From Boseongicola sp. (GTDB lineage Bacteria; Pseudomonadota; Alphaproteobacteria; Rhodobacterales; Rhodobacteraceae), in the NCBI GenBank assembly GCA_028818055.1, contig JAPPOI010000431.1, positions 1 through 63,097 of the forward strand: a DNA stretch of 63,097 nucleotides, read 5' to 3'. Positions 1 to 63,097 of the stretch are shown piece after piece. Positions within the stretch are counted from its first letter, which is position 1, and the number at the start of each line of letters is the position of its first letter. The notes under the pieces were generated by a model. It saw nothing but the letters and a program-made list of their open reading frames with translations. It searched no databases and had not been told where the DNA came from. Made by a program: the position numbers and the translations under genes.

Positions 1-1617
1 CCGTCACTCCCCTATGCACTTCTTGCTGGCCTGCCGCCAGAAGTTGGGCTTTATGCGTCGATCGCGCCTTTGGTCATCTATGCGGTTTTCGGTACCTCGA
101 TGACCTTAGCTGTCGGGCCCGTCGCTGTGGCGTCTTTGATGACAGCGTCAGCGGTCGGTGAGCTTATGGCTCGGGGTACGCCAGAGTATCTTGGTGCGGC
201 AATCATTCTTGCGCTGATATCGGGACTGGTTCTGATTGCGATGGGTCTGGCGCGATTAGGGTTCCTCGCCAATTTTCTGAGTCATCCCGTCATTTCCGGC
301 TTCATCACGGCCAGCGCACTGATCATCGCAGTTGGTCAGCTCAAGCACGTACTTGGGTTTGAGATTGAAGGACACAATCTGGTTGAGCAACTGGCCAGCA
401 TTGCTGCGGGGCTTTCTGCGACGAACGTCGCGACATTTGCAATCGGCGCAACCACTGCGATCTTTTTGTTTTGGTCTCGGCGGGCCGTAGCGCCTTTACT
501 TGTCTCAGCGGGTCTGTCCAATTCACTTGCAGGTAGCATATCAAAGGCGGCGCCTGTCTTGGCAGTCATCGCGACGACGCTTTCGGTCTATCTGCTTGAA
601 CTTCAATCAGAAGGAGTTGCCATTGTCGGAGATGTCCCTCGTGGCCTGCCAAAACCCTCGCTTCCAGAGCTGAATCTCGAGCTTTGGGGGACGTTGTTCC
701 TTCCGGCACTTATGATTGGTGTGGTTGGATATGTGGAAACGATATCGGTTGCCCAAACTCTGGCTGCCAAGCGACGCGAACGCATCGATCCGGATCAGGA
801 ATTGGTTGCGCTGGGCGCAGCAAACATCGGCGCAGCTGTCTCGGGTGGCTTTCCTGTAACTGGGGGCTTCTCCCGATCTGTTGTCAACTTCGACGCGGGC
901 GCTCGGACACCAGCGGCGGGAGCCTTCACAGCAATAGGAATTGCCCTGGCAACTGTCTTCTTAACTCCGTTCTTGTTTTTCCTTCCCAAGGCCACGCTTG
1001 CTGCGACAATCATTGTAGCTGTCATCTCGCTTGTCGATTTAGATGCGATCAGACGAACATGGGCTTACTCGAAGAGCGACTTCGCCGCGATGCAGGGTAC
1101 AATCTTCGGAACGCTCATTTTCGGGGTCGAGATCGGCATTGCGATTGGAGTTCTATCTTCACTCGCCCTCTATCTAAAAAGAACCTCGCGCCCCCACTTT
1201 GCAATCGTTGGACGGGTTCCAGGAACCGAGCACTATCGCAACATCCAACGACATGAAGTTGAAACAACACCGGGCGTGCTATCAGTCCGAATTGACGAGA
1301 GCCTCTACTTTCCAAACGCCCGCTTTCTTGAAGACGTAATCAATGATGCAGTTTCACTGCAGTCAGAAATTCACGACGTCGTTCTGGTGTGCTCAGCCAT
1401 CAATTTTATCGACGCATCCGCGTTAGAGAGCCTTGAGCAAATCAATCACCGGCTGAAAGATGCGGGCTTGAAACTGCACTTAAGCGAAGTAAAGGGACCT
1501 GTTCTGGATCGCCTGATGAAGTCAGACTTTCTCGACGCCCTGTCCGGTAAAGTATTCCTAAGTCACTTTGCAGCCGAGCAAGCGCTAAAATCGGTTCAGC
1601 CAGTGGCTGCGGAGTAA
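1..1617 (+). CDS. SulP-family anion permease with C-terminal STAS domain (5' truncated)
   Basis: Inner-membrane anion transporter of the SulP (SLC26) family, probably moving sulfate, bicarbonate or another small anion; the substrate cannot be read from sequence. The reading frame is open from the first base of the window, and visible codons 4-20 hold the SulP signature PYALLAGLPPEVGLYAS, so the gene starts upstream and the ATG at 70 is internal. Many hydrophobic segments follow to about visible codon 395. From about codon 420 to 525 there is a STAS domain (ESLYFPNARFLEDVI, then INFIDASALESLEQI), the cytoplasmic regulatory module of this family. The gene is convergent with the VOC gene at 1661. 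Family assignment is firm; substrate is not. Confidence 0.93.
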   Translation, partial: PSLPYALLAGLPPEVGLYASIAPLVIYAVFGTSMTLAVGPVAVASLMTASAVGELMARGTPEYLGAAIILALISGLVLIAMGLARLGFLANFLSHPVISGFITASALIIAVGQLKHVLGFEIEGHNLVEQLASIAAGLSATNVATFAIGATTAIFLFWSRRAVAPLLVSAGLSNSLAGSISKAAPVLAVIATTLSVYLLELQSEGVAIVGDVPRGLPKPSLPELNLELWGTLFLPALMIGVVGYVETISVAQTLAAKRRERIDPDQELVALGAANIGAAVSGGFPVTGGFSRSVVNFDAGARTPAAGAFTAIGIALATVFLTPFLFFLPKATLAATIIVAVISLVDLDAIRRTWAYSKSDFAAMQGTIFGTLIFGVEIGIAIGVLSSLALYLKRTSRPHFAIVGRVPGTEHYRNIQRHEVETTPGVLSVRIDESLYFPNARFLEDVINDAVSLQSEIHDVVLVCSAINFIDASALESLEQINHRLKDAGLKLHLSEVKGPVLDRLMKSDFLDALSGKVFLSHFAAEQALKSVQPVAAE

Positions 1618-1660
1618 TTCGGATTGGGTGGACAGCAAAGGGCGGTCGATAAAACAAGCG

Positions 1661-2017
1661 CTAAGCAGAAAAGCAAATCTTGTTTCCGTCCAGATCCCGG
1701 ACGTACGCCGAATATCGTGGGCCCCTTTGGCCAGGGTCACCTTCATTTGAACCACCAAGCTCAATTGCCAGCGCATGGAGCCTGTTAACTTCTTCAGACG
1801 ACCCCAGAGAAAAGCCAACCATCATTCCATTGCCTACGCTTGCTGGATTTTCGTCAAACGGTACGGCTGTCGCAAACGCGAAATCGTTGCCCAACCAGTA
1901 CGTCATTCTCTCGGATGGTGTGACGCTGTGAAGATCAGCCTTTGCAAAGAGTGCGTCATAAAACTTTGTCGCAGATATCATGTCGTTTGTTCCGACGACG
2001 AAATAGTTCATTCTCAT
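1661..2017 (-). CDS. VOC-family (glyoxalase/PhnB-like) protein
   Basis: Small single-domain vicinal-oxygen-chelate protein of 118 residues. It has the N-terminal beta-alpha pattern NYFVVGTNDMISATKFYDAL and the C-terminal YVRDLDGNKICFSA typical of glyoxalase/bleomycin-resistance proteins. The frame is open a further 12 codons upstream, but I start at 2017 because the ATG there (MRMNYF) has a good ribosome-binding sequence GGAGCG 6 bases ahead. VOC proteins bind a metal and act on small electrophiles or catechols, or merely bind drugs; no substrate can be assigned. It is divergent from a WYL regulator at 2125, with a 20-bp inverted repeat between, so the regulator probably controls it. Confidence 0.85.
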   Translation of the reverse strand: MRMNYFVVGTNDMISATKFYDALFAKADLHSVTPSERMTYWLGNDFAFATAVPFDENPASVGNGMMVGFSLGSSEEVNRLHALAIELGGSNEGDPGQRGPRYSAYVRDLDGNKICFSA

Positions 2018-2083
2018 AACTTTCGCTCCATTGTTTGGACGCGGGCTAACCAACAGGGAATCACGCGATGCCTGATTGTTGTC

Positions 2084-2103
2084 GTCATATTTGAAAATAT
2101 GAC
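2084..2103. promoter_or_regulatory. Operator-like inverted repeat between VOC and WYL genes
   Basis: The sequence GTCATATTTGAAAATATGAC has two perfect 9-bp arms around a 2-bp centre. It lies 66 bp from the VOC start and 21 bp from the WYL-regulator start. The half-site CATATTTGA occurs again in direct orientation at 2113-2121. The placement between a divergent regulator and its likely target suggests that it is the binding site of the WYL protein (inference). Confidence 0.6.
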
Positions 2104-2124
2104 ATTTAATGGCATATTTGATTC

Positions 2125-2859
2125 ATGGCTGGAACAAATGCGAATGGACGGTTGCGACGGATGGAACTGCTTGCCGTTCAGCTGAAGCAAGACGAGCATT
2201 GCACCATTCAGGATCTTGCCGATCAACACGACGTAAGCGTGAGGACGATCGCGCGAGATATTTCGCTCATGCGAGAGCAAGGCATGCAGATCGACTCGGA
2301 TCGTGGACGCGGAGGGGGAGTACGGCTCAATCGCAATTGGGGCGTTGGGCGCGTGAACCTTGCCTATTCAGAGGCAGTCGATCTTCTCATCAGCATCGCG
2401 GTTGCCGAACAGATGAATTCGCCGATGTTTCTGGCAAGTCTCACCTCAGTCAAGCGCCAGCTGGTGGCATCCTTTTCGCCTGAAAAGCGCACCAGGGTGA
2501 ACCAGCTAAAGTCCCGGATTTTGATTGGCGTTACTGCTTCAACGTTCGTTCAGGCGGGGGTCAGCGCACCGCCAAAGCAAGTTGTTCGCGCACTTCACCA
2601 AGCCTTCGTCAACCGTGAGACGCTCGAGATACGGTACAAGCGCGAGGACGGTGAAATTTCCGAACGGGAAATTGAACCGCATTATTTGCTGTTAAAGTAC
2701 CCAGTTTGGTACGTCGTGGCGTTAGACCGACTGCGCAAAGGGCCCCGAACGTTTCGATGCGACCGAATTCAGAAGGCAGTGGCTACGGGGGACCAGTTCA
2801 AACTGCGTTCAAAAGAATCATTCCGATCTTCGCTGGCCGAAGACGATCTTGTTGTTTAG
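2125..2859 (+). CDS. HTH/WYL-domain (YafY-type) transcriptional regulator
   Basis: DNA-binding regulator of 244 residues. Residues about 10-65 form a DeoR/HTH_11-type winged helix (recognition region DLADQHDVSVRTIARDISLM). Residues about 150-230 hold the WYL ligand-sensing domain, with the core VWYVVALDRL. Family members are usually repressors or activators of a divergent neighbour and respond to a small molecule or nucleic-acid ligand. Here the divergent neighbour is a VOC protein, and a near-perfect palindrome sits immediately upstream, so autoregulation and control of the VOC gene are likely. The YafY plus VOC pairing is a common genomic arrangement. The ligand is unknown. Confidence 0.88.
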   Translation: MAGTNANGRLRRMELLAVQLKQDEHCTIQDLADQHDVSVRTIARDISLMREQGMQIDSDRGRGGGVRLNRNWGVGRVNLAYSEAVDLLISIAVAEQMNSPMFLASLTSVKRQLVASFSPEKRTRVNQLKSRILIGVTASTFVQAGVSAPPKQVVRALHQAFVNRETLEIRYKREDGEISEREIEPHYLLLKYPVWYVVALDRLRKGPRTFRCDRIQKAVATGDQFKLRSKESFRSSLAEDDLVV

Positions 2860-3078
2860 TCTTTCAGCCAGAAAAATTCCAAATAATCCGAGTGCCTTAC
2901 CCCAAATACGGTTCTTGGCCTTGAACTGACGCCACGTCACAACGGAATTGATGAAAAATTAATCTTCAGTTCACCTAATGTACCATAAGCAATGCTTAAC
3001 ACATGTAAAAACTATGGGATGACGTGTGTTTCGCTGGGCATTTCGCCCGGAAGAGTGTGAACAAGTGGTGCTGAATAA
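2860..3078. other. AT-rich gene-free stretch
   Basis: The 219 bp between the WYL gene and the small ORF at 3079 hold no convincing gene, tRNA or terminator. The stretch is visibly richer in A and T than its surroundings. If the ORF at 3079 is not real, the gene-free stretch runs to 3526 and includes the hairpin at 3379-3425. Confidence 0.5.
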
Positions 3079-3366
3079 ATGAGCGTAGTTGTAGAAATTC
3101 GTGATCCCAAATGTGAACAGACCAGCAGGCCTGATGAACGGCAAGACCTTTGGAAAGCTGCGGCCGAATTCAATCGTGGTTACCGCCTGGAACGGTATCG
3201 AAAACATCCCTGGCTGAAAACGTCCCTACCCGACAATTGTCGTATGCCCAGCCTGTGCAAGCCGATCGGGATGTGCATTTGCGAACTGCAAGATGAACTC
3301 GTGCTGAAGATCAATGAGTCTAAGGTCCAGAAAAAGGTCTACTTCTCAGAACGAGCCGCCAGTTAA
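3079..3366 (+). CDS. Small hypothetical protein (95 aa)
   Basis: I do not recognise this ORF. It encodes a hydrophilic, highly charged 95-residue protein with no signal peptide or membrane segment. Four cysteines cluster in its middle (NCRMPSLCKPIGMCIC, residues about 54-69), which could bind metal. The ATG directly follows an in-frame TAA and no clear ribosome-binding site precedes it. Against a chance ORF, the composition is protein-like and the frame is open for the whole inter-gene space. It ends 12 bases before a strong hairpin. It may be a real orphan gene or a fortuitous frame. Confidence 0.4.
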   Translation: MSVVVEIRDPKCEQTSRPDERQDLWKAAAEFNRGYRLERYRKHPWLKTSLPDNCRMPSLCKPIGMCICELQDELVLKINESKVQKKVYFSERAAS

Positions 3367-3378
3367 CGCCAACACAAA

Positions 3379-3425
3379 TTGGGGGCACATGTCATACTCA
3401 CGGAACATGGAAACTTAGCCCCCAA
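3379..3425. other. Nested stem-loop (structured element)
   Basis: A perfect 8-bp outer stem (TTGGGGGC at 3379-3386 with GCCCCCAA at 3418-3425) encloses a second stem (CATGT at 3388-3392 with ACATG at 3405-3409). It lies between the small ORF at 3079 and the ABC exporter operon at 3527. No T-run follows on either strand, so it is not a classical terminator. It could be a leader element of the ABC operon, an mRNA-stabilising structure or a small RNA. Confidence 0.5.
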
Positions 3426-3526
3426 GCACTTCTGGGCGCCGGTCGCTGCAACTATCAAGCCCGACCAAAATCGGCGCTGTTGATTTCGATCATGTTCTGC
3501 ATTTCGTGGCCATACTATGATCCGGT

Positions 3527-4255
3527 ATGGCCAACGATGCTGCAATAAGCCCCAAGCTCGCTTTTGAAGTTGAAAAGCTGACCAAAACGTACGGCGAAGG
3601 GCGATCCGCAGTGCATGCTTTGCGGGGCGCGGATCTTGAGGTCGGCGATGGTGAAATCGTCGTTCTGCTTGGGCCATCAGGAAGCGGGAAGTCCACGCTC
3701 CTTAACATTCTAGGCGGGTTGGATCGCGCAACTTCCGGCTCAGTTCTCTTCAAATCCCAAAACCTGACTGAAATGAACGACCGCGAGCTCACTCTCTATC
3801 GCAGACGCCATGTGGGTTTCGTTTTCCAGTTTTACAACTTGATGCCGAGTCTGACGGCTCGTGAGAATGTCGAACTAGTCACTGAGATTGCGGAGAACCC
3901 CATCACTGCCGAAGAGGCTCTTTCCCTTGTTGGATTAACGAAGCGGATCGATCACTTTCCCGCTCAGCTTTCGGGCGGTGAGCAACAACGTGTCGCTATC
4001 GCCCGCGCCATCGCAAAGCAGCCAGATGTTTTGTTTTGCGACGAACCGACGGGAGCGCTGGACAGCACTACCGGCAGGGCGGTTCTTCGGGTCTTGCAAG
4101 ACGTCAACGAAGCGCTGGGCACGACAGTGCTGATTATTACCCACGCTGCTGCAACGGCCGCCATGGCAGACCGCGTCATTCATTTTGCCGATGGTCAGAT
4201 TAACAAAGTGGAGTTGAACGAAGTTCGGGCCTCGGCTGAGGAGATTCACTGGTGA
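3527..4255 (+). CDS. ABC transporter ATP-binding protein (MacB/LolD type)
   Basis: Cytoplasmic ATPase subunit of a type VII (MacB/LolCDE-like) ABC system; 242 residues. Walker [10 protein letters not shown] is at 49-57, the signature [14 protein letters not shown] is near 148, and Walker B with D-loop [13 protein letters not shown] is near 172. The insertion-free LolD/MacB-type body places it with mechanotransmission exporters rather than importers, which need a binding protein. Its stop overlaps the start of the FtsX-type permease (GTGA at 4252-4255), and an HlyD-family adaptor follows, so the three proteins should form one envelope-spanning export machine. Confidence 0.93.
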
Positions 4256-6615
4256 AGCCCCTTCACGCAAAACTCATGCGCGACCTTTGGCGGATCAAAG
4301 CCCAGGCAATGGCCATTATGGTTGTCATCGGGATTGGTGTCGCTCTTCAGATCATGATGTCGGGGTTTGTGGCTTCTCTCACGCAGACACGAGACGCATA
4401 TTATGAGCGACACCAGCTTGCTGACATTTTTGCTCCAGTAGTTCGTGCGCCCAACTATGTTTTGGGGCGGCTGACCGAAATCTCCGGAATTCGAACCGTC
4501 GAGACTCGGATTTCTAGTATCGCCAGTATCAATCTGGCTGGTCAAGATTCTCCAATCTCAGCCCGATTGTTGTCACTGCCACTAAACGGGCGGCGGCATC
4601 TCAACGAGGTGAGACTGTCAGACGGCCGCTTTCCAAATGTTCAACGACCCGAAGAGGTCATGCTTCTCGAAAGCTTCGCATCCGCCCACCAAATCGTTCC
4701 CGGAGACCGCATCGAGGTCACCTTAAACGGGTCACGTCGCCAGTTCGATGTTGTCGGCACGGCGCAATCGCCAGAATTCATCTATTTTGCCGCGCCCGGC
4801 GAATTGATACCGGATGATGCGCGGTTCGCCGTGATTTGGATGGGTCGGCCCGCGCTTGCGGCCGCCATGAACCTGGAAGGCGCCTTCAACGAAGTCTTGG
4901 TGTCCCTTCTGCGAGGCGCCAACAAAAACGCTGTCCTCGATCGTCTTGACCAGGAATTAGAAAGTTTCGGAACACCAGGAGCCTTTGGTTTGGAAGACTT
5001 TTCATCCGACCGGTTCCTGAGCGAGGAAATATCCGGATTGGCGGTAACGGCAAGCACCGTGCCGCCAGTGTTCATGGCTGTTGCCGCATTCCTCTTGTAC
5101 ATCGTGACCAGTCGAATGGTGCGTTCAGAGCGTGAAGAGATTGGCCTGATCAAAGCCTTTGGCTATTCGGATACCGAAGTTGCCAGCCACTACCTTCAAT
5201 TGGTTTTGATAATTGCTGTTATGGGGGCAGCGCTGGGGTGCCTGCTTGGTGTGTCACTGGGACGAGCGATGGTCCCGATCTACACCACATACTACAAGCT
5301 GCCATTCCTGATTTTCAGACTCGAGGTCGCATCTTTTGTATCCGGGATGCTGATCAGTATTTCAGTTGCATCCTTGGGTGGATTTCTGGCGCTAAAGGGC
5401 ATCTTTCGTTTGACCCCGGCGGAGGCCATGCGGCCCCCGACACCTCCAGATTTCTCGAAATCAATCTCGTTCCAAGGAGCGTTGATACGTCGCCTAGATC
5501 AACCAACGCGGATGGTTCTACGGCGCATACTTCGCCAACCTTGGCGCATGCTTGGCGCAATCATTGGCATTTCTGCCGGAATGGCGCTCAGCCTTGCGAT
5601 GCTGATCATTTACGATGGATTTGACGAAGCCATCGATCAAACCTTCAACGTTATTGATCGATCAGATGCGACTGTCAGTTTCGTATCAAATGCCCCACAG
5701 AAGGTACTATACGAGTTGGGTCGCCTTTCCGGGGTTGAGCATGTCGAGCCTGTTCGTTTCGTACCCGTTGTCTTCCGCAACGGCGTGCGATCCTACAAAG
5801 GCACGATAACTGGGCTTGGTCCGGAACCAGTGTTGAACCGTGCGCTGGATTCCGACCTGAAACCCATCTCCTTGCCCAAAGAAGGGATCGTTCTGTCCAC
5901 TCCTCTGGCGGATATCCTGAGTGTCAGCATCGGAGACGATCTGACTCTTGAGATCAGGGAAGGTCAGCAGCCGCACGTTGTTACCCGTGTCGCCGGTATT
6001 GCCGACAGCCTGTTAGGGTCACCGGCATTTATGGACTTAACGTCTCTATCGCGGCAGATCAGAACGCCCGGGCATCTGTCCGGCGCATTCATTTCTGTTG
6101 AAGATGGTTGGCAGTCGAGTGTTTATGCCGCGCTTAAGGACATGCCAGCCGTGGCGGGGATCAGCCAAAGAACCGAAGCAGAGCGTGCGTTCCAAAAGGT
6201 GATGGACCAGGGCGCGGGCTCCGCTCGCTTCATCATGGGCTTCATGGCTTTCGCAATCACCTTCGGCATTGTTTACAACGTTGCGCGTGTTGCGCAGGAC
6301 GAAAGCGCCCGCGATCTAGCCAGCTTGCGCGTGATGGGATTCAGCCACGCCGAAGCAGTGTTTGTTCTGCTGGGTGAATTGGCCGTGGTGACATTGATTG
6401 CGATACCCATCGGTCTGTCACTGGGTACGTCGTTCTCCCATATTATTGCAGCTGGGTTCTCAACCGATCTTTATCAAATTCCGGTGGTCTTCGCGCCCAA
6501 GGCATACGGCAGCTCGATTGCAGTCGTGGTCTTTGCCACCGCCTTCTCTGGCTGGCTGGTACAGCGCGGAATTCGACGCACCGACATAACCTTGGCCCTC
6601 AAATCAAGAGAGTAA
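4252..6615 (+). CDS. FtsX-like ABC transporter permease
   Basis: Inner-membrane subunit of 787 residues with a duplicated FtsX architecture. Each half has one transmembrane segment, a large periplasmic domain and a three-helix bundle: the first half spans about 15-385, the second about 430-780. The start is GTG overlapping the ATPase stop. The length and duplicated layout match permeases usually annotated as ABC transporter permease (FtsX/LolE family) and paired with an HlyD partner. The export substrate is unknown; lipids, hydrophobic drugs or peptides are all seen in the family. The stop overlaps the next gene by one base (TAATG), so translation is probably coupled. Confidence 0.92.
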
Positions 6616-7850
6616 TGCTCATGCAAAAACGGGCAAAAATTTCTAGGAACATCCTGATCGTTGCCGTCGCAGGCATCGTAGCCGCGGCGCTGATCGTCCT
6701 ATTCCTTCCGAAACCCATAAGCGTCGATTTGGGAACCGTGCGAAAAAGCGACCTTGCCGTAACAATTGTGGAGGAAGGACGCACGAGCGTTCGGGAAACC
6801 TATATCGTCTCAACCCCAGTTGCGGGCAGACTCATGCGGGTCAGATCCCATCCGGGCGACGAGGTGAAGCGCGGGGAAACTGTTGTCGCGCGAATGCTTC
6901 CCACGAACCCCGCTGTTCTGGATCGGCGCACCAGAGAACAGGCTGAGGCAGCCGTTGAAGCTGCTTCTGCCGCCGTTCGGCTTGCGAGGGCCAATCTGGA
7001 TGCAGCGCTTGCCGATGAGGAGCTTGCCAGTTCGGAACTTGAACGGACACTAGCGCTCTTCGAAAGCGGTATAGTTAGCAAGGCCGCACTTGATCGCGCT
7101 GAAAGCGCACGTCGCGCAAGCCGCGCAAGTCGCGAAACGGCTGAGGCCGCAATATCGATGAGCGAGGCTGAACTCGCCAACGCCCAAGCAAGCCTGATCA
7201 GCCGCGATGACATTGGTTTGGCCAGCGCAATTGCAGACCCAAGCGCTCAGGAAATTCCACTACTGTCTCCAATTGACGGTCGGATTTTGCAGGTGTTTCA
7301 GGAAAGCGAAACCGTGCTGCCAGCCGGCGCCCCAATAATGGAAATTGGCGATGTTACCTCTGATCTTGAAGTCAACGTCGACCTGATTTCGTCCGACGCA
7401 GTCAAAGTCTCCATTGGGGATCCTGTCATTTTGCGCGATTGGGGACAGGACAACGATTTGAATGGCAAGGTCTCCAGAATTGATCCGTTCGGTGTCACCA
7501 AAACCTCGGCTCTCGGCATTGAAGAGCAGCGGGTTCGCGTGGAAATCGAATTGAGCAGTCCCCCATCAGACCGCCCCGGCCTTGGACATGGTTATCGACT
7601 AGAGGCGGCTATCATTGTTTGGCAGGAAGCCGACGTTCTTGTCGTACCGACAAGCGCGTTGTTCCGTACCGACAACAGATGGTCGGTGTTCAAGGCCAAC
7701 AATGGAATTGTCGAGCTCACATTCGTCGACATTGGTAACAGCGACGGCTCCTTGACTGAGGTGGTCGGCGGACTTGAAGAGTCTGATCGCGTCATTCTCT
7801 ATCCATCGGCGGCTGTCGAAGATGGCATCAAGGTCGAAAGCAGGCAATAG
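6615..7850 (+). CDS. HlyD-family periplasmic adaptor (efflux) subunit
   Basis: Membrane-fusion protein of 411 residues that would link the ABC permease to the outer envelope. There is an N-terminal signal anchor at about 13-33, the split lipoyl/barrel-sandwich domain (TPVAGRLMRVRSHPGDEVKRG near 64-84, and LLSPIDGRILQVFQESETVL near 216), and an alanine- and glutamate-rich coiled-coil hairpin at about 100-200. Beta-barrel and membrane-proximal domains follow. The start ATG overlaps the permease stop; a second ATG two codons later is equally possible. No TolC-type outer-membrane partner is in the window. Confidence 0.9.
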   Translation: MLMQKRAKISRNILIVAVAGIVAAALIVLFLPKPISVDLGTVRKSDLAVTIVEEGRTSVRETYIVSTPVAGRLMRVRSHPGDEVKRGETVVARMLPTNPAVLDRRTREQAEAAVEAASAAVRLARANLDAALADEELASSELERTLALFESGIVSKAALDRAESARRASRASRETAEAAISMSEAELANAQASLISRDDIGLASAIADPSAQEIPLLSPIDGRILQVFQESETVLPAGAPIMEIGDVTSDLEVNVDLISSDAVKVSIGDPVILRDWGQDNDLNGKVSRIDPFGVTKTSALGIEEQRVRVEIELSSPPSDRPGLGHGYRLEAAIIVWQEADVLVVPTSALFRTDNRWSVFKANNGIVELTFVDIGNSDGSLTEVVGGLEESDRVILYPSAAVEDGIKVESRQ

Positions 7851-7971
7851 CCAATTCAGTTTCACCCGGCGCCCTCCTACAAACTGCCGTCATTAGACAA
7901 TTCCGCTAATGCGATTGATGCATTCTTGCGAACCTGTCACGCTTGGGAGGGTTTCAAATGTCGGTGCGAAA

Positions 7972-8958
7972 ATGTCAGACGAGAAATTGGGTGGCTGGAA
8001 CTATCTGCCTGAGGTCCCGATCAAGACCTCGCCCCTGTTCATCTGGCCTCCTAATCCAAAAGACATTGCCACATGGTTCTGGAATTCCTGGTTTCTGATA
8101 ACTGAAAAGCTGATCATCGTAGGCATTGCCATCGGTTGCTACCTTTGGCTGCAGCCACCGATAGAACAGACTAAGGATCTTGCCTTTTGGTGGGTCGCAC
8201 AGATGTACGTGCGAAATCTGTTGCTGACGTTGCTGATTGCCGGGTCTCTCCACCTTTGGTTTTATACGTACTCGGCTCAAGGAAAGACGCTTAAGTTTGA
8301 CCCACGGCCGCTCATGGTGAACGGCAAACAATTCACTTTGGGCGGGCAAGTTCGCGACAACATGTTCTGGACTTTGGGAAGTGGCGTTTTGATCTGGACC
8401 ACTTTTGAAGCAGCTTTGATCTGGGCGCTTTCGAACGGCTACATCAAGCTAATCACATTCGAAGCAAATCCGATTTGGTTCGTAGCCATCTTCTTCCTCA
8501 TACCCATCTGGGAGAGCTTTTATTTCTACGTCATTCATCGGATGCTGCACTTCCCATTGCTCTATAAGCATGTTCACAGCCTGCATCATCGCAACATCAA
8601 TGTTGGGCCCTGGTCGGGCATGTCGATGCACCCGATCGAGCAGATTATCTTCCTTGGATCGGTGTTTGTGCACATCTTGATCGGCGCACATCCGGTGCAC
8701 ATCCTGTTCCACCTTCAGTACTATTTCTTGACCGCGATCACGACCCACACGGGCTTCCAAGGCCTGTTCATCAACGACAAGAACCGGTTGGCTCTGGGCA
8801 CGTTCCATCATCAAATGCATCATCGTTACTTTGAATGTAACTATGGCAGCCTCGAAATACCTTGGGACAAGGTGTTTGGCTCGTTCCACGATGGAACAGT
8901 CGAGGCCAACGAGAAGATGCAAAAGCGTCGCAAGAGGTTAACAGGAACAGCCAGCTAA
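7972..8958 (+). CDS. Sterol desaturase / fatty acid hydroxylase superfamily protein
   Basis: Integral-membrane di-iron oxygenase of 328 residues. The histidine boxes are clear: HRMLH, then HSLHHRN, then HQMHHRYFECNYG near the C-terminus. Four or more hydrophobic segments surround them. Family members hydroxylate or desaturate sterols, carotenoids, ceramides, ornithine lipids or alkylglycerols; the substrate here is unknown. The frame extends to an ATG at 7909; I prefer 7972 (MSDEKLGG) because the sequence upstream has little protein character, although a GGGAGG at 7945-7950 lies rather far from it. The gene follows the ABC/HlyD operon by about 120 bp in the same direction, so a role in envelope-lipid modification is possible. 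Confidence 0.88.
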   Translation: MSDEKLGGWNYLPEVPIKTSPLFIWPPNPKDIATWFWNSWFLITEKLIIVGIAIGCYLWLQPPIEQTKDLAFWWVAQMYVRNLLLTLLIAGSLHLWFYTYSAQGKTLKFDPRPLMVNGKQFTLGGQVRDNMFWTLGSGVLIWTTFEAALIWALSNGYIKLITFEANPIWFVAIFFLIPIWESFYFYVIHRMLHFPLLYKHVHSLHHRNINVGPWSGMSMHPIEQIIFLGSVFVHILIGAHPVHILFHLQYYFLTAITTHTGFQGLFINDKNRLALGTFHHQMHHRYFECNYGSLEIPWDKVFGSFHDGTVEANEKMQKRRKRLTGTAS

Positions 8959-9008
8959 GTGTGAATTGGATGGCGGCCACGGCATTCGATCAACCATGGC
9001 CCTGAGAT

Positions 9009-10616
9009 TTACTTTGCGTCGTTTTTCACCGGCGCAAATTCATCAACAACCACAGGCTTGGTCGGCGGCGCCTCTGCCGGAGGTTCGTCAGAGTTCGCGG
9101 TTTCTGCATCGGCATCAACGACAATAACGTCCGCCTCAGGCACATCCTCGGCCGACGTCTCGTCGACAAAGATGTTGTCTGCATCGCCCGCCTCTGAAGA
9201 CGGTTCGGCATCTTCAGCCACCTCTTCGACGTCAGAGCCGATTTGACCGACAATCAGCGGCAACATTTCTGCGCTGGTCAGCATGGTCGATGCTTGTTCG
9301 GCTGGGCGCTTCCAGGTCAGCGTGTCGAAGCTTTCACACGACTCGCAAACTGGCTCCCACTCAGCATGAACTGTCTGGCAGTTCTCGCAGACCCACTGTG
9401 GATCACGCGGAGTGGCAAGCGCGCGGGTCAACCATCCTCGGACCACCGCGTCATCAGCGCCGGACCCACGCTCAATAGCCGCCATTATCGTTAGTGACCG
9501 TGCCGTCGGATCTTCCTCGGGGAGATCGCCCAGCGCTTTCCGAGCCTCAGGAAAATCTTCAGCCGCAATGTGCAATTCGGCCAGCAACATCTTGGTTTCC
9601 GCATTGTCCGCGTGACGTGCAGTTAAGACGCGGAACCGCTTTATCCGTTCCGCAGGCGTCTCATCAGGTTGGATCCGCGCGAAAGCGGCAGCAAGGTCCG
9701 GATGCGGAGCAGCGTCCCAAGCCTTGCGGATAACCCGCGTGGCATACCTCGGCCGGCCTTGTGCGACATAACTATCAGACGCCATGACGGCCGCAGGAAC
9801 CAAATCTGGAGACTTCTGGTTTGCTGCTATGGCAGCTTCACGGCGCTCAATGGTGCTGTCTTCAGCGACAATGTCCCGCGCCTCGCCAAGCGCCAAGACT
9901 GCATCACGTCGCCGATGCACGTCTCTGGGAAGGTTTCCATGCTTCAATTTCGCGCTAAGCGTTTTGCGCGCGCCTGACCAATCACCGTTTCCAGCTTGAA
10001 GCTTCAAAAGCACATCTTGGGTGGGCGCGTGTTTGGTATTCAGAGCAAATGCCTTCTCACCCAATTTCAACGCTGTCGCTGTGTCACCCTCACTGAGCTT
10101 CTGCATCATCAAGCCGCGAACACCGACAAAGCGCGTGCGATCATCTTTCAGAAGTCGCTTGTACGCCACTTCAGCCTTCTTTGAGTCGCCCGACAACTCA
10201 GCCGCCTGTGCAGTAAGCAGCGTGGTCAGATCCGGACGCTTCAAGTACCGGTCAGCTTTGGCAGCTTTCGTGAGCGCGGTGCGCCCGTCGCCAGATGCCA
10301 ACGCCATCATGCCTTCGGCCAATGCATCGTAACCACGTCGCTCACGGTTCCGGGAGAAATAACGAGTCCGCGCTGTTTCGTCGCCGTTCAGGAATCGCAG
10401 GAAAGCGACAATCAATCCGGCAATCTTCAACACCAACCAAATAGCCAAGACCAAAGCGACCAAGGCGATTACCGAAACAAGCGGCCCCAATGTGAATTCC
10501 TGATCAGCAACGGCAATCCGCACGCCACCGTCAGCTTCCAAAAGCCATCCTGCTCCCCATGCCGCCGCACCGACCAGGGCGACGAAGATAATGACTTTCA
10601 GCATTGACCAAATCAT
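9009..10616 (-). CDS. hemY: HemY-family membrane TPR protein with C-terminal zinc ribbon
   Basis: Inner-membrane protein of 535 residues. Two N-terminal transmembrane helices (about 5-27 and 42-70) are followed by TPR-like helical repeats to about 390. At about 408-425 is a C-x2-C-x14-C-x2-C pattern (CENC...CESC), a rubredoxin/zinc-ribbon-like knuckle as in LapB/YciM. An acidic, alanine- and proline-rich tail of about 100 residues follows. The HemX/HemY set lies beside hemD in many proteobacteria and is linked to tetrapyrrole synthesis, but this HemY is not the protoporphyrinogen oxidase of the same name. It is 12 bp downstream of the mitofilin homologue and clearly in the same operon. Confidence 0.9.
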   Translation of the reverse strand: MIWSMLKVIIFVALVGAAAWGAGWLLEADGGVRIAVADQEFTLGPLVSVIALVALVLAIWLVLKIAGLIVAFLRFLNGDETARTRYFSRNRERRGYDALAEGMMALASGDGRTALTKAAKADRYLKRPDLTTLLTAQAAELSGDSKKAEVAYKRLLKDDRTRFVGVRGLMMQKLSEGDTATALKLGEKAFALNTKHAPTQDVLLKLQAGNGDWSGARKTLSAKLKHGNLPRDVHRRRDAVLALGEARDIVAEDSTIERREAAIAANQKSPDLVPAAVMASDSYVAQGRPRYATRVIRKAWDAAPHPDLAAAFARIQPDETPAERIKRFRVLTARHADNAETKMLLAELHIAAEDFPEARKALGDLPEEDPTARSLTIMAAIERGSGADDAVVRGWLTRALATPRDPQWVCENCQTVHAEWEPVCESCESFDTLTWKRPAEQASTMLTSAEMLPLIVGQIGSDVEEVAEDAEPSSEAGDADNIFVDETSAEDVPEADVIVVDADAETANSDEPPAEAPPTKPVVVDEFAPVKNDAK

Positions 10617-10628
10617 GGGTGGACCTTT

Positions 10629-11972
10629 CTACTGAGCACTGGCAGCCAACGCGCTCAGGGCAGACACAGCCTGCTCTCTTTTCTGTGCGCTATTCACCCA
10701 AGACGAGAAAACGTTCATCGACTCGGGCGGCAAGGTTTCGATTTCAGCAATCGCGGCGCCAATTTCTCCTTGCCCCAGAGCCGCCTCGGCCCTTGAAAGA
10801 ATGGCATCGACGTCATCACCGTCTTTTGGCGAAAGCGATCTGGCATTGGTATGTCGTCGTAGGAATGCCGTTACACGGTCACCAGTTGACGCATTTTCGG
10901 GGAGCTCCTGGGCTTCACCCAAAGCTGTACGAGCCAATACCGGAAATTCCTCTTGAAGCGCTCCGAGTGTTGTAACTCCGGAGTCGGCCACTGATGCGAG
11001 AGCTTCTGGGGGCCCCTCAAGCTCGCCAAGCGGCTCTGCAAATGGCGTCCCATTCTCCAAGGCTGTTTTGACATCGGCGATTGCAGCGCGTCTGGCCGCA
11101 GCTTTGGCTTCCGCCAATGCGGCCTGCTCAATTTCGCTCGCGCGTTGTTCGGCAGCTTCAATCTCGGCCTTGGCCGCGGCCGCGGCGGTCTCCAGTTCCG
11201 TTTGAAAAGCCTTCAGCTGTTCTTGCATTTCGGCTTCGCCGTCTGGTGACAAAACAGCGGGCCGCGCGATGATTTCTTCCAATTGGCCGGACAACGTATC
11301 GATCTTCGCGTTTAAGGCCGCGACGTCTTGCGTAAGACCATCAACATCCGATCTGACGCTTGTCATCTCGGAAGATAAATCTGATGTGCCGCTAATGCCC
11401 TCAATTTGAACCAACGCCTGATCCAACTCTTTCGAGATCGCGTCGATTTCAGCAGATTGGCTGGCAATCAATTCATCCTGAGCGTTTATCTTTTCGGACT
11501 GCGCTTCGATGAGCGCCGAAGTTTCTGATGTATCTGAAGTGCCGGTGTTGAACCAATCATTCTGTTGGCCAAGCATCGCCGCTCCAAAGCCAATCGCACC
11601 GGCGACGACGCCACCGAAAACCAAGCTCCCAGCACCAGGACCGGTTCGCTCGACTACCGGAGCCGGCGCAGCAATCTGAGTTTCGATTTCTGTTTCGGTG
11701 GATTCGTCGGCCGCTGAGACCTCGTCTTCGACAATCTCAGCATCCTCAATGACGTCGTCAGTGACATCTTCGCTTAGAATGAGCGGCTCGTCGTCCGACT
11801 TCGCCTCGATGTTGTTTTCCGAACCCTCGAGCTCAGCGGAAATATCCTCCGCCGACGCCGATTCGGCACTAACATCGGCTTCGTCGTCTGCTGGCATGTT
11901 TTCAAAGATATTTTTGTCGGCGGAATCTTCACTAACGTTCTGAGATTCAGAGGTTTTCGACTTGCGAGCCAA
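10629..11972 (-). CDS. Mitofilin (Mic60) homologue
   Basis: Membrane protein of 447 residues. It has a long acidic, disordered N-terminal region (1-105), a single glycine/alanine-rich transmembrane segment at about 112-135, an extended coiled coil (about 150-310, heptads rich in E, A and Q) and a C-terminal mitofilin-signature domain (about 365-447, including TAFLRRHTNARSL and DVDAILSRAEAALGQGE). In alphaproteobacteria the gene between hemD and hemY is known to encode the Mic60 homologue that bends inner membranes, the ancestor of the mitochondrial cristae-junction protein. The sequence layout here fits exactly. The operon order is hemD, this gene, hemY. Confidence 0.88.
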   Translation of the reverse strand: MARKSKTSESQNVSEDSADKNIFENMPADDEADVSAESASAEDISAELEGSENNIEAKSDDEPLILSEDVTDDVIEDAEIVEDEVSAADESTETEIETQIAAPAPVVERTGPGAGSLVFGGVVAGAIGFGAAMLGQQNDWFNTGTSDTSETSALIEAQSEKINAQDELIASQSAEIDAISKELDQALVQIEGISGTSDLSSEMTSVRSDVDGLTQDVAALNAKIDTLSGQLEEIIARPAVLSPDGEAEMQEQLKAFQTELETAAAAAKAEIEAAEQRASEIEQAALAEAKAAARRAAIADVKTALENGTPFAEPLGELEGPPEALASVADSGVTTLGALQEEFPVLARTALGEAQELPENASTGDRVTAFLRRHTNARSLSPKDGDDVDAILSRAEAALGQGEIGAAIAEIETLPPESMNVFSSWVNSAQKREQAVSALSALAASAQ

Positions 11973-12065
11973 AACTGGGGACCCCTTTCAAACTGCCGTA
12001 ACTTCTCGGCGAACCACACTTATCAACAGTGTAATGTGCGAACTAAGCATCAACAAGTTGAAGGG

Positions 12066-12755
12066 TCACAAAGCCGCAGTTACCGCCTCGACCATCGCGT
12101 CGAAAGTTGGCGCTTCTGCAACCAAAATCTGCCCACGTCCGGTCCATTCATTCGCCGCAGCGGGACTGATAGCAATCGCTGTCACCCGGTCCTCATCAGC
12201 CAAAAGCTCTGAAAGAAGTCTTGCCGACCGCGGTGAGAACACAGGAGCAATGACCGTTGCCCCGCTTTGGATCAGGGCTTTCGCCTGTTCCGTCAAATCT
12301 TGCGGCACTTGCTCATAAACAACAATGTCGTCAGTTCCAATTCCGCTTTCCGTCAACCTCTGCGCAAGATCCCCGCGGGCATGGCGGCCACGAAGATGGA
12401 CACATGGTCCTTCGAGCGATCGTGAGTTTGCGAGGAACTCTTCAACGTTCGCGCCCAAAGTGACTGCATCCGCGCCGAAGCTTCTGGACAATCTGCCTGT
12501 CTCTTCGCCGACGGTCGCAACTTTCTGGCCTTGCAACTTGCCAGCCAAACCCATCCGACGGACCGCGTTGCCTGACGTGAAAATGACCGTTTTATAGTCT
12601 GTGGTGTCAGGTACAGGACCTACCGGCTCGATTTCGAAAACAGGAGAAATAACATGTGCAATTTCACGTCCAAGTCGCTCTTCACACGCCTTTAAAAACT
12701 CATGTGAACGTGCCGCTGGACGGCTAAGCAAAAGTACCGGTGACTGATCTGCCAT
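12066..12755 (-). CDS. hemD: Uroporphyrinogen-III synthase
   Basis: Cytosolic enzyme of 229 residues that closes and inverts ring D of hydroxymethylbilane to give uroporphyrinogen III. Family marks are the N-terminal LLLSRPAARS, the first-lobe segment TVIFTSGNAVRRM, and the second-lobe VIAPVFSPRSARLL with IAISPAAANEW. HemD sequences diverge strongly, so these positions and the context carry the call. The start is the ATG at 12755 preceded by GAAGGG; the frame continues to a TTG at 12776. It is divergent from tsaD with only 68 bp between, so both promoters must lie there. hemC is not in the window. Confidence 0.88.
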   Translation of the reverse strand: MADQSPVLLLSRPAARSHEFLKACEERLGREIAHVISPVFEIEPVGPVPDTTDYKTVIFTSGNAVRRMGLAGKLQGQKVATVGEETGRLSRSFGADAVTLGANVEEFLANSRSLEGPCVHLRGRHARGDLAQRLTESGIGTDDIVVYEQVPQDLTEQAKALIQSGATVIAPVFSPRSARLLSELLADEDRVTAIAISPAAANEWTGRGQILVAEAPTFDAMVEAVTAAL

Positions 12756-12823
12756 ATGCCCTTCGCTTGTCTGCAAGGCGCGCCAGTGTTACCTGCCAGT
12801 GAAGCAGCGCGCAAGTCGGGCCG

Positions 12824-13909
12824 ATGAAAGACATCGAGATCATTTTAGGCATAGAATCGAGTTGCGACGACACAGCGGCCGCGGTTGTAACAGCCGACAG
12901 ACGCATTCTCTCCTCCATCGTCGCAGACCAAACCATGCTACATTCCGCATTTGGCGGAGTAGTTCCAGAAATCGCTGCCCGAGCCCACGCCGAGAAACTG
13001 GATTTCGCGGTCGAACAGGCTTTAAGCGAGGCAGATGTCACGCTTAAGGACATTCATGCGATTGCTGTGACCGCCGGACCCGGCCTGATTGGCGGAGTGA
13101 TGTCGGGTGTCATGCTGGCAAAAGGTCTCGCCACGGGCTCCGGTCTGCCATTGATCGGCGTCAACCACCTTGTAGGGCACGCACTCACTCCGCGGTTGAC
13201 TGACGATCTGGCCTTTCCATATCTGATGCTCTTGGTTTCGGGTGGTCACTGCCAATTTCTCATCGTGAACGGCCCTGATCAGTTCGAGCGACTAGGAGGC
13301 ACGATCGACGACGCGCCGGGCGAAGCGTTCGACAAAGTTGCTCGCCTTCTGGGTCTGTCGCAGCCCGGCGGACCGTCTATTGAAATTGCCGCCCAATCCG
13401 GAAACGACAAGGCATTCGCGTTCCCACGTCCTCTGTTGAACCGCGACGGCATGGACATGAGTTTCTCTGGTTTGAAGACTGCCGTTCTCAGGTCACGCGA
13501 CGCCATTATTTCCGAGAAAGGCGGCATCAGCCTAAAAGATCAATCTGATCTCGCCGCAAGTTTTCAATCTGCCGTAACCGACTTGCTTGTTGAGAAATCC
13601 CGGCGCGCAATTCAAGTCTACCTTGAGCAATCTCCTGTTCAACCCGCGCTCGCGGTCGCCGGAGGCGTTGCCGCCAACACGCTTGTTCGCGCAGGCTTGA
13701 AAGACCTGACGTCCAAGATGTCCGTTGAATTCATTGCTCCGCCCCTGCCACTTTGCACGGATAACGCGGCAATGATCGCTTGGGTCGGACACGAACTGCG
13801 CCGCATCGGCCATCCTGGCATGACACCTTTGGTCCCCCGTCCGCGATGGCCGCTGGACCCGCGGCGTCCTTCGATGCTGGGATCCGGGAAAAAGGGAGCA
13901 AAGGCATGA
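12824..13909 (+). CDS. tsaD: tRNA N6-adenosine threonylcarbamoyltransferase TsaD
   Basis: ASKHA-fold enzyme (361 residues) that transfers the threonylcarbamoyl group to A37 of ANN-decoding tRNAs (t6A), acting with TsaB and TsaE. Visible marks are the N-terminal [26 protein letters not shown], the metal-ligand motif NHLVGH, and [23 protein letters not shown] and the C-terminal [12 protein letters not shown] follow. Length is normal for the family. It is the first gene of an operon: its stop overlaps the gpsA start (ATGA). TsaE is encoded about 10 kb away at 23969; TsaB and TsaC are not in the window. Confidence 0.96.
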
Positions 13910-14865
13910 CAGGCGTTGCCGTAATTGGTTCTGGCGCGTTCGGCACCTCACTTGCGTTGGCACTGGCCGCAGAAGGGTCTCCAATTGAGTTTTGGGGGCG
14001 AGATCGGGATGATCTGCGGCAAATGCAGGAAAACCGGAAAACCGGGACCAGATTGCCCGGTTTTGATTTGCCGGAAAGTATTTCGGTTAAGCCGGACCTT
14101 GAAAAGATATCGGCGCAAGTTTGCCTTCTTTCCGTACCCATGCAGAAACTGGCCGGTTTCCTTGAAAGCGCTCCTTCACTGAAGGGTCGGACATTGGTCG
14201 CATGCTGCAAGGGTGTCGATCTGAAAACCGGTTTGGGGCCTGTGTCAACGATCCAAACTGTCTTCCCCGACAACAGCGCGGGAATACTGACCGGACCAAG
14301 CTTTGCCGTAGACATTGCAGCAGGCTTACCAACTGCGCTGGTCATTGCGCACGGCGATGCTTCGGTGGCAGCCTCACTTCAGGCCGAGTTAAACCGAAGC
14401 AAGCTCAGGCTTTACCGCACAACCGACACTGTTGGCGCTGAACTTGGCGGCTCACTGAAGAACGTGGTTGCCCTAGCGTCCGGTATCGCGATTGGCGCTG
14501 GACTTGGCGAAAGTGCCCGCGCTTCGGTCATCGCACGTGGGTTCGCCGAGATGACGCGTTATGCGATGCGTATGGGCGCGCAGCCCGAGACTTTGGGCGG
14601 ATTGTCGGGCCTGGGTGATCTTGTGTTGACCGCTACGTCAGAAAAGAGCCGGAATTACTCGGCCGGAATTGCGATTGGACAGGGCCGAGATCTGCCAGAT
14701 GTCACCATCGAAGGCATAGCAACCGCGCAAGCGATTGCAGGTCTTGCCAAAAGCGACGGCGTCGACATGCCTTTGGCGTCCGCCGTTGCCGCAATTACGC
14801 TTGGCAAGCTGGACCTTCGATCTGCTATTGAGATGTTGTTAGCCCGACCAGCGACCGAGGAATAA
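13906..14865 (+). CDS. gpsA: Glycerol-3-phosphate dehydrogenase [NAD(P)+]
   Basis: Cytosolic enzyme of 319 residues that reduces dihydroxyacetone phosphate to sn-glycerol 3-phosphate for phospholipid synthesis. The N-terminal Rossmann motif is [16 protein letters not shown]. The [12 protein letters not shown] segment, the catalytic-lysine region [17 protein letters not shown] and [17 protein letters not shown] are all present. Although the frame is open from 13780, the true start is the ATG at 13906, which overlaps the tsaD stop and begins directly at the nucleotide-binding strand. The EVE gene starts 3 bases after its stop. Confidence 0.96.
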
Positions 14866-14868
14866 AGC

Positions 14869-15285
14869 ATGCAATATTGGCTGTTCAAATCCGAACCTTC
14901 CACTTGGAGCTGGGATGACCAATTGGCCAAGGGCGACGCCGGTGAAGAATGGGACGGCGTGCGAAACTACCAAGCCAGAAACCACATGAGAACGATGAAA
15001 ATTGGCGATCTTGGGTTCTTTTACCACTCTCAGAAAGACAAAGAGATCGTGGGAATCGTCGAGGTCATCGCAGAGTCGCATCCAGACAGCACAACCGATG
15101 ACGAGCGGTGGGACTGTGTAGACATCAAAGCGGTCAAAACAGTCACTAAACCAGTGACTTTAGCGGAAATTAAGGAAAACGAGCGGTTGTCCGGCATGGT
15201 CTTGGTCAACAACACTCGACTGTCTGTTCAGCCTGTGTCGGCGGACGAATGGCGGATCATCTGCAACATGGCCGGCGTCAAATAA
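14869..15285 (+). CDS. EVE (PUA-like) domain protein
   Basis: Single-domain EVE protein of 138 residues. Typical marks are YWLFKSEPSTWSWDD at the N-terminus, WDGVRNYQARNHMRTMKIGD in the middle, GFFYHS, and the aromatic cage region toward the C-terminus. EVE domains share the PUA/YTH/ASCH fold and bind modified bases in RNA or DNA; no enzymatic activity is established for most. Spaced 3 bp from gpsA in the tsaD-gpsA operon, it is probably translated from the same mRNA as a t6A enzyme. That suggests, without proving, a link to tRNA or nucleotide modification. Confidence 0.9.
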   Translation: MQYWLFKSEPSTWSWDDQLAKGDAGEEWDGVRNYQARNHMRTMKIGDLGFFYHSQKDKEIVGIVEVIAESHPDSTTDDERWDCVDIKAVKTVTKPVTLAEIKENERLSGMVLVNNTRLSVQPVSADEWRIICNMAGVK

Positions 15286-15353
15286 TCTGAAGACTGGCCA
15301 GATTAGGGTTCATCTTCCATAGTTGAGAAAACAACAGGAAGGGAACCAAACAC

Positions 15354-15737
15354 ATGGAAGTTGTGAGCGTAATTGCCGCAGCAGTTGCAGCATGGATATT
15401 TGGTGCAATCTGGTACGGCGTTATCGGCAAACAGTGGATGGCCGCTTCGGGGCTTACGGAAGAGACAATCGACCGAAAGAACCCTGCTCCTTACATTGTC
15501 AGCTTTATTTGCACGATCATCGTTGCCGGCATGACACGGCACGTCTTGGCTGGATCAGGGATCGAAGAAGTTGGAAAGGCTGCTTTGACCGGGTTTGGGC
15601 TTGGGTTGTTTATAGCAACACCGTGGATTGCCACCAACGTGATGTTCTCGCAGCGCAATCGCAGCCTGATCTGGATGGACGGCGTTTATCCAACGATCGG
15701 AATGGCGCTGATGGCCGTAGTGCTTACGGTCTTATAA
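15354..15737 (+). CDS. DUF1761-family membrane protein
   Basis: Small integral-membrane protein of 127 residues with about four hydrophobic helices (about 1-20, 48-65, 76-96, 108-127). The N-terminal AAAVAAWIFGAIWYGVIGKQW is characteristic of DUF1761. No function is known for the family. A purine-rich AGGAAGGG lies about 9-12 bases before the ATG. It follows the EVE gene by 68 bp in the same direction and is convergent with the DUF2853 gene, with a GC-rich hairpin between. Confidence 0.8.
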   Translation: MEVVSVIAAAVAAWIFGAIWYGVIGKQWMAASGLTEETIDRKNPAPYIVSFICTIIVAGMTRHVLAGSGIEEVGKAALTGFGLGLFIATPWIATNVMFSQRNRSLIWMDGVYPTIGMALMAVVLTVL

Positions 15738-15743
15738 CGAAAA

Positions 15744-15766
15744 CGGCGCCAGATACTCTAGCGCCG
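15744..15766 (-). terminator. Hairpin terminator between convergent genes
   Basis: CGGCGC at 15744-15749 pairs with GCGCCG at 15761-15766 around an 11-base loop. Read on the minus strand the hairpin is followed by GTTTTCGTT, so it best serves the DUF2853 gene that ends at 15791. It could also slow transcription from the DUF1761 side. Confidence 0.45.
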
Positions 15767-15790
15767 AACTAGTCTCTAAACCTGGCAAAT

Positions 15791-16132
15791 TCAGCCGTAT
15801 ACGTGTTCTTTGCCAAAGTGCTTTGTCAGCATATAGTAGACCACCGCACGATACTTGTTGCGCTCCGAGCGGCCATAGGTGTCGATCACCGAATTGATGG
15901 CAGCCATCAACTCAGGTCCGTCGCTTAAACCAAGCTTTTTGATCAGGAAGTTGTTTTTAACAGTCTCCAGCTCGCCTGGCTGACTGCCAGCGACAGTCGA
16001 TGCATCTGCGTCATAGATCGACGGCCCACACCCAATCGTAACTTTCTTTAACAATGACATATCCGGATTCATGCCGCATTTCTCGCGAAGATCGCTTGCA
16101 TACATGTCGATCAGTTCATCGCGCTTGCCCAT
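15791..16132 (-). CDS. DUF2853-family protein
   Basis: Small soluble, mainly helical protein of 113 residues. It matches the DUF2853 pattern: an N-terminal DMYASDLREKCGMNPDMSLL, a GPSIYDADASTVAG segment in the middle and a C-terminal RNKYRAVVYYMLTKHFGKE. A structure exists for the family but no function. It stands alone on the minus strand, downstream of the extensin-like gene by about 130 bp. Confidence 0.8.
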   Translation of the reverse strand: MGKRDELIDMYASDLREKCGMNPDMSLLKKVTIGCGPSIYDADASTVAGSQPGELETVKNNFLIKKLGLSDGPELMAAINSVIDTYGRSERNKYRAVVYYMLTKHFGKEHVYG

Positions 16133-16263
16133 GTCTTACTCCAAAATTGCATTTCCAGAAGCTTCCGGAATCTCAGCCGGACGCATATTGCAAGAATAAG
16201 GGTCTTAGGGCGCAAAAAAATGGGAAAAAGGCTGGTTTAGTCGCACAATTGGCTGACTTAGGG

Positions 16264-16971
16264 TTATTGGCAGCGCCCCCAACCCCGCGATTGAAGATGG
16301 AAATGATCGGCGTGAAGAGAGTTGAAATCCGGACCCAGTGTGGTTGCAAACCAATCGCAGGCACCGTCGCGAACTCTTCTAAGAAACGCCTGCTCTTTGG
16401 TGCCTCCATGCCAATCGGAAAGAAGGGAGATTGTCTCGCCAGTGTCCAGAACGAAGCCCGCAATGTCGATGGCCTCGGCGGTGGCGTGCGTCGACATCCT
16501 TCCGCCAGATCCATTTGGGGTGCGGATTTCGCGGCATGAGTAGCTGGACAAGTGGTTTATTCGGGAAACTCCAACACCGTAAACTGAGCGCGCAGCCGGT
16601 TGAACTGAATGGCGATCCCAAAGGATGGTGCGCAAGGCGATAGCGCAGGATGTCTCCAAGGGCGCAATATCGGCACTGTCAGCCGCTGAAAGTCGAACAC
16701 GCGGATCGATTCCGCAAACGTCTGTCTCTTGGAGGGGCGACAAACGTTGTACATCTTTAGATTCAATCGCTGACAGGCAAGCTGCGGCATTATTCGCGGT
16801 TCGCCGTAGCTTCCAACGCGTAAGCGGCGTGACCTCATCGCTCAATTGAAGAGGCTTGAGCGGATTCCAAGAGTTGGGAAGCGGGGTGTCGGGATGGGTC
16901 GTCGCCACAACAAACAGCCCTCCCGCGATCGCAATCGCCGAGAGGGCTGCCGATACCAGCGGAAGGCGCAA
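16264..16971 (-). CDS. Extensin-like C-terminal domain protein (envelope)
   Basis: Protein of 235 residues with an N-terminal signal anchor (about 3-22) and an extensin-like_C domain. The domain shows cysteines near the middle, the segment MSTHATAEAIDIAGFVL, and a C-terminal DFNSLHADHFHLQ. The H..A.A.DI and LHxDHFH pattern resembles the zinc ligands of D-Ala-D-Ala peptidases of the VanY/MepA type, so a periplasmic peptidoglycan peptidase is plausible (inference). It begins 9 bases after the ahcY stop, so it is co-transcribed with it although the functions seem unrelated. Confidence 0.82.
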   Translation of the reverse strand: MRLPLVSAALSAIAIAGGLFVVATTHPDTPLPNSWNPLKPLQLSDEVTPLTRWKLRRTANNAAACLSAIESKDVQRLSPLQETDVCGIDPRVRLSAADSADIAPLETSCAIALRTILWDRHSVQPAARSVYGVGVSRINHLSSYSCREIRTPNGSGGRMSTHATAEAIDIAGFVLDTGETISLLSDWHGGTKEQAFLRRVRDGACDWFATTLGPDFNSLHADHFHLQSRGWGRCQ

Positions 16972-16980
16972 ATCTGCGCC

Positions 16981-18369
16981 TTAGTACCGATAATGTTCGG
17001 GCTTATAAGGGCCTTCAGGCTTTACGCCGATGTAGCTGGCCTGATCCGTATTCAGTTCTGTCAGCTTGGCGCCAATCCGACCCAAATGCAGCTTGGCGAC
17101 TTTCTCGTCCAGATGCTTGGGCAGGATGTAGACCTTGTTCTCGTATTCGTCGCCCTTGGTGAACAATTCGATCTGAGCGAGAACCTGGTTGGTGAAAGAC
17201 GCCGACATCACGAAAGACGGGTGGCCGGTCGCATTACCAAGATTCAGCAGTCGACCTTCCGACAACAGAATGATCCGATTGCCCGATGGCATCTCGATCA
17301 TGTCGACCTGTTCTTTGATGTTCGTCCATTTGTGGTTCTTCAGGTTGGCAACCTGAATCTCGTTGTCGAAGTGACCAATATTTCCGACGATGGCCATATC
17401 CTTCATGTCGCGCATGTGCTCGATACGGATTACGTCTTTGTTGCCGGTCGTGGTGATGAAAATGTCGGCAGTTTCGACTTCGTCTTCCAACAAGGTGACT
17501 TCAAATCCGTCCATCGCCGCCTGAAGGGCGCAAATCGGGTCTACTTCCGTCACTTTGACGCGCGCGCCCGCTCCACGGAGCGATGCAGCCGATCCTTTTC
17601 CAACGTCGCCATACCCGCAGACAACCGCAACCTTGCCAGCCATCATAGTGTCAGTCGCACGGCGGATGCCGTCGACAAGCGACTCTTTGCAGCCGTACTT
17701 GTTGTCAAACTTCGACTTGGTGACGCTGTCGTTGACGTTGATGGCTGGGAACGGCAGCTGACCGTCGCGCACCAACTGGTAGAGACGGTTAACGCCGGTC
17801 GTGGTTTCTTCGGAAACACCCATGATCTGATCGCGCACCTTGGTGAACCAGCCTGGGCTTTCCGCCATCCGTTTTTTGATCTGCGCCTTGATGACTTCCT
17901 CTTCCTCGGATTGGGGAACAGGAATGACGTCTTCGCCAGCTTCCGCACGTGCGCCGAGCAGCACGTAAAGAGTTGCGTCGCCACCATCGTCCAAAATCAT
18001 GTTTGGACCGTCCTCGAACAGGAACGACTTGTCGAGATAATCCCAGTGCTCTTCCAAGGTCTGACCCTTGATCGCAAAGACTGGAATGCCGCCTTCCGCG
18101 ATGGCGGCTGCGGCGTGGTCTTGCGTTGAGAAGATATTGCACGATGCCCAGCGCACGTCTGCTCCAAGAGCGGTAAGTGTCTCGATCAGAACGGCCGTCT
18201 GGATCGTCATGTGAAGCGATCCAACGATCCTTGCACCAGAGAGTGGTTTGGATTTTCCGTATTCTTCGCGCAGCGCCATGAGACCCGGCATTTCGGTCTC
18301 GGCGATATCCAATTCCTTTCGGCCAAATGCGGCCAGAGAGATATCTTTGACGATGTAATCTTTGGGCAT
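16981..18369 (-). CDS. ahcY: Adenosylhomocysteinase (SAH hydrolase)
   Basis: Cytosolic NAD-dependent enzyme of 462 residues that splits S-adenosylhomocysteine into adenosine and homocysteine, relieving product inhibition of methyltransferases. Marks are [15 protein letters not shown], the NAD-binding [29 protein letters not shown], and the C-terminal lysine/tyrosine tail [10 protein letters not shown]. The length matches bacterial AhcY with the extra internal insertion. The region around its start forms a perfect 10-bp hairpin (18368-18402) with the ribosome-binding sequence in the loop, so translation is probably regulated. In Rhodobacter, ahcY is a known neighbour of the regA locus, as it is here at about 1.2 kb. 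Confidence 0.97.
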
Positions 18370-18402
18370 CTGACCCGCTCCTCATAAAGTTTCGGGTCAG
18401 AT
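18368..18402 (-). promoter_or_regulatory. Start-site hairpin of ahcY (candidate cis-regulatory RNA)
   Basis: On the minus strand ATCTGACCCG (18402-18393) and CGGGTCAGAT (18377-18368) are perfect 10-bp complements separated by 15 bases. The loop holds GAGGAG, the ribosome-binding sequence, and the last two stem bases are the A and T of the ahcY start codon. A second 5-bp stem (ATAGC/GCTAT with a 5-base loop) abuts it upstream. The geometry suggests control of ribosome access. I could not match it to a riboswitch class I remember. Confidence 0.6.
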
Positions 18403-18430
18403 AGCATTGAGCTATGGAAGCGGCAACAAG

Positions 18431-18736
18431 TTAGCCTTTTATGCCAGCCGGTTGTTTCAAATCGGGCATACCGTCACGCCAATTTGTGCCCGAAGCCATA
18501 ATACAAGACGTGCCATCGGCCTTCGTCATCAGGATCGTCCACGTGCCTTTTTCCTGGGAGATCCAAACTTCGAAAACACGGTTGGAATTTTGCAGCCCGC
18601 CACCACCGAAAGTTTCGCCATAACCAGAAGCGAGTTTCTCGACGACTAGCGAGCGATCGGCACAATTTGTTTGCGCAAATGTTGCAGTTGGCAACGTCAC
18701 CGCAAGAAGTGTCAGGCCATTAAGAATGCTTCGCAT
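18431..18736 (-). CDS. Small secreted/periplasmic protein (101 aa), unknown function
   Basis: I do not recognise the family. The protein starts with a clear signal peptide (MRSILNGLTLLAVTLPTATFA, cleaved after about residue 21). The mature part of about 80 residues has two cysteines (25 and 78) that could form a disulfide, a glycine-rich turn (YGETFGGGGLQN), and the phrase FEVWISQEKGTWTILMTKADG. The start at 18736 is fixed by AAAGGAG seven bases ahead; the longer open frame upstream has no signal or ribosome-binding site. It lies 61 bp upstream of ahcY on the same strand and may share transcripts with it. Confidence 0.75.
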   Translation of the reverse strand: MRSILNGLTLLAVTLPTATFAQTNCADRSLVVEKLASGYGETFGGGGLQNSNRVFEVWISQEKGTWTILMTKADGTSCIMASGTNWRDGMPDLKQPAGIKG

Positions 18737-18975
18737 CGCAGTCTCCTTTCTGCGGCCGTACGCCGCTTTGCCTGTCAATCCTCCCGGTTTGTTGTCTAGT
18801 ACGTGTAGAATGTTCTCAAATCGTAATCGGACACTTCGAATTTTAGGGAATGTCCGTCTCAACCACCTCATGGTATGTCTCTGATTGTGCCGGAAAGCGG
18901 GATGGAAATAAGGTATTTGCGTGCCGAATTGGGAACCTTGACCTGCGCCTGTTCTGACCTCAGAAAGCAAGTCCG

Positions 18976-19578
18976 ATGAAATCAACTCGTCCTCCTCCGC
19001 GCGCTTGGCAGCGCATGCTATCAGGTCGCAGACTCGATCTTTTGGACCCGACTCCGGTTGATATTGAGATCGAAGATATTGCGCATGGCTTAAGCTTTGT
19101 TGCGCGATGGAACGGCCAAACGCGCGGCGATTTTGCCTATTCTGTGGCAGAACACTCGCTCTTGGTCGAAGAGCTGTTCCGTCAGCTTTATCCGGATTCT
19201 GAGCCAAAATGGCGCCTTGCTGCGCTTCTTCACGATGCCCCAGAGTACGTCATCGGAGACATGATTTCGCCTGTTAAGGCAGCCGTCGGCCCGGGATACG
19301 AGGCCTTGGATGATCGACTGACGCGCGCCGTCCATCTACGATTTGGTTTACCAGCCACTGTGCCGGTCGAGGTAAAAAAGCGCATCAAGCGTGCTGACAA
19401 GATTTCTGCTTGGATGGAGGCCATCCAGATTGCAGGTTTTAGCGAGACTGAGGCGGGCAAATTTTTTGGGCGGCCGAACACTCAGGTCTGGCAGAACGTT
19501 CGCATCATATTGCGACCACCGAAGGAAACGCGCGAGGCATTTGTCGCGCGGCATCAGCAACTTCTTTCGGAATTGTAG
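18976..19578 (+). CDS. HD-domain phosphohydrolase (YfbR-like nucleotidase)
   Basis: Cytosolic protein of 200 residues with the metal-binding HD pattern: SVAEHSLLVEE, then ALLHDAPEYVIGDMISPVK, then a later RADKISAWME aspartate. The combination is that of YfbR-type 5'-deoxynucleotidases and related phosphohydrolases, which remove phosphate from (deoxy)nucleoside monophosphates. The exact substrate is inferred from family only. It stands alone, convergent with regA, with 12 bp between their stops. Confidence 0.85.
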   Translation: MKSTRPPPRAWQRMLSGRRLDLLDPTPVDIEIEDIAHGLSFVARWNGQTRGDFAYSVAEHSLLVEELFRQLYPDSEPKWRLAALLHDAPEYVIGDMISPVKAAVGPGYEALDDRLTRAVHLRFGLPATVPVEVKKRIKRADKISAWMEAIQIAGFSETEAGKFFGRPNTQVWQNVRIILRPPKETREAFVARHQQLLSEL

Positions 19579-19590
19579 GCCTGGGCCTGA

Positions 19591-20145
19591 TTAGCGCGGT
19601 GATCGCTTCGCGAGTATGCGTTGTAGTGTCCGGCGATGCATGTTGAGCCGTCGCGCTGTCTCGCTCACGTTGCGGTCACACAACTCATAGACACGTTGAA
19701 TGTGTTCCCAGCGAACTCGGTCGGCACTCATCGGGTTTTCTGGAGGAGGTGGAAGCTCGTCCTCGTCTGCCAGCAGAGCCGCCGTCACATCATTGGCGTC
19801 CGCTGGCTTCGAAAGATAATCAGTCGCGCCGATTTTCACCGCGGCCACAGCAGTCGCGATGGCGCCGTAACCAGTCAACACCACAACACGGCTATCCTGA
19901 CGCTTCTCACGAATGCGTTCGACAACATCCAAACCATTGCCGTCCTCAAGCCGGAGATCCACAACCGCATAGGCTGGCGGACGTACAGTCGCTATTGCCG
20001 TGCCAGCAGCAACGGAATCCGCGGTCTCAACCTCGAATCCACGTTTCTCCATTGCGCGCGCGAGTCGGCGCAAAAATGGCTCGTCATCATCGACGAGTAG
20101 CAGTGATTTATCTGGACCAATTTCTTTCATGGGTCTTTCAGCCAA
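19591..20145 (-). CDS. regA: Redox response regulator RegA/PrrA/ActR
   Basis: Two-domain response regulator of 184 residues. The receiver domain has the acidic pocket VDDDE at 18-22, phospho-acceptor Asp63 (VVDLRLEDGNG) and the VLTGYGAIATAVAAVKIGATD switch region. A PPPP linker (PPPPENPMSADRVRWEHIQR) leads to a Fis-type helix-turn-helix (SETARRLNMHRRTLQRIL). RegA is the global redox regulator of photosynthesis, nitrogen and carbon metabolism and respiration. I start at the TTG at 20145: this gives Asp63, the position known in Rhodobacter RegA, and an N-terminus starting MAE as there. The ATG at 20130 is the alternative. It lies downstream of senC on the same strand, with regB divergent. Confidence 0.95.
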   Translation of the reverse strand: MAERPMKEIGPDKSLLLVDDDEPFLRRLARAMEKRGFEVETADSVAAGTAIATVRPPAYAVVDLRLEDGNGLDVVERIREKRQDSRVVVLTGYGAIATAVAAVKIGATDYLSKPADANDVTAALLADEDELPPPPENPMSADRVRWEHIQRVYELCDRNVSETARRLNMHRRTLQRILAKRSPR

Positions 20146-20204
20146 TTCTGGGCTTTCATTGTTCGATATAGCCTAGGGCGCAGTATACGATGCGTCAAAC
20201 TGCG

Positions 20205-20816
20205 TTACCGGTTTCCAACGTGACAGGCCACTTCCGAAGCCATCTCTTCCGGAGACGCCTCTCGCGCAAAGTAAGTTGTTATCCCAACGTCACCCGGAAA
20301 AGTCAGATAGGTGAAAGTGCTGTGCGACATCAGGTAAAACTCGCCTTCTCCCGATCCCTTTGAATAAAACGCGCGATAGGCTTGGCTAGCGGCCTTCACC
20401 TGTTCTGCGGAACCAGTCAATGCGATCATGTCGGGATGCATATCAACCGCGTACTGGGCCACGATCTCAGGCGTGTCGCGCTCGGGATCGATAGTGATGA
20501 AAAGTGGCGTCACTTCGACGCCCTGTTCTGCCAGAATATCAACCGCTAAGACGTTGCGCGCCACATCAAAAGGGCAGACATCCGGGCAAAAGGTATAGCC
20601 AAAGTAGACGAGTGTGGGTTTCGTTATGACGTCCTTGTCCGTCACGAGCCGCCCTTCCCCATCCAACAACTCAAATGGGCCGCCAATCGAGCCCGGCCCG
20701 CCAGCCACGGCGTTACCTGCGCACACGTGATCTTCCCGGAGAAGCGTCCAAACTGCAGTTCCGCCTATCATCGTGGCCAACACCACGGCAGCCAGTCCGG
20801 CATATAACTTGGTCAT
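20205..20816 (-). CDS. senC: SCO1/SenC/PrrC copper chaperone
   Basis: Membrane-anchored thioredoxin-fold protein of 203 residues. It has an N-terminal anchor at about 5-25, the copper-binding C-x3-C at Cys77 and Cys81 (TFCPDVCP), and the third ligand His165 (LMSHSTFTYL). SCO proteins deliver copper to the CuA site of cytochrome c oxidase or act as thiol reductases; in Rhodobacter, SenC/PrrC is also tied to RegBA signalling. It sits between regB (divergent) and regA (59 bp downstream), the order known from Rhodobacter. Confidence 0.94.
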   Translation of the reverse strand: MTKLYAGLAAVVLATMIGGTAVWTLLREDHVCAGNAVAGGPGSIGGPFELLDGEGRLVTDKDVITKPTLVYFGYTFCPDVCPFDVARNVLAVDILAEQGVEVTPLFITIDPERDTPEIVAQYAVDMHPDMIALTGSAEQVKAASQAYRAFYSKGSGEGEFYLMSHSTFTYLTFPGDVGITTYFAREASPEEMASEVACHVGNR

Positions 20817-20905
20817 TCATCGCCCTCCGGGCATAAATCACCGCATTGATCGTCCAAGCCCAGCCCGAGTACAACGGGACAGCTTGCCCCACCCACGAGT
20901 TTGTG

Positions 20906-22294
20906 ATGGCCAACCAAAACACCTTCGACGCACGTGTACACCGGTCAAACTGGGTACGATTGAGAACTCTGATTGTACTTCGTTGGATTGCGATAACCGG
21001 TCAGCTCATTGCGATCACAATCGCACTTCGCCTGTTTGATCTGGATCTGAATCTCGGGCTTTGCCTGTTGGTGATCGCGGCCTCAATCATTGCCAATCTA
21101 ATCGCGGTTTTCATCTATCCCGAGAACAAGCGATTGACCGAAGCTGAAGTCGCTTGGATGTTGCTTTTCGATATCGTTCAACTTGCGGCGCTTTTAGCGC
21201 TGACTGGCGGGCTGAATAACCCATTTGCTCTACTGATCCTTGCGCCAGTCACGATCTCGGCGACGGCACTTAAGCCTGGCACTACGGCTCTGATTGGCGC
21301 GGCGACGATCGCGCTTGTCAGTGCTGTGACTCTTTGGAATTTGCCACTAACGACGACCAACGGTTTCATCATGGCGATGCCCCGGGACTTCGTCTTGGGC
21401 TTCTGGACGGCCATCGTCATCGGCGTGATTTTCTTGGGGCTCTATGCCAGCCGTGTAACAGGTGAAGTTCACGCCATGTCCGACGCTTTGACAGCCACGC
21501 AGATGGCATTGGCCCGAGAACAGAAACTGACAGACCTCGGAGGTGTGGTCGCGGCTGCGGCGCACGAGCTGGGTACACCCCTAGCGACCATAAAACTGGC
21601 GAGCGCTGAGCTAATCGAAGAGCTGTCAGACCAACCGCAACTGCGGGAGGACGCAGAGCTTATCCGAGATCAGTCAGAACGCTGCCGTGAGATACTGCAA
21701 TCTATGGGTCGCGCCGGAAAAGACGATCTTCATTTGCGCAGGGCGCCGTTGGAGGCGGTTATTCGCGAAGCCGCAGAGCCACATATTGGTCGCGGCAAAG
21801 ACGTTGTCTTCGACATTGACGCCGACGCAAATGCGCGACAGCCGATCATCTTTCGACGACCAGAGATCATTCACGGCCTCAGGAACCTCGTTCAAAATGC
21901 CGTGGACTTCGCACGCTCGACTATCTGGATCGAAGCCACATGGGACGAGGATTTCGTAACGATCCGCATCGTGGATGACGGTTATGGGTTTCCGGCGCAG
22001 GTCATGGGTCGGATCGGGGATCCCTTTGTCCGCCAGCGTCGCTCGGGTACCAGTGGATCTCGCCCCGGCTATGAGGGCATGGGTTTGGGACTTTTCATAG
22101 CCAAGACGCTGTTGGAACGCTCAGGTGCTGAAATCAGCTTCGCAAACGGGAGCGACGGAACCGGGGGCTCGGTAGGTGAAGGCGAGCGATCGGGCGCAAT
22201 AGTGGTTGCAAGCTGGACCATGGGGGCACTGGGGGCCTCACCAGACGCAGACCGCGCCCCACTGGGAGAAAATGTTCCATTTGAGCGGGAGTGA
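20906..22294 (+). CDS. regB: Redox sensor histidine kinase RegB/PrrB
   Basis: Inner-membrane sensor kinase of 462 residues with about six transmembrane helices (about 15-190). It holds the ubiquinone-sensing heptapeptide GGLNNPF (101-107), the phospho-acceptor His220 (AAAHELGTPLATIKLAS) and the redox-active cysteine (Cys260, SERCREIL). The HATPase N, G1 and G2 boxes follow (LRNLVQNAVDFA, DDGYGFP, GMGLGLFIAKTLL). All the residues by which RegB senses redox state are therefore present. The start at 20906 (MANQNTFD) gives the usual N-terminus; the frame is open 20 codons upstream. It is divergent from senC-regA, and the shared 89-bp gap must hold both promoters. Confidence 0.95.
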   Translation: MANQNTFDARVHRSNWVRLRTLIVLRWIAITGQLIAITIALRLFDLDLNLGLCLLVIAASIIANLIAVFIYPENKRLTEAEVAWMLLFDIVQLAALLALTGGLNNPFALLILAPVTISATALKPGTTALIGAATIALVSAVTLWNLPLTTTNGFIMAMPRDFVLGFWTAIVIGVIFLGLYASRVTGEVHAMSDALTATQMALAREQKLTDLGGVVAAAAHELGTPLATIKLASAELIEELSDQPQLREDAELIRDQSERCREILQSMGRAGKDDLHLRRAPLEAVIREAAEPHIGRGKDVVFDIDADANARQPIIFRRPEIIHGLRNLVQNAVDFARSTIWIEATWDEDFVTIRIVDDGYGFPAQVMGRIGDPFVRQRRSGTSGSRPGYEGMGLGLFIAKTLLERSGAEISFANGSDGTGGSVGEGERSGAIVVASWTMGALGASPDADRAPLGENVPFERE

Positions 22295-22324
22295 AGAGGC
22301 AGAAAGCAGATTCAAATCTCCGAA

Positions 22325-22339
22325 TTAACTCCTCATTAA
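22325..22339. promoter_or_regulatory. CtrA box (TTAA-N7-TTAA)
   Basis: TTAA at 22325-22328 and TTAA at 22336-22339 are separated by exactly seven bases, the consensus for the cell-cycle regulator CtrA. The site reads as a tandem repeat, TTAACTCC-TCA-TTAACTCC. It lies 42 bp before the start of the multi-PAS gene and 30 bp after the end of regB. Confidence 0.65.
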
Positions 22340-22381
22340 CTCCAATTTATCAATCCTCAGTTGGATAACGGGGGACTGATA

Positions 22382-23926
22382 GTGTTTTTTTCAGATCCGA
22401 TGACAGCAATTGTCATTTCGGTTGGAGCATCAGGTGGGTTGGTCGCCCTGATGTATCTTGCATTGAAAATCTCAAGGCAAAGAGCCGCACAAAGGCGCTT
22501 TAGAGCCTCGCGGATCAACGATCCGTTGATGTTTCTTATCAACGATGGCGCCGTCGTCGATGCCAATTACAGTGGGCATTTTTACCTTGCCTCATTGGGT
22601 CAAGGGGAGATGCGCGGTCTCAAACAGACTTTGCATGGGCAATTCGATGATGCTGAGAAACTTCTGACCCCCAGCCGTCACGGTCAGATGATCAGAGCGG
22701 TTTCACGAGACGGTGCATTTCAAGCAATCTCGGAAACCGCGCACTCAACTGTACGATTGAAGATCATACCTCAAACAAGCGCATTACCGGGCAAAGAGGA
22801 TGTATTCCGCTTAAATGCGCTGGAAGGCGAACTGGAAACTCTGCGCGCAGCGACCGAAAACGCGCCGTATCTTGTTTGGCGTGAGTCATCATCTGGCGTC
22901 CCGGTCTGGGTCAATCACGCCTATCTCGAAGCCGTCAAAAAGACATTCGGGATTAAGGCGGCCCGCGAATGGCCTTTGCCAAGATTATTTCCCGAGCTCA
23001 GGCGCGGGAACCCGGTTCGTCTTTCGCTCACAGAGCGTGAACATGAAACGACAGAATGGTTCGAATGCCACTCCATTCCTTTGGGACAAGACTCGTTGTT
23101 CACCGCATTCAACGCTAACAGCACGGTCAAGGCCGAAAACCAGTTGCGTGAGTTCATGCAGACGCTCACTCAGACTTTTGCTCAATTGACAATTGGTCTG
23201 GCCATTTTCGACAGATCCCGAAATCTCGCACTGTTCAACCCATCTTTGAACGAGCTTACAAATTTGCCTGTCGATTTCTTGGCGCGTCGGCCTCACTTAT
23301 CGGATTTCTTGGATAAGCTCCGAGAGAAGAAAATGATGCCCGAGCCGCGCGATTATAGAAGCTGGAGGGACTCAATGGCGGAACTTGAAGCTGCCGCCGT
23401 TGACGGATCCTATTCCGAAACCTGGTCTTTGCCCGGCAACTTGACCTATCGTGTGACGGGTAGGCCCCACCCGGACGGGGCAATTGCATTTCTTTTTGAA
23501 GACATCAGTGCCGAGATGACTCTCAATCGCCATTTCCGGCAAGAAGTTGAGATGGGACAAGCTCTGCTGGACAACATGGAAGATGCCACCGCGGTTTTTT
23601 CTTCGTCTGGCGTGTATCTGCAATCGAACAAGGCTTATCGCGACCTTTGGGGTGAAGTTCCTGATGACACGCTCTCGGCAAGTTCTGTCACGGACACCAC
23701 GCGTGTCTGGCACGAAAAAGCGCATCCAACCCCAATTTGGGGCGACCTCCGAGACTTCGTCTTAGATCAAGGCGACCGTGTCGAATGGACGGGCGTTGTT
23801 CAGCTTAGAGATGGTCGCAACCTGGATTGCCGCTTCATACCATTGTCGGGTGGCGGCACTCAGGTGATCTTCCGCTTTGGTGGCGACGCTCCCGTTGAAA
23901 CGAAACGATTGCTCGAAGTGGTCTGA
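22382..23926 (+). CDS. DivL-like multi-PAS signalling protein lacking a kinase domain
   Basis: Protein of 514 residues: an N-terminal transmembrane helix (about 8-28), then four PAS-like regions at about 45-120, 150-255, 275-385 (IFDRSRNLALFNPSLNEL, a PAS_7-type segment) and 400-505 (MEDATAVFSSSGVYLQSNKAYRDLW). It ends right after the last PAS; no dimerisation helix or ATPase box is seen, and tsaE starts 42 bp later. In Caulobacter and rhizobia the gene before tsaE-amgK is, as I recall it, DivL, the tyrosine-bearing pseudokinase that controls CckA and hence CtrA. I infer a DivL orthologue reduced to its sensor half. A perfect CtrA box precedes it. Start GTG 22382 is preceded by GGGGGA; TTG 22361 is possible. 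Confidence 0.7.
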   Translation: MFFSDPMTAIVISVGASGGLVALMYLALKISRQRAAQRRFRASRINDPLMFLINDGAVVDANYSGHFYLASLGQGEMRGLKQTLHGQFDDAEKLLTPSRHGQMIRAVSRDGAFQAISETAHSTVRLKIIPQTSALPGKEDVFRLNALEGELETLRAATENAPYLVWRESSSGVPVWVNHAYLEAVKKTFGIKAAREWPLPRLFPELRRGNPVRLSLTEREHETTEWFECHSIPLGQDSLFTAFNANSTVKAENQLREFMQTLTQTFAQLTIGLAIFDRSRNLALFNPSLNELTNLPVDFLARRPHLSDFLDKLREKKMMPEPRDYRSWRDSMAELEAAAVDGSYSETWSLPGNLTYRVTGRPHPDGAIAFLFEDISAEMTLNRHFRQEVEMGQALLDNMEDATAVFSSSGVYLQSNKAYRDLWGEVPDDTLSASSVTDTTRVWHEKAHPTPIWGDLRDFVLDQGDRVEWTGVVQLRDGRNLDCRFIPLSGGGTQVIFRFGGDAPVETKRLLEVV

Positions 23927-23968
23927 ACCAGTCTTGCAGGCCCTCGCCCTGCCCGCCAGTATGCGGGC

Positions 23969-24445
23969 ATGAATTCTCGCGCCACCGTCACCTTCGACAT
24001 TTCCCAGCTAGAAGATACGACCAAGTTTGCCGAGCGGTTGGCGACGCGAGTTTCGCCCGGAACATGCATTCTGCTAGAGGGCGATCTCGGGTCCGGAAAA
24101 ACCCATTTCGCGCGCGCGTTGATTCATTCAAAGCTCGACGAGTTGGGGCTTTGGGAAGACGTTCCGTCGCCAACTTTCACCCTGGTCCAAACATATGTCG
24201 CTGGCGATTTGGAAATCTGGCATGCCGATCTTTACCGGCTCCAATCTGTAGATGAGTTGGAGGAGCTCGGGCTTGAAGATGCGTTCGAAAGCGCGGTCAC
24301 GTTAATCGAATGGCCAGACAGGCTCGGCCCACTTGTCCCGGACGACGCCCTTCATCTTCGTTTTGAGCTGAGCGACGACACACGCCGACTTGTTTGCACC
24401 GGTCCGCAACATCTTCTGGATTTGCTCGCGGGTTCGACAAAATGA
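23969..24445 (+). CDS. tsaE: tRNA t6A biosynthesis ATPase TsaE
   Basis: Small P-loop ATPase of 158 residues required with TsaB and TsaD for t6A37 formation in tRNA. Walker A is EGDLGSGKTHFARALI (about 35-50). SPTFTLVQTYVAG is the conserved switch, and IWHADLYRLQSVDELEELGLED and LIEWPDRLGPLVP are typical of the family. It begins an operon in which every gene overlaps the next: its stop overlaps the amgK start (ATGA). It follows the DivL-like gene by 42 bp. Confidence 0.96.
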   Translation: MNSRATVTFDISQLEDTTKFAERLATRVSPGTCILLEGDLGSGKTHFARALIHSKLDELGLWEDVPSPTFTLVQTYVAGDLEIWHADLYRLQSVDELEELGLEDAFESAVTLIEWPDRLGPLVPDDALHLRFELSDDTRRLVCTGPQHLLDLLAGSTK

Positions 24446-25428
24446 ACAGCCACGAAGATGAAGTGGGCGTCTTTGTTTCCAGGGCGGGCTGGAGTGGAGC
24501 GGATCGCACTCCGATTGCTGGCGACCTTTCCGCACGCCGCTACTCAAGGTTGGTCAACGGCGAGGGCAGGACAGCCATCTTGATGGAGGCGGGGCCGCAC
24601 GAATTTGCATCAACTTCTGCTTTTGTTTCCATAGCAGAATGGCTTCGAAATGTTGGGTTGAGCGCCCCAAGCATTTTTGCGCAGGAAATGAAAAAGGGTC
24701 TGCTCCTTCTGGAGGACTTCGGTGACGACAAAGTTTCCATTCGCATTTCCAAGAATGCGGAGTTCCTCACAGAATTTATTCACAAGGCATGTGAAGCTCT
24801 TTTGGTTATTCGATCCGAAACGGCACCCAGCCTTCCCAAGCCAACCGCTGATGACCTAGTTTCTGCCACTACCCTGGTCGACGACTGGTATCCCGATGCA
24901 GACACAGCGGCACTTGATGACTGCAGGCTCGTGCTGGCACCACTGATCGACGAGCTGCTTACAGAAACACGCACGGTGTCTCTCCGTGATTTCCATTCCG
25001 ACAACACAATTTGGCTTCCCGCCCGCAAAGGCCCAGCACAACTGGGGCTTTTGGACTTTCAAGATGCATTTGTCGTTCATCCTGCTTATGATCTGATGTC
25101 CATGCTGACCGACGCTCGGACCGATATTCCATCTCACATGATTGACCAGGGCATAGAGATTTATGCCGCCCAATCTGGTGATGACCTATCAAGACTGAGA
25201 CAGGCCGTAGCTGTACTTGGGTTCCAACGAAATCTGCGAATATTAGGCATATTTGCGCGCGCTGCGAGGCGTGATGGAAAACGCCAGCATCTTCCGGCGA
25301 TTCCGCGTGTTTTTAGATATTTGGACTGGTGCGTGTCGCACGAAGGGCTATCGGAGCTTCGCGTTCCATTTCAAAGCGCCCTGCCCCGAACACTACGCGC
25401 ATCAGAGTTCGGACTTCGTCATGAGTGA
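24442..25428 (+). CDS. amgK: AmgK-like sugar kinase (cell-wall recycling)
   Basis: Aminoglycoside-phosphotransferase-fold kinase of 328 residues. The N-terminal nucleotide loop DLSARRYSRLVN, the catalytic loop LRDFHSDNTIWLP and the metal-binding LLDFQDAFVVHPAYDLMSML are all visible. AmgK phosphorylates the anomeric carbon of N-acetylmuramate and N-acetylglucosamine for reuse in peptidoglycan. The next gene encodes a MurU-like uridylyltransferase, so the pair would make UDP-MurNAc without de novo synthesis. Start 24442 overlaps the tsaE stop; 8 bp overlap with murU. Assignment to AmgK rather than another phosphotransferase rests largely on this pairing. Confidence 0.85.
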   Translation: MNSHEDEVGVFVSRAGWSGADRTPIAGDLSARRYSRLVNGEGRTAILMEAGPHEFASTSAFVSIAEWLRNVGLSAPSIFAQEMKKGLLLLEDFGDDKVSIRISKNAEFLTEFIHKACEALLVIRSETAPSLPKPTADDLVSATTLVDDWYPDADTAALDDCRLVLAPLIDELLTETRTVSLRDFHSDNTIWLPARKGPAQLGLLDFQDAFVVHPAYDLMSMLTDARTDIPSHMIDQGIEIYAAQSGDDLSRLRQAVAVLGFQRNLRILGIFARAARRDGKRQHLPAIPRVFRYLDWCVSHEGLSELRVPFQSALPRTLRASEFGLRHE

Positions 25429-26104
25429 CCAGATCGATAGCGCGATGATTTTTGCCGCCGGCCTAGGAACGCGGATGGGCGCGCTTACCCAGCGAACTCC
25501 TAAGCCGATGCTAGAGCTCGCGGGTGGCCCGATGATCGGTCGTACCGTTCAATTGGCGCGTCAGGCTGGCGTTCAAAGCCTTGTGGCCAACACACACTAC
25601 TTGCACGATTCCATCGCTCCCTATCTGGCCGAACACAATGTTCAAGTCGTCCAAGAGAGTCCTAAAATTCTCGACACTGGTGGCGGATTAAAGAACGCAA
25701 ACCGGCTTTTATCTTCGCCGACATTCACAGTGAATCCAGATGTTGTTTGGCTGGGTGTCAATCCATTTGAGGTACTTCAGAATGCTTGGACTTCTGACAT
25801 GGATGCCCTCCTTCTTGTTGTGCCGGTCTCGGGTAGCGTCAATCGGAAGGAAGGGGACTTCAGCCTTCACGACGGACGGCTGCAGCGACATGGCGACATG
25901 ATTTACACCGGTGCCCAAATCATTCGCACCGAGGTTTTGCGCGAAGTCGACCTGAACAGTTTTTCGATGAATGTTGTGTGGGATATTCTTATCAATCGTG
26001 ATGCGCTCAGCGGCTGTGTTTATCCCGACAAATGGTGCGACATCGGCACGCCCGATGGCTTGGACTTGGCCAACAGCCTTTTGAGTTCAGGTTCCGATGT
26101 TTGA
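25421..26104 (+). CDS. murU: MurU-like nucleotidyltransferase
   Basis: Nucleotidyltransferase of 227 residues with the sugar-phosphate NTase signature AAGLGTRMGALTQRTPKPM at the N-terminus, ESPKILDTGGGLKNA, and WCDIGTPDGLDLANSL near the C-terminus. MurU joins MurNAc-1-phosphate to UTP to give UDP-MurNAc in the peptidoglycan recycling route described in Pseudomonas; the neighbouring kinase supplies the substrate. Although the frame is open from 25253, the start is the ATG at 25421, which begins directly before the signature. Overlaps of 8 bp on both sides tie it to amgK and addB. Confidence 0.85.
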   Translation: MSDQIDSAMIFAAGLGTRMGALTQRTPKPMLELAGGPMIGRTVQLARQAGVQSLVANTHYLHDSIAPYLAEHNVQVVQESPKILDTGGGLKNANRLLSSPTFTVNPDVVWLGVNPFEVLQNAWTSDMDALLLVVPVSGSVNRKEGDFSLHDGRLQRHGDMIYTGAQIIRTEVLREVDLNSFSMNVVWDILINRDALSGCVYPDKWCDIGTPDGLDLANSLLSSGSDV

Positions 26105-29084
26105 ATCGCAAGATACCCCTCGCATCTTCGCCGTCTCGCCCGGAGCGGACTTTCCGCGTGCAATCGTGGGCGAAGTTCTAGACCGCTATAAAGATCAACC
26201 ACCTGATGCGCTGGCGCGGTGTCTCATACTGGTAAACACAGAACGAATGCGCAGGCGCATGACTGATCTTTTTTGTGCAGGCGCGCCGCTTCTCTTGCCG
26301 AAAATCGCGCTTGTCTCGCAGCTTTCGGAGCTCGTTCCCGAAGCGGATATCCCGCCACCCATTTCTCCTTTGGAGCGGAAGCTTGAAATCGCGCGACTTG
26401 TTCGCGGTTTATTGCAGGTCAACGATGCCATGGCTCCGGAAAGCGCCGTTTTTGATCTGTCTGACAGTCTCGCCAAGCTGATTGACGAGATGCAAAGTGA
26501 GGGCGTCTCTGCCGATGACGTTGCCGGCCTGGATGTGGGGTTGGCGTCCGAACACTGGCGGCAGTCGCAGTCGTTTTTGGCGATTGTCGGTCAGTACTTG
26601 GAAGCAGCGAAGACCACCGGCCGTGACCCCGAAGCACGGCAGCGACAGGCAGCGAACGCCCTAACAAACAGATGGAGCGAAAACCCTCCGGCAACACCAG
26701 TTTTGCTGGTCGGGTCCACCGGTTCCCGGGGAACAACTTTTTCCCTCATGCAGTCGATCAGCCGATTGCCACAGGGCGCAGTTATTCTTCCCGGCTTTGA
26801 TCGCGACATGCCCGTCCCGGTTTGGCGCGATCTCATTTCACAATCGGACCACGGCAAACTGCAGGATCACCCCCAGGCCCGTTTCGCGAAGTTATTGAAG
26901 TCGCTGGAACTAGAGATCAGCGACGTGTCCGACTGGCCTTCGAAAGCGCCAGATAGCGCTAGAAATGCCCTGATTTCGCTTTCTATGCGCCCTGCCCCGG
27001 TGACCAGTCAGTGGCGGACTGATGGACCAGGTCTGGGAGATTTGCGTGACGGCACGCAAAACATAAGTCTGATTGAAGCCGAAACGCCTCGGTTTGAAGC
27101 TGTAGCGATCGCTGCCGCGATGCGCGATGCCGTGGGCCGCGGCAAAACAGTTGCTTTGGTAACGCCCGACCGGACATTGGGTCGACGCGTTACCGCCGCG
27201 TTGGGTCGTTGGAATATCATTCCAGACGACAGCGCTGGACGACCTCTTAACCTTTCGCCGCCGGGGCGGCTTTTGCGCTTCATAGCGCGCATGGCTGGTG
27301 CCGAAGTTCAGGCAGAAGACGCGATTATTGCGCTCAAGCATCCGTTGGCGCACACGGGGGGCAATTCCCGCAACGAACACGCGAGACTTACCAACGAGCT
27401 TGAGATTTTTCTGCGAAAGAAGTCTCTAACTTGGCTAAATCGGGCGATTTTGGATGATTTCCTGAAAGAACAATCGACGGCAAGTGATTGGACGAACTGG
27501 CTTTGCGATTGGCTCCTGAGTTGTGAGAACCAGGCTCCGACTTCGTTGGGTGCATTGGCAAAACACCATCGGTTTTTGACCGAGCAACTTTGTCAAGGAA
27601 GCGAACAAGCTGAAGGTACCGGTGAACTCTGGGAAAAAGAAGCCGGCGAGAAGACTAAGGCGATCATCGAAAGCCTGGCCGAGGTCGCGGACATGCCGGC
27701 GTCTCTGCGAGAGTATCAGCAAGTTTTGGATCAGCTCCTTGCTGCCGAAAACACCCGCGAAACCGAGATCAGCCGAGCAGATGTTATGATCTGGGGCACA
27801 CTCGAGGCGCGCGTCCAAGGTGCAGACTTAGTAATCCTTGGGGGTCTGAATGAGGGCGTTTGGCCGTCTGCACCCGACCCTGACCCTTGGCTAAGTAGAG
27901 ACATGCGGCGCCGTGTCCGGCTGTTATCTCCAGATCGGTTGATTGGCTTGTCTGCGCATGACTACCAACAGGCCGCGGCAGCGCCCGAGGTTATTCTGTC
28001 GCGCTCGCGTCGCGACGAAGAGGCGGAGGCCGTACCGGCTAGGTGGTTGAATAGACTGACCAATCTTCTGGATGGTCTTCCCGAACAAAACGGCGAAGCT
28101 GCCCTTGCTGCTATGCGCGATCGTGGCAAACGATTTACGCAATTTGCGCAAACTGTCGATCAGCCCGAGAAAAGGATTCAGCCTGAATTACGCCCCTGCC
28201 CTGCTCCGCCAGTTTCAAAACGTCCACGCCAATTATCCGTCACAGATGTTGAGCGTCTGATCCGGGATCCATATGCGATCTATGCCAAGCACGTTCTCAG
28301 GCTGAAGCCACTTTCGGGCCTTCGCCCTGATCCAAACGCAGCTATGCGCGGAACGGTTTTCCATCAAGTCATGAAAGAGTTCATGGACCAATCCCCGTTT
28401 GCATCGACTTTGGAGACGGAACAGGCGCTTTTGGCGACAGCTCATTCGGTAATCTGGAGAATGGTGCCAATCCCGAATGTTCGCGCCAGCTGGTTTGGTC
28501 ACATCGGAGCTATCGCAGCGCGGATTTCAGAAGAAGAAGAATATCGATCAACAATCGGCGCGCCAGTTGAAAGCGAAGTCCGAGGAAATCTTCAATTGCC
28601 CGAAGCTTCGTTTGCCATTACCGGCCGCGCAGACCGCATCGATCGGCTAAATGACGGCACGTTGGCGGTTTACGACTACAAAACCGGCCAGCCACCAACG
28701 ATTAAGCAAGTGCGTGAATACGCTCTGCAGCTCTTGCTCGAAGCAATCATTGCTGAGGGCGGAGGATTTGAAGGCGTTCCGGCCGAGAGGGTTTCGAAGG
28801 CCGGCTACATCACGTTAAGCCGTTCGGCAGCCAATGTTGAATTCGAGTTACGGGAGCATCGTAAGTTTTCAAGTGCTGGGGAAGAGATCGACTCATTCGA
28901 CTTCCAAACAGTCTCTATTAAGGCGAATTTGCTACGACTCATAGAACATTATGACCAAGCAGGCCGCGGCTACGTCGCCCGCCGCTCGGTTGAAAAACAG
29001 CTGTTCGAAGGCGACTACGATCATCTTTCAAGATATGGCGAATGGGACGACACGATGCGGTCGGAAACTCTGGTGGTATCGTAA
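26097..29084 (+). CDS. addB: Double-strand break repair protein AddB
   Basis: Subunit of 995 residues of the AddAB helicase-nuclease that resects DNA ends for RecA. The N-terminal two-thirds resemble a degenerate UvrD-type helicase without intact ATP-binding motifs (VLLVGSTGSRGTTFSLM is loop-like only), as known for alphaproteobacterial AddB. The C-terminus carries a RecB-type nuclease: RQLSVTDVERLIRDPYAIYAKH near 710, and GRADRIDRL...VYDYKTGQPP near 840-865 with the D...DYK catalytic pattern. It overlaps murU by 8 bp and addA by one base, so AddB and AddA are made from the same mRNA. Confidence 0.94.
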   Translation: MFESQDTPRIFAVSPGADFPRAIVGEVLDRYKDQPPDALARCLILVNTERMRRRMTDLFCAGAPLLLPKIALVSQLSELVPEADIPPPISPLERKLEIARLVRGLLQVNDAMAPESAVFDLSDSLAKLIDEMQSEGVSADDVAGLDVGLASEHWRQSQSFLAIVGQYLEAAKTTGRDPEARQRQAANALTNRWSENPPATPVLLVGSTGSRGTTFSLMQSISRLPQGAVILPGFDRDMPVPVWRDLISQSDHGKLQDHPQARFAKLLKSLELEISDVSDWPSKAPDSARNALISLSMRPAPVTSQWRTDGPGLGDLRDGTQNISLIEAETPRFEAVAIAAAMRDAVGRGKTVALVTPDRTLGRRVTAALGRWNIIPDDSAGRPLNLSPPGRLLRFIARMAGAEVQAEDAIIALKHPLAHTGGNSRNEHARLTNELEIFLRKKSLTWLNRAILDDFLKEQSTASDWTNWLCDWLLSCENQAPTSLGALAKHHRFLTEQLCQGSEQAEGTGELWEKEAGEKTKAIIESLAEVADMPASLREYQQVLDQLLAAENTRETEISRADVMIWGTLEARVQGADLVILGGLNEGVWPSAPDPDPWLSRDMRRRVRLLSPDRLIGLSAHDYQQAAAAPEVILSRSRRDEEAEAVPARWLNRLTNLLDGLPEQNGEAALAAMRDRGKRFTQFAQTVDQPEKRIQPELRPCPAPPVSKRPRQLSVTDVERLIRDPYAIYAKHVLRLKPLSGLRPDPNAAMRGTVFHQVMKEFMDQSPFASTLETEQALLATAHSVIWRMVPIPNVRASWFGHIGAIAARISEEEEYRSTIGAPVESEVRGNLQLPEASFAITGRADRIDRLNDGTLAVYDYKTGQPPTIKQVREYALQLLLEAIIAEGGGFEGVPAERVSKAGYITLSRSAANVEFELREHRKFSSAGEEIDSFDFQTVSIKANLLRLIEHYDQAGRGYVARRSVEKQLFEGDYDHLSRYGEWDDTMRSETLVVS

Positions 29085-32000
29085 TGCAGCTGGACGACGC
29101 CACCCTCGCCCAAGTCGACGCTGCCGACCCCTCTTCGTCCACCTGGCTGTCGGCAAATGCCGGCTCTGGAAAAACCCGCGTACTCACCGATCGCGTGGCC
29201 CGGCTATTGTTTGACGGAACTGACCCACAGAAAGTCCTTTGCCTGACGTATACGAAAGCCGCTGCTTCCGAGATGCAAAACCGGCTTTTCAAACGCTTGG
29301 GAAGCTGGGCGATGTTGGACGATGCCGCGCTAACTGAAACGCTGTCGGCCCTTGGAATTGCCAATGCGACGGACCTGGACAAGGCACGAACGCTGTTTGC
29401 ACGCGCCATAGACACGCCTGGCGGGCTTAAGATCCAGACCATCCATTCGTTTTGCTCTGCATTGCTCCGGCAGTTTCCTCTGGAAGCGGGAATAACTCCG
29501 AATTTCACCGAAATCGATGAGTCCATGCAAAGCGAGCTGATTGAAGTTGCGTTGGACCGGCTGGCAGAAAGTGGATCTTCGGCGTTCTCCGAGCTGGCGT
29601 TGCTGCACTCTTCGGATTCTGTTGTCAACCTTTGCCGAGACATTGTTCGTAATCAGGAAAGTTTTGCGCGCACATCGAAATCAAACGTGTTTGCAGAATT
29701 CAATCTGGAACCCGAATTTGATGAAAATGCCTTTGTTAGTGACTGTTTGTCGGTAGAAGATCTTCAGTTTTGCAAGTCGATGGCCCTGAGTCTTGAAGCT
29801 GGCAAATCCGAAGACATCAAAGCTTCGGCCGCTTTCAAAGCACTTCCAGATACTCCAAATGCGGGCACGCTCGAAACGTTGGGACGGCTCTTTGTTTATG
29901 ACAGCTCGACGAAGTCACCTGGGCTTCCAAAGACAAACAGACTGCCATCATCAGCGCTAAAAAAGGGCGCCCTCGCGGAGGTTACACCAAAGCTTCACGA
30001 GCTGATGGAACGGATCGCTGAGGCCTTTCCGACATTTCAAGCGGCGCGGATCGCATCCAAAACATGGGTTTTGCGTCACTTTGCCCAAGAGTTCCTCCCG
30101 CTCTATCAGCACGAGAAGGCCCAACGTGGATATTTGGACTTCGACGACTTGATCCTGAAAACACGGGATTTGTTGTCTGATGAAAGCTTTGCTTGGGTGC
30201 TTTACCGACTTGATGGCGGGATAGACCACATCCTCGTCGACGAAGCCCAGGACACCAGCCCAGCGCAGTGGCAGGTGATCGATGCCCTTTGCGCCGAAAT
30301 GGCCTCGGGCAAAGGCGCTCGTGACGATGTTGAGCGCACACTCTTCGTCGTGGGCGACAAAAAGCAATCAATTTACAGCTTTCAAGGCGCGGATGCGCGG
30401 ATGTTCAACGCTATGAACGACAAGTTTCGCAGTCAGATGGGCGGCGAGGCATTGCGTGACCGAGGTCTCCGATACTCGTTCCGATCGTCTCCCGCCATTT
30501 TGAAGGCTGTCGACGCTGTTTTCGAAGAAAATGCAGGGCTGGACGACGATCTGGATCACCGCGCCTACCATTCGGCTCTTCCCGGCCGCGTCGACCTTTG
30601 GGACATCGTCGAGCCGCCGGAGAAACCCGAGGAAGACGATTGGTTCGCACCTGTGGACCGGCCGTCCGAGAACTCTACACAGAATATCCTGGCACACGAC
30701 ATAGCTGCCAAAGTGGGCGACCTTCTTAAAACAGGCTCTATTCCGGCGGATTCCGGCGGTTTTCGCAGGATCCAGCCCGAAGATATCCTCATTCTTGTGC
30801 AAAGCCGAGGAGCACTGTTCAACAGCATCATTCGTGAGTGCAAGGCTATCGATATTCCGATTGCGGGCGCCGATCGGCTGAAGATAAACGCAGAGCTTGC
30901 GGTCCGTGATCTACTGGCTTTGTTGTCGGTGGTGTCGCTGCCCGAAGACGACTTGTCCCTTGCGACCGTCCTTCGATCACCACTTTTTGGATGGTCCGAA
31001 CAGGACCTTTACGATCTGGCACATCAGCGAGAGGGATATTTATGGGCCGAACTGCGTCGCCGAAAGAACGAATTCCCGTCAGCATACGACGAAATTGAGG
31101 AGCTTCGACGCCGTGCTGATTTTCTTCGCCCTTACGAAATGCTCGAATTCATTCTCGGATCGATGCGCGGTCGTCAAAAACTGACCGCAAGACTGGGCGC
31201 CGAAGCGGAAGACGGTATCGATGAGCTTTTGAATCAGGCGGTTTCTTATGAGCGAACCCAGGTACCCTCACTAACCGGGTTCGTCACAAAAATATCGAGT
31301 GAAATCATTGATATTAAGCGCGAAACCGACTCCTCGGGGCATCTTGTTCGCGTAATGACCGTTCACGGTGCGAAGGGTTTAGAGGCGCCAATTGTGATCC
31401 TGCCGCACACTGTTCGCGTGGGAAGGCCAGGTCATGCCAGTTTTGTTTTGAACAGAAATGGAAGCCCGATCTGGAATGCTGCAGGCAAGTTTGCCCCACA
31501 AATTGTCCAGGACGCTCAAGAAGACGCTGCGGCGGCGCAAAGTCAGGAAGACGAACGGCTTCTCTACGTTGCAATGACGCGCGCCGCCTATTGGTTCATT
31601 GGGGCAGGTGCCGGGTACACCCGCATGCCCAAGACAAATTGGCACCAGAAGATTGAGTCCGGCTTGAAGCGGGCAGGGGCGGGAACGGTCACCGAGAATG
31701 AGCGCGCATTCCTTCGCCTGTCTTTTGGAGAGTGGGAAGAGGCAAAGGACACACAAATTTCGAAAGAAGAGACTGTTTCACGGGTTTTTGCGGAAATTCC
31801 CTCAGGCGCTCCGGCGAATTTGCCCGCAAAACCAACGCTTCTTTCGCCGTCTGATCTTGGTGGCGCAAAGGCCCTCGCTTCATCTGACGTAATTCCACAA
31901 GATGGGCGCGCCTTCGGCACAACTCTTCACAAGTTGCTTGAGGTGCTGCCTGCTTGCGAGAGAGAAAAATGGCCCGCGATCGTCGAAAAGGTCGCAGGAC

Positions 32001-32404
32001 TTGAAGCTGACGACCCAAAGGAAGCGTCCCGGCTGCTTCGTGCGGTGTCAGACGTCGTCGATTTTGCACCAGACGTCTTCGTGCCCGATGCACTTGCCGA
32101 AGTTGACGTATTTGCGCACGCGCCATCATTGAAGTCAGGCCTGTTCGGTTCAGTCGATCGCCTGATTATCCGTGACGACATCATTCATTGCATCGATTTC
32201 AAATCCAACTCGATAATCCCAAAACATGCTAACGATGTGCCAGAAGGGATACTGCGACAAATGGGGGCGTATCTTGAAGCGTTGGAGGCCATATGGCCAG
32301 ACATGCCCATCAAGCTTGAAATCATTTGGACATCTGGACCTGAACGAATGGTGTTAGAACACGGCATCGTGAGGAACGCACTGGCGATGGCCACAACATC
32401 TTGA
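29084..32404 (+). CDS. addA: Double-strand break repair helicase-nuclease AddA
   Basis: Catalytic subunit of AddAB, 1106 residues. UvrD-type motifs are intact: Walker A SANAGSGKTRVLTDRVARLL at about 23-42, motif II LVDEAQDTSPAQWQVI, QSIYSFQGA, and motif V VMTVHGAKGLEAPIVILP. The C-terminal RecB nuclease domain is intact too (GLFGSVDRLII, then HCIDFKSNS). The start is the ATG at 29084 that overlaps the addB stop (TAATG); an in-frame ATG at 29042 inside addB is unlikely. The thioredoxin gene follows by 57 bp. Confidence 0.95.
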   Translation: MQLDDATLAQVDAADPSSSTWLSANAGSGKTRVLTDRVARLLFDGTDPQKVLCLTYTKAAASEMQNRLFKRLGSWAMLDDAALTETLSALGIANATDLDKARTLFARAIDTPGGLKIQTIHSFCSALLRQFPLEAGITPNFTEIDESMQSELIEVALDRLAESGSSAFSELALLHSSDSVVNLCRDIVRNQESFARTSKSNVFAEFNLEPEFDENAFVSDCLSVEDLQFCKSMALSLEAGKSEDIKASAAFKALPDTPNAGTLETLGRLFVYDSSTKSPGLPKTNRLPSSALKKGALAEVTPKLHELMERIAEAFPTFQAARIASKTWVLRHFAQEFLPLYQHEKAQRGYLDFDDLILKTRDLLSDESFAWVLYRLDGGIDHILVDEAQDTSPAQWQVIDALCAEMASGKGARDDVERTLFVVGDKKQSIYSFQGADARMFNAMNDKFRSQMGGEALRDRGLRYSFRSSPAILKAVDAVFEENAGLDDDLDHRAYHSALPGRVDLWDIVEPPEKPEEDDWFAPVDRPSENSTQNILAHDIAAKVGDLLKTGSIPADSGGFRRIQPEDILILVQSRGALFNSIIRECKAIDIPIAGADRLKINAELAVRDLLALLSVVSLPEDDLSLATVLRSPLFGWSEQDLYDLAHQREGYLWAELRRRKNEFPSAYDEIEELRRRADFLRPYEMLEFILGSMRGRQKLTARLGAEAEDGIDELLNQAVSYERTQVPSLTGFVTKISSEIIDIKRETDSSGHLVRVMTVHGAKGLEAPIVILPHTVRVGRPGHASFVLNRNGSPIWNAAGKFAPQIVQDAQEDAAAAQSQEDERLLYVAMTRAAYWFIGAGAGYTRMPKTNWHQKIESGLKRAGAGTVTENERAFLRLSFGEWEEAKDTQISKEETVSRVFAEIPSGAPANLPAKPTLLSPSDLGGAKALASSDVIPQDGRAFGTTLHKLLEVLPACEREKWPAIVEKVAGLEADDPKEASRLLRAVSDVVDFAPDVFVPDALAEVDVFAHAPSLKSGLFGSVDRLIIRDDIIHCIDFKSNSIIPKHANDVPEGILRQMGAYLEALEAIWPDMPIKLEIIWTSGPERMVLEHGIVRNALAMATTS

Positions 32405-32461
32405 CGTTGGGCCTTCCTGTTCCTAATTTCCGACTCTCGCCACCGCGCCAAGGAGATGAAC

Positions 32462-32782
32462 ATGGCAACCGTAGCTGTCACTGACGACACATTTGACGCC
32501 GAAGTCCGCCAGTCGGATGTACCGGTTGTCGTGGACTTTTGGGCCGAATGGTGTGGTCCATGCAAGATGATTGGCCCGGCTCTGGAAGAGCTAAGCGACG
32601 AATACGGCGGCCAGGTTAAGATTGCCAAGGTCAACGTCGACGAAAATCCAAATTCGCCGGCGCAACTGGGCGTTCGCGGCATTCCTGCGCTCTTCCTTTT
32701 CAAGGACGGCGAAGTCGTTTCGAACAAAACCGGCGCAGCACCCAAGGCCGCACTTAAAGGTTGGATCGACGACTCAATCTAA
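32462..32782 (+). CDS. trxA: Thioredoxin
   Basis: Cytosolic dithiol reductant of 106 residues with the active site WCGPC (Cys31, Cys34), VDFWAEW ahead of it, and the cis-proline segment [16 protein letters not shown]. The ATG at 32462 is chosen because AGGAG lies six bases ahead; the ATG at 32456 overlaps that sequence. The addAB-trxA order is common in alphaproteobacteria. A strong factor-independent terminator follows at 32805, which ends this transcription unit. Confidence 0.97.
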
Positions 32783-32804
32783 AAGGCTGTAAACACGGCT
32801 TTCC

Positions 32805-32833
32805 AAAGGGCGCTTTTCGCGCCCTTTTGTTTT
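32805..32833 (+). terminator. Rho-independent terminator after trxA
   Basis: AAAGGGCGC (32805-32813) and GCGCCCTTT (32819-32827) form a perfect 9-bp stem with the 5-base loop TTTTC, followed by TTGTTTT. It lies 22 bp after the trxA stop and separates the tsaE-to-trxA run from hslVU. Confidence 0.85.
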
Positions 32834-32860
32834 GCGGACCAAGGGGCAAGTTTTCAAAGC

Positions 32861-32890
32861 CTTGCAGTTCGACTTATGCCGCCGCATATA
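32861..32890 (+). promoter_or_regulatory. RpoH-like heat-shock promoter of hslVU
   Basis: CTTGCA (32861-32866), a 15-base spacer and CCGCATATA (32882-32890) resemble the sigma-32 pattern CTTGAA / CCCCATnT. It ends 24 bp before the hslV start, and hslVU belongs to the heat-shock regulon in many bacteria. A similar element precedes hrcA-grpE at 54383. Confidence 0.5.
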
Positions 32891-32914
32891 GCCTTCAACG
32901 TGAAGGAGACGCGC

Positions 32915-33463
32915 ATGTCTGAAGAATTTCCTGGCTGGCATGGCACGACGATCATCGGCGTCCGAAAGGGCGGACAAGTTGTGATTGCCGGAGACGGCCA
33001 GGTGAGCCTTGGTCAGACGGTTATCAAGGGCACCGCCAAAAAAGTTCGTAAACTTAGCCCGGGCGGATATGACATTATTGCCGGATTTGCTGGCTCGACC
33101 GCCGATGCGTTCACGCTGCTTGAACGCCTCGAAGCAAAGCTCGAGGCTACTCCGGGTCAGCTTCAGCGCGCTGCCGTTGAATTGGCCAAGGATTGGCGAA
33201 CCGACAAGTACCTTCAGAAATTGGAAGCGATGCTCATCGTAACGGACGGGACCGAGCTTTATGTTGTGACTGGGGCAGGGGACGTCCTTGAGCCGGAACA
33301 CGATGTGACTGCAATCGGATCGGGTGGGAATTATGCGCTCGCCGCCGGACGCGCGCTAATGGACAGCGACCTTGATGCCGAAGCCATTGCTCGCAAGGCC
33401 ATGGCCATCGCAGCAGACATCTGCGTATTTACAAATGGAAACCTAACGGTCGAAGCACTTTAG
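32915..33463 (+). CDS. hslV: ATP-dependent protease subunit HslV (ClpQ)
   Basis: Proteasome-like peptidase of 182 residues that forms double hexamers with HslU. The start [10 protein letters not shown] is a short propeptide; processing exposes Thr11 ([20 protein letters not shown]), the catalytic nucleophile. [22 protein letters not shown] and [15 protein letters not shown] are typical. GAAGGAG precedes the ATG at 32915. hslU follows by 131 bp. A heat-shock-type promoter lies just upstream. Confidence 0.97.
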
Positions 33464-33594
33464 CGAACCGGCTCTTACAATCGGCGAAACAAAAAAGGCC
33501 TAATAGCAGCGCAAAAATGGAGCACGAACGGCTCGTTGCTCATCTTAAGTAAGCCCCGCGTCACACGCCCAACAACCCTGTATCTGGAACTGGT

Positions 33595-34905
33595 ATGACA
33601 GACCTGACCCCCCGCGAAATCGTATCCGAGCTTGATCGCTTCATTGTCGGCCAAAAAGACGCCAAGCGTGCTGTCGCCGTGGCGTTGCGCAATCGCTGGC
33701 GCCGTAAGCAGCTGGATGATGATCTCCGAGACGAAGTGTATCCGAAGAACATTCTAATGATCGGGCCCACGGGCGTCGGTAAGACCGAGATTTCCCGGCG
33801 TCTGGCCAAGTTAGCAAAAGCTCCGTTTCTAAAGGTCGAGGCGACAAAGTTCACGGAAGTTGGTTATGTTGGCCGCGACGTAGAACAGATTGTCCGGGAT
33901 CTTGTTGAAGCCGCGATCACAATGACCCGCGAACATATGCGCGACGATGTGAAGGCCAACGCTCACAAGGCTGCGGAAGACCGGGTTCTTGCTGCAATTG
34001 CGGGCGAAAATGCACGCGAGCAAACCCTCGAGATGTTCCGCAACAAACTCAAAAAGGGCGAGCTGGACGACACAATTATCGAACTCGATATTCAGGACAC
34101 ATCAAATCCGTTGCAGGGTTTTGAGATGCCGGGAATGCCTCCGGGGCAGGGTGGCGTTGGAATTGATTTAGGCTCGATTTTTGGCAAGGGATTCCCAGGC
34201 CGCACTGTGCGAAAGAAGATGACCGTCGCCCAAAGCTACGAGGTTTTAATCGGCGAAGAGGCCGACAAGCTTCTTGATGATGAAACGGTAACAAAATCTG
34301 CTCTATCTGCGGTCGAACAGAACGGAATCGTGTTTCTTGATGAAATTGACAAGGTCACGGCTCGGTCAGAAACCCGCGGTGCCGACGTTTCGCGTGAAGG
34401 CGTTCAACGTGACTTGCTTCCTTTGATCGAAGGCACAACCGTCAGCACAAAACACGGACCCGTCAAAACGGACCACATTCTCTTCATCGCGTCGGGCGCG
34501 TTTCACATAGCAAAGCCATCTGACCTACTGCCAGAGCTTCAGGGGCGTTTACCGATCCGCGTGAATTTACGCGCGCTGACTGAGGAAGACTTCGTACGAA
34601 TCCTCACCGAAACCGATAACGCTTTGACCCGCCAGTACACGGCGCTCATGGGAACCGAAGAAGTGGTGGTCTCGTTCACCGAAGATGGCATAGCGGCACT
34701 GGCGCACATTGCTGCCGAGGTAAATCAATCGGTCGAGAATATTGGTGCTCGTCGTCTTTACACTGTGATGGAGCGTGTCTTCGAAGAACTCTCGTTCACC
34801 GCTCCGGATCGCGGCGGCGAAGAGGTCACCGTAGACAAGGCATTTGTCGAAACGAACCTCGGCGAGCTTATGGGTGCGTCGGACATGAGCCGTTACGTTC
34901 TCTAG
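33595..34905 (+). CDS. hslU: ATP-dependent protease ATPase subunit HslU (ClpY)
   Basis: AAA+ unfoldase of 436 residues that feeds HslV. Walker A GPTGVGKT is at 57-64, [15 protein letters not shown] is the substrate-gripping pore region, and [11 protein letters not shown] is Walker B. The I-domain lies between, about 105-235. The [20 protein letters not shown] and sensor-2 [12 protein letters not shown] segments follow, with the C-terminal DMSRYVL tail that docks into HslV. Length is normal. It is preceded by a gene-free 131 bp without a clear separate promoter. Confidence 0.97.
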
Positions 34906-34956
34906 CCGCTTTTCCAGCACAGCGGTGTCAGTTATTGAGCACTTAGGGGGTTCCGC

Positions 34957-36054
34957 GTGCTCCATTTACGATCCTTGGTTTTTGTTGGCGTCGCTGCGGT
35001 ACTGTCCGCCTGCAGCAATGGCAACAGTTTGAAATTGGTGCCGGACGGCACTGAGGTCGGTGCGCTGTCTGAGGTTTTCGTCGCGACAAACCGCGCCCAG
35101 ATTTCCGGGCCTGAGCAATATGTCCGAAACGATAGTACAGAGTACCTAAAGCTCGTGGCGAGAATTCCGCCAAACCGATCCGCGGGTGAGCTCACATTGC
35201 CTGGACGCGAAATAAATGCGGACGAACACTTTCTGGCACAGTCGATTTCAAAGCACCCTACCGCCGAACATCACATTCGTGACCTTCGCAAGTCGCTTAT
35301 GCGCAGACCTGCAAATGCGCGCGAAGTCGTTCTTTTCGTGCACGGCTATTACACCAATTTTGCCTATGGTGTGATGCGGGTCGCTCAACTTGATCACGAC
35401 CTGAAGTATCCCGGAGCGGTCACCCACTTTTCATGGCCCAGCGCCGGGCGCCCGTTGGGATACGGTTATGATCGTGACAGTGTGCTGTTCTCTCGTGACG
35501 CGCTGGAATCCTACATTCGAGACTTGGCAAAAACCGGCGTCCGGGTGTTGCTGGTCGGGCATTCTATGGGCGCACAGCTCTCGGTCGAGGCGATACGTCA
35601 AATAGAGTTGAAAACCCCGGGTTGGAGTAAGCGAAATTTAAGCGGTGTCGTTCTGTTGTCGCCCGACATCGACATAGATGTTTTCCGCAGCCAGACTTCT
35701 GCAATCGCGCAGATGCCAGAGCCTTTCATCATCTTCGTGTCTGACAAGGATCGGGTGTTGGATCTTTCGGCCTTCATTACTGGAGAGCGCGAGCGTCTTG
35801 GCAACTTGAGCGATGCTTCCCGCTTGTCTGAAATTCAAGTGACGCTGATGGATGTCACAAACTTCAATAATGGTTTGGGCCACTTCAATGTCGGAACTTC
35901 CGAGGGGCTCATGAGCATTCTTCGAGAGCTTCCTCAGCTGGATTCGACGTTTGCGGGCAATGTCACAGGTGGCGAGACGTTTCGATACGGCGCTGTCATG
36001 ACAATTCAGAATGTGACCAGCATTATTCTTTCACCGATCTCCGCTTTGCCGTAG
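34957..36054 (+). CDS. Alpha/beta-hydrolase lipoprotein (DUF900 type)
   Basis: Protein of 365 residues with a lipoprotein signal (hydrophobic 6-18, lipobox LSAC with Cys19), so it is probably anchored in the envelope. From about 120 it has the DUF900 alpha/beta-hydrolase core: VLFVHGYYTNFAYGV, then FSWPSAG, the nucleophile elbow LLVGHSMGAQLSVEA (catalytic Ser), VLLSPDIDIDVFRS with an acid candidate, and a late NGLGHFNV histidine. The triad is therefore complete. Such proteins are putative esterases; no substrate is known. The start is GTG at 34957 with AGGGGG ahead. Confidence 0.87.
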   Translation: MLHLRSLVFVGVAAVLSACSNGNSLKLVPDGTEVGALSEVFVATNRAQISGPEQYVRNDSTEYLKLVARIPPNRSAGELTLPGREINADEHFLAQSISKHPTAEHHIRDLRKSLMRRPANAREVVLFVHGYYTNFAYGVMRVAQLDHDLKYPGAVTHFSWPSAGRPLGYGYDRDSVLFSRDALESYIRDLAKTGVRVLLVGHSMGAQLSVEAIRQIELKTPGWSKRNLSGVVLLSPDIDIDVFRSQTSAIAQMPEPFIIFVSDKDRVLDLSAFITGERERLGNLSDASRLSEIQVTLMDVTNFNNGLGHFNVGTSEGLMSILRELPQLDSTFAGNVTGGETFRYGAVMTIQNVTSIILSPISALP

Positions 36055-36118
36055 CTTGCAACCAGTATGGCGGATGACATTGTGCCTGATCCGCAATTCA
36101 CCAAATTGGATTTTTTCG

Positions 36119-36754
36119 ATGTACGCTCAAGAAGCATTCAGAGAAGATCGTGTGGATGTTTTATCTGATGCGATCAGAGACATTCGTTTTGCTGCGTTGG
36201 TTTCGACAACAAGTGAAGGGATGTTCGCATCCCATGTTCCGATGGAGTTCCGGCAAGATGGTGAGTCAGTTTATCTGCAAACTCACTTAGCGCGTCCAAA
36301 CCCACATTGGCGTGCACTTGGCGACGGCGCGGACACGATTGCAATTTTCCAAGGCCCTCAGTCGTACATTACCCCGTCGTGGTACGCTTCGAAAAAGGAG
36401 CATGGCAAAGTTGTACCGACTTGGGCGTATATTGCCGTTCACGCGCATGGCTCAGCACGAACGGTGGAAGATGATAGCTGGCTACTGCGTCATCTCAACG
36501 CAATGACGAACGCAAATGAAATCAGCCAATCAGAGCCGTGGAAGGTCGACGATGCGCCAGAGCGTTTCATCGGCTCGCTATCTCGAGGAATTGTAGGGGT
36601 TGAGATGAAGGTCTCTCGCCTCGAAGGGAGCTGGAAGATCAACCAGAACAAAAGCGAAGGCGACGTCGCCGGCACCTACGAGGGGCTTTTGCAAGCTGGT
36701 GAAGACGGGCGGGCATTGGCGCAAGCCTTGCAGGAACGTTTGTTAACGGAATGA
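36119..36754 (+). CDS. PaiB-family FMN-binding protein
   Basis: Split-barrel flavin-binding protein of 211 residues. Characteristic PaiB segments are AALVSTTSEGMFASHVPM near the N-terminus, LQTHLARPNPHW, QSYITPSWYASKKEHGKVVPTWAY and GIVGVEMKVSRLEGSWKINQN. PaiB of Bacillus is described as a negative regulator of protease and sporulation genes, but most members are probably FMN-dependent enzymes or stress proteins. The start ATG at 36119 begins the domain directly; the open frame upstream to 36056 is not needed. The MFS gene begins 9 bp after it, so they are likely co-transcribed. Confidence 0.88.
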   Translation: MYAQEAFREDRVDVLSDAIRDIRFAALVSTTSEGMFASHVPMEFRQDGESVYLQTHLARPNPHWRALGDGADTIAIFQGPQSYITPSWYASKKEHGKVVPTWAYIAVHAHGSARTVEDDSWLLRHLNAMTNANEISQSEPWKVDDAPERFIGSLSRGIVGVEMKVSRLEGSWKINQNKSEGDVAGTYEGLLQAGEDGRALAQALQERLLTE

Positions 36755-36763
36755 AGCCAGCAA

Positions 36764-38005
36764 ATGTCTGTCACTAGCTTCATGCGCACAAATGCCCGCT
36801 TTTTGTCAGCGGGCGTTCTGCTGGCATTCACCTCGAGCTATGGGCAGACCTTCTTCGTTTCGATATTCGCCGCCCAAATCATGGCGGCCTACAGCCTGAC
36901 CGATGGGCAGTGGGGTCTGACCTACACTGTGGCAACCACCGCATCCGCTGTTTTGATGTTCTGGGCAGGAGCAGTTACCGACCACTTCCGCGTCCGCAGT
37001 CTAGCTTGGATCATTATTCCGGCATTGGCGCTGGCATGTGTTGGCATGGCCTGGAACACAAGCATTATCGGACTTGCGGTTCTGGTTTTTTTGTTGCGGT
37101 TTCTTGGGCAGGGCATGACCAGCCAACTTGCCGTGACTGCCATGGCCCGGTGGTTTGTCGCGCACCGAGGACTGGCACTTTCGATATCCGCAATGGGGTT
37201 TGCCGTGGGAACGGCTCTCTTCCCGGTGCTTTTTGCAACCCTTCTGGATCACTACCATTGGCGCAGCCTTTGGTTGGTCGCTGCCGCCCTTGTCATTGTG
37301 TCTTTGCCGCTGGTCATCTGGCTTTTGTCGGCGGAAAGGACACCTCAATCGCACGCCGAAAGCGCAACAACACTGGGAATGGACGGTAAGCATTGGACCC
37401 GGGGCGAGGTTATTCGGTCGCGCTTTTTCTGGTTGCTGTTCCCGCTGATCATTGGCCCACCTGCTTGGGGCACCGCATTGTTCTTTCAGCAAGTGCATAT
37501 TGCCGAGACGAAAGGGTTCGGGCTGGCCGAGTATTTGGCTTTGCTCCCTTTGCTGACCACCGTTTCGGTCATCGTCATGGTGGTATCGGGACAGTTGATT
37601 GATCGCTTCGGATCGTCGGGCTTGATCCGAATTTACCTGATCCCGTTCGCTGTTAGTTTCCTGATCATCTCATCGGCGACATCACTTCCGGTCGTCGCAA
37701 TCGGCTTAATGGTTTTTGGAATAGGCGCAGGAATGCAAGCTACGGTTCCAACAGCATTCTGGGCCGAGTACTTCGGCACACGTTATATCGGGGCGATCAA
37801 GGCAATATCCGCAAGCGTTATGGTTTTGGGTTCAGCCATCGGTCCGGGTGTATCAGGTGTGATCATCGACCTTGGATATTCCTTCCCCCAGCAGATGATC
37901 TACTACTCAGCCTTCTTCTTGGCCGCGACCGGCCTGGTCTGGTTAGCGGTTCAGGAAGGGAAGCGAAGGCTACCGGCGCCGCAAATAGACGTAGAACGCG
38001 CCTGA
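36764..38005 (+). CDS. MFS transporter
   Basis: Major-facilitator permease of 413 residues with about 12 hydrophobic helices in two halves joined by a hydrophilic loop (about 185-215). Family motifs are weak but visible: GAVTDHFRVRSLAW after helix 2, and GQLIDRFGSSGLIRIYLIP in the second half. The overall style matches carboxylate or monocarboxylate transporters, but no substrate can be assigned. Its 3' end overlaps the convergent Smr gene by 36 bp. Confidence 0.9.
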   Translation: MSVTSFMRTNARFLSAGVLLAFTSSYGQTFFVSIFAAQIMAAYSLTDGQWGLTYTVATTASAVLMFWAGAVTDHFRVRSLAWIIIPALALACVGMAWNTSIIGLAVLVFLLRFLGQGMTSQLAVTAMARWFVAHRGLALSISAMGFAVGTALFPVLFATLLDHYHWRSLWLVAAALVIVSLPLVIWLLSAERTPQSHAESATTLGMDGKHWTRGEVIRSRFFWLLFPLIIGPPAWGTALFFQQVHIAETKGFGLAEYLALLPLLTTVSVIVMVVSGQLIDRFGSSGLIRIYLIPFAVSFLIISSATSLPVVAIGLMVFGIGAGMQATVPTAFWAEYFGTRYIGAIKAISASVMVLGSAIGPGVSGVIIDLGYSFPQQMIYYSAFFLAATGLVWLAVQEGKRRLPAPQIDVERA

Positions 38006-38572
38006 TCCGCCATGACGTTGATGCGCTTCAGCAACCTGAAGCACGACGGATTTCAAAGGTGGCGTCGAAAGCCAATGCGGAAGCTGGTGCCGAAGAACGC
38101 CAATTCGGGCCGGGATTGGGTTGCTGTCGTTCGAAACCCGACCCTTACCTGTAATCACCAAAACCAGCCGCTTTCCCGAAGCGTGCGATGACAGAATAAA
38201 CGACGTCAGCGCGCCGTGTGCAGCCGAAGCCGTCATGCCGTGAAGGTCGATCTTGGCCTCGGGCGCAGTTTTTCCGCGCTTCATTTTTTGAAAGGTCTTG
38301 CGATCCATGGCAACAGGAGCCGAATTCATCTGGCTTGAGAGAGTAGGTGCAAGATTGTGCGTCGGTGTTCTCTCCGATGTACGCGATCCAATCTCGAAAG
38401 GCTGAATTGTTGGCGCAGGACTCAGTTCCTGCTTTTTCTTCTTTTTGGGGCCTTTCTTGTGGGCGGTCGGCGCAAACTTGGCGCGTCCGTCCAGTGGTGT
38501 GGCGGTGTCGGCCACACGCTTCCAAAGCGCGCTTTCTTCTTCATTGAGCTTACGGGGTTTCTTGCCGGCCAT
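37970..38572 (-). CDS. Smr-domain (MutS2 C-terminal-like) protein
   Basis: Protein of 200 residues: a charged, disordered N-terminal part (1-110, lysine-rich KKGPKKKKKQ near 45) and a C-terminal Smr domain with IDLHGMTASAAHGALTSFI, VLVITGKG and the end GGSGAFYVYLRRR. Smr domains of this type have endonuclease or RNA-binding activity. Its stop region overlaps the MFS gene on the other strand. It begins 2 bp after the MltA stop, so it is the last gene of the timA-mltA-smr operon. Confidence 0.9.
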   Translation of the reverse strand: MAGKKPRKLNEEESALWKRVADTATPLDGRAKFAPTAHKKGPKKKKKQELSPAPTIQPFEIGSRTSERTPTHNLAPTLSSQMNSAPVAMDRKTFQKMKRGKTAPEAKIDLHGMTASAAHGALTSFILSSHASGKRLVLVITGKGRVSNDSNPIPARIGVLRHQLPHWLSTPPLKSVVLQVAEAHQRHGGSGAFYVYLRRR

Positions 38573-38574
38573 AG

Positions 38575-39594
38575 TTACCGGCTTTCAACCAAATCCATCG
38601 CTTGTTCAACCGGCAACAGGACAACCATTCGGCCAGTGTCGCGTGTTCGTCCCGCTATGTTTCCTGCTTCTTTGCCAGAACCAAAAAAGATATCCGCCCG
38701 CTGTGCCCCTTTGATCGCCGAGCCTGTGTCCTGTGCGACCATTAGCCGACGAATGGGAAGGTCGCCGTCTTTTTCAAGCCAAACTGGTGCGCCCAAGGGA
38801 ACGAACTCTGGGTCGATGGCCAGTGTTCGTCCAGCCGTAACCGACCGGTTCATTGCGCCAAGCGGGCCCTTGTTTGCAGGCACCCGAGTCACTTCACGGA
38901 AGAAAACGTAAGATGGGTTATGCCAAAGCAGCTTCGGCCCTTCTTTTGGGTTTCGCTGGACCCATCGCCTTATGGTTTGAGCCGACACTTGGTGGGCCTC
39001 AAATATTCCGCGACGAACAAGCTCGTTCCCTATGGATTTATAAGGGTGGCCATTCTTGCCACCGTACCCGACCCGAAGTCGGCTACCATCCGATAGTTTT
39101 ATCCGTCCAGATCCCTGCACCTGAAGGAAAAACTTATCGACCGGGTCTGACAGCCAGACCAGTTCAAGGCCGCGGCCCTCCAATACGCCCGATGTTTCAA
39201 TTTCTTCGCGAGTGAGCCAAGGCTGGCCTTTTGGCGCATCCGACGGCCGCCGATAAAGTGGATACTTGAACGCGCCCGCTTCAACACGTGATCCTTCAAG
39301 CTCGGGTTCGTAGTACCCAGTGAAAAGCGCCTCACTTCCGTCTGAGATTTCGACTGGTCGGAAGAAAGTCTCGAAGAATGTCCGCGACGCGCCCTCTTTT
39401 GCAGCCATAGCGCAAAGGACCGGCCAGTCCCCGATTTTCAAGTCTCCGCAGGTTTCCTGGAACGCTACGCGGGCAGCGTCGTGATCGTCGGCCGCCCAGC
39501 CGTCGAGATCGGTCCAGTCCAGCAGTTTTGCTTCGGCGGACGCCATGCCAGCCGCAAAGGTCAAAGCCATTGCCGCCGCATTAAATCGCATCAC
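38575..39594 (-). CDS. mltA: Membrane-bound lytic murein transglycosylase A
   Basis: Periplasmic peptidoglycan-cleaving enzyme of 339 residues with a signal peptide (cleavage near ASAEA, about residue 20) and no lipobox cysteine, unlike E. coli MltA. The MltA barrel contains FTGYYEPELEGSR, the long YPLYRRP segment and VQGSGRIKLSDG. The C-terminal 3D domain shows LAIDPEFVPLGAPVWLE and the aspartates of AQDTGSAIKGAQRADIFFG. It forms anhydro-muropeptides, the feedstock of the AmgK/MurU recycling route elsewhere in this window. Its start overlaps the timA stop. Confidence 0.94.
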   Translation of the reverse strand: MMRFNAAAMALTFAAGMASAEAKLLDWTDLDGWAADDHDAARVAFQETCGDLKIGDWPVLCAMAAKEGASRTFFETFFRPVEISDGSEALFTGYYEPELEGSRVEAGAFKYPLYRRPSDAPKGQPWLTREEIETSGVLEGRGLELVWLSDPVDKFFLQVQGSGRIKLSDGSRLRVGYGGKNGHPYKSIGNELVRRGIFEAHQVSAQTIRRWVQRNPKEGPKLLWHNPSYVFFREVTRVPANKGPLGAMNRSVTAGRTLAIDPEFVPLGAPVWLEKDGDLPIRRLMVAQDTGSAIKGAQRADIFFGSGKEAGNIAGRTRDTGRMVVLLPVEQAMDLVESR

Positions 39595-40253
39595 TCTCCT
39601 GTCGCGACCAGTTGCCAGTTCGGATCGTCAGACCCAAATTTCCGACCAAACGACCAGACGTCGCGCTGGCGTTTAATCTCGTTTGGATTGCCTTCGACGA
39701 TATCGCCGTCCCGATTGCGCACAACCGAGGTGATTTCACCAACGAACTTGACGGTCACTTCACCTTCATTGGTTTCACGATTGAATTCAGCTTCCTTCAG
39801 CGCGACTTCGCGAACTCCGACGAAATTGGCTTCGACAGTAAGTCCTTCGCTTTCGCGGTGGTCGATGACTGATTGGAATGTCTCTGCAACTTCGTCCGAC
39901 AAGAAGCCGCGTACATCAGACAGGTCACCCTTTTCGAACGCCATCAGTATCATTTCGTACGCACCGCGTGCGCCTTCAAGAAATTCGCTAACGCCAAAGC
40001 CAGGCTCGGCCATCTTCATGGCGCCCAATGCTTTTGCGCTGGAGGATCCGTCTTCAACGTGATCGGTGATATCGCGATCTGGTCCGCCTTCGATAACGTC
40101 AAACTCTGGGCGGCCGGAGCGGCTGGATGATGTGGGTCCGGAGACAGGCGGTTTTTCGAATCCGTCGCGGGTGCCCAAGACACTGCGCAATCGAAGGATC
40201 AGGAAAACGGCGATGCCGGCAAGGACCAGCAGTTGAATCAATGATGAGCTCAT
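39591..40253 (-). CDS. Tim44/TimA-family protein
   Basis: Protein of 220 residues with an N-terminal transmembrane segment (about 4-22), a short proline/serine-rich linker and a Tim44-like domain from about 75 to 218 (FLEGARGAYEMILMAFEKGD, then VAETFQSVIDHRESEGLT, and a C-terminal RDVWSFGRKFGSDDPNWQLVAT). This is the bacterial relative of the mitochondrial import protein Tim44, called TimA in Caulobacter, whose role is unknown. The start at 40253 gives the membrane anchor; the upstream open frame is not needed. It overlaps mltA by 4 bp and is divergent from fxsA. Confidence 0.9.
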   Translation of the reverse strand: MSSSLIQLLVLAGIAVFLILRLRSVLGTRDGFEKPPVSGPTSSSRSGRPEFDVIEGGPDRDITDHVEDGSSSAKALGAMKMAEPGFGVSEFLEGARGAYEMILMAFEKGDLSDVRGFLSDEVAETFQSVIDHRESEGLTVEANFVGVREVALKEAEFNRETNEGEVTVKFVGEITSVVRNRDGDIVEGNPNEIKRQRDVWSFGRKFGSDDPNWQLVATGE

Positions 40254-40357
40254 TTTTACTCTCAGAAGACGAAGTCTTGGGTTTCTGCACGTGCGATCCA
40301 TATGTAGGATGCAGAAGGGCCTAAGTCTACCTACGGCCCTGCTACGAAAGGATTGAA

Positions 40358-40825
40358 ATGCGCCTGTTTCTCTTGTTTTTGATCGTTCCTTTGGTCGAAA
40401 TCGCCCTGTTTATCCAAGTAGGTGGCCTGATTGGGCTGCTTCCGACTCTCCTAATCGTGATAATTACAGCCGTTGTTGGCACGATTTTGGTGCGAAGCCA
40501 GGGGTTTGGCGTGCTCAATCAGCTTCGTGGTTCATTGAATGAATTCAAGGACCCAACCGAACCACTGGTGCACGGGGCCATGATCCTGTTCTCGGGCGCT
40601 TTGTTGCTCACGCCAGGGTTTTTTACCGATGCAGTCGGTTTTGCACTTTTGGTGCCTGGAATTCGAACAGCAATTTTTCAGGCTGTTCGGTCTCGTATCA
40701 ACATCCAGCCCCTTCATCCCGCAGACAGACACAATGGCCCACAAGGCGAAACGATTATTGACGCTGAATACGAAGACCTCGGCACTTCCGAGCCGAAGGG
40801 TCCATCGGGCTGGACCCGGCATTGA
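40358..40825 (+). CDS. fxsA: FxsA-family membrane protein
   Basis: Integral-membrane protein of 155 residues with about three helices: IVPLVEIALFIQVGGLIG at the N-terminus, IVIITAVVGTILVRSQG and HGAMILFSGALLLTPGFFTD. The C-terminal tail is hydrophilic. In E. coli, FxsA overproduction relieves phage T7 exclusion by the F plasmid; its normal role is unknown. It is divergent from timA and 60 bp upstream of secB. Confidence 0.9.
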   Translation: MRLFLLFLIVPLVEIALFIQVGGLIGLLPTLLIVIITAVVGTILVRSQGFGVLNQLRGSLNEFKDPTEPLVHGAMILFSGALLLTPGFFTDAVGFALLVPGIRTAIFQAVRSRINIQPLHPADRHNGPQGETIIDAEYEDLGTSEPKGPSGWTRH

Positions 40826-40885
40826 GCGCAGTAGCCGGCTCTGCTAGACGATCCGCTAAATTGAATCACCCAAACGGAGCTTTTT

Positions 40886-41380
40886 ATGGCTGAAAACGAT
40901 AACGGGGCCGCACCGACGCCTCCGACCCCGCCGCAGATGAAGGTGCTGGGTCAATTCATCCGCGACATGTCTTTTGAGAACATTGTGTCTCAAAAACCAA
41001 TTCAGGGTGAGGTTCAGCCAGACATCCAGGTTCAGGTGGCGCTTGACGCGAAGAAGCGCGGAGACAACCAGTACGAGGTCATTTCCAAGTACAACATCAC
41101 CTCGAAAGTGAAAGATGGCGACGCCACGATCTTCGTCCTCGAACTTGAATACGCCGGGATCTTCCAGATCGAAAACGTTCCAGAGGAACAACTACACCCG
41201 TTCCTTCTGATCGAATGCCCCCGCATGACGTTCCCGTTTGTGCGGCGTTTGGTTGGCGACATCACTCGCGAAGGTGGTTTCCCACCGCTCAACCTCGACA
41301 CGGTCGATTTTGTTGCGCTTTATCGCCAGACAATGTTGCAGCGCCAGCAGGCTCAGGCAGAAGGCCAGCCCGTCAGCTAA
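40886..41380 (+). CDS. secB: Protein-export chaperone SecB
   Basis: Cytosolic chaperone of 164 residues that keeps preproteins unfolded and delivers them to SecA. It has FIRDMSFENIVSQKP, the central beta-sheet core EVISKYNITSKVKDG, and the C-terminal IECPRMTFPFVRRLVGDITREGGFPPL. Length and motifs are normal. Its 3' end overlaps dnaQ (convergent) by 8 bp. The secB-dnaQ-coaE-aroE-maf set beside the origin is widely conserved in alphaproteobacteria. Confidence 0.97.
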   Translation: MAENDNGAAPTPPTPPQMKVLGQFIRDMSFENIVSQKPIQGEVQPDIQVQVALDAKKRGDNQYEVISKYNITSKVKDGDATIFVLELEYAGIFQIENVPEEQLHPFLLIECPRMTFPFVRRLVGDITREGGFPPLNLDTVDFVALYRQTMLQRQQAQAEGQPVS

Positions 41381-42068
41381 AGCGCGCCCAAAGTGCTTTT
41401 TCGCCCATGCCGGAAATGAAATCGGCGTGGGCTTTTTCTTCCGCGTCCGTAAGTCGTGGCTTGAGAGGTGTTGGTCGCTGACCAACCCGCCCTTGGTCAT
41501 TCGAACCCGCGGCTTGGGTAACTGGAGCCGCGTTCTCGGCAAGACCGAAGTCCGGCTGCCGACCGCCGATAAGTTCTAGATAGACTTCTGCCAGAATCTC
41601 GCTGTCGAGAAGTGCGCCGTGGAGTGTGCGGGCAGAGTTGTCGATTCCATACCGTCTGCACAACGCATCCAGCGATGCGGGAGAGCCAGGGAATTTCTTC
41701 CGTGCAATCGCCAACGTATCGACCGCACGCTCCCAGTCCAAATGGGGTTTACCCACCCAGCCAAGCTCAGCGTTTAGAAACTTCATGTCGAACGCGGCGT
41801 TGTGAATAACAAGCTTTGCGTCTCCAACAAATTCTATGAAGTCCTCCGCGATGTCCTTGAACACCGGTTTGTCCTTCAAGAAGTCGTCTCCCAGCCCATG
41901 AACTTCAAACGCGTCCTGCGGCATGGACCGCTCGGGGTTAATATACTGATGATATGTCTTTCCCGTGGGAACATGACGAAGCAATTCGACCGCGCCGATT
42001 TCCACAATACGGTCGCCGGATTCGGGATCGAACCCCGTGGTTTCTGTATCCAAGACAATTTCACGCAT
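41373..42068 (-). CDS. dnaQ: DNA polymerase III epsilon subunit (proofreading exonuclease)
   Basis: 3'-5' exonuclease of 231 residues. The Exo I motif is DTETTGFDP (Asp7, Glu9), Exo II is HNAAFDMKFLNAE, and Exo III is HGALLDSEILAEVYLEL. A hinge and C-terminal tail (about 185-231) should bind the polymerase alpha subunit. The frame is open 36 codons upstream, but the ATG at 42068 begins directly before Exo I and has AGGATC ahead. It overlaps coaE by 8 bp, and its 3' end overlaps secB. Confidence 0.96.
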   Translation of the reverse strand: MREIVLDTETTGFDPESGDRIVEIGAVELLRHVPTGKTYHQYINPERSMPQDAFEVHGLGDDFLKDKPVFKDIAEDFIEFVGDAKLVIHNAAFDMKFLNAELGWVGKPHLDWERAVDTLAIARKKFPGSPASLDALCRRYGIDNSARTLHGALLDSEILAEVYLELIGGRQPDFGLAENAAPVTQAAGSNDQGRVGQRPTPLKPRLTDAEEKAHADFISGMGEKALWARFS

Positions 42069-42660
42069 CGCTGATCCTGGCGGTGATCTTCTCGATGACA
42101 TCTCGCACGGCACTTCGCGCAGTTTCAAGCGTGGTCGTTTCGATGACAAAGTCTGCCCGCGCTCTTTTTTCGTCATCCGGCATTTGTTTCGCCAAGATCA
42201 TTTCAAGCTTTTCTTCGGTCATTCCTTCGCGCTCAAGTACACGGCGCCTTTGCTCAGCCTGATCGACCGAAACAACCACAACAGCATCGACCCATTCGTT
42301 GGCCCCCGTTTCAAACAAAAGCGGAATATCGACGAGCGCAATTTCAGCTTTGGAATCCTCGAGAAATTGAGCACGATGGTGTGCCACGAGTGGATGTATG
42401 GCTGACTCAATGGCCTTCAGTCGTTCCGGGTTTCCAGCAATCCAATTCGAAAGCTCGGACCGATCAACGCCCTCTGCGCCAACGGATTCTGGGGAAAGCT
42501 TGGCTATTTCTTCGGCGCCTTCATGTCCTGGTAAGTACAGCTCGTGCACTGCGTCGTCCGCGCTCCAAACCGGAATGCCTTCGTCCGCAAACATTTGGGC
42601 TGTGGTCGACTTGCCCATACCAATTGAGCCAGTCAAACCGATGACGAACGGTTTGCTCAC
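42061..42660 (-). CDS. coaE: Dephospho-CoA kinase
   Basis: Last enzyme of coenzyme A synthesis, 199 residues, phosphorylating the 3'-OH of dephospho-CoA. P-loop GSIGMGKST is at about 10-18. The family segments VWSADDAVHELY, IHPLVAHHRAQFL and VDIPLLFETGANEWVDAVVVV follow. The start is GTG at 42660, which overlaps the aroE stop (GTGA) and gives the usual N-terminus; the frame is open to 42714 but within aroE. Confidence 0.95.
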   Translation of the reverse strand: MSKPFVIGLTGSIGMGKSTTAQMFADEGIPVWSADDAVHELYLPGHEGAEEIAKLSPESVGAEGVDRSELSNWIAGNPERLKAIESAIHPLVAHHRAQFLEDSKAEIALVDIPLLFETGANEWVDAVVVVSVDQAEQRRRVLEREGMTEEKLEMILAKQMPDDEKRARADFVIETTTLETARSAVRDVIEKITARISDA

Positions 42661-43490
42661 CTTAGTACGGCCTTGCGCAATTCGTCGTCCACTTCCGGCC
42701 TGACACCAAACCAACGCTCAAAACCCGGCGCCGCCTGATGAAGCAGCATTCCCAACCCATCAACAGTCGTACATCCGATCGACTTTGCGTGTGCAAGGAG
42801 CTTCGTCTCTAGTGGCGTATAGACCAGATCAGTCACAGTGGCGCTTGGCAACAAGGCGTCCAGTGGCACACGCATCTCAGGCGCACCTTCCATTCCCAGC
42901 GAGCTTGTATTGACAACGGTCGCCGCGCCATCAATCGCATTTCCAGCCTGAACCCAGTCGTAAACTTCAATCTTCGTTCCGAATTCCTGTCGCAGTGCTT
43001 CTGCGCGCGTTTTGGTTCGGTTCGTCAGGCGGATTTCCGGTACGCCCACATCTATCAATGCCGCAACGATGGCGCGTGCGGCTCCGCCCGCACCTATTAC
43101 CGCTGCGGGCCCAGCTGCCGGATTCCAGTTCGGTGCATTCTGCCGCAGGTTTTCAATGAAGCCGTACCCATCGGTGTTGTCGGCGTGAATTTTTCCGTCT
43201 TTGCGAAAGATCAGGGTATTCGACGCACCCATCACGGCTGCTCTGTCAGTTACGAGGTCGGCGATCTGAAGCGCGTGTTCCTTATGCGGAATGGTTACGT
43301 TCACTCCAGCGAACCCCAGCCGTGGAAGTACGCGTAGCGCATCCTCCAAATCGTCCGGCGCAATTTCCATGGGAATGTAATGCCCGTTGATGCCGTACCT
43401 TTTCAGCCAGTGGCCGTGCAGGCGCGGCGACTTTGAGTGTGCAATCGGCGAGCCAATAACGCCGGCTAAGGGAATGTTGCGTTTGCTCAT
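42657..43490 (-). CDS. aroE: Shikimate dehydrogenase
   Basis: NADPH-dependent enzyme of 277 residues in aromatic amino acid synthesis. The substrate-binding GSPIAHSKSPRLHGHWL is at the N-terminus, the catalytic lysine sits in VNVTIPHKEHAL, and NTDGYGFIENL and the NADP-binding VIGAGGAARAIVAAL with NRTKTRAEAL follow. Length is normal. It overlaps maf upstream by 4 bp and coaE downstream by 4 bp, so the four-gene run is one operon reading away from the origin. Confidence 0.96.
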   Translation of the reverse strand: MSKRNIPLAGVIGSPIAHSKSPRLHGHWLKRYGINGHYIPMEIAPDDLEDALRVLPRLGFAGVNVTIPHKEHALQIADLVTDRAAVMGASNTLIFRKDGKIHADNTDGYGFIENLRQNAPNWNPAAGPAAVIGAGGAARAIVAALIDVGVPEIRLTNRTKTRAEALRQEFGTKIEVYDWVQAGNAIDGAATVVNTSSLGMEGAPEMRVPLDALLPSATVTDLVYTPLETKLLAHAKSIGCTTVDGLGMLLHQAAPGFERWFGVRPEVDDELRKAVLR

Positions 43491-44083
43491 GCTTTAAGCG
43501 TGCCTCGCAATGTCAAATAGGACAAGAGCTCCAAAAGCGGTAGCCCAAGAACATTGAAGTAGTCGCCCTCAATCTTGCCGAACAGGCGGATGCCTTCTTC
43601 TTCGAGCTTATAGGCTCCTACACTGTGACGAATACTTTCCCAATTTCTATCGATGTACTCTGCGAGAAATTCGTCCGAAAACTTTCTCATTGTCAGACGC
43701 ACAACACCAACGTGCCGCCAGATAGGTTTTGCATCTTCGTAGATCACCGCTGCAGACAAGAGTTGATGTGTTTCTCCGCGCAACGCCTTCAGCTGCTGTT
43801 CTGCTCGTTCGACACTGTCCGGTTTTGAAAACAACTCGCCCTTGAGCGAGAGGACCTGGTCGCACCCCAAAACCAAAGCGTCGGGATGCCTTTGCGAAAC
43901 GCGGCGCGCTTTCGCTTCGGCCAAGGCGTCAGCTATGTCGCGCGGACTTGCTCCATCGGCCTTCAAAGATTGTTTGATTGTTTCCTCATCAACGCGGGCA
44001 TTTACTACATCGTGTTCAACGCCGGCGTTCTTTAGTAGTCTGGCGCGGATTTCGGAACCGGAAGCTAGGATGAGCTGTGTCAT
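43487..44083 (-). CDS. Maf-family nucleotide pyrophosphatase
   Basis: House-cleaning NTP pyrophosphatase of 198 residues. The N-terminal LILASGSEIRARLLKNAGV and the catalytic LVLGCDQVLSLKGELFSKP are diagnostic. The usual SxSRRxLL is SEIRARLL here, so the second R is displaced. Maf proteins hydrolyse dTTP/UTP or methylated NTPs; the subclass cannot be decided by eye. It is the first gene of the maf-aroE-coaE-dnaQ operon that starts at the presumed origin. Confidence 0.92.
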   Translation of the reverse strand: MTQLILASGSEIRARLLKNAGVEHDVVNARVDEETIKQSLKADGASPRDIADALAEAKARRVSQRHPDALVLGCDQVLSLKGELFSKPDSVERAEQQLKALRGETHQLLSAAVIYEDAKPIWRHVGVVRLTMRKFSDEFLAEYIDRNWESIRHSVGAYKLEEEGIRLFGKIEGDYFNVLGLPLLELLSYLTLRGTLKA

Positions 44084-44492
44084 GATGTGGACATAGCTGG
44101 GGGAAAGTCTGTGCGCCAGACTGTGCGTGATGTCTGCAAAACTTCAGCTTCAACGATCAGGTGGGGGTATGCTTGGACTACAGAAAGTTTTGCCGGGATT
44201 TGTCCACCGTGGACACAGAATTCTGCGTCTATGTGGAGAACCGGTTTGTCAAAATTTCCTCCCCGATTTATCAACAGAGCTTCTCAACGGCGGCACCCAT
44301 TTAAATCATTGATATGTATGGTTTATTGCGGGTTTTCTCACAGATTTGGGGCTTTGAGATTTGATCTATCCTCACGTTGGATAAGTCAGTTAACAGATCT
44401 TTAATCCACGGTATCCCAAGGCCCTACAACACCAACATCTTTTCTTTCTTATATTTATTTTATTAGGAAGGGCTGAGAACAAGGACGGGAAT
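44084..44492. other. Candidate chromosomal origin of replication (oriC)
   Basis: A 409-bp gene-free region between two divergent gene sets. DnaA-box-like sites (consensus TTATCCACA): TTATCAACA at 44268-44276 and TTCTCCACA on the minus strand at 44232-44240 have one mismatch. Two mismatches occur at 44086-44094, 44200-44208, 44376-44384 and 44402-44410. TGTCCAC-C-GTGGACA at 44201-44215 is a back-to-back palindrome. A perfect CtrA box is at 44390. An AT tract (44440-44465, 24 of 26 A or T) could be the unwinding element. parA-parB with parS sites lies 3-8 kb away. Genes on both sides read outward, as expected at an origin. Confidence 0.75.
44390..44404. promoter_or_regulatory. CtrA box (TTAA-N7-TTAA) in the origin region
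   Basis: TTAA (44390-44393), seven bases CAGATCT, TTAA (44401-44404): an exact match to the CtrA consensus. It overlaps a DnaA-like box at 44402-44410. In Caulobacter, CtrA bound at such sites in the origin blocks replication in swarmer cells. A similar role here is inference. Confidence 0.65.
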
Positions 44493-44936
44493 ATGCTTGA
44501 AACTTTGTATCCTTGGGTGAAATCCCTCCATGTGATTTCAGTCATCGCGTGGATGGCGGGTCTGTTCTATTTGCCCAGACTTTTTGTCTATCACGCTGAG
44601 CGGGCCGGAAGCACCGGCGAGTTGCATGAACTTTTTCAAACGATGGAAGTCAGGCTGCTTCGGGCCATTATGAACCCTGCGATGATCGCCACTTGGATCT
44701 TTGGTCTGATCATGGTTGCAACGCCCGGGTACATTGATTGGTCTGAGTTTTGGCCCTGGACAAAAGCAGCGGCTGTTCTGGTCATGACCTGGTTTCATCA
44801 TTGGTGTGGATTGCGTCGCAAAGACTTCATGAATGGAACCAACACAAGAACCGGCCGACATTACCGGATCATGAATGAAGTTCCGACGGTTCTTCTCATC
44901 ATCATCATCATTTCTGTCATTGCGCGACCTTTCTAG
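44493..44936 (+). CDS. hemJ: Protoporphyrinogen IX oxidase HemJ
   Basis: Inner-membrane protein of 147 residues with four helices, belonging to UPF0093/HemJ, which oxidises protoporphyrinogen IX in most proteobacteria. The conserved start MLETLYPWVKSLHVISVIAWMA gives His13, and RLFVYHAER and the central WTKAAAVLVMTWFHHW follow. RHYRIMNEVPTVLLI precedes an unusual run of isoleucines (IIIIII) coded by repeated ATC. It is the first gene right of the origin and 119 bp before rho. It is functionally linked to hemD and hemW elsewhere in the window. Confidence 0.93.
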   Translation: MLETLYPWVKSLHVISVIAWMAGLFYLPRLFVYHAERAGSTGELHELFQTMEVRLLRAIMNPAMIATWIFGLIMVATPGYIDWSEFWPWTKAAAVLVMTWFHHWCGLRRKDFMNGTNTRTGRHYRIMNEVPTVLLIIIIISVIARPF

Positions 44937-44941
44937 AAAAG

Positions 44942-44970
44942 TTGACTTGGGCGTGCCGAAATCCTAAATA
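44942..44970 (+). promoter_or_regulatory. Sigma-70-type promoter of rho
   Basis: TTGACT (44942-44947), a 17-base spacer and TAAATA (44965-44970) give a good housekeeping promoter six bases after the hemJ stop. It would produce a leader of about 80 bases before rho, room for the transcription-termination autoregulation known for rho in other bacteria. Confidence 0.6.
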
Positions 44971-45055
44971 CCGCTGCGTTGGTCGTCCTGACTGACGTTG
45001 AGATTCCAAACTTGTATCGCAAAGTCCGGCCCAGCCCGGCTGAAGGAATTATTGT

Positions 45056-46324
45056 ATGTCTGATCGCCTCAATCTTTCAGAATTGAAATCGAAGTCGCCT
45101 AAAGAGCTCTTGGACCTTGCAGAGGACCTTGAGATCGAAAACGCGTCCACAATGCGCAAGGGCGAGATGATGTTCTCGATCCTGAAGGAGCGTGCGGATG
45201 ACGATTGGACGATTGGAGGAGACGGGGTTCTTGAGGTGCTTCAGGATGGCTTCGGATTTCTTCGATCACCGGAAGCAAACTATCTTCCAGGTCCGGATGA
45301 CATCTATGTCTCGCCGGAAATGATCCGCCAGTTCGCCTTGCGGACTGGGGACACAGTGGAAGGCGTGATCCGCGAACCAAACGACAACGAGCGTTACTTC
45401 GCGATGACGAAGGTCGAGAAGATCAACTTCGAAGATCCTGAGAAAGCGCGCCACAAGGTCAGCTTCGATAACCTGACGCCGCTTTATCCAGACGAACGTC
45501 TGAAGATGGAGATTGAAGACCCGACCATCAAGGATAAGTCAGCGCGCGTTATCGATCTGGTTGCGCCGATTGGTAAAGGACAACGGTCTTTGATCGTGGC
45601 GCCGCCGCGGACAGGTAAGACCGTCATTCTGCAGAATATCGCGCATTCGATCGAAACCAATCATCCCGAATGCTATTTGATCGTGCTTCTCATCGACGAA
45701 CGTCCTGAGGAAGTTACGGATATGCATCGCTCGGTGAAGGGCGAGGTTGTCTCTTCAACCTTTGACGAACCAGCAACCCGCCACGTAGCCGTTTCGGATA
45801 TGGTTATCGAAAAAGCGAAGCGCTTGGTCGAGCACAAGCGTGATGTTGTTATCTTGCTGGATTCGATCACGCGTCTTGGTCGCGCGTTTAACACCGTCGT
45901 TCCTTCATCGGGTAAAGTTTTGACCGGCGGTGTCGATGCGAACGCTCTTCAGCGCCCGAAGCGTTTCTTCGGTGCTGCGCGAAACATTGAAGAGGGCGGG
46001 TCGCTGACGATTATCGCGACGGCCCTGATCGAGACTGGCAGCCGGATGGACGAAGTTATCGTCGAAGAATTCAAAGGCACCGGTAACAGCGAAATCGTTC
46101 TGGATCGGAAAGTTGCTGACAAGCGTGTCTACCCAGCGATGGACATCCTCAAATCCGGTACGCGGAAAGAAGACCTGTTGGTCGACAAGAACGACCTCCA
46201 GAAGACCTTTGTTTTGCGCCGCATTCTCAACCCTATGGGCACAACAGATGCAATCGAGTTTCTTTTGTCGAAGCTTAAGCAAACAAAGACGAATGCGGAA
46301 TTCTTCGACTCTATGAACACGTAA
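45056..46324 (+). CDS. rho: Transcription termination factor Rho
   Basis: Hexameric RNA helicase of 422 residues. The N-terminal helical domain ([21 protein letters not shown]) is followed by the RNA-binding cold-shock-like domain with [23 protein letters not shown]. The ATPase core has P-loop APPRTGKT at about 182-189, [13 protein letters not shown] as Walker B and the Q/R loops in [20 protein letters not shown]. The length is normal, with no large insertion. It is followed by mnmE after 32 bp that hold a 16-bp palindrome. Confidence 0.98.
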
Positions 46325-46327
46325 TTT

Positions 46328-46343
46328 ACTGATTTAAATCAGT
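46328..46343. promoter_or_regulatory. 16-bp perfect palindrome between rho and mnmE
   Basis: ACTGATTTAAATCAGT is perfectly self-complementary. Its core TGAT-N4-ATCA equals the FNR/CRP-family core, though the outer bases of the FNR consensus (TTGAT-N4-ATCAA) are C and G here. It sits between the rho stop and the mnmE start, 13 bp before the latter. It may be an operator for a dimeric regulator. Confidence 0.5.
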
Positions 46344-46356
46344 GGGTTAGGCGGAA

Positions 46357-47637
46357 ATGGATACGATATTTGCCCTGGCGACAGCGCGGGGAAAATCCGG
46401 TGTTGCTGTTATCCGCATTTCGGGTCCTGATGCAAAGTCCGCGGCGGCCAAGCTTTGTGGTCTTCCCGATGCACCGCGCAAGGCCGAGCTTCGAACGCTG
46501 CGCCACGAAGGCGAGGTTCTGGACGAAGCGCTTGTGCTATATTTCGATAGTCCCCAAAGCTTCACCGGAGAAGACATCGTGGAGCTGCATCTGCATGGGG
46601 CCGTTGCTGTCATAAGCTCTGTCTTGGCTGCTCTGTCCGAGATTCCGGGTTGCCGCCAGGCGGAGGCAGGCGAATTTACTCGGCGCGCCCTTGAAAACGA
46701 AAAGCTGGATTTGGCGCAAGTTGAAGGCCTGTCCGATCTGATCGAAGCCGAAACCGAGGCACAAAGAAAGCAAGCGATGCGAGTGCTTTCCGGCGCCTTG
46801 GGCGAGAAGGTTGAGGAATGGCGCTCGAAATTGATCCGGGCAGCCGCTTTGATTGAGGCGACCATAGATTTTGCCGACGAAGAAGTTCCAGAGGACGTTT
46901 ATCCCGAAGTTGGCAACCTGTTGGATGACGTTCGGACGTCACTGGAGCGTGAAAGCGCGGGAACCAAAATGGCCGAGCGTATTCGCGACGGGTTTGAAGT
47001 CGCGATTGTAGGCCCACCGAATGTTGGAAAATCGACCCTATTAAACGCATTTGCGGGTCGCGAGGCTGCAATCACCTCTGATGTGGCGGGAACGACCCGG
47101 GATGTCATTGAAGTTCGAATGGACATTTCGGGGCTTCCTATCACGTTCCTGGATACCGCCGGATTGCGGGAAACAGAAGACAAAATCGAATCTTTGGGTG
47201 TCGAGTTGGCAAAGCGGCGGGCAGAGCTGGCCGATTTGCGAATTATTTTGCTGGAAAACCGCGGTGATGTACCCCTGATTGAAGCGGAAGACGGAGATAT
47301 GGTTGTCGTAGGTAAGGCGGACATGGTCAGGGACGCCGATTTTTCCGCTGTTTCTGGTGATGGCGTTGGCCGCATTCTTGAAAAAGTCGGGGCAGAGCTT
47401 TCGACCCGTGCGGGGGGCGCCGGTCTTTCAATTCGAGCAAGGCATCGATCCGCCATGAGCGACGCAATATCGTCGCTGGCATCGGCAAATAACCAGCTTG
47501 CGGTTTCACCTGAGCTAACGGAATTGATTGCGGAAGAGATCAGGACTGCCATCAGATCACTTGACTCTCTCGTTGGTCGCGTCGATGTGGAGGATGTGCT
47601 GGACGAGATTTTCTCCAGTTTTTGCATCGGCAAGTAA
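46357..47637 (+). CDS. mnmE: tRNA-modifying GTPase MnmE
   Basis: GTPase of 426 residues that with MnmG makes the 5-carboxymethylaminomethyl group on U34 of several tRNAs. The N-terminal tetrahydrofolate-binding domain ([22 protein letters not shown]) leads to a helical domain, then the G domain: [14 protein letters not shown] near 218-231, [12 protein letters not shown] and DTAGLRET. It ends with the conserved FCIGK whose cysteine is essential. mnmG begins 5 bp after its stop. Confidence 0.97.
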
Positions 47638-47642
47638 CCAGG

Positions 47643-49517
47643 ATGTTTCACGTGAAACATTTTTCATTTGATGTCGTTGTGGTCGGAGGAGGCCACGCAG
47701 GTACCGAGGCCGCTCACGCTGCTGCCCGCCGTGGTGCGCGTGTTGCTTTGGTGACATTGAAGGAATCCGACATTGGCGTAATGTCATGCAATCCCGCGAT
47801 TGGCGGTCTTGGCAAAGGCCATCTTGTTCGAGAAATCGACGCGCTTGACGGCGTTATGGGGCGGGTGGCCGATAAAGCAGGAATCCAGTTTCGCCTTTTG
47901 AACCGCCGAAAAGGCCCGGCGGTTCAGGGCCCAAGGGCGCAGGCCGACCGCGCGTTGTATCGGGCGGCAATGCTCAACGAAACAAGGGCCCAAACGAATA
48001 TCGAAATCGTGGAAGGCGAAGCCAGCGACTTCATCATGGATGGCGACGCTGTACGCGGGGTTGTTCTGGGCGATGGGTCAGAGCTTACGGCCCGGGCGGT
48101 GGTGCTAACGACTGGAACATTTCTGCGCGGCATCATTCACATCGGCGATGTTTCTAGGCCGGGCGGCCGCATAGGGGACAGGCCGTCGGTTAAACTGGCT
48201 GAGCGCATTGATAGCTTCGAGCTTGATTTGGGTCGGCTAAAGACAGGCACTCCGCCCCGTCTAAAATCGGGTTCGATCAATTGGAGTGTCCTGGAAGACC
48301 AGCCTGGCGACGATGATCCGGTGCTGTTCTCATTTTTGTCTGATGGGCCGTCCGCAAAACAGGTTTCGTGCGGAATTACTCATACAAACGAAAAAACTCA
48401 TGAGATCATCCGTGAAAACCTAAGCCGTTCGGCCATGTATGGCGGCCACATCGATGGTGTGGGCCCTAGGTATTGTCCGTCGATTGAAGACAAGGTTGTG
48501 CGGTTCGCTGATAAAACGTCTCATCAGATTTTCCTGGAGCCGGAAAGCCTGACAAGCGATCTGATCTACCCAAACGGCATCTCCACCTCGCTGCCTGAGG
48601 AGGTCCAGGTTGATTACGTTCATTCGATCGTAGGGCTTGAGAGCGCAGAAATCGCTCAGCCCGGATATGCGATCGAGTACGACTATGTCGATCCGCGGTC
48701 GTTGACGCCAAGCCTGCAACTGAAATCAGTTCCCGGCCTTTATCTGGCGGGCCAGATAAATGGTACAACCGGATATGAAGAAGCAGCAGGCCAGGGCATG
48801 GTTGCTGGGCTGAATGCGGCAGGGGAAGCGCTGGGCCTTGAGCCAGTAACTTTTGGGCGTGATGTATCGTATCTTGGTGTAATGATTGATGATTTGGTAA
48901 CGCGAGGCGTGACAGAGCCGTATCGAATGTTCACGTCGCGCGCTGAATACCGGCTTTCCTTGCGCGCCGACAACGCAGACCAAAGGCTGACACCGTTGGG
49001 GCTGCAGGCTGGGTGTGTTGGAGAGCGCCGGAAACAGGTTTTTGAAAGCAAAATGGACGCATTGGCATCTGGCCGCGAAGTCCTGAGCGAAATCTCTGTA
49101 TCCGCTTCCGAAGCAGCCAAATCAGGTATTCGAATTGCAGAAGATGGTGCGCGCAGGGATGGGCTTGAGCTTCTTGCGTTCGCAGATGTTGACTTTGACG
49201 CCTTAATCAAGCTGCGGCCTGAACTGCAGCGCATTCCGGAGAACGTCAGGAGCCAGATCAAGTTTGACGCGCTGTACGCCAACTATATTGAGCGACAGAA
49301 ACGGGATGTGGCGGCGCTGAAGAAAGACGAAGCCCACAGAATTCCGAACGACTTTGATTATGGCGACATGTCTGGGTTGTCAGCGGAACTGCGCAGCAAG
49401 CTGGAAAAAGTGCGCCCAGAAACACTTGGGCACGCAGGCCGTGTTGAGGGCATGACTCCCGCGGCGCTTACACTTCTGCTGGCCAAGCTTCGGCAGCATG
49501 AACGCCGAACAGCATGA
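47643..49517 (+). CDS. mnmG: tRNA uridine-5-carboxymethylaminomethyl synthesis enzyme MnmG (GidA)
   Basis: FAD-dependent partner of MnmE, 624 residues. FAD motif [19 protein letters not shown] is at the N-terminus; [20 protein letters not shown] and the second signature [15 protein letters not shown] are GidA marks, with the [19 protein letters not shown] segment. The start ATG at 47643 gives MFHVKH, which is coded by a parS site, so the segregation site dictates the first residues. The open frame begins at 47622, inside mnmE, but has no support. The stop overlaps the rsmG start. Confidence 0.97.
47644..47659. other. parS centromere site 1
   Basis: TGTTTCACGTGAAACA is a perfect 16-bp palindrome identical to the canonical ParB-binding parS. 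It lies at codons 1-6 of mnmG (MFHVKH), about 3.2 kb from the origin region and 3.3 kb before parB. Confidence 0.93.
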
Positions 49518-50134
49518 TTCCCAACGTCGAAGCTCAAGTCAGCCAAAATGTTTCACGTGAAACATTGGAGCGGCTGGAGATCTACGCCCAACTTCTGAGA
49601 ACGTGGAATCCTCGGATCAATCTGGTCGCGCCAAAAACCCTCGACGATCTTTGGTCTCGGCATATTTGGGATTCCGCCCAAGTTTGGGCGCACCGACCAG
49701 AGGATTGCAGTGTGTGGGCAGACCTTGGTAGCGGGGGCGGATTTCCAGGGGCGGTCATCGCCATTCTTGGAGCGGAGCAACCAGGGCTCAGCGTTTTTCT
49801 GGTGGAATCCGATCAGAGGAAAGCAACGTTCTTAAGAACGGTCGCACGCGAAACTGGTGCTAACTTCACCGTTATAAATAAGCGTATCGAAGACGTTGAG
49901 CCGCTGGAGGCGGACGTTGTTTCGGCACGAGCATTGGCGCCGCTTTCTGATTTGCTCGCGCTGGCGTCCATGCATTTGAAACGTGACGGCACAGCATTGT
50001 TAATGAAGGGCGCGCAGCACATGTCAGAGCTTGAACAGGCGCGCAAAACATGGTCCTTCAACTGTACGGTACTTCCAAGTGCCACGGACAAAACCGCAGC
50101 AATCCTGAAGATCGGAGGCATCACGCGTGTCTGA
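49514..50134 (+). CDS. rsmG: 16S rRNA (guanine527-N7)-methyltransferase RsmG (GidB)
   Basis: SAM-dependent methyltransferase of 206 residues acting on G527 of 16S rRNA. The SAM-binding loop is [15 protein letters not shown], followed by [21 protein letters not shown] and [17 protein letters not shown]. Codons 12-17 (NVSRET) are coded by a second parS site. The ATG overlaps the mnmG stop (ATGA), and its own stop overlaps the parA start by 8 bp. The mnmG-rsmG-parA-parB order is the classical origin-proximal block. Confidence 0.97.
49549..49564. other. parS centromere site 2
   Basis: A second exact TGTTTCACGTGAAACA, in the N-terminal coding region of rsmG, about 1.9 kb from the first and 1.4 kb before parB. 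It is read as NVSRET in protein. Confidence 0.93.
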
Positions 50135-50936
50135 TCCAACGCGGCCAAAAGGCCCTAAGATCATTTCCATCACCAATCAAAAAGGTGGAGTTGGAAAAAC
50201 GACAACAACAATAAATCTTGGCGCAGCGCTTGCCGAAAGCGGTTACCGCGTTCTGATTGTGGACCTTGACCCACAAGGGAATGCGTCCACCGGGTTGGGA
50301 ATTGATCCGGAAGACCGTGATTATACGACTTATGACCTTCTTTTGGACGACGTCGACCTTGATGACGTCATAAGGCCCACCCTGGTTGAGGGGTTGATGA
50401 TTGCGCCAGCGACCACCGATCTGTCGTCAGCTGACATCGAAATGATGTCAGTCGAAAAGCGCAGCTTTCTGTTGTACGACGCCTTGCGGCAACCAAAAAT
50501 GGACGCATTTGGGCTGGACTTCATTTTGATCGATTGTCCTCCGTCCCTTAGTCTGTTGACGGTCAACGCGATGGTAGCATCGCATTCTGTGCTGATACCC
50601 TTGCAAAGTGAGTTCTTTGCTTTGGAGGGCTTGTCGCAACTTATGCTCAGCATTCGCGAAGTTCGCCAGTCTGCAAACCCGGAGTTAAGAATTGAAGGTG
50701 TAGTGTTGACCATGTTCGATGGCCGCAACAACTTGAGCCAACAAGTAGAAGCGGATGCGCGTGATACTTTGGGTGAGCTCGTATTCGAAACGATTATTCC
50801 TCGGAATGTACGCGTATCCGAAGCTCCATCGTACGCGGTGCCGGTAATTTATTACGATCCGGCGTCAAAAGGCAGCAAAGCCTATCGCTCTCTGGCACAA
50901 GAAGTGGTAGGAAGATCAGCAGGGACATCAACATAG
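50127..50936 (+). CDS. parA: Chromosome-partitioning ATPase ParA
   Basis: Deviant Walker ATPase of 269 residues that binds DNA non-specifically and moves ParB-parS complexes. Walker A is KGGVGKTTTTINLGAALAES (19-38), switch I DLDPQGNASTGLGI, Walker B LIDCPPSLSLLTVNAM. The start is GTG at 50127 with GGAGG ahead, inside the 3' end of rsmG. parB follows after 9 bp. Confidence 0.97.
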   Translation: MSDPTRPKGPKIISITNQKGGVGKTTTTINLGAALAESGYRVLIVDLDPQGNASTGLGIDPEDRDYTTYDLLLDDVDLDDVIRPTLVEGLMIAPATTDLSSADIEMMSVEKRSFLLYDALRQPKMDAFGLDFILIDCPPSLSLLTVNAMVASHSVLIPLQSEFFALEGLSQLMLSIREVRQSANPELRIEGVVLTMFDGRNNLSQQVEADARDTLGELVFETIIPRNVRVSEAPSYAVPVIYYDPASKGSKAYRSLAQEVVGRSAGTST

Positions 50937-50945
50937 GGTATAGAG

Positions 50946-51857
50946 ATGGCGCAGGCGAAACCAGAACGCAGGGGATTGGGGCGCGGTCTTTCGGCGCTTA
51001 TGGCGGATGTTGATGTTGCACCGACTCCAAAGAGCGACGACGCGCCTCGCAAGGCCGAGGTTTTGATCCCGGTTGAAAATATTCAGCCTAACCCAGACCA
51101 GCCAAGGCGCACCTTCACGGAAGATGCGTTGAAAGAGCTTGCGGCTTCCATCCAGGAAAAAGGGATCATTCAGCCCTTGATCCTAAGAAACGCGCCTGGC
51201 GCACCGGGAAAATACGAGATTGTCGCTGGCGAGCGCCGTTGGAGGGCTGCACAACGTGCCCGTCTTCACGAAGTGCCGGCCATCGTTCGCGATCTGGACG
51301 ATACCGAGGTGCTCGAGATCGCTATCATTGAAAACATTCAGCGGGCTGATCTGAATGCAGTGGAAGAGGCTGCTGGCTATCGGCAACTGATGGACCGCTT
51401 TGGACACACCCAAGAGAAGCTTGCAGAGGCATTGGGAAAAAGCCGCAGCCACATTGCAAACCTTCTTCGGCTTCTGACTCTACCAGACCCAGTTCTTGAG
51501 ATGCTGAGGGACGGGCGCCTGTCTGCTGGTCATGCTCGCGCGCTTGTCACCGCTGAAGACCCGATTGGATTGGCAGGGCTTGCGATCAAGAAAGGTCTTT
51601 CAGTTCGGCAGCTTGAGGCGCTGGTTAAAAAGCCGACAGCTGCACTTAAGCCGACAAATGCAAATGCAGCGCCAGAAAAAGATGCGGACACCCGCGTGTT
51701 AGAGAAAGACTTGACGGCAGCGCTTGGAATGAAAGTGTCCATCGCGCATGGAGCCGATGGCGCATCGGGGACACTAACGGTAAAGTACAAGGATCTCGAA
51801 GAGCTGGACGAAGTCTGCCGCAGGCTTTCGGTTACGTCCGGCGCGGGCGAGGTTTAG
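50946..51857 (+). CDS. parB: Chromosome-partitioning protein ParB
   Basis: parS-binding CTPase clamp of 303 residues. The N-terminal ParA-activating segment RRGLGRGLSALMAD is followed by the CTP-binding core with QPNPDQPRRTF and the GERRWRAAQRARL motif (95-107). The helix-turn-helix (YRQLMDRFGHTQEKLAEALGKSRSHIANLLRL) binds parS. The C-terminal dimerisation domain ends GTLTVKYKDLEELDEVCRRL. Its stop overlaps hemW on the opposite strand by 4 bp. Confidence 0.97.
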   Translation: MAQAKPERRGLGRGLSALMADVDVAPTPKSDDAPRKAEVLIPVENIQPNPDQPRRTFTEDALKELAASIQEKGIIQPLILRNAPGAPGKYEIVAGERRWRAAQRARLHEVPAIVRDLDDTEVLEIAIIENIQRADLNAVEEAAGYRQLMDRFGHTQEKLAEALGKSRSHIANLLRLLTLPDPVLEMLRDGRLSAGHARALVTAEDPIGLAGLAIKKGLSVRQLEALVKKPTAALKPTNANAAPEKDADTRVLEKDLTAALGMKVSIAHGADGASGTLTVKYKDLEELDEVCRRLSVTSGAGEV

Positions 51858-52990
51858 ACCAGAAGCTCTCGAAGAACTGCATTCAACAGCGGCCGCCCGG
51901 CAGCGGTTAGCATTATGCGTCCATCGTGTAGCTCGATCAGATTACTTTCCGCCAAACCATTGATATTATTGATCTTTTCTTCAAACTGCGGGATCAGAGC
52001 TGCCTCCACGCCTTCTGCCAGCCGCAAGCCCATCATGACAGCTTCTTCGTTGATTTCTTCTTGAGACAGCACGGTTCGGTTTTCGGGATTTTCGCCATTT
52101 AGAGCCGCGCCTAGCCACTCCTTAGGCGATCGAGGTGTTTCAGTTGCGTAGCGCGATCCATCCAAAGTCAGGCGGCCGTGCCCGCCTGGTCCGATGGCAG
52201 CCCAATCTCCGCCCCGCCAGTAAATGAGGTTGTGCTTGGATTCATCGCCAGCTTGCGCGTGATTGGATGTCTCATAGGCAGGCAATCCGGCATCAAGCGT
52301 CATTTGCTGCGTCATCTCGTACATGTCAGCAGCCAAATCGTCTGGCGGCAATCCGCGCAACAAACCTCGTTTTTGGCGGTCACCAAATGCAGTGCCTGGT
52401 TCGATCGTTAGCTGATAAAGAGAAAGATGGGCTGAAGCGAACGCGATAGCTTCCGCAAGTTCTGCTTCCCAGTCTGACAAGGACTGATCCTGGCGCGCAT
52501 AGATTAGGTCAAACGAGGATCTTGGAAAGACCGCCCGGGCGATGTCGAATGCGCGTCGGCCTTCGTCCGCCGTGTGCAAACGCCCCAGCTGTTTTAGGTC
52601 GGCATCGTTCAACGCCTGAAGACCAACCGACACCCGATTAACCCCTGCAGCAAAGAAGGACTTGAACCTGTCGGCCTCAACAGATGTCGGATTGGCTTCG
52701 AGCGTTATTTCGATGTCGTTTGCGAAGGACCATACGCGACGCGCGGATGACAACACCCTCTCAACAGTTTGCGGGTCCATCAAGCTTGGTGTTCCGCCAC
52801 CAAAAAACACCGAGTTCAAGCGGCGCTCACCAGTTTCTTCACCCAAGCGCTCGATTTCCATTTCGTACGCGCGGGCCCATTCTGCGTGATCAATCTGAGT
52901 GCTCACATGGCTGTTGAAATCACAGTAGGGACATTTTGCCTGACAGAACGGCCAGTGGACATAAAGCCCAAAGCCGGGCAGCTCAGCCAT
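51854..52990 (-). CDS. hemW: Radical SAM heme chaperone HemW
   Basis: Radical SAM protein of 378 residues with the cluster motif C-x3-C-x2-C (FCQAKCPYCDFNSH; Cys16, Cys20, Cys23), FFGGGTPSLM, and the GLQALNDADLKQLGRLH segment. HemW inserts heme into respiratory proteins; it is often mis-called oxygen-independent coproporphyrinogen III oxidase (HemN). The fourth conserved cysteine of true HemN (CxxxCxxCxC) is replaced by Phe, as in HemW. It is last in the rph-rdgB-hemW run, each overlapping the next. Confidence 0.94.
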   Translation of the reverse strand: MAELPGFGLYVHWPFCQAKCPYCDFNSHVSTQIDHAEWARAYEMEIERLGEETGERRLNSVFFGGGTPSLMDPQTVERVLSSARRVWSFANDIEITLEANPTSVEADRFKSFFAAGVNRVSVGLQALNDADLKQLGRLHTADEGRRAFDIARAVFPRSSFDLIYARQDQSLSDWEAELAEAIAFASAHLSLYQLTIEPGTAFGDRQKRGLLRGLPPDDLAADMYEMTQQMTLDAGLPAYETSNHAQAGDESKHNLIYWRGGDWAAIGPGGHGRLTLDGSRYATETPRSPKEWLGAALNGENPENRTVLSQEEINEEAVMMGLRLAEGVEAALIPQFEEKINNINGLAESNLIELHDGRIMLTAAGRPLLNAVLRELLV

Positions 52991-53597
52991 TCTTGAAAAT
53001 CGTTTTCAATTTGCGAAAAGCATCCGCGCGATGGCTGATCCGGTTTTTTTCCCACCGATCCATTTCACCAAAAGTGATGTCGTATCCATCGGGCTGGAAA
53101 ATCGGGTCGTACCCATGGCCTTGATCGCCACGCATTGGCCAAACAACCTGGCCCTCCATTCGACCCTCAAAAACCTCGTCATGACCATCGGGCCACGCCA
53201 AAACAAACGTGCAACAAAACCGCGCGGTTCGTGGTGTTGGGGCGGATATTGCCTCAAGCTTGTCGTTGGTATCCGTCATCGCTTTAACGAAATCGCGGCC
53301 GCTGGGGGTCTCTGCCCAGTCCGCCGTATAAACACCGGGCGCGCCATCAAGCGCGTCGATTTCAATTCCCGAATCGTCCGCCAATGCTGGCAATCCTGTC
53401 GCCATTGATGCTGCATGCGCTTTTAGCCGGGCGTTCTCGACAAAAGTTGTGCCAGTTTCTTCAGGCTCCGGCAGGCCTTTTTCGGCAGCCCCGATGACCG
53501 ATATGCCAAAGTCTTTCAGAAGATCGGTGATCTCTTCAAGCTTGCCCGCATTGTGGGTCGCAACCAATAGCGTCTGGTCATCGAATACGCGCATCAT
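52983..53597 (-). CDS. rdgB: XTP/dITP diphosphatase (RdgB/HAM1)
   Basis: Nucleotide-pool cleaning enzyme of 204 residues that removes deaminated purine NTPs. It has [18 protein letters not shown] at the N-terminus, [24 protein letters not shown] in the centre, and [17 protein letters not shown] with [11 protein letters not shown] near the C-terminus, all diagnostic. The ATG overlaps the rph stop (ATGA), and its stop lies 8 bp inside hemW. Confidence 0.96.
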
Positions 53598-54304
53598 TCA
53601 ACAGCGCTGTTTTGCGCAGCCGCCAATGCGTCTACACCGTCGGCGGCAAGATCGAGCAGCGTCGACATTTCGTCGCGCGAAAATGTCGACCCTTCAGCAG
53701 ACATCTGAACCTCAATCAGCTTGCCCCTGCCGGTCATTACGAAGTTTCCATCGACACCAGCTTCGCTGTCTTCCGGGTAGTCGAGATCAAGCACTGGTTG
53801 TCCCGCGTAAATACCGCACGAAACCGCGGCGACATTATCAACCAATGGATCCGATGTGATCATGCCCGACCGAAGCAGCTTGTTTGTGGCCAAACGAAGC
53901 GCAACCCAGCCACCGGTAATGGATGCACAGCGTGTGCCGCCGTCGGCCTGGATCACGTCGCAATCAACGAGGATCTGGCGCTCTCCCAAGGCGGAACGAT
54001 CAACGCAAGCGCGCAAGCTGCGCCCAATCAAGCGTTGGATTTCCTGCGTGCGTCCGGATTGGCCTTTCTTTGCCTCGCGTTGGCTTCGGGTATGTGTGGC
54101 GCGCGGCAGCATGCCGTATTCGGCAGTGACCCAACCCAACCCTGTATTCTTCATCCAATGCGGCACGCGTTCGTCAATCGACGCGGTGCAAAGAACGTGG
54201 GTGTCCCCACATTTGATCAGGCATGACCCTTCGGCATGACGGGTCACACCGGTTTCAATCTGCACATCGCGCATTTCGTTTGTTTGACGCCCGGATGGTC
54301 GCAT
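53594..54304 (-). CDS. rph: Ribonuclease PH
   Basis: Phosphorolytic 3' exoribonuclease of 236 residues that trims tRNA ends. Typical segments are [19 protein letters not shown] at the start, [40 protein letters not shown], the active-site region [19 protein letters not shown] and [17 protein letters not shown]. The ATG at 54304 is chosen because AGAGG lies ahead and the homologous N-terminus starts there. It is divergent from hrcA, with 120 bp between. Confidence 0.97.
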
Positions 54305-54382
54305 TGGAAAACCTCTACAAGAATTTACGGGGTCATAATCGCAGCATCCTGATGCATCAAGCCCGATTGACGTTACCGCCCA

Positions 54383-54408
54383 CTTGCATTTAATTGCATC
54401 GCCCCATT
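54383..54408 (+). promoter_or_regulatory. RpoH-like heat-shock promoter of hrcA-grpE
   Basis: CTTGCA (54383-54388), a 13-base spacer and CCCCATT (54402-54408) match the sigma-32 pattern CTTGAA / CCCCATnT well. It lies 16 bp before the hrcA start. No CIRCE inverted repeat is present here, so hrcA-grpE seems to be under RpoH rather than under HrcA itself. Confidence 0.6.
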
Positions 54409-54424
54409 GCTGCACGTGATTGAA

Positions 54425-55495
54425 ATGAGTGACGCCGGCAACCTGTTAAACGATATGAATGACCGCTCGCGCGAAGTGTTTCGCCGGGTTGTCGAGGGCT
54501 ATCTTGAAACGGGCGATCCAGTTGGGTCTCGTACACTCACGCGCGAAATGAGCGAGCAGGTCAGCGCGGCGACCATTCGAAATGTGATGCAGGACCTTGA
54601 GTACATGGGGCTACTTGACTCGCCACATGTTTCGGCAGGACGCATTCCCACACAGCTTGGGCTTCGCATGTTTGTCGATGGTCTATTGGAAGTCCGCGAT
54701 CTTTCCAAAGACGACCGAGACTCGATCGATAGTTCACTTGGCCCGAATGACGCAGATGTTTCCGGGCTGCTTGATCGCGTTGGTTCGGCTTTGTCGGGCG
54801 CAACGCATGGCGCAAGTCTGGTGCTCACACCGAAGCACGAAGCGCCCGTTCGCCACATTGAGTTTGTCAGCCTGGCACCGGATCGGGCGCTTGTGGTTTT
54901 GGTCTTCGCAGATGGACAGGTTGAGAACAGGGTTTTTCATCCGCCAGCGGGACAAACCCCAAGCTCGATGCGCGAGGCTGCAAATTTCCTGAACTCTGTG
55001 ATTGAGGGCAAAACGCTTTCCGAGCTGGGTCGATCCGTGCAGTCCGAGATTGCGTTGCGACGTCAAGAACTGGATTCGCTTGCCAGAGAGTTGGTCGAAG
55101 CTGGCGGCGCCATTTGGGAGAACGAAGGTTCGTCCTATGAACGACTGATCGTTCGGGGCAGGGCGAATCTGTTGGCCGAAAGCACCGAAGAGGATGAGCT
55201 TGATAGAATCCGCACGTTGTTTGATGACCTGGAACGCAAGCGTGACATCGCCGAATTCCTTGAATTGACGGAATCCGGCGAGGGCGTGCGCATTTTTATT
55301 GGTTCTGAGAACAAGCTTTTTTCACTTTCGGGTTCCTCTTTGGTGGTGTCTCCATATATGAACGCTGATCGAAAGATTATCGGTGCAGTTGGCGTGATTG
55401 GACCAACGCGCCTTAACTATGGGCGGATTGTCCCAATTGTTGACTATACGGCTCAGCTTGTGGGTCGTTTGATTTCTGATCGAGGGCAAGGATGA
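54425..55495 (+). CDS. hrcA: Heat-inducible transcription repressor HrcA
   Basis: Repressor of 356 residues that binds CIRCE elements, classically at groESL. The N-terminal winged helix ([23 protein letters not shown] and [22 protein letters not shown]) and the GAF-like core with the C-terminal [22 protein letters not shown] are clear. The ATG at 54425 is used; the open frame starts six codons earlier. The stop overlaps grpE (ATGA). Confidence 0.96.
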
Positions 55496-56049
55496 GCGAC
55501 GAGAAAGTTAAGAAACCAATGCCAGAAGAAGAGCTGATCGATATTGATAGCCCCGAGGCACTGGAAGACCCGTCAGACGAAGAGGCTTTTTCCGAGCTTC
55601 TGGCGGAACGCGATTCTTACAAAGACAAGTTCATGCGGGCTTTGGCTGATGCCGAAAATGCGCGCAAAAGGTCCGACCGCGACCGGCGCGAAGCAGAGCA
55701 ATATGGCGGCTCGCGCTTGGCGCGGGACCTATTACCCGTTTTTGACAACATGAAGCGCGCCATTGAATCGATCCCGGAAGAAAACCGCGAGGCCAACAAA
55801 GCGGTCATCGAAGGCGTAGAGCTTACGATGCGCGAATTGGTCACCGTTTTCTCGAAGCACGGAATTGAGCCAATATCGCCAGAAGTTGGCGACAAGTTCG
55901 ATCCTCAGCTGCACGAAGCGATGTTCGAAGCCCCAGTGCCAGGCACAACAGCAGGCGAGATCATTCAAGTCAGCGCAGACGGCTTCATGCTGCACGATCG
56001 GCTTCTTCGTCCGGCCAAAGTCGGCGTAAGCTCCATGCCCGCAGGCTAA
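55492..56049 (+). CDS. grpE: Nucleotide exchange factor GrpE
   Basis: Co-chaperone of 185 residues that releases ADP from DnaK. It has an acidic, disordered start, a long dimerising helix (AERDSYKDKFMRALADAENARKR region, about 38-100), and the DnaK-contacting beta-domain with FDPQLHEAMFEAPVPG and the C-terminal GFMLHDRLLRPAKVGVSSMP. Co-translated with hrcA. Its stop directly abuts the mutS stop on the other strand, with no terminator between. Confidence 0.97.
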   Translation: MSDEKVKKPMPEEELIDIDSPEALEDPSDEEAFSELLAERDSYKDKFMRALADAENARKRSDRDRREAEQYGGSRLARDLLPVFDNMKRAIESIPEENREANKAVIEGVELTMRELVTVFSKHGIEPISPEVGDKFDPQLHEAMFEAPVPGTTAGEIIQVSADGFMLHDRLLRPAKVGVSSMPAG

Positions 56050-58707
56050 TCAGCTATCTGAATTTCCCAAAAGCGCCTTGAGCTCGTAAAGCGCCATCAA
56101 GGCGTCTTTCGGCGACATTTCATCTGGGACCATGTCGCCGAGAACAGTCTCTAATTCGGACGAAATCGTGGGTTTTGGGCTGGCTTGCGTGGGTGTAGCC
56201 GCGAAAAGCGGCAGATCGTCAATAAGCGCCTTGGGGCTTACAGAGCCTTCGCGCTCGCCTTTTTCCAAGGCATCAAGCACGACGCGCGCACGATCAACGA
56301 CTGCGGTTGGAAGTCCGGCAAGTTTCGCAACCTGCACGCCATAACTTCGATCCGCCGCACCCTGACGCACTTCATGAAGGAAAATGACATCTCCTTCCCA
56401 CTCGCGAACAGCCACGGTGGCGTTCTTAACGCCATCCATCTTGTCGGCAAGCTGAGTCATTTCATGATAGTGGGTCGCAAATAGAACGCGGCATTTGTTG
56501 ACATCATGCAGATGCTCCAAAGTTGCCCATGCGATGCTCAATCCGTCATAAGTGGCAGTGCCGCGGCCGATTTCATCAAGAATTACCAACGCCCTGTCAT
56601 TCGCCTGGTTCAATATCGCTGCGGTTTCGACCATCTCGACCATGAACGTCGATCGGCCACGCGCGAGATCATCTGCTGCTCCGACACGGCTGAATATCTG
56701 GGAAACGCGCCCAATTTCGGCGGAATTGGCCGGAACATAACTTCCAGCCTGGGCCAGTAAGGCAATTAGCGCGTTTTGTCGCAAAAAAGTCGACTTACCG
56801 GCCATGTTGGGTCCGGTCAGAAGCCAAAGCGAACCGGCTTCGCCCCCGCTTAGGTCACAATCGTTTGCAATGAAAGGCGCACCCTCGGATTTCAATGCGC
56901 GTTCAACGACCGGATGACGACCGCCGGTGACCTTAAAGTCTCGGGTGTCGTTTACCACCGGACGACACCAATTGCGGTCGCGCGCCAAAACAGTATTCGC
57001 GGCAATGACATCGAATTCTGAAAGCGCCCTCGCTGCAGTTCTGAGCTGGTCGGCAATATCCAAAATTGCTTGTTTTAGCCTTTCATAGAGACGTTTTTCG
57101 ATTTCTAGCGCCCGACCGCCGGCGTTCAGAATTCGGGTTTCCATCTCGCTCAGTTCGACGGTTGTGAAGCGAACGGCGTTTGCAGTGGTTTGCCGGTGAA
57201 TGAATGTCTCGGACAGCGGCTCGGACAGCATTTTGTCAGCATGCGTGGCTGGCGTCTCAATAAAGTATCCGAGGACGTTGTTGTGCTTGATCTTCAGTGC
57301 ACCGATACCCGTTTGCTGGGTATAGTTCGCCTGAAATCCGGCGATAACACTTCGGCCTTCATCCCGAAGCTTTCGCGCCTCATCAAGCTCGGCATCGTAT
57401 CGTTCAGCGATAAATCCTCCGTCACGCGCCAACAGAGGCGGTTCAGCGACCAGCGCCGCGTCGAGTAGGGCGACTAAATCGTCAAAACCGATCAGGTTTT
57501 GGGCCTGTTGCTGCATCAATTCAGGCATTTCAGCCGGAAGAATTTCCGCAATCTCAGCAGCCTGTGTCAGCGCGTTTCTGATTGCGGCAAGGTCGCGGGG
57601 ACCACCGCGATCAAGCGAAAGCCGCGATAAAGCTCTGTCTACATCAGGACAGCTGCGAAGTGCAGTGCGCAAATCCTCGGCCAAGCTCGAGTTGCCCATC
57701 AAGAAGGCAATTGACTCAAGCCGCGCATTGATCACGGAAATATCGCAGGACGGCGACGAGATCCGCCGCTCCAGCAATCGCCCGCCACCAGCGGTGACGG
57801 TCTGATCGATCGCTGCGAGCAAAGACCCTTCCCGACCACCTGACAAAGCCTGTGTCAGCTCAAGATTGCGGCGCGTTGCGGCGTCGATCTGAACCGTGCC
57901 ACCTGTGCTTTCACGTTGCGGTGGCCGCAGAAGAGGAAGCTTTCCTTTCTGGGTAAGCTCCAGATAGTCGAAGATCGCACCCATTGCGCACAACTCGGGT
58001 CGAGAAAAAGATCCGAACGCATCAAGCCCATCAATCTCAAAGTGTTCGGAAATTCGACGTGTTGCCGACTGGCTATCAAAACTCCCGTTGACTAGTGGGG
58101 TCATCGAAGCGCCAGATTCGGCGATCAAATCGGAGAAGTCATCGAGTCTGGTTTCAGAAACCAAGACCTCTTTTGGACGCATCCGCGCCAGCTCGGGGCC
58201 GAAGCGTTCTGATGAAGTTGGTAGAACATGAAAGGAACCGGTCGAGATATCGGCCCAGGCGATGGCCGCCTCGCCACGAACATCCGCAAGTGCAGCCAAA
58301 TAGTTATGGCGGCGCGCATCGAGTAGCGAGTCCTCGGTCAAGGTGCCGGGCGTAACCAGACGCACGACACCCCGTTTGACGACGGCTTTCGATCCGCGCT
58401 TGCGTTTGGCTTCGGCCGGGTCCTCAAGCTGTTCGCAGACGGCCACCCGAAAACCTTTTCGGATGAGTGTCAGCAAATACCCTTCAGCGGCGTGAACCGG
58501 CACGCCACACATCGGTATGTCTTCGCCCAGATGTTTGCCGCGTTTTGTCAGCGCGATGTCCAGAGCTTCGGCTGACGCAACAGCGTCGTCGAAGAAAAGC
58601 TCATAGAAATCGCCCATCCGATAGAACAACAGCGCGGTCGGATGATCGGCCTTGATTTCCAGATACTGCGCCATCATCGGGGTGACGGCGGCATTGGCGA
58701 CGGTCAC
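56050..58707 (-). CDS. mutS: DNA mismatch repair protein MutS
   Basis: Mismatch-recognition ATPase of 885 residues. The mismatch-reading FYE (Phe34, Glu36 in MGDFYELFF) is in domain I. The connector, lever and clamp domains follow. Walker A is [16 protein letters not shown] near 630, with [39 protein letters not shown] (Walker B and D-loop) and [12 protein letters not shown]. The C-terminal helical tail ([17 protein letters not shown]) supports tetramer formation. The start is GTG at 58707, with GGAG in a small hairpin ahead of it. Confidence 0.97.
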
Positions 58708-58826
58708 TGCTCACTCCCCCAGAGTGTTTTTTTGACAATAACGCCGCAGGAGTCGGCACACCAGTTGAAAAGCTTCCCGCTTGCCCCCGCAAACGATCCC
58801 GATAGGGTGGCGTCTGGGAGGAATCT

Positions 58827-61082
58827 ATGGCCAAGACGAAGTACACGCGGGAAGACGCGCTCAATTTCCACATCCATCCGACACCCGGCAAGTTCGAGGT
58901 GAACGCGACCGTTCCGATGACCACCCAGCGCGATTTGTCGCTGGCCTATTCTCCCGGTGTGGCCGTGCCATGCGAGGAAATCGCGGCGAAGCCAGAAACT
59001 GCCTACGATTACACGAACAAGGGCAACCTTGTGGCCGTGATCTCAAACGGCACCGCCGTGTTAGGGTTGGGCAACCTAGGCGCGCTTGGCTCAAAGCCTG
59101 TAATGGAAGGCAAGGCGGTCCTTTTCAAACGGTTTGCCGACGTCAATTCCATCGACATCGAACTTGATACCGAGGACGTCGATGCATTTTGCGATGCTGT
59201 CCGATTAATGGGGCCGACCTTTGGCGGCATCAATCTGGAAGATATCAAGGCGCCCGAGTGCTTCATCATTGAGCAACGGCTCAAGGAAGAAATGGACATC
59301 CCGGTCTTCCACGACGACCAGCACGGAACAGCAGTGATTTGTGCTGCTGGTCTGATCAATGCGTTGCATCTGTCGGGCAAGAAAATCGAAGACGTGAAGA
59401 TTGTACTGAACGGAGCAGGGGCCGCTGGCATCGCCTGTATTGAACTTCTGAAACGCATGGGCGCCCGTCACGAGAACTGCATCACGTGTGACACAAAAGG
59501 CGTGATCTATCAGGGCCGGACCGAGGGCATGAACCAATGGAAATCTGCCCACGCAGTCAAAACGGATCTGCGAACTTTGGAAGACGCCATGAAAGACGCC
59601 GACGTCTTTCTGGGTGTCAGCGCCAAGGGGGCCGTGACGCCGGAAATGGTTGAGTCCATGGCAGATAACCCCGTGATCTTTGCGATGGCCAATCCAGACC
59701 CCGAAATTACTCCGGAAGAGGCGCAGGCCGTACGAGAAGACGCGATCGTCGCCACCGGTCGATCCGACTATCCAAACCAGGTGAACAACGTGCTCGGATT
59801 TCCGTACTTGTTCCGGGGCGCTTTGGATATTCATGCACGCGCAATCAACGATGAAATGAAGATCGCCTGCGCCGAAGCCTTGGCAGCGCTTGCGCGCGAG
59901 GATGTGCCTGACGAAGTCGCGATGGCGTATGGCCGCAAGCTCACATTTGGTCGCGATTACATCATTCCAACGCCGTTTGATCCGCGCTTGATTCACACAA
60001 TCCCTCCGGCGGTCGCCAAGGCCGGGATGGATACCGGTGTCGCACGTCGACCGATTGTCGATATGGACGGGTACGAACTTCAACTGAAGTCGCGGATGGA
60101 CCCAACTGCGTCGATCCTGCGCTCGATCAATGCACGGGCCCGCGCCGCACAATCCCGAATGATTTTTGCCGAAGGCGACGACAACCGAGTGCTGCGCGCA
60201 GCTGTCAGCTATCATCGCAATGGGTTCGGTGAAGCCATCGTTGTTGGCCGAGAACCAGACGTTCAGCAAAGGCTTGCCGCCGAAGGTCTTGGCGACGCCA
60301 TGGGCGATATTACCATCGTGAATGCGGCCAATACCGATCACCTCGATACGTACAAAGACTTTGTATACGAGAGGCTGAACCGCAAAGGTTTCGACAACGC
60401 GGATGTCCATCGACTTGTTGCCCGAGACCGGCACGTTTTTGCGGCTTGCATGCTTGCGCATGACCACGGGGACGCTTTGGTTTCCGGCGCAACGCGCAAG
60501 TCGGCTCACGTCTTAGATCTGATAAACCATGTGTTTGATGCGCGTGCGGAAGATGGCGCAGTTGGCGTTACAGCGGTCCTTCATCGGGGGCGCATTGTTT
60601 TGATCGCAGATACCCTGGTCCACGAATGGCCAAGCGACAAAGACTTGGCGCACATCGCCGTTCAGAGCGCAAAGGTGGCGCGAGGTTTGGGTCTGGAACC
60701 GCGCGTGGCTTTCGTAAGCTTCTCAACATTTGGCTACCCCGTAAGCGAGCGTGCTGAAAAGATGCACGCCGCGCCACGAGTGCTGGACAGCATGAACGTT
60801 GATTTCGAATACGAGGGCGAAATGACGGTGGACGTTGCGCTTAACACAACGGCCCAAGAAGCCTATCCGTTTTCTCGGCTAACCGGGCCTGCCAACATTC
60901 TGGTTGTACCAGCCCGACATTCGGCGTCGATTTCAGTGAAGCTGATGCAGGAAATGGCAGGCGCGACGGTCATTGGTCCGATTTTGACGGGCGTCGATAA
61001 GCCGATTCAGATTCTTCCAACCGTTGCAGGCGTGAACGACATTTTGAACATGTCGGTGCTTGCCGCTTGCAAAGTTGGCTGA
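58827..61082 (+). CDS. maeB: NADP-dependent malic enzyme with phosphotransacetylase-like domain (MaeB type)
   Basis: Fusion enzyme of 751 residues. Residues 1 to about 430 are the malic-enzyme part (YSPGVAVPCEEIA, GLGNLGALGSKPVMEGKA, VFHDDQHGTAVICAAGLINAL, NAD(P)-binding VLNGAGAAGIACIELL), converting malate to pyruvate with CO2 release. The rest is a phosphotransacetylase-like domain (MIFAEGDDNRVLRAA, LVSGATRKSAHVL), which in this class is regulatory, sensing acetyl-CoA. GGAGGA precedes the ATG. It is divergent from mutS and convergent with msrA. Confidence 0.96.
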   Translation: MAKTKYTREDALNFHIHPTPGKFEVNATVPMTTQRDLSLAYSPGVAVPCEEIAAKPETAYDYTNKGNLVAVISNGTAVLGLGNLGALGSKPVMEGKAVLFKRFADVNSIDIELDTEDVDAFCDAVRLMGPTFGGINLEDIKAPECFIIEQRLKEEMDIPVFHDDQHGTAVICAAGLINALHLSGKKIEDVKIVLNGAGAAGIACIELLKRMGARHENCITCDTKGVIYQGRTEGMNQWKSAHAVKTDLRTLEDAMKDADVFLGVSAKGAVTPEMVESMADNPVIFAMANPDPEITPEEAQAVREDAIVATGRSDYPNQVNNVLGFPYLFRGALDIHARAINDEMKIACAEALAALAREDVPDEVAMAYGRKLTFGRDYIIPTPFDPRLIHTIPPAVAKAGMDTGVARRPIVDMDGYELQLKSRMDPTASILRSINARARAAQSRMIFAEGDDNRVLRAAVSYHRNGFGEAIVVGREPDVQQRLAAEGLGDAMGDITIVNAANTDHLDTYKDFVYERLNRKGFDNADVHRLVARDRHVFAACMLAHDHGDALVSGATRKSAHVLDLINHVFDARAEDGAVGVTAVLHRGRIVLIADTLVHEWPSDKDLAHIAVQSAKVARGLGLEPRVAFVSFSTFGYPVSERAEKMHAAPRVLDSMNVDFEYEGEMTVDVALNTTAQEAYPFSRLTGPANILVVPARHSASISVKLMQEMAGATVIGPILTGVDKPIQILPTVAGVNDILNMSVLAACKVG

Positions 61083-61085
61083 GCG

Positions 61086-61112
61086 GGGCGCGCAAGGTGG
61101 GACAGCGCGCCC
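61086..61112. terminator. GC-rich hairpin between maeB and msrA
   Basis: GGGCGCGC (61086-61093) and GCGCGCCC (61105-61112) form a perfect 8-bp stem with an 11-base loop, 3 bp after the maeB stop. No T-run follows, so this is at best an imperfect bidirectional terminator or mRNA-end stabiliser. Confidence 0.45.
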
Positions 61113-61121
61113 GCCGCGCCC

Positions 61122-61790
61122 TTAACTTGTTTTCTTGGCGAAGGGCGCCTTCTTACCCCAAAGCTCGATCACGCGCTGGTCGCGCTTACAAGCATTGCGG
61201 TAGAATTTGTACGCGTTGGCTTTGGACTTCGGCCCACGGCGCGTAATGACGATCTCTTTGCTGCGATAGTAATTCTGGTGGTAGGCCTCGGCCTTGTAGA
61301 AAGCACCAGCGACCAAAATTGGCGTTACGAGTTTCTTTCCAAGTTCTCGTTGAGAACGTGCTTTTGCGGCTTCCGCCGCCTTCCGCTCTTCGGCGTTGGA
61401 AACGAAAATGGCGGTGCGATAGCTTTCACCGCGGTCGCAAAACTGGCCGCCTGCGTCCGTCGGATCAACAGAACGGAAAAAAGCAGTCAGCAGGCTCTCG
61501 TAGCTGACGGTGTTTGAGTTGTAGATGATTTCAACGGCTTCGAAGTGCCCGGTACCGCCCCTTGTCACCTGCTTGTACGTCGGATTTGAGGTTGATCCGC
61601 CTGTGTATCCCGAGATGACCTCGGATACACCGCGAACACTTTCAAAGTCCGCCTCTACACACCAAAAGCACCCGCCGGCGAAATAGGCTTTCTTTGTTTC
61701 CGCTGCGGCCGCGGTTCCCCAAGTCAGCGCAATCCCAGCCAACAGGACGGCGATCCGCATGGGGCGTTGAGCAACATTTACAAATGACAT
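61122..61790 (-). CDS. msrA: Peptide methionine-S-sulfoxide reductase MsrA (exported)
   Basis: Repairs methionine-S-sulfoxide in proteins; 222 residues. The N-terminal 30 residues form a signal peptide or anchor (IAVLLAGIALTWGTAAAA), which points to a periplasmic enzyme. The catalytic motif GCFWC is at 40-44, followed by SGYTGGSTSNPTYKQVTRGGTGH, the FFRSVDPTDAGGQFCDRGESYR region, and AEAYHQNYY near 175. The start at 61790 has GAGGAG ahead; the open frame continues to 61841. Confidence 0.94.
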   Translation of the reverse strand: MSFVNVAQRPMRIAVLLAGIALTWGTAAAAETKKAYFAGGCFWCVEADFESVRGVSEVISGYTGGSTSNPTYKQVTRGGTGHFEAVEIIYNSNTVSYESLLTAFFRSVDPTDAGGQFCDRGESYRTAIFVSNAEERKAAEAAKARSQRELGKKLVTPILVAGAFYKAEAYHQNYYRSKEIVITRRGPKSKANAYKFYRNACKRDQRVIELWGKKAPFAKKTS

Positions 61791-61931
61791 TGGACTGTGT
61801 CTCCTCTTTCGCGCGTACCTTGCGCCAAAACACCCCATCACAACAATTCAACGGCGCGTGAGGTATCGGAGCTGTGAGAGTTGTTTCATGAATTCTTGAC
61901 CGCTAGCGTGGCGGAAAAAGGGGATGGAGAA

Positions 61932-62633
61932 ATGCGAATTGCAATGTGGTCGGGGCCAAGAAACCTATCGACCGCAATGATGTACAGCTTTGGTGCACGT
62001 TCTGATTTCGCCGTGTGGGATGAGCCGTTTTATGGTGCATATTTGGCTGCCACGGGAATTGATCATCCAATGCGGGCGGAGACGATCGCCAATGCCGAAA
62101 CAGACCCTGAGAAGGTGGCGCAACGATGCTTGGGACCTATCCCGAACTCGAAATCGCATTTCTACATGAAGCACATGCCCCATCACATGGTGGAAGGATT
62201 TCCGCTGGATTGGGCAGACGAATGTATAAATGTGCACCTGATCCGTCACCCGGCTCGTGTCGTTGCAAGCTATGCGGCCAAACGTGAAACGGTGACGTTG
62301 GACGATATCGGTTATCGCCAGCAGGTCGACGTATATGAACGCGTTGGCGGTCTTGTGGTCGACAGTTTCGACATACGCCAAAACCCTGGCAAATTCTTAG
62401 CCCGGCTATGCGCCGAGATCGGGCTGCCGTTCGATGACGCGATGCTGCGGTGGTCGAGCGGGGGACATCCTCAGGATGGTGTGTGGGCCGCGCACTGGTA
62501 CGGGGCAGTCCATCGTTCCACTGGCTTCGCCGGCCCGGAGGGTGAAATGCCCGAACTGGACGGAGATGCAGCAGCGCTCGCCGAAGAAGCCGTTCCATAC
62601 TTCAACGTGCTGAAAAGCGTCGCGATCTCGTAG
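61932..62633 (+). CDS. Sulfotransferase-like P-loop protein
   Basis: Protein of 233 residues beginning MRIAMWSGPRNLSTAMMYSF, which resembles the PAPS-binding 5' loop of sulfotransferases. INVHLIRHPARVVASYAAKRE (about 96-116) matches the 3'-phosphate-binding helix of that superfamily. Homologues are annotated as sulfotransferase family or, misleadingly, as branched-chain amino acid aminotransferase-like. The acceptor is unknown. GGAG precedes the ATG; the open frame upstream to 61881 is not needed. It stands alone between msrA and argG. Confidence 0.78.
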   Translation: MRIAMWSGPRNLSTAMMYSFGARSDFAVWDEPFYGAYLAATGIDHPMRAETIANAETDPEKVAQRCLGPIPNSKSHFYMKHMPHHMVEGFPLDWADECINVHLIRHPARVVASYAAKRETVTLDDIGYRQQVDVYERVGGLVVDSFDIRQNPGKFLARLCAEIGLPFDDAMLRWSSGGHPQDGVWAAHWYGAVHRSTGFAGPEGEMPELDGDAAALAEEAVPYFNVLKSVAIS

Positions 62634-62651
62634 TATTCGAGCCGTTACGGA

Positions 62652-62668
62652 CGCCCGCCGGGCGGGCG
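62652..62668. terminator. GC hairpin between convergent genes
   Basis: CGCCCG (62652-62657) and CGGGCG (62663-62668) pair around a 5-base loop, midway between the sulfotransferase-like stop and the argG stop. It lacks a T-run on both strands and may act as a weak bidirectional terminator. Confidence 0.4.
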
Positions 62669-62686
62669 CCGTGATCCATGCTTCTC

Positions 62687-63097
62687 TTAGCGCTTCAAGC
62701 GTCGGTCGCGCGCAGCTAAAAGCTTCAACCGAAGTGCGTTCAGCTGGATGAAGCCTTGCGCATCTTTTTGATCATATGCGCCGGCATCTTCTTCGAATGT
62801 GACGTGCGCTTCGGAATACAGCGAATGATCTGACCAACGGGCCACGGTGCGCGCCGAACCTTTGTAGAGCTTCAGTCGAACAGTGCCTGACACGTGCTCT
62901 TGGCTTTTGTCGATCAAGGCCTGCAGCATCTCGCGCTCGGGCGAGAACCAGAAGCCGTTATAGATCAGCTCGGCGTAGCGCGGCATGATCGAGTCCTTCA
63001 AATGCCCAGCGACTGAATAAAGCGTGATCTGTTCGATTCCACGATGAGCCTCAAGCAGGATGGTACCGCCTGGTGTCTCGTAAATGACGCGTGATTT
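62687..63097 (-). CDS. argG: Argininosuccinate synthase (C-terminal part; 5' end outside window)
   Basis: ATP-dependent ligase joining citrulline and aspartate in arginine synthesis. Only the last 136 codons are in the window; the frame is open to the window edge (reading [20 protein letters not shown] from 63097), so the gene starts beyond it. The visible part has the ArgG C-terminal pattern: [46 protein letters not shown]-like [14 protein letters not shown] and [19 protein letters not shown]. It is convergent with the sulfotransferase-like gene. Confidence 0.93.

Follow-up and report, generated by a model that had tools for sequence, protein, structure and literature searches.

The most probable reading of the gene at 22382-23926, at roughly 80%, is that Boseongicola sp. 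encodes an ordinary short DivL of the Rhodobacteraceae, which would act as a sensor or scaffold in a positive loop driven by CtrA. (Coordinates refer to the window, the whole 63,097-nucleotide stretch of Boseongicola DNA that was analyzed. divL, its neighbors regB and tsaE, and the elements upstream of divL are all on the forward strand.)

A kinase-less DivL behind a CtrA box is not an oddity of this genome but the normal arrangement in Rhodobacteraceae, and it is already known. Brilli et al. (2010) reported that DivL of the cluster B Rhodobacterales lacks the kinase domain and that DivK is absent; they also described CtrA sites at cckA and divL in Rhodobacterales, which gave a theoretical feedback (PMC2877005). 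More recently, long and short DivL, the loss of DivK, and the CckA inhibitor Osp were mapped on a tree, and a long degenerate DivL was described in the Oceanicella/Albimonas group (PMC9430884, from 2022). The original prediction, that DivL was trimmed to a sensor or scaffold that cannot bind ATP and is controlled by CtrA in a feedback loop, was essentially right, and its elements (kinase-less DivL, CtrA site, and feedback) had been published for Rhodobacterales in 2010 (PMC2877005).

We found no material difference between the window protein and the short DivL of other Rhodobacterales (R. capsulatus rcc00042 and D. shibae Dshi_3433), which have the same PAS-only build, no DivK, an upstream CtrA site, and the CckA-ChpT-CtrA relay. 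The window protein is one more member of this group. What we add is modest. Many more genomes confirm that Rhodobacteraceae have, by default, a PAS-only DivL that is placed behind a CtrA box, the decay of the kinase half is graded, and the PAS-only and remnant forms make up one supported group that is marked by the CtrA box. Living intermediates could be used to test in which order the kinase decayed, DivK was lost, and the promoter was captured.

Domain structure and identity of the short DivL

With a GTG start at 22382, divL encodes 514 amino acids, and it is present in a single copy in the genome. An AlphaFold2 model, built from an alignment of 38 relatives, has one N-terminal helix, four PAS folds, and long connecting helices (mean pLDDT 86.9). 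Its pTM is 0.47, so the model can be trusted for the individual folds but not for how they are placed relative to each other. The N-terminal helix (residues 6-43; 22397-22510) comprises a membrane segment and a linker. PAS fold 1 (residues 49-130; 22526-22771) had no match in Pfam, and PAS fold 2 (residues 164-244; 22871-23113) matched PAS_8 weakly. PAS fold 3 (residues 271-374; 23192-23503; PAS_7, 3.4e-12) is the most conserved part of the protein, and PAS fold 4 (residues 402-499; 23585-23878; PAS_4, 1e-4) completes the chain, so Pfam recognizes three of the four regions. Across the relatives, residue conservation is strong in PAS 3 and PAS 4. A search of NCBIfam with the protein gave nothing above cut-off, and a sequence search of the PDB with the DivL profile gave no match.

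The protein ends just 15 residues past PAS fold 4, and Pfam found neither HisKA nor HATPase_c in it. The four PAS regions behind one membrane helix, the end before any DHp or ATPase motif, and the position of tsaE 42 bp beyond the stop had all been predicted, and all were borne out. Similarly, the 38 aligned relatives have the same PAS families, and none of them has a kinase domain. As judged from its sequence, the short DivL lacks both a domain for ATP binding and the DHp surface, which supports the prediction of a trimmed protein. Another polypeptide could in principle supply the kinase half. When we searched the genome with the kinase half of long DivL, we found 14 places that resemble histidine kinases, with identities of up to 36%, and we disfavor this explanation.

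Might the gene instead be a decaying or truncated pseudogene, or might an error in the assembly or frame hide a kinase half downstream? A few relatives do have broken copies (G104, G111, G139, and G158). But the frame in the window is open to 23926 with no stop or frameshift, and the residues of PAS 3 and PAS 4 are strongly conserved. Furthermore, the proteins of 80 named relatives have nearly the same end point, and the gap between the stop of divL at 23926 and the start of tsaE (23969-24445; Pfam TsaE, 7.7e-36; conserved neighbor) is 42 bp. The shared end point and the short gap exclude a frame error, and we give the pseudogene or error explanation as a whole almost no credence.

We have three kinds of evidence that support the identification of the window protein as an ortholog of DivL, as had been proposed. 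First, its PAS region is collinear with that of long relatives from other families, which continue into DHp and CA domains. Nearly all of these long relatives have a tyrosine at the phospho-acceptor position (VSY[QE]LRTPLN), which is the hallmark of Caulobacter DivL. Second, several of the long relatives are flanked by tsaE, APH, and AHCY, as in the window, and intermediate forms within Rhodobacteraceae are flanked by regB and tsaE. (In the window, regB, a redox sensor kinase and conserved upstream neighbor, is at 20846-22294; NCBIfam NF045988, 2e-222.) The order regA-senC-regB-divL-tsaE-APH-NTP-addB is nearly universal in 80 loci from Rhodobacteraceae. Third, a tree of PAS 3 and PAS 4, described below, supports orthology.

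The proximity to regB, senC, and regA in nearly all relatives could also suggest that the protein merely resembles DivL and is a multi-PAS sensor of other origin, which might work with RegB/RegA as a redox partner. The best Foldseek matches to the model would fit this too, as they are other multi-PAS sensors of redox state or oxygen, such as PpsR, FixL, and DosP. However, the collinearity with long forms that bear the tyrosine H-box of DivL, the tsaE/APH/AHCY neighborhood that is common across families, the intermediates between the long and short forms, and the single copy in the genome make an unrelated sensor very improbable.

Like Caulobacter DivL, the short DivL has a membrane helix and several PAS domains, and it is collinear with the long homologs of Caulobacter DivL, several of which share its gene neighbors. 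Unlike the short form, DivL of the Caulobacter type has retained its DHp and CA-like domains, with a tyrosine in place of the histidine, and works with DivK. A canonical DivL pseudokinase has a DHp-like domain with this tyrosine and a CA domain; the window protein has neither domain, and no DivK was detected in the genome.

The CtrA box and the start codon

The gap between regB and divL contains an exact match to the CtrA box TTAA-N7-TTAAC (TTAACTCCTCATTAAC, 22325-22340), which is conserved in relatives. The start of divL was listed as TTG at 22361, but this is probably wrong. We prefer GTG at 22382 because a Shine-Dalgarno-like GGGGGA (22370-22375) lies 6 bp upstream of it and because the distance from the start of the box to this GTG (57 bp) is like that in the nearest relatives (57-63 bp). 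The end of the box is then 41-42 bp upstream of the start codon, so the predicted distance of 42 bp, like the exact box itself, holds for this start.

The less specific pattern TTAAN7TTAA is rare: it occurs at 14 sites in the whole 3.37 Mb genome, and 0.29 sites are expected per shuffled window. Given 14 sites per 3.37 Mb, the chance of finding one in the 87 bp between regB and divL is about 4e-4. We also examined 80 named loci from Rhodobacteraceae (each at most 11.5 kb), which were retrieved by protein similarity and not by the box. An exact TTAAN7TTAA is present at divL in 78 of these, just upstream of the gene or, in loci whose earliest potential start codon is too far upstream, just before the likely start. 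It is nearly always the only such site in the locus. In base counts at the relatives' boxes, where the TTAA columns were fixed by the search and the other columns were free, a C follows the second TTAA in 69 of 76 cases, and an A at +29 and a T at +33 are weakly conserved. We predict that CtrA regulates divL in Boseongicola sp.

The arrangement of the box as a tandem TTAACTCC repeat had also been pointed out. The TTAA repeats are conserved, but the extra CTCC match is not, and most of the tandem arrangement simply reflects the fact that every CtrA box is a direct repeat. We rejected it as a special element.

The window contains a second TTAAN7TTAA (44390-44405), roughly 100 bp upstream of a hemJ-like gene that is followed by a rho-like gene (both named by eye); a single additional site of this kind could well occur by chance in the window. 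Other exact CtrA boxes in the genome include ones beside chpT (L178), in the gap between comM and rpoH (L176), and near a LuxR-type gene with an autoinducer-binding domain (L173). These are similar to the CtrA regulon of D. shibae, in which CtrA sites were found at rpoH1 and quorum-sensing genes (PMC4046655).

Spread of the short form and decay of the kinase half

We surveyed one genome from each of 149 genera of Rhodobacteraceae and found a match to divL in 136. About 126 of the 136 have the kinase-less form, with a frame that is too short or a C-terminal tail that has no kinase motif. (This count includes a few broken or partial copies.) The other 10 have a long C-terminal part. In G008, G017, and G070, it is DHp-like or degenerate, with no CA according to Pfam (G008 and G017) or by eye (G070). 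In G004, G099, and G117, it is a DHp domain with histidine; Pfam did not find CA in G004, and its absence from G099 and G117 was judged by eye. In G001, G015, G146, and G162, it is a remnant of the kinase, as assessed by Pfam (G001 and G015) or by a motif search and by eye (G146 and G162). Together with the long forms from other families, these sequences indicate that the decay of the DivL kinase is graded, from DHp plus CA, to DHp only, to an unrecognizable remnant, to none.

In the three proteins with histidine (L022, L235, and L236 in G004, G099, and G117), ISHRLRTPLN or ISHQMRTPLN replaces the usual tyrosine motif of DivL, and ATP-binding motifs are not recognizable. The DHp domain without CA in these proteins is possibly a phosphotransfer or docking domain. 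We also noticed that divL is split or has stops in G139 (L220), G158 (L227), G104 (L233), and G111 (L237), and that 13 of the 149 genomes have no match to divL. Some lineages may be able to do without DivL, or those assemblies may be incomplete or erroneous.

In a tree of PAS 3 and PAS 4, with hand-picked rows and a midpoint root, the PAS-only and remnant forms make up one group, separate from the rest, with support of 100/99. The CtrA box is present in all 4 remnants and in 14 of the 16 PAS-only rows, and in 0 of the 12 rows from the other group, so among these sequences it marks the PAS-only and remnant group. A CtrA box at divL is not strictly exclusive to the kinase-less forms, though: a long divL from another family (L118 in G031), which is outside the tree, has TTAAN7TTAA 70 bp upstream. 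Gain of the box elsewhere is possible.

In Caulobacter, DivK binds the DHp surface of DivL. We searched for DivK with a Caulobacter DivK sequence as the query, because NCBIfam has no equivalog for DivK. In the genomes from other families with long DivL, which served as controls, most matches had 73-80% identity, some had 45-61%, and two genomes had none. Among the intermediate Rhodobacteraceae, G008, G017, and G070 have matches at 72-79%, and G004 and G117 keep a divergent DivK, with matches at 45-47%. In G001, G015, G099, G146, G162, G063, G003, G007, G010, and G011, we found only background, at up to about 36% identity. DivK was not detected in the Boseongicola assembly, which is 96% complete in 464 contigs; the best match had 32% identity.

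The intermediate genera are consistent with two steps. In the first, DHp is kept without CA, DivK is intact, divergent, or undetected (G099), and the box is absent. In the second, only a remnant is left, DivK is not detected, and the box is present. Perhaps DivK was lost, the DHp domain of DivL eroded, and the CtrA box was gained together on one ancestral branch of Rhodobacteraceae, so that control of DivL by DivK gave way to transcriptional control by CtrA, with the ATP-binding half lost or decayed before the DHp half. We put this single-branch scenario at slightly below even odds, because the rows were hand-picked, the root is a midpoint root, and the tree gives no branching order among the four remnants.

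Partner proteins and the proposed loop

The Boseongicola genome has a gene for CtrA (427 bits, above the cut-off). Genes for CckA and ChpT are present as well, with scores below the NCBIfam cut-offs; these models are named for other orders, and the stretch scanned for CckA was incomplete. The genome also contains an Osp-like gene (C172:2517-2876; L174:1584-1943), which encodes a degenerate receiver of 120 amino acids with D51, the motif FFSDGSIF, and no pair of acids after strand 1. An exact CtrA box lies 83 bp upstream. By its length, residues, and promoter, as compared to the published description of R. sphaeroides Osp (PMC9430884), it appears to be an Osp-like inhibitor of CckA. About half of the sampled members of the family have homologs, several of them behind a CtrA box. 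Osp lacks the conserved lysine at the end of strand 5; the Boseongicola protein has a lysine near this position (AAIVQEKTPP), whereas most homologs have none there.

These components suggest the following scheme. As a sensor or scaffold made up of four PAS domains on a membrane anchor, the reduced DivL would most likely raise the kinase activity of CckA. CckA would feed ChpT and then CtrA, and phosphorylated CtrA would bind the predicted box, which starts 57 bp upstream of the start codon, and raise the transcription of divL. The path from CtrA to DivL to CckA and back to CtrA would then be a positive loop, and the Osp-like protein behind its own CtrA box would form a matching negative loop. 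Papers on relatives are our basis for inferring that CtrA binds the box, that DivL stimulates CckA, and that the loop is positive. In D. shibae, divL has a CtrA site, and its transcript is reduced in ctrA, cckA, and chpT mutants (PMC4046655). In R. capsulatus, divL is down in ctrA knockouts (PMC6363796), and DivL is said to promote the phosphorylation of CtrA via CckA (PMC9143464, citing Westbye 2018). 

Alternatively, the box could be real but CtrA could repress or time divL, or the loop could be negative overall, with Osp as the dominant output. R. sphaeroides Osp does inhibit the CckA kinase (PMC9430884), and the Osp-like gene has a CtrA box in Boseongicola and in relatives. But the fall of the divL transcript in ctrA mutants of both R. 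capsulatus and D. shibae fits activation, so we consider repression or a negative loop unlikely and favor the positive loop. Readthrough from regB may contribute to divL transcription too, in which case the CtrA promoter would not be the only source.

Finally, divL regularly adjoins the redox regulators regA-senC-regB (19591-23926 in the window, with divL), which is a possible reason to seek a redox input to the PAS domains. In R. capsulatus, binding of FnrL next to divL has been suggested.
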